From Candidatus Woesebacteria bacterium GW2011_GWA1_38_8 (GTDB lineage Bacteria; Patescibacteriota; Microgenomatia; UBA8517), in NCBI GenBank assembly GCA_000993025.1, contig LBVJ01000002.1:1-34749 (forward strand): 34,749 nt of DNA, written 5' to 3'. Under the pieces are notes generated by a model, which had not been told where the DNA came from, did no database searches, and saw nothing but the letters and a program-made list of their open reading frames with translations. The position numbers and the translations under genes were made by a program. Below are positions 1-34,749 of this stretch, in pieces (within the stretch, counting starts at the first letter, position 1; each line of letters starts with the position of its first letter).

Positions 1-94
1 ACAATAGGCAACCACCAAACAATCCACCCGCAAAACCATAAATTATTTTTACCACCCCCGTTGTCTTTCTTTAAAGAATTTAAAATCACTATAA

Positions 95-2023
95 CTAATC
101 AACTAGTTGTTTGTAAATCCAATTGCTTTCTGCTGTAGATATTACCCCAATCCTCATTGCATTGGATAATATGTCAGATATCGACATTGCGCCAGAAGCA
201 GATTCTCCTACTTTTGTGTTATTAATTTTATTTTGATTATCCATAGTGCGATACCCTATTTCACCAACCATCCAATCGGGTGTGTATTTTTCCCGTACTC
301 CAGCCCTTAAATCACCCAACAATTTCCACGCAAATGGGTTTTTGGGAACTCCATTAACAAGTTGTCCCGGTAAGAGCTTCTTTACTTTTTCCCAATTCCT
401 CATTGTTGAAGATTCAAAATACCCAGAGGTCATTCTGTTTGCATCCGCAATTTCTCTTATGTGAGGTCCCAGCCTTTGGCTCGCGGTTCTAATATCCTCT
501 CCCCTGATTGTGTTCAGATGGTACGCACCCCAAGTGTTGTGCGGAGGCTCCCCTGCAGCTTCTTTTCCGGTCTTGATTTCAGTAGCCGACCATGGAAAAT
601 CAGGGCTTGATCTGGAAATTCCATATCTATAAACCAGGTCGTGCAAACTGTATTTTCCGTCCGGCAATTCTTTACTGCTTTCATCTGCGTCGGTGTATTT
701 AAAATCTTCAAGTCTGATCGTCGTATAAGACTCATAGTCATCAAGCACTTTTCCTATTCTGCCTATACTCAATGGGTGACCAGAATTTGAAATGGCTTTA
801 TAAGGTTTTGTCCGGTGATTCTGAGCATATTGCACATAACTCTGATAGTCTTGTTCTGTCATCCGTTTCAAAACCCTGCCCACCTTGTCTCTTAAAACCC
901 ACTCGTCCAGATCTACAATTTCTCCATTTGAATTGTTGGCACACCATCCCCATTCCTTTGCCCTATATTTGTCACTATGTATCAATTTTCCCCTAATGTC
1001 GTTTGAAAAGGGTGGATTTCCAAAATTATATTCATACACTCCCGATCCAGTTTGAGTTTCTTTTACACCCCACGAAAGACGGGACAGTGTTCCTTTAATA
1101 GTCGCTTGTTTCCAGGCCGCAAATAAAACGTCTATTCTTTCAACTCCACCAATGTTGGTATAGGGCAGAATAGCTTTCGCCCATGAAACAAACTCTACCG
1201 TTGTGCGAAAACCATTCGTATAAACATCATACCCATCAGATATTTCGGAACCGTCATTTTTGACTTTGTCCGGTTTCGGGGATCTTTTGCTTAACTCCAT
1301 CCAGTCTGATTCGTCTTCACACGTTCTTTGGGAAAAAACAAAAAGCGGTTCAAAAACCTTTGTTCTCGCATCATAATGGTGTCTCAATCCTTTAATGTCT
1401 TTTAAAGATTTGGATAAAGTGTCCATTCTGCTCTTCTCTTCATTCGCTTCAGCTGTAACATACGCTTCTATTGTTTCTGGTGGAAGCATGTGTTCCTCCT
1501 CATTTCTTTTCTTGTAATAATCATTAAGGTTTTGATAATACTGCTTTCGCGAAGATTTAAAAATTTCTACATAAACAGCTGAGTTGTCGCGATAAACCTG
1601 CGCTTTTTCGATCGTAGTTTCAAGCGCATCTTCAATTGCCATTGTTAAATATTGTGCGTTTGGTCTGTCAATAGACGTTTCAACACTCTCAAACATGTTT
1701 TTTAAATCTACGATTTCTCTATCGTCATCTGTGTGTTCAGTAAATTCATAAATTCCATAATTCTTGGCGTCTATACCATTCGTTACTCCTTCAATCCAAG
1801 CCAAACTTTTTTCGAGGGAACTTTGAATCTTTTTGGTGTCCCCACTGTGAAGAGCTTCACGAAACTCAACTATTCGAATTCCACCGGGTACGGTATAAAG
1901 TTCTCTTGTATCCATTTGACGCAAAAGTTCCGGGGTCAATTGCTGCTCCTGTTGCGCCCCCTGTTGTTCTTGTCCGTTTTGAAACGAATTTTGTTCAGGA
2001 AACATATTTCTTTCTATTGCCAT
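95..2023 (-). CDS. Hypothetical protein (642 aa), Q-rich N-terminus, no obvious TM segment; divergent from the T4SS-like module
   Basis: Long ORF from the track; the antisense ORFs inside it are short. No family recognised. Start could be the internal Met7 (MFPEQNS). Confidence 0.8.
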   Translation of the reverse strand: MAIERNMFPEQNSFQNGQEQQGAQQEQQLTPELLRQMDTRELYTVPGGIRIVEFREALHSGDTKKIQSSLEKSLAWIEGVTNGIDAKNYGIYEFTEHTDDDREIVDLKNMFESVETSIDRPNAQYLTMAIEDALETTIEKAQVYRDNSAVYVEIFKSSRKQYYQNLNDYYKKRNEEEHMLPPETIEAYVTAEANEEKSRMDTLSKSLKDIKGLRHHYDARTKVFEPLFVFSQRTCEDESDWMELSKRSPKPDKVKNDGSEISDGYDVYTNGFRTTVEFVSWAKAILPYTNIGGVERIDVLFAAWKQATIKGTLSRLSWGVKETQTGSGVYEYNFGNPPFSNDIRGKLIHSDKYRAKEWGWCANNSNGEIVDLDEWVLRDKVGRVLKRMTEQDYQSYVQYAQNHRTKPYKAISNSGHPLSIGRIGKVLDDYESYTTIRLEDFKYTDADESSKELPDGKYSLHDLVYRYGISRSSPDFPWSATEIKTGKEAAGEPPHNTWGAYHLNTIRGEDIRTASQRLGPHIREIADANRMTSGYFESSTMRNWEKVKKLLPGQLVNGVPKNPFAWKLLGDLRAGVREKYTPDWMVGEIGYRTMDNQNKINNTKVGESASGAMSISDILSNAMRIGVISTAESNWIYKQLVD

Positions 2024-2089
2024 ATTATACCATCTATTCTACATTTTTATCTAAATTTTTCACCCAGGTGTTTTTTAAAGTATTTCCCG

Positions 2090-2130
2090 TTCTTCCTTTC
2101 TTCCCTTCCTCCTTTTCTCCCCTTCTCCTT
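2090..2130 (+). repeat. 41-nt uninterrupted polypyrimidine tract (polypurine on - strand)
   Basis: Read directly: ttcttcctttcttcccttcctccttttctccccttctcctt. Confidence 0.9.
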
Positions 2131-2218
2131 AACAATTTTGCCATATAACAATTTAACAACACATCTTGTGAAAACTCGAACTGATTGAAAATTTCGTTTC
2201 ATAGAGTACATTTAAACT

Positions 2219-3367
2219 ATGGAGCAACACCCCATCCCTCAACAAATCGCATCTTACCAATTCAAATTGGTCGGGGATATGACCCTTAAGCAGTTTACTC
2301 AGCTTGCGGGTGGAATTTTAATATCTCTTTTACTTTACGCGTCACCTCTTCACCCCTTTGTCAAATGGCCACTTATTGTTATCTCGTTTCTTTTTGGAGT
2401 TGCTCTTGCTTTTCTACCAATTGAAGACAGACCTTTAAGCACTTGGATATTCATCTTTTTCCGGGCAATTTATTCTCCGACATATTTTGTCTGGAATAAA
2501 TCCATCAAGCACCCTGAGTACTTTTCTTCCGAAGAAACATCCTCCGTACCTGCATCAATAAAGATCGCAGAGAAAAAAGAAGATGTTCAGGAACTGTTGG
2601 CACCCGTTGTAAAACAAACAGCCTCAACGGATAAATTGGAAGAAAAAGAGAAGACTTTCCTGACAAAACTTACGCAAAATTTCATTGCTCCTAACACTAC
2701 CGTTGTTATATCAACAACCCCTGTTCATACATTTTCAGATCAGGTACTTCCTCAGGTTGTACAAGCGCCACAGACATTAACACAACCCCCCCTGGTTCAG
2801 CCTGCACAGGCTCAGACCAAACCGGCTGGTGCCGGACTAAATATTCCGGAAACAAGGATTGTTGATCTTAAAAGGAATGAAGGGTTCCAATCTCCCTCCA
2901 CTATTCAAATAGGTCAGCCGTCCGACATGAGTACATCGAGCGTTGTTCCGCAAACTTATCAAAAAACAGATGTTCAAAAAATGGCGAACTTACAGTTTAA
3001 CGCAGGCTCTATGCCTCCCATGCCCGCAACAAGAGAAAATGTTGTTGTCGGACAGGTTTTCGACCAATTTGGAAAAATACTTGAAGGGGTCATTCTCGAG
3101 ATCAAAGATGTCGACGGCAGACCCGTAAGGGCTTTAAAAAGCAATAAGTTGGGACATTTTGCCATCGCGACCCCGCTTATCGAAGGTGTTTACATTATTT
3201 CTGCCGAAAAAGATGGTTATGAATTTGAGCCCTTTAAATTATCGGTAGAAAACAAGATCATCCCTCCTATTTCCGTGTGGGCAAAGAGTGGAGGATCTCA
3301 GTTGGTCGAAAAAGCAACAAAGGAACCGACAGAAGACGAAAATTTTATCAAAGATTTTAAATTGTAA
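2219..3367 (+). CDS. PrgI-family membrane protein with C-terminal carboxypeptidase-regulatory-like domain
   Basis: N-terminus QQIASYQFKLVGDMTLKQFTQLAGG plus two hydrophobic segments is PrgI-like; C-terminal VVGQVFDQFGKILEGVILEIKDVDGRPVRALKSNKLGHF...GVYIISAEKDGYEF is a CarboxypepD_reg-like beta-sandwich pattern. Confidence 0.75.
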   Translation: MEQHPIPQQIASYQFKLVGDMTLKQFTQLAGGILISLLLYASPLHPFVKWPLIVISFLFGVALAFLPIEDRPLSTWIFIFFRAIYSPTYFVWNKSIKHPEYFSSEETSSVPASIKIAEKKEDVQELLAPVVKQTASTDKLEEKEKTFLTKLTQNFIAPNTTVVISTTPVHTFSDQVLPQVVQAPQTLTQPPLVQPAQAQTKPAGAGLNIPETRIVDLKRNEGFQSPSTIQIGQPSDMSTSSVVPQTYQKTDVQKMANLQFNAGSMPPMPATRENVVVGQVFDQFGKILEGVILEIKDVDGRPVRALKSNKLGHFAIATPLIEGVYIISAEKDGYEFEPFKLSVENKIIPPISVWAKSGGSQLVEKATKEPTEDENFIKDFKL

Positions 3368-3370
3368 ACT

Positions 3371-4033
3371 ATGAAATTACCATTCCTATCAACACCCGAT
3401 AAACCGTTATACGATACAACTCAGGACCGTATTCCGATCGCCGATATCATCCACGACATCGTTCTTTTCAAGGACGGTGGTGCCGCTCTTATTATCGAGT
3501 CCACATCTTTAAATTTCGGTTTGTTAAACGAGGTTGAACAAGAGGCTGTCATCGCTTCATATGCAGGACTTTTGAACTCTTTCAATTTTCCGGTGCAGAT
3601 TATGGTCCGTTCACAAAGAAAAGATATCGGCAACTATATGCGTTTTATTGATGAATCCAAAAAAAAGATAGTAAATCCCAAACTGCTGATACTGATGAAT
3701 GATTATCAGAAATTTATTGTCGAATCAGTTAAAAAGAAAAATGTTTTAAGCAAAAGTTTTTACCTTGTAGTCCCCTTTTCAAGAGTAGAATTGGGGTTGG
3801 CAAAGTCTTTAATGAGTCTTGGACCAAAAAATGAATCTATACCTTTCCCAAAAAGCTATGTTCTTAAAAAAGCTCGTGTTTCTCTCTACCCGAAAAGAGA
3901 TCACCTTATCAGGCAGGCGAGAAGGCTTGGTGTGGAGCTGCGGCAATTGACAACACCTGAACTTGTTGAGCTGTTTTATCATATTTATAACCCTATCCCT
4001 CCGCACAAGCGGAAGAGACCGGGACAGCTTTAA
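3371..4033 (+). CDS. TraC-like / VirB4 N-terminal-like protein of a T4SS-like system
   Basis: IADIIHDIVLFKDGGAALIIESTSLNFGLLNEVEQEAVIASYAGLLNSFNFPVQIMVRSQRKDI resembles TraC/VirB4 N-terminal domains; lies between PrgI and VirB4. Confidence 0.7.
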   Translation: MKLPFLSTPDKPLYDTTQDRIPIADIIHDIVLFKDGGAALIIESTSLNFGLLNEVEQEAVIASYAGLLNSFNFPVQIMVRSQRKDIGNYMRFIDESKKKIVNPKLLILMNDYQKFIVESVKKKNVLSKSFYLVVPFSRVELGLAKSLMSLGPKNESIPFPKSYVLKKARVSLYPKRDHLIRQARRLGVELRQLTTPELVELFYHIYNPIPPHKRKRPGQL

Positions 4034-4151
4034 CAAAAGATATTAGGATATTACGATATTAAGAGAAAACAACAGAGAAGGCGCTGGTAACATAGGTATT
4101 AGTTGAAAAAAAGGGGGGAAGAACAAACAATTTAAATTTAGAGAGTAAATT

Positions 4152-6377
4152 ATGGTAAAACTAAAAGAGATATTTAAGAAAAAGGCTGCACAACCTGTTC
4201 CGGCAAATGTGCCTGCAAGCACAACTGCCATACCACAGCCTCCCGCACAGGCAAACACTCAAACTTTGGCAAATCAGACAATTCAGGAGGCAAAGGTTGT
4301 ATCGCGGAGAGGGCTTGATCAGGAAGACCTTGATATCATCGCCAAACAAGGAAGTACTAAGCCTGAAATAATCGATCCAAACAAAGCTGTTGCGGACGGA
4401 ATGGATGTTCTTGATGTGATCGCGCCAAAAACTCTGGAAATAGATTTTGACTATCTAAAAATAAACGGTGTATATTTCCGGACTCTTTTCGTTTCCGGAT
4501 ACCCCCGTTTCGTTTCCCCCGGCTGGCTTGAACAGATCATCAACTTTGACAGTTCATTGGACATTTCCTTTTATGTCTATCCCGTTGAAGTAAGGGGGGT
4601 TTTGGAAGACTTACGTCACAAGATCGCAGAAATGGAGGCAGAGATCGCAACAGACCTTGAAAGAGGCCGCATTGTTAATGCAACCACACAAGCAAAACTT
4701 GACGATGCTCAGCTTTTACAGGAAGAACTTGTCAAAGGCGCCGAACATTTTTATGAATTTGCATTCTACATCACAATTCCTGCAAGAGATGTTGAAGACC
4801 TAAACGACGTAACAAAACAGGTTCAGGCGACACTCGGATCCCTTTTAGTAACGGCTCAGGTGGCAACACTCGATATGGAAAACGGGTTTTACTCTACCTT
4901 ACCCTTCGCTACCGACCGTCTTTCTATCACACGGAATATGGATACGACATCGCTTTCAACAACCTTTCCATTAACTTCAGCCGAACTGTCGTCCGACTCA
5001 GGAATTCTTTACGGGATCAACCCGCTAAACGAGTCGTTTATTATATTTGACCGGTTTTCAATGGAAAACAGCAATATGGCAATATTTGCCACATCAGGTT
5101 CGGGAAAAAGTTATTTTGTCAAACTTGAAGCGCTCAGATCTTTAATGCTTGGTACGGAGGTCATCGTTATTGACCCCGAAGCAGAATATAAGGACTTGTG
5201 CGGGGCCGTTGGAGGACAATATATCACTTTTGCATACAGTTCCGAATCAAAAATAAATCCGTTCGACCTTTCTCAGGTTTATGAAGAAGGAGAAAACCAA
5301 CTTGGACTGAAAGTTCTTTCCCTGCACGCTCTGTTCAAGGTCATTATGGGTCAGCTGACCCCAATGCAGGAAGCTCTTTTGGACCATGCCTTGGTTGAAA
5401 CATACCGCGGAAAGGGCATCACTCAGGATCCGTCAACACAAACAAAAGAACCTCCTTTAATGGAAGATCTTTACAAAACGCTAATAGGTATGGAAACCGA
5501 ACCCGCCATGGATCTTGCAGCCCGTATAGAAAAGTTTGTTAAAGGTTCTTTCATCGGCATATTTGACCAGCAAACTAATATCGAGATCAACAACCCTTTT
5601 ACTGTCTTTTCCGTACGCGAGGTTCAGGACGCTCTTCGTCCGATCGCAATGTTTATCATTCTTGAATTTATCTGGACAAAGGTTAAAAGGGACTTAAGAA
5701 AAAGACTGCTTATTGTTGACGAAGCGTGGCTTATGATGAAGTTTCCGGATTCGGCGCAATTTATGTGGTCGATCGTCAAACGTGCAAGAAAATATTACCT
5801 TGGACTGACCACTATCACGCAGGACGTGGAGGATTTTCTTACACAAGATATCGGTAAGGCGATCGTCACCAACTCCGCCATTAGGCTTCTTCTCAAGCAG
5901 TCTCCTGCTGCGATAGACAAGGTTGGAGATGTTTTCTATCTTTCTCAGGGAGAAAGACAGCTTTTACTTGGAGCGAACATCGGCGAGGGAATATTTTTTG
6001 CAGGCAATCACCACGTCCCTATATACATCGTATCTTCTCCCGAGGAGCACAAATTAATATCCACAAAGCCATCGGATATTATGAGAAAAAAAGCCGAGGA
6101 TGAAAAGATCGCAAAACACGAGAAGGCAATGTTGGATAAAGCTCCGGTACCAATAAAAGAAACTCCCCCTCCGGCAAAAGAAGTGTTTCAAAATATCCCG
6201 AATGCAAATGATCCCACTGTCCCGGGACCCCTTCTAAATATTTCTGCAGACGCTGTCACTGAAACGCGCGGAATACCCCCCGCCCAGCCCCCCGACATTT
6301 TTGACAGAAAGGTTGATCTGCAACCAAAAAATGTAGAGGGCATTATTGATCAAATTCCGGTTAATCAGGCTAAATAG
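4152..6377 (+). CDS. VirB4-like T4SS ATPase
   Basis: Walker A ATSGSGKSYFVK, Walker B LLIVDEAWLMM, and a VIDPEAEYKDLC motif typical of VirB4/TraC/TrbE ATPases. Confidence 0.92.
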   Translation: MVKLKEIFKKKAAQPVPANVPASTTAIPQPPAQANTQTLANQTIQEAKVVSRRGLDQEDLDIIAKQGSTKPEIIDPNKAVADGMDVLDVIAPKTLEIDFDYLKINGVYFRTLFVSGYPRFVSPGWLEQIINFDSSLDISFYVYPVEVRGVLEDLRHKIAEMEAEIATDLERGRIVNATTQAKLDDAQLLQEELVKGAEHFYEFAFYITIPARDVEDLNDVTKQVQATLGSLLVTAQVATLDMENGFYSTLPFATDRLSITRNMDTTSLSTTFPLTSAELSSDSGILYGINPLNESFIIFDRFSMENSNMAIFATSGSGKSYFVKLEALRSLMLGTEVIVIDPEAEYKDLCGAVGGQYITFAYSSESKINPFDLSQVYEEGENQLGLKVLSLHALFKVIMGQLTPMQEALLDHALVETYRGKGITQDPSTQTKEPPLMEDLYKTLIGMETEPAMDLAARIEKFVKGSFIGIFDQQTNIEINNPFTVFSVREVQDALRPIAMFIILEFIWTKVKRDLRKRLLIVDEAWLMMKFPDSAQFMWSIVKRARKYYLGLTTITQDVEDFLTQDIGKAIVTNSAIRLLLKQSPAAIDKVGDVFYLSQGERQLLLGANIGEGIFFAGNHHVPIYIVSSPEEHKLISTKPSDIMRKKAEDEKIAKHEKAMLDKAPVPIKETPPPAKEVFQNIPNANDPTVPGPLLNISADAVTETRGIPPAQPPDIFDRKVDLQPKNVEGIIDQIPVNQAK

Positions 6378-6406
6378 TCTGTATGTTTAATGTTTAACAA
6401 TCGACC

Positions 6407-8350
6407 ATGTTTGATAAAGACCAAAACTCCACAGATTCCACAAAAAATAAGGCAAAAGAAATTGCTGATCAAATAAGAGGCTTTATAAAGGACGGCAAAA
6501 ACATAACTGTCAATATACCTCCAGAAATAAACAGGGAAGAGGTACAGACTGCGGTCCTTGTTGAAGTAGACGGTCTTTCAAAACAAGATAGAAATTCGAT
6601 CCCCGACAAACTTTTAAACGACGTTGTTAGCAAAATAAGAACTTCAAACGACGGCAGGGTCGAAATTCCATCAACCGATCTCCCAAAATATTCCGGTTTG
6701 GAAAGTATTAATTCAAAAAAAGAAAGTGTCGACTTGTCGGGAAACAAACCTTCAAAAGAGACAACTGTATATGAAAAACCGGGTTCGAAAACAACCATAT
6801 CCGCTTCCAAACAAGCCGGTGAATTTCAAAACATTGAGGAATCACAACCACAGTCAGATATGAATGATAAACCCGACAGGATCGTTATTAGAATATCTTC
6901 CAAAAAAGTTCTGCCCTCAAAAAACGAAAAAACAAACAAAGCAGCTTCCGCGATTGACTCAACCATGGGACGCGGTGCAAAAACAGGCGTCGAACAAAAA
7001 AGAATCGAGGAAAGTGCCAGACTCTTGTGGCGTCGGGGTACAGATCCGGAAAAACTTAAGCAGGCGATAGGTCAATCATCCGCGACACTCAAGGAAGGTG
7101 ACAGGGAAGATCTCCTGAAGATTGCAAAAGAACTGGAAAAACTCAACAAAGCGTTTCCCGACATCACAAAAGATTTTCAGCAAGCAGCAGGCAAGAGTGA
7201 TGATTATGTTATTGAAAAGAGATCGGGGGAAGCTTATTCATACGAAGGAAATGAAGTTTCCTTTGAAAAAACAAATAGAGGTATTCAGGTCGCACCATCC
7301 GAGTGGTCAAGTCCTGACATTTACGATGCGGAGTATACAGAGGCATCCGAAGACTATGTTGAAGAAATTAGTTCCTACTCTAACGATTTTGACGATAGAG
7401 AAATTCCCTCCGATTACAAAGAGCCGGACATGTCTCCGCCGCAAGGGTCCTCTTATCCGGTAAACCACCCTTCTTCCGTCGATCATGAAACATCGCCTCC
7501 ACGTCAAACAATTAATTCCATTTCCAATGCCGGTAAACAAATGGCTTCAAATGCCGTAAATTCTGCAAAAACAAATGCAAAAATTGCGACGAGAAAAGGT
7601 CTTCAAAAACTGGCTCTAGCTGCGGCTCCAATTTTAGCCAACATTGCACTAGGAATAGCCATTGCAGGCGCAGCAATAATGGCATTTTTTGCATGGCTTG
7701 CTACCGTAATAATTACAATATTGCTTTGGGCAGCGGGATTTATTGCTTTCGTTGTTATAATCCTTTTCATCATTAACTCGGGTGCCTACATGGTTCCCCC
7801 GGGAGAAGATCTAACCCAATTTGCAAACATTTTAGAAATAGGTGAAAATGGGTGTACTATTGACACAGGATGCCCTTGCGGCTGGCCCATTAGGACAGAT
7901 ACTGGCCAATCCTATTACATCACGCAGGGTCCTCAGGTTAATCCAAGTCTGACTGCGTGCACCCACTTCTATCTTGAGGCAATCGATATTGCATCGGGAA
8001 GAAATCCAAACTTTAATGATGTTATTGTTGCAACACATCCCGGACGCATTACCCAGATCGGGATTGATGGATACGGTGGATTGTGGCTTGAAATAACCGG
8101 TGAGTGTAACAACCACAGTGTAAGAAGTTGGCACGTTCACTTTGATAGTTTTTCTCCAAATATTGGATTTGGTTCTGAAGTGGAGCGCGGTACCATCTTG
8201 GGAGTAATGGGTACCACGGGCTATTCAAGCGGTCCTCACGATCATTATGAATTTAGAACGGGCGCATTAATGACGCCGCCTTTTCTTCCTGAAGTCGTAC
8301 CATACGGCTGTTGTTCTTTTACCGGCTGTGGTAGTATGACAATACCGTAA
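6407..8350 (+). CDS. Membrane-anchored M23 (LytM-like) peptidase-domain protein with long N-terminal region and Cys-rich C-terminus
   Basis: Two hydrophobic segments (ILANIALGIAIAGAAIMAFFAWLA, IITILLWAAGFIAFVVIILFII), then HFYLEAIDIA...WHVHFDSF...GPHDHYEFR. Confidence 0.8.
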   Translation: MFDKDQNSTDSTKNKAKEIADQIRGFIKDGKNITVNIPPEINREEVQTAVLVEVDGLSKQDRNSIPDKLLNDVVSKIRTSNDGRVEIPSTDLPKYSGLESINSKKESVDLSGNKPSKETTVYEKPGSKTTISASKQAGEFQNIEESQPQSDMNDKPDRIVIRISSKKVLPSKNEKTNKAASAIDSTMGRGAKTGVEQKRIEESARLLWRRGTDPEKLKQAIGQSSATLKEGDREDLLKIAKELEKLNKAFPDITKDFQQAAGKSDDYVIEKRSGEAYSYEGNEVSFEKTNRGIQVAPSEWSSPDIYDAEYTEASEDYVEEISSYSNDFDDREIPSDYKEPDMSPPQGSSYPVNHPSSVDHETSPPRQTINSISNAGKQMASNAVNSAKTNAKIATRKGLQKLALAAAPILANIALGIAIAGAAIMAFFAWLATVIITILLWAAGFIAFVVIILFIINSGAYMVPPGEDLTQFANILEIGENGCTIDTGCPCGWPIRTDTGQSYYITQGPQVNPSLTACTHFYLEAIDIASGRNPNFNDVIVATHPGRITQIGIDGYGGLWLEITGECNNHSVRSWHVHFDSFSPNIGFGSEVERGTILGVMGTTGYSSGPHDHYEFRTGALMTPPFLPEVVPYGCCSFTGCGSMTIP

Positions 8351-8356
8351 AAACTT

Positions 8357-9391
8357 ATGGGGCTAAAAAAAACATCCTACATTTTTTTAGGGATTATAAT
8401 TCTTGTAATTGTAGTTTCTGTTTTGTACTTTTCTTCTCAAAAGACTCAAAAAACTCCAGCTGACACAAAAAAAACAGCCTCTGTTCAAATCCCCTCTCCA
8501 TACCTTCCCAAAGAATATAAATGGCAATTCCCCGTTAATATAAATATCAAACCAGAAAATATGAACATCCCCAATAAGGCAATGGTCTATGAAATACAGG
8601 AAAAACCAATCTCATTCGAAGAATTGTCAAAAATTGCAAAAACTTTGGGTTTTAATACTCAAAATTATCGCTTAACGGAAGATAAAATAATGGGTAAAAC
8701 ATATTCATACTCAGAAGAAAATAAAGTTTTGAGAATAGTACCTTCACACCACATCATAGACTACAAGATATTAAATAAGTTTCCGAACAATTCAACAATT
8801 GAAGCGACCGATGAAAACACTATCGTCGACTTGGCTAAAAATTTTATTGTTGATAACAATTTGATATCAAACCCTGAAAATCTTTTTTTTACTAAAATTC
8901 AGTTTTTTTATTTAGATGAAATGGGACATATCTCAGATGAAACAAAAGCCAATGTTGTCCGTGTCACATTTACCAAAAAAATAAACAACTACGACCTTAT
9001 CTCGCCTTCGTTCGAAACAGGATCTGCCAGTGTATTGTTTAATTCAAACAAGGAACCTGTTTTTGTTTATATTGATGATTCTCCGGAAGTTAAAAATTAT
9101 AAAGAATATTTATTAAAAAATATTGACGAGATCAAAAGCGAAATTCAAAACTATTCGACATTAAAAAGTGTTAACAAGGGTTTAATATCACCATTGGAAA
9201 TCGATGAGGATTCAATAATAGAAGCAAACATTGACAGCATTGAAATCGCTTATACTCAGGAACTTAATCTCAAGCAAAAATATCTGCAGCCTGTTTTTGT
9301 ACTTTCCGGATACATCAAAACGAAAGATAGGGGTGACGTTGAAGCAACTCTGCTTTTACCCTCAATATCAGACACAAATTATAATCCTTAA
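8357..9391 (+). CDS. Hypothetical N-terminally anchored protein
   Basis: N-terminal hydrophobic segment SYIFLGIIILVIVVSVLYF then a soluble domain; follows the M23 gene by a few bases. Confidence 0.75.
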   Translation: MGLKKTSYIFLGIIILVIVVSVLYFSSQKTQKTPADTKKTASVQIPSPYLPKEYKWQFPVNINIKPENMNIPNKAMVYEIQEKPISFEELSKIAKTLGFNTQNYRLTEDKIMGKTYSYSEENKVLRIVPSHHIIDYKILNKFPNNSTIEATDENTIVDLAKNFIVDNNLISNPENLFFTKIQFFYLDEMGHISDETKANVVRVTFTKKINNYDLISPSFETGSASVLFNSNKEPVFVYIDDSPEVKNYKEYLLKNIDEIKSEIQNYSTLKSVNKGLISPLEIDEDSIIEANIDSIEIAYTQELNLKQKYLQPVFVLSGYIKTKDRGDVEATLLLPSISDTNYNP

Positions 9392-10506
9392 ATCCTCACA
9401 GGCATTATAAGATGAAGATAGTCTTTATCCCCCGCATCCAAAAACACTCCCGGGGAATTCGGGTCAGTAAACATTATATCGACACTATCCCCTTCTACGG
9501 AATTTACAAAATCTTCCAAATACTTATAGTTGAAGGCTATCACAAACTCCCCTTTTTCACCGAATACTTCTTTATCTTCCGCTTCAACCTTGACGTCTAT
9601 CGAATTCTCCTGACTTCCCGATTGTGAGCTTTCAGCCAAAAGCTTTAGTGAGTTTTTCCCGACCGCAAATTTAACGATGTTGGACGAGTCCCTTGCAAAT
9701 ACCGATGCAAGTTTCACTGCCTGCATAAGATCACCTCTCCCAACATTGATCTTGATATTATGGCTTTTCGGGATTATCTTCTCATAGTCCGGGAAATCTC
9801 CTTCAATAACTCTCGAAGACAAAAATACAGAGTCTGTTTGGAAAACTACCTGGCTGTCTTCTTTTTTAAGGTCAAGAAGTATATTCTCCCCCTTTGCAAG
9901 TTTCCCAAGTTCTATAACAATACCCTTCGGCAGTATCATTTTGACCTCATTTCCGGTTTTTTTCAATAAAATTTTCTTTGACAGTCTGAATCCGTCGGTT
10001 GCAACAAAAGTTATACTGTCTTTTGAAATTTCAACAAGAACACCTGTCAAAGTAGGTCTTGTTTCATCTAAAGACACACTGAAAAGTATCTTTGGAAGAG
10101 TACTTGTTAATGTTTGGGAATCGATACTAAGTGACTCTTTTGAGACAGATTCCGGAACGGATGGAAAATCGGATGCATTCATACCGGAAACTCTGGAAGA
10201 AAAATTACCGCTTTTAATTAACATTTGCTCTTTTTCGCTTTCCACCTCAACAGTGTCAGATCCTAGATTCGATACTACTTCATATAAAAGTTTTGCGGGA
10301 ACTGTTATGGATCCGTCAATCGAATCTTTGACAACGGTAGAAAGAAGCACTGACATTTCAAGATTTGTTGAAGAAAGAAATAACTTACCTTCTTTAACGT
10401 TTAAACAAATGTTACCTAGAACAGGAAGCTGTGCTTTGGATGTGGTAAACCTTAAAGCGATCGACAAACCTTCAGAAAATTTCTTTTGAAAGACTGTGAA
10501 TTTCAT
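9388..10506 (-). CDS. dnaN: DNA polymerase III beta subunit (sliding clamp)
   Basis: MKFTVFQKKFSEGLSIALRFTTSKAQLPVLGNI...LIMPVRI C-terminus; next to oriC/dnaA. Start trimmed to MKFT from the ORF-track MFILFTMKFT. Confidence 0.95.
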   Translation of the reverse strand: MKFTVFQKKFSEGLSIALRFTTSKAQLPVLGNICLNVKEGKLFLSSTNLEMSVLLSTVVKDSIDGSITVPAKLLYEVVSNLGSDTVEVESEKEQMLIKSGNFSSRVSGMNASDFPSVPESVSKESLSIDSQTLTSTLPKILFSVSLDETRPTLTGVLVEISKDSITFVATDGFRLSKKILLKKTGNEVKMILPKGIVIELGKLAKGENILLDLKKEDSQVVFQTDSVFLSSRVIEGDFPDYEKIIPKSHNIKINVGRGDLMQAVKLASVFARDSSNIVKFAVGKNSLKLLAESSQSGSQENSIDVKVEAEDKEVFGEKGEFVIAFNYKYLEDFVNSVEGDSVDIMFTDPNSPGVFLDAGDKDYLHLIMPVRI

Positions 10507-10609
10507 TGTGAAGAGTATAAACAATTATTGTTTGATTTCCAATTACCATTTATTTATTATTTCTTTTTTTAGTTCTTTTGACTATTACCTATATATATTA
10601 TTAATAAAC

Positions 10610-10627
10610 TAGTAGTAATAGTAGTAG
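10610..10627 (+). promoter_or_regulatory. DnaA-trio-like element (TAG TAG TAA TAG TAG TAG)
   Basis: Direct reading; followed by GGGG and DnaA box TGTGGACAA, the architecture of the bacterial basal unwinding system. Confidence 0.75.
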
Positions 10628-10631
10628 GGGG

Positions 10632-10640
10632 TGTGGACAA
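10632..10640 (+). promoter_or_regulatory. DnaA box TGTGGACAA
   Basis: 8/9 match to TGTGGATAA. Confidence 0.75.
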
Positions 10641-10698
10641 GTGGATAGATAAGCGTAAACAGGCATAATGATAATTGTTTATACTGAGCTTGACGAAT

Positions 10699-10707
10699 TG
10701 TGGATAA
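10699..10707 (+). promoter_or_regulatory. DnaA box TGTGGATAA
   Basis: Exact match. Confidence 0.88.
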
Positions 10708-10710
10708 AAA

Positions 10711-10719
10711 TGTGGACAA
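10711..10719 (+). promoter_or_regulatory. DnaA box TGTGGACAA
   Basis: 8/9 match. Confidence 0.75.
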
Positions 10720-10731
10720 ACTTTGAAATAT

Positions 10732-10740
10732 TGTGGATAA
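10732..10740 (+). promoter_or_regulatory. DnaA box TGTGGATAA
   Basis: Exact match. Confidence 0.88.
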
Positions 10741-10764
10741 GTGGAAGAATCGTAATTCTTATCC

Positions 10765-12141
10765 TCATAGCACATTTTTTATCCCCCGGATATCCTCACG
10801 TATCTGCACATTGTTTGAAGCCATTTGCGTTATTTTATCCACCGCGTGCATGACTGTGGTATGGTCTCTGCCTCCGACAAGTCTTCCTACTTCCTGATAA
10901 GGAAGAGATAGCTGTGTCCGAAGCAGATACATTAAAAGCTGCCGCGGTTGAGCAAATTGTTTTACTCTGCTTTCACCAAGCAACTGTTTTTTGCCCAGAG
11001 AGTAGTATTTTTGAACAGCGGTCATAATATCATTGGGAGAGGCTTTGATCTTTAAGTTTATCTGGTCATCCCCTTTTCCTATCAGGTTTTCTATCAGACT
11101 TTCGTTTAAGACGCTTTTTTTGAGGTTGATCTCTGAAAGTATTCTTATCAAAAGCCCCTCAATTTTTCGCGGTGTATCAATATTTCCCGCGATCAAATGG
11201 ATCAGATTATCGGGCAGGTCAACACCCCTTTGTTTTGATTTGATCTCTACAATGGCGCACCGAAGTTCAAAATCGGGTGGCGCAATGTCAACTATAAGTC
11301 CCGCCTCAAAACGGCTTCTTAAACGCTCTTCAAGTTTTTGTATCTCCGAGGGTGGCTGGTCGGAAGTAAGAATGATTTGTGACCCCGAAGACACAAGTGC
11401 ATTAAATGTATGAAAAAATTCTTCCTGTACGGAATCTTTACCTGCAATAAATTGAATATCGTCAATAAGAAGTATTTCCAGTTTTCTGTATTTATCGCGA
11501 AAACTTTGGGTTGTTTTATTTCTTATTCCCTCGACGATATCGTTTGTAAAATCTTCTCCGGTGCAGAAGAACACTTTTGACTCAGCCTCTTTTTCGATGG
11601 CGGAGTGTCCGATAGCTGTCATTAAGTGGGTTTTTCCTATACCTACTCCTCCCCAGATAAAAAGCGGATTATATGCCCCTCCGGGATTTTTGGAGACCGC
11701 TTCAGCCGCAGCCCATGCCATTTGATTTGAAGAAGATACGGCAAAATTATTAAAAGTATAGGAAGGTCTCAGTTTTGCTCTTGAAATGGACATGTTTAAT
11801 CTTTCATGATCTACTTTATCTTTCTCGAACAGAGGGGCAATGGTTTCACTGTTAATTTTTATTTCAGAAGCAGTTTTTTGCTTCACCGAGAATATGAGAT
11901 CGCAATGAGTCTTGAGATATTCATTAAGTGAATTTTGAATAAGTCCAAAATAGCGTGTTTCCAGAGTAGATTTTGCAAAAAGTGTCGGACAGCCTACATC
12001 AGCGCTATATCTGTCCCCCAATTTATTTAGCGCAGCAAGGTGTGTTTGCGAAAACCATGTTGAGAAGATTGCGCTTGAAACATTGAGCTTGATGCTTTCA
12101 CAAACATCGTTCCAAAGTCTTGTTTTATCTATATCTTCCAT
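10765..12141 (-). CDS. dnaA: Chromosomal replication initiator protein DnaA
   Basis: Walker A GGVGIGKTHLMTAIGH, LLIDDIQF, C-terminal domain IV VGGRDHTTVMHAVDKI. Confidence 0.97.
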   Translation of the reverse strand: MEDIDKTRLWNDVCESIKLNVSSAIFSTWFSQTHLAALNKLGDRYSADVGCPTLFAKSTLETRYFGLIQNSLNEYLKTHCDLIFSVKQKTASEIKINSETIAPLFEKDKVDHERLNMSISRAKLRPSYTFNNFAVSSSNQMAWAAAEAVSKNPGGAYNPLFIWGGVGIGKTHLMTAIGHSAIEKEAESKVFFCTGEDFTNDIVEGIRNKTTQSFRDKYRKLEILLIDDIQFIAGKDSVQEEFFHTFNALVSSGSQIILTSDQPPSEIQKLEERLRSRFEAGLIVDIAPPDFELRCAIVEIKSKQRGVDLPDNLIHLIAGNIDTPRKIEGLLIRILSEINLKKSVLNESLIENLIGKGDDQINLKIKASPNDIMTAVQKYYSLGKKQLLGESRVKQFAQPRQLLMYLLRTQLSLPYQEVGRLVGGRDHTTVMHAVDKITQMASNNVQIREDIRGIKNVL

Positions 12142-12335
12142 AGTAGATGATTAAATTGATCAAAAGAGTAACATACAAAAAACAGTTTGGTGTGCAAAGC
12201 AATGAGGCAGATAAACTAGTCCAAAACAGTGTTGGTGTCGTTGCGACCGAGATCGACCCGGGAGACATTTTCTTTGCGACAACAAACAAAATTCTAAAGA
12301 AAAACATTACCCTACCAGAACTACTTTTTATAGAG

Positions 12336-12344
12336 TTATCCACA
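12336..12344 (-). promoter_or_regulatory. DnaA box (TTATCCACA on + strand) upstream of dnaA
   Basis: Exact match in the dnaA-rpmH intergenic region; possible dnaA autoregulation site. Confidence 0.7.
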
Positions 12345-12472
12345 ATTAGTCAACCCCAAAAAAGAACGAAACCCGGGAAATTTCCAATTTCTGATTGCTC
12401 TAAGTGCTTAAACAATTCTCAATATCCAAAACTCCCCCTTAACTTACGCTCGGCTTTTGATATAATAATTGT

Positions 12473-12613
12473 ATGTCCACGAAACGAACATATCAGCCGT
12501 CAAAAAGAAAAAGAATAAGAAAACTTGGTTATAGAAAAAGATCAAGTACGGTCAAAAGCAGAAAAATACTCAAAAGAAGAATAACCGCCGGACGAAAGAG
12601 GATTGCGATTTAG
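12473..12613 (+). CDS. rpmH: 50S ribosomal protein L34 (46 aa)
   Basis: Translated by hand: [46 protein letters not shown]. Too short for the ORF track; between dnaA and rnpA. Confidence 0.95.
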
Positions 12614-12619
12614 GTTCAT

Positions 12620-12979
12620 ATGTTTGCAAAAAAGTTCTCCATTCCAAAGCGTGAATTTACAAAAATTAAGAAAAACCCCATCCTTTTTCATAGTTCTACT
12701 TTTTCTGTATTACTAAGTAGAAGGGAAGATGTAGGCAATCCTCGTTTTGCAGTTGTCATATCGAATAAGGTGTCAAAACTTTCTACACATAGAAACAGGA
12801 TCAGAAGGGCAGTAAGAGATGCTTTAAGAAGAAATTGGAAGAAGGTTAATAATGATTTGGATATGGTTTTTCTGATCAAACCGGGAGTGGAAAAAAAACC
12901 TGTTACAGATATTATGAAAGAGATCGAGGTATTTCTGAATAAAAAAGAATATGAAGCAAAAGTCGGCAAGGTCAAGTAA
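12620..12979 (+). CDS. rnpA: Ribonuclease P protein component
   Basis: [30 protein letters not shown] motif; synteny after rpmH. Confidence 0.93.
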
Positions 12980-13184
12980 CGTTTTTTTTAATTGCTACAA
13001 AGGTTTTATATCTCCCCTCCTCGCAACATTTTTTAAAGGTGGCTGTCGTTTTGAGCCAACCTGTTCTGAATATTGCGATCAGGCAATTAATAAATACGGG
13101 TTAACAAAAGGTGTGTACCTATCAATAATAAGAGTATTGCGTTGCAATCCCCTTTCCAAACATCCCCGCAACTATCCCGTTTGA
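12951..13184 (+). CDS. yidD: Membrane protein insertion efficiency factor YidD
   Basis: [10 protein letters not shown]...[21 protein letters not shown]...[12 protein letters not shown]; overlaps the rnpA 3' end. Confidence 0.93.
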
Positions 13185-13274
13185 CCAGCAAATTTATTTT
13201 ATAATGCAAATATATTTATCAAGAAATCTCTCCTCTTGAGTAATGAAGTGATTATCTTTACAATAACTAGGGCT

Positions 13275-14087
13275 ATGAATATTTTTGAAACACTTCTTCT
13301 TCAACCGCTTGCCAGCGGACTGATCATTTTTTATAGATTGATGGGAAACAATATGGGTTTGGCTATTATCGGATTTACTGTATTTTTGAAAATTGTACTA
13401 AACCCCCTGACAAAACCATATATGGAATCAATGAAAAAAATGAAAGACCTCTCCCCTGCTCTCAACAAGATCAAGGAAAGACACAAGGGCGACAAGGTCA
13501 AGTTGGCCCAAGCCCAAGCAGAACTCTATAAACAGAACAAAGTTAATCCTGGGTCCGGATGCCTTCCTTATCTTCTGCAAATAGTAATTTTAATTGCCTT
13601 TTTTAATGTATTTTCAAGAACTCTTTATCAAAATGTCGACACCGTTGAAAGTTTTAATAAGCTGGTTTATCCCGGATTGAGGATTATTAACGGTGAGGGT
13701 ATAAATACGAAATTCTTGTATATGGACATTAAAACACCCGATACGATCAATATTCCGGGTTTGCCCTTTAGTATTCCGGGACCTCTTCTTATCGCAGCTG
13801 CACTGATCCAGTTCCTTTCGGCAAAAATAAGCGCGCCTTTTGTAAAAGAGGAAGAAAAGATTGCTAAAAAAACAAAAAGCGACGTTGACGATATGCAGGT
13901 GGCTATGCAGAAAAATATGATATATATGTTTCCTTTAATGACGCTTGTTATCGGTTATCAATTCCCATCGGGACTTGCTTTGTACTGGTTAATGTTCTCA
14001 TTGACCCAAACTGTTCAACAGGTAATGTCTCAGGGTTGGGGAGGGCTTTCCCCTTTCGTAAAACGGATTGGTCTGGTAAAATCGTAA
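13275..14087 (+). CDS. yidC: Membrane protein insertase YidC/Oxa1 family
   Basis: KPYMESMKKMKDLSPALNKIKERHKGDKVKLAQAQAELYKQNKVNPGSGCLPYLLQ. Start placed at MNIFETLLLQP, 13 codons inside the track ORF (13236). Confidence 0.93.
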   Translation: MNIFETLLLQPLASGLIIFYRLMGNNMGLAIIGFTVFLKIVLNPLTKPYMESMKKMKDLSPALNKIKERHKGDKVKLAQAQAELYKQNKVNPGSGCLPYLLQIVILIAFFNVFSRTLYQNVDTVESFNKLVYPGLRIINGEGINTKFLYMDIKTPDTINIPGLPFSIPGPLLIAAALIQFLSAKISAPFVKEEEKIAKKTKSDVDDMQVAMQKNMIYMFPLMTLVIGYQFPSGLALYWLMFSLTQTVQQVMSQGWGGLSPFVKRIGLVKS

Positions 14088-14094
14088 AACAAAT

Positions 14095-14568
14095 ATGGCA
14101 ACGAAGAAAAAATCTTCAACAGATAAAATTATTCAGGAAATTGCTGAGGAGATTCTGAAACTGATGGATCTGACTTGTGAAATTAAGATTAGCTATGACA
14201 AGTCTACGCAAGTTTATCTTCTTGATATTTCTGCCGGGGAAGAAGCGGGACTATTAATAGGCAAAAAGGGAGAAACGATAGATGCTATTCAGGTGGTGAT
14301 CAACATGATCCTTAGACAAAAAACAGGAGAATGGTTGAGGGTGGTTGTAAACGTTGCAGATTTCAGAGAAAAAGAAATATCAAGAATGAAAGAACTAGCT
14401 GAGCAGACGGCACAACGCGTAAGAGAGACGGGTGAACAGCAGAATCTTTACAATCTGACGCCGTCACAGAGGCGCATCGTTCATATGTCTCTTTCTGAAG
14501 AAAAAGATATTCAGACAGAGTCCGTCGGAGAAGGACTATCGCGATATCTTGTTGTATCAAAAAAGTAA
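14095..14568 (+). CDS. jag: Jag/KhpB-like KH-R3H RNA-binding protein
   Basis: GLLIGKKGETIDAIQVVINM (KH) and LTPSQRRIVHMSLSEEKDIQTESVGEGLSRYLVV (R3H); synteny after yidC. Confidence 0.9.
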   Translation: MATKKKSSTDKIIQEIAEEILKLMDLTCEIKISYDKSTQVYLLDISAGEEAGLLIGKKGETIDAIQVVINMILRQKTGEWLRVVVNVADFREKEISRMKELAEQTAQRVRETGEQQNLYNLTPSQRRIVHMSLSEEKDIQTESVGEGLSRYLVVSKK

Positions 14569-14573
14569 TTTTT

Positions 14574-14999
14574 ATGCCTCACTATTCCGTCCTTGAAGTG
14601 TTTACCGACGGGGGTTCGAGGGGAAATCCCGGACCGGGAGCATCTTCATTTATTGCATATAAGGATAATTCGAAATTATACGAGCACTCATATTTTTTAA
14701 AAAATACTACCAACAACATTGCCGAATATTTTGCTCTTTTAATGGCTGTTTATTGGTTAACAAAAAATGTTGACTTAAAAAATATTTCCAAGTGCACCTT
14801 CCACCTCGATTCTGAATTGGTCGTAAAACAAATGACTGGGGAATATAAAATTAAGAATCAAAAACTAAAAGAAATTGCAATAGAGATAAAAAAACTGTTA
14901 CCGCTCTTTGGAGACAACTACAATTTTGTACACATCAACAGAGAAAAGAACGTCGAAGCAGATCTTTTGGTTAATAAGGAAATTGATGAAAACATCTAA
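14574..14999 (+). CDS. Ribonuclease HI family protein
   Basis: FTDGGSRGNPGPGASSF, NIAEYFALLMAV, FHLDSELVVKQMTGEYKIKN motifs. Confidence 0.88.
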   Translation: MPHYSVLEVFTDGGSRGNPGPGASSFIAYKDNSKLYEHSYFLKNTTNNIAEYFALLMAVYWLTKNVDLKNISKCTFHLDSELVVKQMTGEYKIKNQKLKEIAIEIKKLLPLFGDNYNFVHINREKNVEADLLVNKEIDENI

Positions 15000-15187
15000 A
15001 GTTTCACGTCCCCTTTTAAAATACTATGTACCGCTTCACCTGAAACTTCTTTAGTAAACAATTATAATTATTTTAATTTCGATATAAATTTTCCTGGTTA
15101 TTAAGATAAAATTATTATGCCGACCATATTAATAAGTTTTTTCACCTAACACATAATATTTATTAGGGACTATTTTGAAGTATTTAC

Positions 15188-17146
15188 ATGAGAAATCTTA
15201 CAATCGCAATTAAAGACGTTAGGTATTCGATAGTTGTTTATTCAAACAATACGGTTCTAATAAAAACTCTTGAAAATTATTACGCTAATAAAAATATTGG
15301 CATAATCATCAGGGACAAAATTAAAAAAAATGGCAGGAATTTATCTTCATATAATAATAACTACGAAAACAATATTAAATCAATAATCGACCTTGCAGAC
15401 GAAAATGTTAGTTACTTATCTATATCCCGAATGCCTAAAGAACTTCTTAAAAATACCGTGTTTATTTTAATGGGCTCAATAAAAAATATTTCACAAGCAA
15501 GGAAACTTCACAATTTATATACACACGTGTATTTTGTAGACATCCTATCGAAAAAAGCGGCAGTAGAGCTGTCTGCACATCTGGAAGACCATTTAATGAA
15601 CAATAAACCATTCCGTGTGGTTTTGACGGATGGCAAAAACAGAAATTATAAAAGTAATAAAATTATTTATTTTCCTGCATCTATATTTTTTATAATTATC
15701 ATGCTGCCTTATGTTTTTGTACTCTGTTCATTTTTATATAACAGGCTATTAATGGAAACAAAAATATACTATCAAAGCAAAATTAACACGGTATTATTTT
15801 TGGCAGACAAAGGTTTTTTGATGAACAGCAAAATAAGTGCTTTCGCGAAAATATATAATCAAGTAGAGTTGGGATACTTGCTTTATGGGAAGGCTTTTTC
15901 TTACCACGAAAAAATTAAGGAAGACTCCACCACAAATCTAAAAAATATAAAAGAATTGGCCGACCTTCATACGGAAAGCAGACAGGTAATAAACAGCCTG
16001 GTCGATAACGGCACCAAAACCAATAACGAAGATCGTTCGGGTTTTATAGACACAAAAGATAAAACAAACACACTGGCCATACTGGATATTAAGTCGAGAT
16101 TTGTAACGAAGGTGACAGATCTTTTACAAACAGTAAACGCCGAAGAAGGACACTTGTTGTTCATTATTCAGGACGGTGAAGCCTCAACGCCAACGGGGGG
16201 ATCGGTAGATATGGTTTATGTAATTGATATTAAAAGCCAAAAATGGGAATTAGTCGAGACGTTTGACAGAGAGACTTTAAAAAAGATGTTTAAGGGAAAA
16301 CTTACTAATACAAACCTTATTCCCGAAAAAGAAAACCTTATCATTTTTGACAGATCATATAACATCCGGGAAAAATATCTAAATTATAAAACGATCTTTA
16401 AAGAAATATTTAATTATGAAATATTAGGCATTATTACTATAGAAAACAATTCAGCCAAAGAAATTGAAAGATATAATACTTTCTTTCGGGACGAAAACCC
16501 ATCAACAACAAACTTGATAGATGTTTATAAAAATATTTACGAAATGATAAAAAGTATGCAGATAAACATTTACTTGACCGACTCGAAAGGAAATGTTTTT
16601 ATTAATGAATTCTTGACCGAAAATGGTGATTATGACACCAAAGGTTGTTACGGGTACAAGATCGAGATTGGAAATTATTCGGAAGATAAGAACGGCAGCG
16701 GTTCACACTTTAAATTATCAGTAAACGAGCAAAGTGGGGGATCATTAAGTCTGAAATTATCTATCGCGAACAATGCGGAGAAAGAAGATTTTGTCATCAC
16801 TTCTAATAATGGTTTAGTCCTAAACAGTATAAGCAAAACTCTTAAAACAACAGTTGTTGAATATAACGAAAACACAATCCGATTAGCGCTCAGAACAGAA
16901 GGTGATATTAATAGTGAACGCTCAATCGAATATCTTTTGCCAATATCCGGGTGTGCTGATGGTTATGGAGTTGATTTGATAAAAACATCAGGTACGAGTG
17001 AACTATTTGTTGATTATGATATAAAAACAAACGGAACAAAATATCTTTATCTCAACAAAAACTTGACCGGACACGGTAATAGATTCTATAATAGCAAGTT
17101 GGTCAAAATAATAGATGAACTATCTTTTAGATTTGTGGGGAATTAG
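15188..17146 (+). CDS. Membrane protein with DUF4012-like region
   Basis: TM IIYFPASIFFIIIMLPYVFVLCSFLY; TDLLQTVNAEEGHLLFIIQDGEASTPTGGSVDMVYVIDIKSQKWEL resembles the DUF4012 core (LLFQNNAELRPTGGF...). Confidence 0.6.
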   Translation: MRNLTIAIKDVRYSIVVYSNNTVLIKTLENYYANKNIGIIIRDKIKKNGRNLSSYNNNYENNIKSIIDLADENVSYLSISRMPKELLKNTVFILMGSIKNISQARKLHNLYTHVYFVDILSKKAAVELSAHLEDHLMNNKPFRVVLTDGKNRNYKSNKIIYFPASIFFIIIMLPYVFVLCSFLYNRLLMETKIYYQSKINTVLFLADKGFLMNSKISAFAKIYNQVELGYLLYGKAFSYHEKIKEDSTTNLKNIKELADLHTESRQVINSLVDNGTKTNNEDRSGFIDTKDKTNTLAILDIKSRFVTKVTDLLQTVNAEEGHLLFIIQDGEASTPTGGSVDMVYVIDIKSQKWELVETFDRETLKKMFKGKLTNTNLIPEKENLIIFDRSYNIREKYLNYKTIFKEIFNYEILGIITIENNSAKEIERYNTFFRDENPSTTNLIDVYKNIYEMIKSMQINIYLTDSKGNVFINEFLTENGDYDTKGCYGYKIEIGNYSEDKNGSGSHFKLSVNEQSGGSLSLKLSIANNAEKEDFVITSNNGLVLNSISKTLKTTVVEYNENTIRLALRTEGDINSERSIEYLLPISGCADGYGVDLIKTSGTSELFVDYDIKTNGTKYLYLNKNLTGHGNRFYNSKLVKIIDELSFRFVGN

Positions 17147-17149
17147 ATT

Positions 17150-17836
17150 ATGAAAAAGATCGAATTGAAAGCCGAAAAAAGGTCAATCGTTGGAAGAAAA
17201 GTTAAGAAGTTGCGCAGAGAGGGGAAGGTTCCGGCCAATTTGTATGGTTCGGGCTTCAAATCCATTTCTCTATTGGTTGATGCAAAAGAATTTTCTCTTG
17301 CTTATAAAGATGCCGGGGAAACTTCTGTTGTAGAGTTATTAGTAGAAAAAAACACTTATCCTGTCCTTATTCATCACACCCAACTCCATCCTGTAGACGA
17401 TAAACCTCTCCATATCGATTTTCTTAAAATAGATCTGAAAAAGAAGGTTACTGCAAACATTCCCTTGGAAATTGTGGGGGAGTCGCCTGCAGAGAAACAG
17501 GGGCTCGGTACCTTGGTTTCGTATATTGATGAAGTCGAAGTTGAAGCACTTCCCGGAGATCTTTTGGACAAAATTGAAGTCAATGTGGAATCGCTTATTG
17601 AGGCAGACCAAAGTCTTGCAATCAAAGACCTTGTTTATGATAAAAGTAAACTAACTGTCGCCAATGACCCTGAAACAATTGTTGTAAAGATCGAACTCCA
17701 GAAGGAAGAAGTCGTTGAAGTCGCGCCAGTTGCACCTGCTGAAGGTGAAACAGCACCGGCAGAAGGCGAAGACGGGAAGCCTGCAGGGGGTCAAGAAGAG
17801 TTTTCAGAAGAGGCAGAAAAAGAAACTGGTGCCTAG
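17150..17836 (+). CDS. rplY: 50S ribosomal protein L25 / general stress protein Ctc
   Basis: LKAEKRSIVGRKVKKLRREGKVPANLYGSGFKSISLLVDAKEF...PVLIHHTQLHPVDDKPLHIDFLKID; acidic C-terminal tail. Confidence 0.92.
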   Translation: MKKIELKAEKRSIVGRKVKKLRREGKVPANLYGSGFKSISLLVDAKEFSLAYKDAGETSVVELLVEKNTYPVLIHHTQLHPVDDKPLHIDFLKIDLKKKVTANIPLEIVGESPAEKQGLGTLVSYIDEVEVEALPGDLLDKIEVNVESLIEADQSLAIKDLVYDKSKLTVANDPETIVVKIELQKEEVVEVAPVAPAEGETAPAEGEDGKPAGGQEEFSEEAEKETGA

Positions 17837-17846
17837 TTACTGGTGA

Positions 17847-20135
17847 CTAGTTTCCTGTTCCCGGCCACTTGCTTTCTATTAACATTTTCTTCGGATACAT
17901 TCTTTGGTGTTTCATTTCCTGCCAAATTGCTTCAGTGACAAAAGGCATAAAAGGGTGAAGAAGTTTTAAAGATGTAAAAAGAATATAACGTAAGACACTA
18001 AGCGGTGTATTGTCGCCACTTGAAAGACGTTCTTTTGTCGATTCAATATAAGAGTCTGCAAAATCGTGCCAAATGAACGCATAAAGTTTTTCCGCCGCTA
18101 GTCCGAATTTATATTTTTCGATATTATCGGTAACGGCCTTGGTTGTTACCACCAGCTTATTAATGATCTTCTTATCACTAATGTTTAATCCCTTAATATT
18201 TTTCTTGAAAGAGGGGAGGTCTCCGTAAGACTTTATTCCCGCCTCGTCAAGTTTCATATTTATAAACCGCGAAATATTCCACACCTTATTTGCAAAGTTT
18301 CTTCCACCTAAAACTTTCTCGTCGCTGATTGCGATATCGGATGCTGGTGCAACCCCCATAACAAGGGCTAGCCGAAGTGCGTCCGCACCAAATCTATCTA
18401 TCAACTCAATTGGGTTTACAACATTACCTTTGCTTTTACTCATTTTTTTCCCGAATTTATCAACTACCCTGGCGTGAAGATGGACCGCTTTAAAAGGAAC
18501 TTCTCCGGTAATGTAAAGACCGAACATCATCATTCTGCCAACCCAAAAGAATAAAATATCCCAGAGAGTGTCAAGTACAGATGTAGGGTAGAAATATTTA
18601 AAATCGGGTGAGCTGTTTTTGGGGTTATCGATGTTTACCCCGAGCGTGGTGAGGGGCCATTGCCCGCTTAAAAACCATGTGTCAAACGTATCGGTTTCCT
18701 GAAGAAGGTTTGACGATTCGCACTTGTCACATTTGGTATCTGTAAGCTGATATGAAGAATTTATTGGAGATGACAAAGTTTGCAACCCGTTACTAATTTC
18801 TTCATAACTATATTTTACCGACAACTCATTATATTTTCCGCTGACTGTTTGACCACTCTTGTCGATAAAATTAATTTGGATATCAGGATTGCAGTCCAGA
18901 CAATACAAGACGGGGATTCTTGGCCCCCACACAATTTGTCTACTGATGTTCCAATCGCGGATATTTTCCATCCAATCAAAATAGAGCTTTTCAAATCTCT
19001 TTTTTGGAAATATTTTTGTCTTACCTTTTTTAACAGCATCAATTGCCGGTTTTGCCAGCGGCTTAGTCTTGACAAACCACTGCGGAACAACAAGGGGTTC
19101 AATCGTGCGCCCGCACTTATAACAAGTTCCGACGGAATGAGTGATAGGTTCTTCTTTTATTAACAACCCCTTCTTTTTAAGAAGTTCGACAGTGTTTTTC
19201 CTTGCATCGTTTACATACACACCCCGAAGCTCTTCAGGAACCCTGTCGATATTTTGAAGCTTACCGTCTATACCAACTACGTTAAACATGGGGAGATTGT
19301 TTTTAGTTCCGATTTCGAAATCTAACGGGTCGTGTGCGGGTGTCACCTTTAGCGCTCCGGTTCCAAATTTAACATCAATGTTGTCGTCGGAAATTATCGG
19401 TATTTCAACGTCAATAAGTGGTATTGTTGCATTTTTACCCAACAGCTTCTTGTATCTTTTATCTCTTGAATTTACGGCAACGGCTACATCAGCAAAAATC
19501 GTTTCAGGACGGGTTGTGGCGATATTTACTGTTTTGTAATTTAAATAATACAAAAAATCCTGGCGTTCTTTATATACAATTTCCAAATCCGAAAATCCGG
19601 TTCCACAGAAAGTACAGTAATTGACAATCTTTTCACCGCGGTAAACAAGTCCGTCGGCGAGAAGCTTCTTAAATGTTTGCAGGACCTTCTCAACGATTTC
19701 GGGTTCTAGACTATAGTGGTACCTGCTCCAGTCCATTGAAAAACCAAGTTGTTTCATTTGATTTTTGTTTAAATCTTTGTTTTGATTAGCAAATTCCCAG
19801 ATCAATTTATAAAGAGTCTCGCGGTCATAATCGAACCTGCTTTTTCCTTCTTTTGCCAAATGTTTTTCAAAAACGAATTGTGTTTCAATACCCGCATGAT
19901 CACCTCCCGGAAGCCACAAAGTCGGATCACCAAGCATTCGGTGGTAACGGATTAAAATATCCTCAACAGTAAAGAGAGCGTGCCCCATATGCATCGGATC
20001 ATTAGCGTTGGGTAGGGGAAGTATAATTGTAAAAGGGTGTTTGCCCTGAACTTGGCGGGGTGTAAAAACTCCGCTTTTTTCCCACAGCGAATAGATATTC
20101 TCTTCAAAATTTTTCGGATTATATGTCTTTTCCAT
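17847..20135 (-). CDS. valS: Valyl-tRNA synthetase
   Basis: PLPNANDPMHMGHALF (HIGH-like), WLPGGDHAGIETQFVFEK, KMSKSKGNVVNP, editing-domain TTRPETIFADVAVAV. Confidence 0.94.
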   Translation of the reverse strand: MEKTYNPKNFEENIYSLWEKSGVFTPRQVQGKHPFTIILPLPNANDPMHMGHALFTVEDILIRYHRMLGDPTLWLPGGDHAGIETQFVFEKHLAKEGKSRFDYDRETLYKLIWEFANQNKDLNKNQMKQLGFSMDWSRYHYSLEPEIVEKVLQTFKKLLADGLVYRGEKIVNYCTFCGTGFSDLEIVYKERQDFLYYLNYKTVNIATTRPETIFADVAVAVNSRDKRYKKLLGKNATIPLIDVEIPIISDDNIDVKFGTGALKVTPAHDPLDFEIGTKNNLPMFNVVGIDGKLQNIDRVPEELRGVYVNDARKNTVELLKKKGLLIKEEPITHSVGTCYKCGRTIEPLVVPQWFVKTKPLAKPAIDAVKKGKTKIFPKKRFEKLYFDWMENIRDWNISRQIVWGPRIPVLYCLDCNPDIQINFIDKSGQTVSGKYNELSVKYSYEEISNGLQTLSSPINSSYQLTDTKCDKCESSNLLQETDTFDTWFLSGQWPLTTLGVNIDNPKNSSPDFKYFYPTSVLDTLWDILFFWVGRMMMFGLYITGEVPFKAVHLHARVVDKFGKKMSKSKGNVVNPIELIDRFGADALRLALVMGVAPASDIAISDEKVLGGRNFANKVWNISRFINMKLDEAGIKSYGDLPSFKKNIKGLNISDKKIINKLVVTTKAVTDNIEKYKFGLAAEKLYAFIWHDFADSYIESTKERLSSGDNTPLSVLRYILFTSLKLLHPFMPFVTEAIWQEMKHQRMYPKKMLIESKWPGTGN

Positions 20136-20195
20136 TTAGCTATTTTACCACCCGCGCTTGATTTTTTCAGGTGTGAATACTATAATCGTCAAAAT

Positions 20196-20534
20196 ATGTC
20201 AGAGAGATTGTATCCGGAATATAACGACCCCGATGCCATGAAGGCATCCGACATTCTTACCGGGTTGATGGTTAGTATTGATGAAGGTATGCCTCTTCCC
20301 CAAGAAATAGACACTGAAAAATTTAAAGAATTAAAAGTGAGTAGAAGTTTAATTCAGGCGTATATGGATGGGGGAGATACCAAAGAGATGGGTTATTGGG
20401 AATTAAAAAGATGGAAGCGGGCACAAAGAGAATTTAATAAACTGGAACGTCTGGTTGTTGAAACAACGGGGATCAGTATGGATCGGATTAACAAAGCCAC
20501 TGAATATTATATCGACAGACAGCATGAAGGTTAA
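20196..20534 (+). CDS. Hypothetical protein (112 aa)
   Basis: Internal start MSERLYPEYNDPD preferred over track start 20037, because the extension is antisense to the valS N-terminus. Confidence 0.65.
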   Translation: MSERLYPEYNDPDAMKASDILTGLMVSIDEGMPLPQEIDTEKFKELKVSRSLIQAYMDGGDTKEMGYWELKRWKRAQREFNKLERLVVETTGISMDRINKATEYYIDRQHEG

Positions 20535-20576
20535 TGCACCTTAGAGTTTACTTCTCCTTCAGATATTATTTCATCA

Positions 20577-21746
20577 TCACACACGAACAGCATTTCCAAT
20601 TTTTAGGTCCGGTATCCGGTCTATTTTTTTCGGATCAATGAAATCCTTTTTTAGATATTTAAAATATGCAGCGGCACCAATCATTGCTGCATTGTCCCCG
20701 TAAAGCTTTTTAGTGTAAGGGAATAGGGGAGTAAAATCTAACTGCTTACACATCATTCTTATTCTTCTTCGGAAGTCGGCATTTGCTGCAACTCCTCCAC
20801 CGACAAACAAGTATGTTGTATTTTGAATATTGTATATAGGGATGGTTGCAGAAATTGTTTTCCTTGTTACTCTGATAAAATGCTCAAAAGCTGTGTGCTG
20901 ATAAGAAGCAGCGAGGTCATAAATTTGCTGTTTATCAAGCTGTTCACAACCTGTCAAAAGTTTATTTACCATTCTACTAAAAGCAGTTTTTATTCCCGAA
21001 TAACTGTAGAAACCTTCGTTTTCCCGTCCCAGCATCGGAAGAGGTAAGGGATATTTTTTTGAGTTTCCCTTTCGTGCGAATATTTCCAAAATTGCCCCAC
21101 CGGGGTAACCTAGTCCCAAAAGACGAGCCGATTTGTCGAGAGATTCTCCGAGAGCGTCATCAATTGTTTGAGCTAATATTTTATATTTTCCGATTTTTTC
21201 AATAAGAACCAGCAATGTATTTCCTCCGGAAACAACAATACCAAAGGCGGGGAAGGTAAGTGGTTGGTTATTAGAGGTTGGAGGTTGGTAGGAGAATGTT
21301 TCCTCTCTTTTGTTTTTAAATTGGAAATTGGAAATTGGAAATTGGAAATTCTTAGCCCTTGCTAAAGGGCTAAGCAGGTGTCCTTCAAGGTGGTTTACCG
21401 CAATCAATGGTTTGGAATAATTACCTGCCAATTCTTTCGCAAAATTTATTCCGACCCCCAAAGCGATTGCAAGTCCGGGTCCTACCGTCACTGAAACAGC
21501 ATCCAAGTCATTTCCTTGTATTTTTGCATAAAATAAGGCTCTCTTTAAAACCCAATCAATTTTTCTTTCATGTTCTCTTCTGGCTTCGTTTGGAACAACT
21601 CCGCCAAATTTTGCATGGGTGTTTGACTGCGACCAAACAATATTAGACAGAACCGTTAAACCGCTTGTTACGGACACAGACGTTTCGTCGCAACTTGTAT
21701 CGACCGATAGAATTATCGGACCAGTCTTATGTATTTTTTGTGTCAT
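20577..21746 (-). CDS. tsaD: tRNA N6-threonylcarbamoyladenosine synthase TsaD (with unusual internal insertion)
   Basis: ILSVDTSCDETSVSV, HxEGH (NHLEGHLLSP), VVSGGNT, DDALGESLDKSARLLGLGYPGG, VGGGVAANADFRRR. Confidence 0.95.
   Translation of the reverse strand: MTQKIHKTGPIILSVDTSCDETSVSVTSGLTVLSNIVWSQSNTHAKFGGVVPNEARREHERKIDWVLKRALFYAKIQGNDLDAVSVTVGPGLAIALGVGINFAKELAGNYSKPLIAVNHLEGHLLSPLARAKNFQFPISNFQFKNKREETFSYQPPTSNNQPLTFPAFGIVVSGGNTLLVLIEKIGKYKILAQTIDDALGESLDKSARLLGLGYPGGAILEIFARKGNSKKYPLPLPMLGRENEGFYSYSGIKTAFSRMVNKLLTGCEQLDKQQIYDLAASYQHTAFEHFIRVTRKTISATIPIYNIQNTTYLFVGGGVAANADFRRRIRMMCKQLDFTPLFPYTKKLYGDNAAMIGAAAYFKYLKKDFIDPKKIDRIPDLKIGNAVRV
21321..21350. repeat. Tandem repeat (TTGGAAA) x4 plus TT inside tsaD
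   Basis: Direct reading: ttggaaattggaaattggaaattggaaatt. Confidence 0.95.
21351..21374. repeat. Perfect 10-bp inverted repeat, 4-nt loop, inside tsaD
   Basis: CTTAGCCCTT-GCTA-AAGGGCTAAG. Confidence 0.95.
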
Positions 21747-21755
21747 ATAAGTATT

Positions 21756-22820
21756 TTATTTGGAAACCCCCCAACTAATAATCCGATCATTCTCTTTTTT
21801 TCCAAAACGAATTTTAACCCAAATTATAATTGCTTCTTCATGGTATTTTCTGATCACGTCTGAAATTTTATCAGCCCATTCTATAGACACAATAGATTTG
21901 TCAGATATTTCTTTAACTAAATTTATATCCCACAATTCGTCAACACTACGAATTCTCCAAACATCTATATGTGTCAATTTTTTAACGGGTGAATTTACTG
22001 AATAAGAGTTGATAAGATTAAAAGTTGGGGATGTAACAGTTTGTGTTATACCCAATGTTTTTGCAAGCCCTTTTGTAAATATGGTTTTACCAACTCCCAT
22101 ATCCCCTTTTAACGCAAATATTATCGCTCTATTTCCGAAATAAGTTTCATATTTTTGCAAAATATTTTTTGCTATATCTTCCGTGTTATCCGGAGAAACT
22201 GACAGTACCTTATTACCTTTTACAAGTTTCACATTTCCCTGCCTAAGTATTGAAATATCCTCATATGTTGTGTCGACAACAGTAGAGGGTTCGCGGTGGG
22301 GAAGTTCTCCTCCGTCAATCACGTAATCAATAAGAGTTTTTTGTTTGTCTGATAAATTATCGAAAATATCGGAAATATTATATGGACTTTTTTTATAACT
22401 GGCATTTGCAGAAGTAGCCGTTATCGGCTTATTAAAATTATTTATAATTTTTATTATCAATTTATAATCGGGTATGCGGACGCCGAGGGTTCCCCTTTCC
22501 GACTCGACACCTTTTGCTAAAATATGTCTGCCATTTGAAATAATTGTGACAGGTCCCGGTAAAAAAGTTTTATACATTTTGACCGCGGAGGAATTAATGA
22601 CAGCAAATTTTCTTGCCATGCCGATATCTGTCACAGCAATAGAATAGGGTTTTCCTGCAGGTCGTTTTTTAAAAAGGTTCAGTTTTTTTACAGCCTTTTC
22701 ATTTGTTGCATCAACACCCGCGCCATACAAAGTTTCAGTCGGATAGATCACTAATCCGCCGTTCTGCAAAACTTTTACCACGTCGCCGACAACAACATCT
22801 TTTTCTAAAACTATCTGCAT
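21756..22820 (-). CDS. Fused TsaC (YrdC/Sua5) - TsaE protein of t6A biosynthesis
   Basis: N-terminal YrdC: GGLVIYPTETLYGAGVDA...KKRPAGKPYSIAV...FLPGPVTII...GVRIPD...PITATSANAS; C-terminal TsaE: FALKGDMGVGKTIFTKGLAKTLGITQTVTSPTFNLINSY...HIDVWRI...SIEWADKI. Confidence 0.93.
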   Translation of the reverse strand: MQIVLEKDVVVGDVVKVLQNGGLVIYPTETLYGAGVDATNEKAVKKLNLFKKRPAGKPYSIAVTDIGMARKFAVINSSAVKMYKTFLPGPVTIISNGRHILAKGVESERGTLGVRIPDYKLIIKIINNFNKPITATSANASYKKSPYNISDIFDNLSDKQKTLIDYVIDGGELPHREPSTVVDTTYEDISILRQGNVKLVKGNKVLSVSPDNTEDIAKNILQKYETYFGNRAIIFALKGDMGVGKTIFTKGLAKTLGITQTVTSPTFNLINSYSVNSPVKKLTHIDVWRIRSVDELWDINLVKEISDKSIVSIEWADKISDVIRKYHEEAIIIWVKIRFGKKENDRIISWGVSK

Positions 22821-23080
22821 GGGAATATTATACCGTGAAGAATTGATAAATTGCTAAATGGTTCTATTGTTAAAGACAAATGTAAATTTTAAATTGTTTG
22901 ATACATTGTAAATTATAATTTAAATATTATTTAGGATTTAGTATTTCGGGTTTGGAGTTTGGATATTGATTAGGTCAATTAGGTTAATGTCGAACAAGTT
23001 CTCTTGTCTTCGACACAGAAATTGGTAATTTGAAACCCTTTTACTAAAATATCCCTGAATTGCAACATCCTAATATCTTA

Positions 23081-24829
23081 TCATTCCCCCGTTCCTCTTA
23101 AAAATTTCGCTTGCCATGGCTGATAGTTCGAGTAAAATATCTTTTCAAATAGCACGCCTCCGTTTTTTTCGACTTTGTAATTGAAATGTGCTTTTGCTCC
23201 CCAAGCCTTATAATCTATTTGCTTGACAACTCCGGCTTTTAGTGTTGGGTCGTCAATATATAGATCTTCAGGGGGTGGAGAAGATGATGTGATGACGGGA
23301 TCACTTAACGTAACAATTCTTCCGTCACCGCTTCCGTAAAGATCGAAAGTAAGTTTATTCTCTTTTTCGTTGAACATTGTTTGAATGAGCAAATAATGTT
23401 CGGTATCGTTTTTGATTTTAAGATCGGTGCTCGGATCGAAAACGGTTGCATCAAGCCCCGGTGGAAATCCTTGTTCATAATACCCAACTCTATAGGAATG
23501 GCTTCTCCTTTCAGTTATCGGTAGTCCTGCATCTAAAGCTGCACGAAAAAGCGTAGTGGAAACTTGACAAACACCACCCCCATCGCCCAGTATGGTTTGA
23601 CCGTCTTTGATGATGTAGGCGGGTTGATACCCTGTCACTTTTGAGACATCTCCAAGTGTCTTATTAAATGATAGTGTTTCTCCGGGAGAAATCAGAACAC
23701 CATTAAATTTTGACGCGGCCAATCTAATGTTATGTATCCTTGAGGGTATTGACCCTTTAAAAGTGGAATATCCGGAACCGACCCTTTCGTTTATACCCAG
23801 ATTATTTATGTCTCCTGTTGAGATCTTTGGAGGCATGGTAGTATAGTTTAAACCGATTGTCTTACTGCTTGCTTCGCCGTCAATTAGTTCTTCAAGAGAG
23901 GTTATAAGTGCCTTGTTAAAATCGTTCATATCAACCTGAACACCTTCTTCGGAAGGAACAAATTCAGAAACCCTCCCTCCTTCAAAAATAAAAACAGAGT
24001 CTTTTGGATCTTTTTCAAACACCCCGGAAACCTGTTTGGTTAGCAGATCAAAAGATGTATCGTTTTTTACGACACCATTGTTTAAAAGCCCGACAAGTTC
24101 AGTGTCCGGAACAATATATTCATCTTTTTCTAGGGTGATAACAATATTTTTACCAACAAGTTTTTCAGCCCTTTGGATAAGGGAAGCCTTTTCATCTTCG
24201 GGTAGTCCTGTTTCTATGGGGAAAACCTTAACCCTGACTTCAGGTTTTTGTGAATACAACGAAGCGACAATGTCCTGTCTTAAACGCTCAGCGTCAAGAC
24301 CGGAGCCGTTCTTGCCGGAAACAATTTTTATTTGTCCATCAACAAGTGCAACCCTTTCGAAGAGGGGAGGTGTAGTAAAAACGATGCTTATTTTTTCAAT
24401 TTCAGAGTTTAGTGCATCCGCGTCAATATCTATGATAGGCAAGAGATCTGTTTTTTTGTTTAGAGAGAGCATTGATAAGGAGAGCGGTTTTTTAAAATAA
24501 TCCTTATTTATGGCATATGCAAAATTCCAGTATTCTTCCGGGTCGATATGGAAATCTATAGTATCGGCGTCAATTTTGTAAGTATCATTTCCGATATAGA
24601 CTGTAATAACGTCAACGATAGATTTCCTGGAATTGATAAAAGAAATAAAGTCTTTTTTTGATAACCCTGAAATGTCTTGTCTATATAAGTATACATTGGG
24701 AGATATTTTGTTTTTATACAAAGCTCTTAAGGACACCTCACTGAAGATCAGCAGAAGGAAAGGAAAAATAAACAGCAAAAGAAGGAAATTAAAATTGAGT
24801 TTGTAGTTATTCTCATCATTCATATTCAT
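23081..24829 (-). CDS. VanW family protein with PG-binding-like (YoaR-type) repeats
   Basis: GVLISPGETLSFNKTLGDVSKVTGYQPAYIIKDGQTILGDGGGVCQVSTTLFRAALDAGLPITERRSHSYRVGYY VanW core; N-terminal TM. Start trimmed to MNMNDENN from track start 25003. Confidence 0.9.
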   Translation of the reverse strand: MNMNDENNYKLNFNFLLLLFIFPFLLLIFSEVSLRALYKNKISPNVYLYRQDISGLSKKDFISFINSRKSIVDVITVYIGNDTYKIDADTIDFHIDPEEYWNFAYAINKDYFKKPLSLSMLSLNKKTDLLPIIDIDADALNSEIEKISIVFTTPPLFERVALVDGQIKIVSGKNGSGLDAERLRQDIVASLYSQKPEVRVKVFPIETGLPEDEKASLIQRAEKLVGKNIVITLEKDEYIVPDTELVGLLNNGVVKNDTSFDLLTKQVSGVFEKDPKDSVFIFEGGRVSEFVPSEEGVQVDMNDFNKALITSLEELIDGEASSKTIGLNYTTMPPKISTGDINNLGINERVGSGYSTFKGSIPSRIHNIRLAASKFNGVLISPGETLSFNKTLGDVSKVTGYQPAYIIKDGQTILGDGGGVCQVSTTLFRAALDAGLPITERRSHSYRVGYYEQGFPPGLDATVFDPSTDLKIKNDTEHYLLIQTMFNEKENKLTFDLYGSGDGRIVTLSDPVITSSSPPPEDLYIDDPTLKAGVVKQIDYKAWGAKAHFNYKVEKNGGVLFEKIFYSNYQPWQAKFLRGTGE

Positions 24830-24909
24830 GGTTTCAAATTTAGAAAAAAATGTAGAACGGACGTACGCGCTTGTGTTAAGATTAACTGTTAATGATATGA
24901 TGATAACAT

Positions 24910-26424
24910 ATGGCAAATCCAAATATAAATAACACAGTTTACCCTTTGGCAGATTCTCAGAAACCGGTTGAAAAAGATTCCACGCCTGTGAATTTGCCGG
25001 CAAACATTAAACCAAAAAGAACTGATCAGTTTGTACAATATCCAAAACCAAGTGAAATTAAACCTGAAGAGTTTGTGTACAAAAAAAAGACAGGCTTTAA
25101 TTCGAAGAAAGCAATGAAAACGTTCATGTCGATTTTGTCGCTTGCAATCATCTCAGTTCCGTTGGTGTTTTTCTTTATGAAATACAATCCTTTTTCAAAA
25201 GATAAAACGGTGCAAAAGGGAGAGGTTGTCTGGTGGAATTTGGGTGGAAACGAGACAGTCCTTAACGAAATGATAGGAGAATATTCGAAGAAAAATCCTG
25301 AGGCAAAAATTAAGCTTATTGTTCAGTCGGAAACAGATTACAGAGAAAGGCTCACCAATAGTCTAAAAGACAACAGGGGACCGGATATTTTTACAATTCA
25401 CAATAGTTGGATGCCTATGTTTTTGGAATACTTGGATGTGGTTCCCGAAAGCATATATACATTGGAAGAATATTCCAGAATATTTTATTCTGTGGTGTCA
25501 AAAGACATGAGAACTTCTGAAGGGGTTGTTGGAATACCTCTCGAATATGACGCGCTGACACTATTTATCAATGAAGAAATGTTTTCGTTTTCAGGGAAAT
25601 CTGCTCCTGCTACTTGGGATGAATTTAAAGTGATCGCAAAAGATCTAACGATCAGGGGTGCGAATAATTTTATACTTCAGTCCGGAGCAGCTATGGGATC
25701 AACAGATAATGTTGATTATTGGCCGGAAATACTAGCTACACTTATGCTTCAAAATAAATCAAACCTTGATTCTCCAACAGGCACAGGGTCGTATGAGGCA
25801 ATGGTTGTTTTTGTAGAATATAATAAAACCGATAAAGTATGGGATACGACTCTTCCGGATTCAACAACAGCTTTTGCCGAAGGGAAAGTAGCCATGTTTT
25901 TTGCCCCTTCCCGTGTTGCCGGAGAAATAAATAAACTTAATCCGAACCTAAAGTACAGAACGATCGAACTTCCTCAGGTAAGAAGAGACGATCCGAATGA
26001 ACCAAAAGTATCATATTCAACATATTTCGTTCAGTCCGTTTGGAAAAAGTCGGGAGATAAAGACCTTGCCTGGGACTTTCTAAAATTTCTTTCTTCAAAA
26101 GAATCACTTGAAAAGATCAACCAGAATTTAACCGGGATTGGCGATCAAAAAAAAGCTTATCCGCGAATAGAAATGAGAGATTTACTAATAAATGACCGTG
26201 TGCTCGGTTCGGTTGTAGCTTTGGCTCCTATTTCGACATCTTGGTATTTAGCTGATAAAACAAATGACGGGGTGGATGGTATAAATACAAAAATTAATGA
26301 AGAATACAAAAAGACAATAAACTCCATTCAAATAGGTAAGAGGGGTGCCGCAACAGAAAACGATCCGTTGTTAAAAGCCTTAACTACCAGCCTCAGAAAA
26401 ATTCTTTCGAGTTATAATATTTAA
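24910..26424 (+). CDS. Membrane-anchored extracellular solute-binding protein (family 1-like)
   Basis: About 70-aa hydrophilic N-tail, TM TFMSILSLAIISVPLVFFFM, then VVWWNLGGNETVLNEMIGEYSKKNPEAKIKLI...GPDIFTIHNSWMPMF...EGVVGIPLEYDALTLFINEEMF. Confidence 0.85.
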   Translation: MANPNINNTVYPLADSQKPVEKDSTPVNLPANIKPKRTDQFVQYPKPSEIKPEEFVYKKKTGFNSKKAMKTFMSILSLAIISVPLVFFFMKYNPFSKDKTVQKGEVVWWNLGGNETVLNEMIGEYSKKNPEAKIKLIVQSETDYRERLTNSLKDNRGPDIFTIHNSWMPMFLEYLDVVPESIYTLEEYSRIFYSVVSKDMRTSEGVVGIPLEYDALTLFINEEMFSFSGKSAPATWDEFKVIAKDLTIRGANNFILQSGAAMGSTDNVDYWPEILATLMLQNKSNLDSPTGTGSYEAMVVFVEYNKTDKVWDTTLPDSTTAFAEGKVAMFFAPSRVAGEINKLNPNLKYRTIELPQVRRDDPNEPKVSYSTYFVQSVWKKSGDKDLAWDFLKFLSSKESLEKINQNLTGIGDQKKAYPRIEMRDLLINDRVLGSVVALAPISTSWYLADKTNDGVDGINTKINEEYKKTINSIQIGKRGAATENDPLLKALTTSLRKILSSYNI

Positions 26425-26443
26425 ACCAAATATTTTTTACCCC

Positions 26444-26473
26444 TTGACAATAAATTGACTTCTTTATTAAAAT
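26444..26473 (+). promoter_or_regulatory. Predicted sigma70-type promoter of groESL (TTGACA-N18-TAAAAT)
   Basis: Direct reading; immediately precedes the CIRCE element. Confidence 0.65.
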
Positions 26474-26498
26474 AGCACTCGCTACTTGGGAATGCTAA
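26472..26498. promoter_or_regulatory. CIRCE element (HrcA operator) abutting the groES start
   Basis: ATAGCACTC-N9-GAATGCTAA against consensus TTAGCACTC-N9-GAGTGCTAA; one mismatch per arm. Confidence 0.88.
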
Positions 26499-26499
26499 T

Positions 26500-26817
26500 A
26501 TGAAAACAAAAGCGCAAAGTAAAAACACAGATGTTAAACCAGCTTCAGGATATATGCTTATCCTACCTATGGAAGCTCAGGAGAAGACCGCCTCTGGTAT
26601 TTATCTTCCTGATTCTGCTTCTGAAAAACCTCAAAAAGGGAAAGTATTGGCTGTAGGTGACAGTGAAATTACAGACAGCGGTGTTAAGAAAAATTCTCCG
26701 GCAAAAACAGGTGACATCGTTATTTACAAAAAGTGGGGAGGAAATGAAGTGAAGATTGATGGGGTGGAATATCTATTTTCGAAATTTGAAGATATTTTGG
26801 CTGTAGTTACGGCATAA
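26500..26817 (+). CDS. groES: Co-chaperonin GroES
   Basis: [41 protein letters not shown]...[22 protein letters not shown]. Confidence 0.95.
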
Positions 26818-26821
26818 AGTT

Positions 26822-28453
26822 ATGGCAAAACAACTAAAATTTTCTGACGACGCAAGACAGGCCCTTTTAAAAGGGGTGGATGTAGTTGCAAAGGCGGTTG
26901 TCACAACTCTTGGTCCCAAAGGAAGAAACATTGCCCTTGATAAAAAGTGGGGTGCACCCAACATTGTTCACGATGGGGTTACTGTTGCCAAAGAAATTGA
27001 GCTAAAAGATCCCTTCGAAAACATGGGAGCCCAACTTGTAAAAGAAGCCGCCAGCAAAACCAACGACGTTGCCGGTGATGGTACGACCACAGCAACCCTT
27101 CTCGCTCAGGCGATCACCTCAACCGGTATGAAAAATGTAACTGCAGGGGCGAACCCCATGATCATTAAAAAGGGTATTGAGAAAGCGGTCGATGCGGTTG
27201 TGGCCGATCTTAAAAAAATCGCAAAACCAATAAAAAACAAGGAAGAGATTGAGCAGGTTGCCACGATTTCTGCAGGGGACGAAGCGATCGGAAAAAAGAT
27301 TGCAGAAGCTCTTGATAGAGTTGGGCGTGACGGTGTTGTAACGGTGGAAGAAGGGAAGGGAATGACTATAGATATTGAATACAAAGAGGGTATGGAGTTT
27401 GATCGCGGTTATGTTTCCGCGTACTTTGTGACCAATCCCGAAAGGATGGAAGCGGAGGTTGAAAACCCATACATCCTTCTTACGGACAAAAAGATCGCAT
27501 CGGTCCAGGATTTGTTGCCGTTTTTAGAAAAGTTTGTAAAGGTATCAAAGACCTTGGTTATTATAGCCGACGAGATTGAGGGGGAGGCTCTTGCGACACT
27601 GGTTGTAAATAAGTTAAAAGGTACTTTTAATGTGCTTGCAATAAAAGCACCGGGATTTGGCGACAGAAGAAAGGAAATGCTCGATGACATTGCGGTTTTA
27701 ACCGGCGGAACTGTTTTAAGTGAGGATACCGGCAGGACCTTCGAAAATCTTGAAGTCACGGATCTGGGACGGGCAGATAAGGTGTGGGCAGATAAGGACA
27801 ACTCAAGGATCATCGGGGGTAAGGGCGGCACTTCCCAGATCAAAGCAAGGATATCATTAATAAAGCGTCAGATCAGCGAGACAGACTCCGATTTCGATCG
27901 GGAAAAACTGGAAGAAAGACTGGCAAAGCTTGCAGGTGGTGTTGCGCAGATCAATGTAGGTGCGGCAACGGAGATAGAGCTCAACGACAAAAAGGAAAGG
28001 GTTAAAGATGCAGTTGGTGCAACTAAAGCCGCGGTGGAAGAAGGAATACTTCCGGGAGGAGGCATTGCCTTTATTAAAGCAAGAAAATCTCTTGATGGTC
28101 TGAAATATGACAATAACGATGAGAAGGTGGGTATCGAGATAGTGAGGACCGCTCTTGAAATGCCCCTTCGCATGCTCGCTAAAAATGCAGGTGAAGATGA
28201 CGGTTATGTCCTCAGAAAGATCGAAGATTCCAAAGATTCGGACTATGGTTACAATGCCCTTACCGGAGAGTTTGGATCAATGACTGCTTTTGGAATTTTG
28301 GATCCTTTGAAAGTGACCCGTTCAGCTTTGCAGAACGCAGCCTCAGTTGCGATGATGGTACTAACAACCGAAGGGCTTGTTGCTGATCTTCCTGAAGAAA
28401 AATCTCCTCAAACAGGTATGCCTCCCGGAGGTATGGGTGGAATGGACTACTAA
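26822..28453 (+). CDS. groEL: Chaperonin GroEL
   Basis: [36 protein letters not shown]..., C-terminal [12 protein letters not shown]. Confidence 0.98.
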
Positions 28454-28655
28454 AAGATCTCCATAACTCAAAAACGCCAAATTTTTAAGTAAGTATTAAG
28501 CTAAAACTCTAGTTTTTGATTTATTTGGATGTCTTGAGTTTTGGATGTTTGGAGTATTTTATTGTTGTAATATTTTTTGTCTGTTATAATCCTCCCTTAA
28601 CCCTCTTAGATTATAAATTCCCCTAAAACCCCCCAAACTGCTATATAATCTTCTC

Positions 28656-29336
28656 ATGTGGAAAGAGGCAGAGGAATTTTTAGCAAAAGATAAATACATT
28701 GCTCCTTTGATTACAAAATACGGACATTGCACATTGAAACCCCGCCCACAAAAATACTATTTTGAAGACCTTGTTGACGCGATAGTTCAGCAACAGCTTT
28801 CGATGAAGGCTGCGTCCTCTATTTTTAATAGAATCAAAATGGTTGCAAGCAGCAAGAGACAAGCGATAAGAAACAATCAACACAAATGGCGAAAGGAGGC
28901 GACGAAAAATGTTGAAATTACACCTCAAGGAATATTGGCTCTTGCTGATGAAGAATTACGCACATGCGGACTGTCGCGCGCAAAAATTGTATATGTGCAT
29001 GATTTGGCAACAAAAGTGACAAGCAACCCTCCTTCGTTAAAAACTTCGAAAGGGCAAGGCAGGTTATGTTTGGGAAATTTAATTATATTATCCGACGAGG
29101 AGATAATACAAAAACTTACTGAAGTAAAAGGAATAGGGGAATGGACGGCACAAATGTTTCTAATGTTCACGCTAGCACGCCCCGACGTTTTTCCGGTCGG
29201 GGATTTGGGGCTGCGCAATGCTTTTGACAGGGTGGTTAAAAAGGGGTTAAATCGGGAGGAGATGGAGAAATTTGCTCTTCGCTGGAAACCCTACCGGACA
29301 ATAGCAAGCTGGTATATTTGGAAAAATACTGATTAG
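28656..29336 (+). CDS. DNA-3-methyladenine glycosylase (AlkA/HhH-GPD family)
   Basis: DLVDAIVQQQLSMKAASSIFNRI; HhH VKGIGEWTAQMFLMFTLARPDVFPVGDLGLRNAF. Confidence 0.88.
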   Translation: MWKEAEEFLAKDKYIAPLITKYGHCTLKPRPQKYYFEDLVDAIVQQQLSMKAASSIFNRIKMVASSKRQAIRNNQHKWRKEATKNVEITPQGILALADEELRTCGLSRAKIVYVHDLATKVTSNPPSLKTSKGQGRLCLGNLIILSDEEIIQKLTEVKGIGEWTAQMFLMFTLARPDVFPVGDLGLRNAFDRVVKKGLNREEMEKFALRWKPYRTIASWYIWKNTD

Positions 29337-29348
29337 AAGTCGGAATTT

Positions 29349-29786
29349 ATGAACGAAAGGAAAGAAAAATTGTTAAATGTTTCCGGAATAATATACGTCT
29401 TGGTTGATGGAGAAAGACTGCTTTTAACCAGGAGAATTAAAGAGGGGGCGGCTTTTTTTAATGAATATCTGTTTCCGGGCGGTAGATTGGAAGAATCTGA
29501 TAGTACAACCTATGACTGTACTAAAAGAGAGATCGAAGAGGAAAGAGGTTGCACTGCCAAAGTTTGTAGTTCTTTGGGAGTTGTCGCTTATCGACATCCT
29601 GCTGCAGGGGTTATTTCGCTGGAAGTCTTTTTGGTTGAAAAAGACAATATTATTGGTGAAGTTGGCAACAAAGAACCTGAAAAAGAAGAGCTTGTTTGGG
29701 TCTCGGTTTGTGAGGCAGATATGTTATGTAAAGTTGAAGGTGCAAAAATTGTACTTAATTTGGTTAAACAGCGTTTACTTGGGTAG
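29349..29786 (+). CDS. NUDIX hydrolase
   Basis: FPGGRLEESDSTTYDCTKREIEEERGC, a Nudix box with an apparent one-residue insertion. Confidence 0.85.
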   Translation: MNERKEKLLNVSGIIYVLVDGERLLLTRRIKEGAAFFNEYLFPGGRLEESDSTTYDCTKREIEEERGCTAKVCSSLGVVAYRHPAAGVISLEVFLVEKDNIIGEVGNKEPEKEELVWVSVCEADMLCKVEGAKIVLNLVKQRLLG

Positions 29787-30443
29787 AACAGTAAGTGGAT
29801 TAATCGGAACTCCATTATCCCTGATCTCCAAATGAAGATGGTCGCCAAAAGATCTTCCTGTTGCGCCCATTTCGCCGATCACCATATCTGTCGTTACCTC
29901 CTGATTGGGTGTTACATTAATTTTAGACAAATGGGCGTATAAACTTGTAATCTCACTTCCGTGATAGATTAGAATCGCATTTCCGTAAGCGTACCTTGAG
30001 TAGTTTATGGCAAAAACCCTACCATCCATGATCGGGTATATTGGATCCCCTGTTATTCCGTCAAGATCAATGCCGGGGTGGAACGATTTATACCCCTGAG
30101 TAATTCTGATCGATTTTACCGGATATTGAATACTTTTTTTGGCTTGTAAAACAAAGGGTGCTTTTGTAACAAAATTTTCGTCAATGGAAGCGGTTTCTTC
30201 GAATGGGTGCTGCATTAAAGATGTGGAAAGAAAGACTGCAGCGAGGTTTAACCCAAGAACTTTATGGATTCTTTTGTTTTCGAATATAAGTCTAAAAACC
30301 CTCGAGATCTTATTACCTCTTCGCGAACGCAAAACCACTCCCGGTTTTGGAAATAGAGGAATATCCGTATCTGCCGGACGGCTTTTGACAACTCTCAAAT
30401 CCAGTCTTCGTTTAGCAGGAAGGTTTATAGATATTTGTATCAT
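29775..30443 (-). CDS. M23 family metallopeptidase (LytM domain)
   Basis: HPGIDLDGITGDPIYPIMDGRVFAI...YAHLSKI...GDHLHLEIRDNGVPINP; N-terminal TM. Start trimmed to MIQISINLP (ATG). Confidence 0.9.
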   Translation of the reverse strand: MIQISINLPAKRRLDLRVVKSRPADTDIPLFPKPGVVLRSRRGNKISRVFRLIFENKRIHKVLGLNLAAVFLSTSLMQHPFEETASIDENFVTKAPFVLQAKKSIQYPVKSIRITQGYKSFHPGIDLDGITGDPIYPIMDGRVFAINYSRYAYGNAILIYHGSEITSLYAHLSKINVTPNQEVTTDMVIGEMGATGRSFGDHLHLEIRDNGVPINPLTVLPK

Positions 30444-30509
30444 AGTCCCCAAGATTCCTTCCTTGGGGAGAATTTTTTATTTGACTCTTTCAAAAAAGAT
30501 GCTTCAAAC

Positions 30510-30537
30510 AAAAAACCACCACGTTAGACGTGGCAGG
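30510..30537 (-). terminator. Possible intrinsic terminator/attenuator hairpin in the M23 upstream region
   Basis: - strand CCACG-TCTAA-CGTGG followed by TGGTTTTTT. Confidence 0.5.
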
Positions 30538-30602
30538 TCGGACACTTTTTTATTCCGTGCGTTGTTGCTGAATATAAAAAGTATCAGATATTTTATCGGT
30601 AA

Positions 30603-30629
30603 TAAAAAATCTCGCACGTAATGCGAGAT
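30603..30629 (-). terminator. Possible intrinsic terminator or 5' stem-loop
   Basis: - strand ATCTCGCA-TTACG-TGCGAGAT followed by a T-run (TTTTTA). Confidence 0.55.
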
Positions 30630-30762
30630 ATCGCTATTTTACCTTATGAAATCCCAAAAAGCAAATTTTACAAGGTAAACAAAACAGGGTTTACAAACTC
30701 AATTGTTTTCTTAATTGAGAATATAGGGATTTTGTAATAGACTTAAAGTTCACCATTTAATT

Positions 30763-30981
30763 ATGAAAAACATTCTTAAATATATTTCTTCGAGGAATGG
30801 GAGGACTGCCCGTTTTCTTATTGGTTCTGTTGTTGTGGCGATGGGACTTTTTGTATCTCCCATTCTTCTTGTTGTTGGCCTTTTACCCTTATTTGCAGCA
30901 ATTTTTGATGTCTGCGTTCTTGCTCCACTTTTCAAATTTCCTTTTGAAGGTGAAAAACTCCGTGATGCCTTAGAGAAATAA
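30763..30981 (+). CDS. DUF2892 (YgaP-like) small membrane protein
   Basis: ARFLIGSVVVAMGLFVSPILLVVGLLPLFAAIFDVCVLAPLFKFPF. Confidence 0.75.
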   Translation: MKNILKYISSRNGRTARFLIGSVVVAMGLFVSPILLVVGLLPLFAAIFDVCVLAPLFKFPFEGEKLRDALEK

Positions 30982-31043
30982 CCCTTTCTTGATCTTGACG
31001 AAGCAGGTCTGTCCTTTAAAACCTCTTAGTTTCCCACAATATC

Positions 31044-31124
31044 CTTTATGAGGCCGGAGCGGGAATCGCACCCGCGCATAGATGTTTTGTCGGGCGGAGC
31101 CAGATCCTGCTCGGCAGGACAGAC
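31044..31124 (-). pseudogene. 3' part of a broken tRNA-Cys copy, interrupted in the anticodon loop by a 30-nt insert (31090-31119)
   Basis: 31044-31089 and 31120-31124 match the intact tRNA plus 3' flank (ctttatgaggccgg...gatgttttg | cagac). Confidence 0.85.
31090..31119. repeat. 30-nt double-hairpin element, copy A
   Basis: - strand TCCTGCCGAGCAGGATCTGGCTCCGCCCGA; stems TCCTGC/GCAGGA and GGC/GCC. Confidence 0.7.
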
Positions 31125-31134
31125 TCTCTTTATG

Positions 31135-31206
31135 AGGCCGGAGCGGGAATCGCACCCGCGCATAGATGTTTTGCAGACACCCGTGTTTCTACTTCACCAT
31201 CCGGCC
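31135..31206 (-). tRNA. tRNA-Cys (anticodon GCA), no encoded CCA
   Basis: Cloverleaf: GGCCGGA/TCCGGCC acceptor, U73 discriminator, anticodon arm GGTGT-CTGCAAA-ACATC, T-stem GCGGG/CCCGC. Confidence 0.92.
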
Positions 31207-31208
31207 TT

Positions 31209-31463
31209 TTAATTTCCTAGACTATTTTCCAACCTTCCGACAAGTTCTTTTTTGACTGCATGCATTTTCAATTTCTTTTCCCTTTTTGTTGCATCCTCTT
31301 TACTCCGATATGCTTCGTAATAGACCAATACCCAAGGTGTAGCCGATCTGGTTGATTTTACTCTACCCGAATTATGCAATCTATAACGATTTCTCAAATC
31401 CTCTGTCGAGCCAACATACAAGTCTTTATTGGTTTTACTTTTAAGTACGTATACGTAAAACAT
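31209..31463 (-). CDS. GIY-YIG nuclease family protein (84 aa)
   Basis: MFYVYVLKSKTNKDLYVGSTEDLRNRYRLHNSGRVKSTRSATPWVLVYYE. Track extension to 31538 is derived from tRNA/hairpin sequence and was not used. Confidence 0.85.
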   Translation of the reverse strand: MFYVYVLKSKTNKDLYVGSTEDLRNRYRLHNSGRVKSTRSATPWVLVYYEAYRSKEDATKREKKLKMHAVKKELVGRLENSLGN

Positions 31464-31531
31464 TAGTTTTGACTTGCCTTGCTGAGCAAGATATGACTTT
31501 GCTGTACGGGATAGGATCTTGCTTTTTGAGA

Positions 31532-31594
31532 CAGACACCCGTGTTTCTCCTGCAAAGCAGGATCTCGCTTTGCGAGATACTTCACCATCCGGCC
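31532..31594 (-). pseudogene. 5' part of a broken tRNA-Cys copy with a 30-nt D-loop insertion
   Basis: 31532-31548 and 31579-31594 match the intact tRNA 5' half exactly; 31549-31578 is inserted. Confidence 0.85.
31549..31578. repeat. 30-nt double-hairpin element, copy B (opposite orientation to copy A)
   Basis: + strand CCTGC-AAA-GCAGG + ATCTCGC-TTT-GCGAGAT. Confidence 0.85.
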
Positions 31595-31630
31595 ATTGAA
31601 TTTGTATTTTACTACATAGCTGAATAAATG

Positions 31631-31660
31631 AAAACCCCCGCCCCTAACGGCAGGTTTTTT
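31631..31660. terminator. Possible terminator hairpin
   Basis: AAAACCCCCGCCCCTAACGGCAGGTTTTTT, self-complementary with an A/T-rich base. Confidence 0.5.
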
Positions 31661-31795
31661 CCCTTTCTCCCTGATCCGCTTAATCACTTCTCCCTTATTC
31701 CTTGCCCGCCTTTAGAGAAAGACATATTCGATTAGCTTTTTCAAAGCTGATTGCGAAAATACGGCGGGTCGTCCAAACAATAATTGAAATCCTAA

Positions 31796-31822
31796 CTGGC
31801 ACTGTCACTATTCGAGTGCTAA
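31796..31822. promoter_or_regulatory. Degenerate CIRCE-like element
   Basis: CTGGCACTG-N9-GAGTGCTAA: right arm perfect, left arm 6/9, correct 9-nt spacer. Confidence 0.4.
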
Positions 31823-31847
31823 TAAATATTATAAATATTTGTATAGG

Positions 31848-31876
31848 TTGTCAAGTGTAAATCCTTTTGTTAAAAT
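31848..31876 (+). promoter_or_regulatory. Predicted promoter of the PEGA/SH3 gene (TTGTCA-N17-TAAAAT)
   Basis: Direct reading; overlaps a divergent TTGACA-N15-TATAAT on the - strand. Confidence 0.5.
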
Positions 31877-31897
31877 CCAGACTCAAGCAATATAATT

Positions 31898-32758
31898 ATG
31901 AGGAAATTGAGAACGATACTTATTGTTCTTCTTGTTTTATTCACTCTTGCAGGTGCTGGGATTGCAGTATTTAATTTTTTAGTACCAAAATCAGGGGGAC
32001 TTTTGATCGAAACAGGTCCCGCATCTACTGTTTATATTAACGGTGAGGAAGTCGGGAGAACTCCCTACACGAGTTTAAGGAAAGCAGGGGAAATCACCCT
32101 GCGTTTGATTCCCGACTCATTTGGTCAACCTCTTTCACCCTTTGAAGAAAAGATAAATTTAGTTTCCGGTGTTGAAACTGTAGTAAGACGATACTTTGGA
32201 GATTCCGCAGAAAAAACAGAAGGGGAGATTCTTTCGTTTGAAAAACTTCCCACAAAATCAGAAACGGGAATCATTGTTGTATCCGAACCTGAGGGTGCTC
32301 AGGTGGTCATAGACACTTTAAGTAAGGGTACCTCGCCGTACTCGGCAACTTCTTTGGAAAGCGGAGTACACACTCTTAAACTATCTGTAAACGGTTACAA
32401 AGACAGAAGTGTTGAACTGAATCTGATAAAAGGTTTCAAGCTTGTGGCTTACGTCAAACTTGCAAAACTCGATATACAGGAAAACAAGGTCGAGGAGGTA
32501 GTAAAACCTGTTACTCAAAAACTTGTGAAGATCTTAAGTACTCCGACAGGGTTTTTGCGCGTTAGGTCGGAAGCATCAAGTTCTGCAAAAGAGGTTGGTC
32601 AGGTTAAACCCGGTGGAGAGTTTGGATACCTCGGAGAAAGCGAAGGTGGCGATTGGTATAAAATAAACTTTGACGAAGATCTGGAGGGTTGGGTAACAGG
32701 ACAATATTCGGAAATTATAGAAAAAACCGCAACAGAGTCTGCTTTGATAGTAAATTAG
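31898..32758 (+). CDS. PEGA-domain (two copies) and SH3-like domain membrane-anchored protein
   Basis: GGLLIETGPASTVYINGEEVGRTPYTSL; GIIVVSEPEGAQVVIDTLSKGTSPYSATSLESGVHTLKLSVNGYKD; C-terminal TGFLRVRSEASSSAKEVGQVKPGGEF...GWVTGQY. Confidence 0.85.
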   Translation: MRKLRTILIVLLVLFTLAGAGIAVFNFLVPKSGGLLIETGPASTVYINGEEVGRTPYTSLRKAGEITLRLIPDSFGQPLSPFEEKINLVSGVETVVRRYFGDSAEKTEGEILSFEKLPTKSETGIIVVSEPEGAQVVIDTLSKGTSPYSATSLESGVHTLKLSVNGYKDRSVELNLIKGFKLVAYVKLAKLDIQENKVEEVVKPVTQKLVKILSTPTGFLRVRSEASSSAKEVGQVKPGGEFGYLGESEGGDWYKINFDEDLEGWVTGQYSEIIEKTATESALIVN

Positions 32759-32768
32759 AAATGAAATT

Positions 32769-33695
32769 TCAAACAACGGCAACGTAATATACCCAGTAGA
32801 CCATCATAAACCATATAAAAACTGAGGTAATGAGCCCTTTATCTGACAAAATGATTTTTTCAGGTGCCTCGCTTTTTCCTTCAAATATCAAACTTTCATA
32901 ACGCATTATTGTGTATATAACGACGGGGATCGAAGCCATAAGCAATTTGTCGACCGTTGTTGTTTTTGATATTTCAGCAAGAAGCAACCACACATCGAGC
33001 GATGCCCTTGGCGACTCATAGAATGCAAACAGCGACCAGCTTAACCAGGATGCGTTACCAAACATTGTTACATAAGAATTCAAGAGCTCTTTGCTGTATT
33101 TTGAAAGGCTTGCTCTGGTAATACCACTCGCTGATTCGGGAATATTGAGTTCAGACCTTCTCTTACCGGCCGCCAGGAAAAGAGCGGTTGATATAACACA
33201 AAGCAGGAACCAGACGGAGAGGTGGGCATTGATCACGAAAGCTCCCGCATAGATTCTGATCACAAAACCAAAGGCGATCGTTAAAATATCGATCGTAGTG
33301 ATGTTCTTCAAGAACATGCTGTAGAGTGCCTGCAAAACAACATAAAAAATAAGCGTAAGGTGGAAAAGTATATTCAAATTAATGGAGAAAATAAAAGAAA
33401 GCCCAAGTAGAACAAATACTTCGATAAGTGCTATTTTTTTCGATAACTTACCTGACGCGATAGGCCGATATTTCTTAACGGGATGCCTTTTGTCTTTTTC
33501 TGCGTCAACTATGTCGTTAAAAACGTAGGCAGCAGATGCCGCAAAACTAAAAGATATAAAGGCCAAAAGAACGGTTTTTACAAGAGAAGCCTCAAAAAAA
33601 TTGGATGTAAAAAAAAGTGCTGCAAAAAGCGCCAAATTTTTAATCCAGTGAATCGGCCGTGCAACTTTCAAGATTTGGACCGGTATGTCAGCCAT
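32769..33695 (-). CDS. UbiA-family prenyltransferase, decaprenyl-phosphate phosphoribosyltransferase-like
   Basis: RPIHWIKNLALFAALFF, YVFNDIVDAEKDKRHPVKKYRPIASGKLS, multiple TMs, LFLAAGKRRSEL. Confidence 0.85.
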   Translation of the reverse strand: MADIPVQILKVARPIHWIKNLALFAALFFTSNFFEASLVKTVLLAFISFSFAASAAYVFNDIVDAEKDKRHPVKKYRPIASGKLSKKIALIEVFVLLGLSFIFSINLNILFHLTLIFYVVLQALYSMFLKNITTIDILTIAFGFVIRIYAGAFVINAHLSVWFLLCVISTALFLAAGKRRSELNIPESASGITRASLSKYSKELLNSYVTMFGNASWLSWSLFAFYESPRASLDVWLLLAEISKTTTVDKLLMASIPVVIYTIMRYESLIFEGKSEAPEKIILSDKGLITSVFIWFMMVYWVYYVAVV

Positions 33696-34738
33696 ATAAA
33701 AAACCCTCCCAATAAAACTGCAATTCCGATTACAGTATACAGTTTATAACTGCTTGTGAGAAATAGCGATATTATCCCCAAAACCGCGGTAGAAATCCAG
33801 TAGAAATAAGAAACCTGCCGTTTGGAAAGTCCTAAATCGAGAAGCTTGTGATGAAGATGTCCCCTGTCTCCCCAAACAGGTGATTTTCCCGAAAGAATTC
33901 TTCTCATAATGGTGTAGGCAGTATCAACTATCGGAATCCCCAAAACGATCAAAAGTGTTCCTACTTTTGTCGTTGAAAGAATTGAGAGTATTCCGAGATA
34001 GTATCCGGCTAAATTTGACCCAGAAAAGCCGGGCATGATCTTTTGCGGATATGCGTTATAAGGTAAAAATCCAAGGAAAGATCCGGCTAAGATCATTGAC
34101 AGAACAATTACAGGCCACTGTGTTATATCTGCCGAATATTTCAGAGAGAGTGCCGATATGGCAAGAGCTGAAATTCCTGCAACACCCGGAAGCTGTCCGT
34201 CGACACCTTTTGCCCCCATGTTTAAAAAATTCATTAAGACCACGATCCACAAAAGAGCAAACAGATCGGAAATTATCCAGATATTTCTTGTTTCACCAAA
34301 CAGATTAATTGAAAACTGCGGGTTTGAAAGATCGATCGTTCCACCACTTATGGGATTAGATATAAATGCGATCCCAATTCCGGAAATGATCGGGATGGAT
34401 GCCGCGAGAAACTGGATAATTAATCGTTTGTAGGGATTGATGTCGTATTTATCATCTAAAAAACCCATGACTGTTAGCACTGCTGCACCCATCAAAATTG
34501 CAACAATGTGTGAGTCGAGCGGCAGAAAAATAATCATTGCTATAAAGGAAGCAATAAATATTGCAATTCCACCACCTCTCGGAACAGGGTACGTGTGGAT
34601 TACTTTTGAGTGACGGTGTTTTTTAGGATCGTCAACGATTCCTGTTTTGTAGGCAAACTTGATTATTAAAGGTGTAGCAAAAAAAGCCAGGCTGAATGCC
34701 GTAACAAACGGGAAGAAAAATAAATTTAATATATTCAT
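33668..34738 (-). CDS. Glycosyltransferase family 4 (WecA/TagO/MraY-like) undecaprenyl-phosphate sugar-1-phosphate transferase
   Basis: VDDPKKHRHSKVIHTYPVPRGGGIAIF, MGFLDDKYDINPYKRL, WGDRGHLHHKLLDLGLSKRQVSYFYW; multiple TMs. Confidence 0.9.
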   Translation of the reverse strand: MNILNLFFFPFVTAFSLAFFATPLIIKFAYKTGIVDDPKKHRHSKVIHTYPVPRGGGIAIFIASFIAMIIFLPLDSHIVAILMGAAVLTVMGFLDDKYDINPYKRLIIQFLAASIPIISGIGIAFISNPISGGTIDLSNPQFSINLFGETRNIWIISDLFALLWIVVLMNFLNMGAKGVDGQLPGVAGISALAISALSLKYSADITQWPVIVLSMILAGSFLGFLPYNAYPQKIMPGFSGSNLAGYYLGILSILSTTKVGTLLIVLGIPIVDTAYTIMRRILSGKSPVWGDRGHLHHKLLDLGLSKRQVSYFYWISTAVLGIISLFLTSSYKLYTVIGIAVLLGGFFIWLTYRSKS

Positions 34739-34749
34739 TAAAAGAATAT

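Follow-up and report, generated by a model that had tools for sequence, protein, structure and literature searches.

Organization of the tRNA-Cys locus

The window analysed here is a stretch of 34,749 nucleotides from Candidatus Woesebacteria bacterium GW2011_GWA1_38_8 (contig LBVJ01000002.1). Between 31594 and 31044 its minus strand carries, in this order, the 5′ part of a tRNA-Cys gene, an open reading frame for a GIY-YIG nuclease, an intact tRNA-Cys(GCA) and the 3′ part of a tRNA-Cys gene (Table 1). This nested order, described in a first-pass annotation made from the letters alone, is reproduced exactly by ARAGORN, Rfam and BLAST, the former two calling one complete tRNA-Cys(GCA) at 31206-31134.

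The outer tRNA-Cys is broken in its loops and the inner one has an intact sequence. Joined without their inserts, the two outer halves are identical to the inner tRNA-Cys over 73/73 nt, which bears out the claim that the broken pieces match the intact gene outside their inserts. BLAST of the intact tRNA against the flanks yields three 100% matches, two of them upstream (nt 1-17 and nt 17-33) and one downstream (nt 34-73), and the 3′ half with its flank forms a 46-nt repeat (31044-31089 and 31128-31173) that is also 100% identical. Both outer halves end at G34|C35, the meeting point that had been assigned to them. The left junction holds a decayed hairpin array, whose intact counterpart in L137, L172, L207 and L222 is [double hairpin]CAAAAC followed by the start of the GIY-YIG gene. 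The motif GTCTG precedes the hairpins on both sides of the enclosed segment, as had been noticed. Its suggested role as a bare target-site duplication does not hold, as the repeated unit in L207 is the whole 42-nt GGTCTG-[30-nt double hairpin]-CAAAAC. The promoter-like site just upstream of the outer 5′ half is probably the original tRNA-Cys promoter, a reading that rests on a consensus match only. No promoter was found when one was looked for between the nuclease and the inner tRNA, a difference that fits the outer copy as the original.

Table 1. Features of the nested tRNA-Cys locus and its upstream flank (window coordinates)
Feature	Position	Strand	Basis
Promoter-like site TTTTCA-17-TAAAAT, directly before the outer tRNA 5′ half	31606..31634	-	consensus match only
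Outer tRNA-Cys 5′ part, nt 1-17: 5′ strand of acceptor, beginning of D-arm	31578..31594	-	17/17 identity to intact tRNA
30-nt double hairpin TCTCGC-AAA-GCGAGA + TCCTGC-TTT-GCAGGA, in D-loop of outer 5′ part	31548..31577	-	
Outer tRNA-Cys 5′ part, gene nt 18-33, last base G34 of the anticodon (standard numbering; GTCTG)	31532..31547	-	
Decayed hairpin array at left G34|C35 junction	31472..31531	-	sequence and comparison with other loci
CAAAAC after the decayed hairpin array	31466-31471	-	
GIY-YIG nuclease gene encoding 84 aa (ATG at 31463, stop at 31209)	31209..31463	-	PF01541
Intact tRNA-Cys(GCA), presumed rescue copy	31134..31206	-	ARAGORN, Rfam
14-nt spacer ATAAAGAGAGTCTG, last 5 nt GTCTG	31120..31133	-	
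30-nt double hairpin TCCTGC-CGA-GCAGGA + TCTGGC-TCC-GCCCGA at right G34|C35 junction	31090..31119	-	
Outer tRNA-Cys 3′ part, C35 to 3′ end	31050..31089	-	repeat identity, BLAST
ATAAAG flank, common to intact tRNA and outer 3′ part	31044..31049	-	

The tRNA-Cys of the window (31134-31206) has G at position 55, giving a T-loop TGC instead of TTC, and A instead of G at D-loop position 18. The same two features are found in the tRNA-Cys genes of L077, L089, L172, L207 and L223. The TGC T-loop occurs in 6 of 37 tRNA-Cys genes and, among the tRNAs sampled, was seen in tRNA-Cys only.

The nuclease gene and its genome

The enclosed reading frame encodes a protein that meets the criterion for the GIY-YIG endonuclease superfamily with a PF01541 match of 62.7 bits. 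The catalytic residues Y5, Y16, G18, R26, H30 and E62 are all present, and these active-site positions are 99-100% conserved across 74 tRNA-linked relatives. The GIY-YIG frame is the only domain-bearing ORF found between the tRNA halves, with no tyrosine or serine recombinase there. The idea of a self-splicing intron was rejected, as no group I or group II family of Rfam matches here at E<5.

The genome measures 1.04 Mb in 59 contigs and has 47 tRNAs, including a single tRNA-Cys, which is the enclosed intact copy. It contains 7 GIY-YIG genes, 6 of them small and one in a 447-aa frame on contig C27 that by length alone looks like UvrC. Five of the 6 small genes adjoin tRNAs (Met, Cys, Pro/Gly, Gln and Lys/Glu). 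The Gln locus on contig C23 is nested as well, its intact tRNA and nuclease being enclosed by two pieces of that tRNA, a 5′ one filled with hairpins and a 3′ one. At the Lys locus on contig C59 a 5′ piece stands before the intact tRNA. Pieces of the same type also flank 11 of the 31 nuclease-free tRNAs of this genome, twice in nested form (L010 Ser, L015 Thr), so that nuclease-free derivatives or a second process must exist.

At L010 (Ser-GCT), L015 (Thr-TGT), L008, L019, L020 and L032, all without a nearby nuclease, ordered and hairpin-filled self-pieces lie about 40-140 nt from the tRNA, and behind several of the 5′ pieces stands an inverted copy with which they would fold into a long hairpin. 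The D-loop inserts of the tRNA-Gln 5′ pieces at C23 (~5540-5600), C59 (1-120) and L059 resemble each other (CGTCTG...CGACGAC or CGACGCC, followed by ATGG). They do so even though one of the three places belongs to a different genus, which looks like inheritance or copying of the broken piece itself. A match to the hairpin pattern in contig C59 was discarded; it lies within 16S-like sequence and looks unrelated.

Recurrence at other loci and in other lineages

A search of CPR genomes finds tRNA halves flanking small GIY-YIG genes at tRNA-Cys, -Lys, -Gln and -Ile. At tRNA-Cys the order 5′ half[double hairpin]CAAAAC, GIY-YIG gene, intact tRNA recurs in L137 (Moraniibacteriota), L172 (Parcubacteria) and L222 (G220), and in the first two the double hairpin stands at G34|C35. 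Nesting on two sides, as in the window, is observed at L207 (Gribaldobacteria), where the 42-nt junction unit is repeated on both sides and is better preserved than in the window, and at L223 (G085). Further tRNA-Cys loci are L124 (Moranbacteria, 3′ side) and L117 (Roizmanbacteria). Nesting on both sides also occurs at a tRNA-Lys (L073) and a tRNA-Gln (L075), and at a tRNA-Ile (L232) one nuclease lies on each side of the intact tRNA, all of it inside a broken tRNA. The loops at the tRNA-Lys, -Gln and -Ile loci are filled by other hairpins. An exact search for the tRNA-Cys junction in 380 genomes of the phylum returned only three matches, probably because the hairpins decay quickly, and relaxed searches through the GIY-YIG gene were more successful. 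Some of the tRNA-Cys loci were located by way of the hairpin junction and do not sample the layout without bias.

The relation between inner and outer tRNA differs among these loci. The two are identical in L172, as they are in the window, and nearly so in L222. They are clearly unlike in L117 (21/33 identical), L207 (26/34 and 26/38), L124 (28/37) and G024, where inner and outer tRNA-Cys agree at 26/38 positions and the outer half, unlike the inner tRNA, is of the native type, agreeing at 35/38 with an orthologue from a sister family of the same taxonomic order. In L075 the outer halves form a stem with one another (TGCGGGA/TCCCGCA) and the acceptor stem of the inner copy is different (TGCCGGA/TCCGGCA). 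These mismatches between inner and outer copies indicate that at such loci the inner tRNA is cargo and are the main evidence for that role. The foreign origin of the inner tRNA cannot be demonstrated in the window, since inner and outer copies are identical there; for the same reason recent insertion, gene conversion and duplication are indistinguishable at that locus.

At the G024 locus (L094, 1300-1620) double hairpins interrupt the native tRNA-Cys at G34|C35 and again in its T-loop, and a foreign-looking tRNA-Cys lies just upstream. No nuclease is present in the stretch examined, and the arrangement has the appearance of a tRNA replacement.

Linkage, piece order and nuclease phylogeny

The association of these nucleases with tRNA genes was counted in 122 distinct small GIY-YIG loci from 38 relatives within the class of the window. 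A tRNA lies within 250 nt of the nuclease gene in 65 of them (53%), involving 29 tRNA species, and on the same strand in 64 of the 65. Chance linkage would be about 3%, our own estimate from ~47 tRNAs per Mb, and strand agreement would be 50%. Outside this class the linkage is weaker, with 3/15 in one small sample of other CPR classes that includes one locus picked beforehand. On the far side of the nuclease 26 of 74 loci (35%) hold a fragment of the cognate tRNA, compared to 0.8% with non-cognate control tRNAs, and 19 loci remain when those found through hairpin patterns are left out. The order of pieces is invariant: among 241 tRNAs all 34 of the 5′ pieces lie upstream and all 28 of the 3′ pieces downstream, without exception. 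The 5′ pieces mostly stop within the D-arm, and 18 of the 28 3′ pieces start at C56, R57 or A58 of the T-loop.

In a tree of the 74 tRNA-linked nucleases the tRNA isotype requires 43 changes, versus 55.3 when the labels are shuffled (0/200). Nucleases linked to tRNA-Cys, nine in number and from several candidate phyla, require 2 changes versus 8.7 (0/500). The alignment has 73 columns, many forks are unresolved and near copies inflate the isotype signal. Clustering by isotype across phyla is the signature of target-specific spread, in which the lineage of the nuclease follows its target and not its host.

Empty and occupied sites

Relatives with a nuclease-free tRNA-Cys in the same neighbourhood, the comparison that the first-pass annotation had proposed, were found. 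In many of them the tRNA-Cys slot contains no nuclease and has an M23 peptidase gene on one side and a PEGA/SH3 gene on the other, the latter followed further out by UbiA. In this UbiA-PEGA-tRNA-Cys(-M23) slot the nuclease is present in G000 and G044 and absent in several relatives. The closest pair belongs to one genus: G009 has PEGA, 62 nt and tRNA-Cys without a nuclease, and G044 has a leader of the G009 type holding a clean 30-bp double hairpin, followed by the nuclease and then the tRNA. Judging from the identical loci L108 and L198, G044 is Candidatus Woesebacteria GW2011_GWB1_39_10, which places the family of the window in that part of the Microgenomates. The HEG criterion of occupied and empty alleles at one site is thus met by G009 versus G044 and by the syntenic relatives. 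The tRNA-Cys/M23 interval of the present genome also holds a small YgaP-like membrane gene (PF11127; window 30763-30981), a relative of which lies about 1 kb from the tRNA-Cys of G001.

The double hairpins of the window (31090-31119 and 31548-31577) belong to a 30-nt family that is dispersed in CPR genomes and has further members in L094, L108, L112 and L113-L224. It consists of two 15-mers, TCYNGC-NNN-GCNRGA, with triloops that are often complementary. Copies stand directly after TTG in 42/87 cases versus 4.4% of control positions, and the empty/occupied pair G009/G044 displays a clean 30-bp hairpin insertion without target duplication. The idea that the double hairpin is a mobile unit that brings in the nuclease was dropped; the repeat is common without tRNA or nuclease, often after TTG. 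The role of the loop hairpins in the outer copies is a matter of inference: they may be scars, a block on folding competition with the inner tRNA, or an independent repeat family.

Origin of the nested arrangement

The nested locus is probably a free-standing GIY-YIG homing cassette that has entered a tRNA gene and maintains tRNA function with its own copy. According to this model the nuclease would cut its cognate tRNA gene in a conserved loop, a cleavage of DNA that is itself inferred. Repair would then copy in a cassette that joins the nuclease gene to a tRNA of matching isotype, either complete or able to restore function. Two outer halves would be left of the original tRNA beside its old promoter and the cell would live on the inner copy, so that it could survive the insertion even where the tRNA is single-copy. 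The outer halves would gain hairpin inserts in their loops and later decay or vanish, and this decay would yield the common one-sided form, either 5′ piece-nuclease-intact tRNA or intact tRNA-nuclease-3′ piece. An element that disrupts tRNA-Cys while carrying a replacement tRNA and a homing-type nuclease was one of the two origins suggested at the outset, and it is favoured by the recurrence, the empty sites and the differing inner tRNAs. Mobility was not observed; homing or transfer, and the cassette instead of later gene conversion as the source of the inner tRNA, are inferred. Several points count against homing. The nuclease would be expected to attack the intact inner tRNA as well, and the escape of that copy is unexplained; a recognisable far-side fragment is left at only 35% of the tRNA-linked nucleases; and the 11/31 nuclease-free tRNAs carry fragments of the same type.

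The other origin suggested at the outset, a nested local duplication, remains possible for the window, where inner and outer copies are the same, and the comparative evidence favours a homing element over it. In its most explicit form, which we consider rather unlikely, a SegB-like enzyme cuts in tRNA genes and error-prone or homologous repair of the break leaves partial tandem copies. The tRNA pieces would then be mere by-products, with the nuclease gene lying by chance within the duplicated segment and no tRNA-bearing cassette involved. There is a precedent in SegB of phage T6, itself a GIY-YIG enzyme, which cuts inside tRNA genes and promotes the amplification of tRNA segments (PMC13096335). 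The identity of inner and outer copies in the window and L172 and their near-identity in L222 would follow, as would the repetition of the ATAAAG flank along with the 3′ half, the excess of one-sided over two-sided pieces and the nuclease-free pieces of this genome. A tandem partial copy also puts 5′ pieces upstream and 3′ pieces downstream, so piece order does not discriminate. What such a duplication leaves unexplained are the clearly different inner tRNAs of L075, L207, L117, L124 and G024, and outer halves that, in L075, pair mutually and not fully with the inner copy. A separate question concerns only the number of events behind the layout of the window and is compatible with homing: two independent one-sided events, a 5′ half with the nuclease and a 3′ half with hairpins, could sum to a nested look. 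This is conceivable without being likely. One-sided forms of both kinds are frequent, nuclease-free 3′ pieces lie ~44-140 nt downstream of many tRNAs and, in G015 and G009, at this very locus, and L232 has a nuclease on each side; yet the halves in the window share the exact G34|C35 break and rejoin to a perfect tRNA, and L207, with the same 42-nt junction on both sides, presents the two-sided state as a unit.

Hairpins are found in the D, anticodon and T loops of outer pieces from several lineages, and the pieces could on that account be functional RNAs, acting as folding insulators, processing signals or decoys, with the nuclease a bystander in the intergenic space between tRNAs. We regard this as very improbable in view of a nuclease linkage that is strand-specific, reaches 53% and tracks the isotype. 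In a shuffle comparison, moreover, the outer pieces of the window fold barely better than shuffles (z -1.1 to -1.6), and pieces vary greatly and are missing in many relatives. The assembly is a draft of 59 contigs, and an artefact would have to be considered if the locus stood alone. The layout is present in many independent genomes, including single-contig ones (G008 L262; G036 L270 and L304), and this recurrence excludes chance or faulty assembly, leaving the latter next to no weight.

The homing cassette may not be confined to this locus. Whether there is a CPR-wide class of isotype-specific, tRNA-nested GIY-YIG homing cassettes, repeatedly swapping native for foreign tRNAs and reshaping streamlined tRNA sets, is a question on which our own opinion is evenly divided. 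If the homing reading is right, it accounts for the broken tRNA pieces that ring the tRNA genes of these tiny-genome bacteria, gives a function to many small GIY-YIG genes of CPR genomes that are otherwise anonymous and provides a route for the lateral replacement of tRNAs. It would also open to testing the question of how a host survives when a cassette breaks one of its essential genes. The essential gene hit here is a tRNA, often present in a single copy, for which the element appears to supply a complete spare.

Relation to known systems

The first-pass annotation knew of no named element with this layout, and in the literature searched no description of a CPR tRNA/GIY-YIG element or of an enclosed rescue tRNA was found. 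Integrative elements with tRNA attachment sites insert in a conserved tRNA loop and restore part of the tRNA. In contrast to these, the cassette here has no integrase, measures ~0.5 kb, carries a GIY-YIG nuclease and encloses a complete tRNA, and both native halves can persist.

By analogy, the closest known systems appear to be SegB of phages T4/T6 and the HEG elements of fungal mitochondria that carry replacement gene ends. SegB of the T-even phages and its kin resemble the nuclease gene of the window in being small intron-less GIY-YIG genes among tRNA genes (PMC13096335; PMC2988022 Table 1). The SegB motif is RAWTSGAAC (PMC13096335), with the reverse complement GTTCSAWTY. SegB resides in phage tRNA clusters by intergenic insertion, with no split tRNA and enclosed rescue tRNA described, whereas the cassette here is found in chromosomal CPR tRNA genes of many isotypes. 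We take GTTCSAWTY to be the T-loop consensus, where most 3′ pieces start; this recognition is our own, and the term is absent from the main text of the SegB paper.

Insertion sequences with homing endonucleases in CPR rRNA genes share the host group of the cassette, and their GIY-YIG genes occur in elements without a match to group I or group II introns (PMC11270868). They differ in residing in rRNA genes and being mostly self-splicing introns, and tRNA is not mentioned (PMC11270868). The mORF elements of fungal mitochondria, known from atp6 of Allomyces and from atp6, atp9, cox2 and nad3 of Glomus, are similar to the cassette in that the HEG enters an essential gene and brings a foreign replacement end, the native end persisting as a remnant past the HEG (PMC3630166). 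The mORFs affect organelle protein genes by one-sided replacement of the 3′ end, whereas bacterial tRNA genes are involved here, on either side or with the whole tRNA. Selfish nuclease genes were known beside phage tRNAs or with replacement ends of protein genes in fungal mitochondria. Free-standing GIY-YIG homing genes are of a known kind; the distinctive feature here is the enclosed, presumed rescue tRNA.
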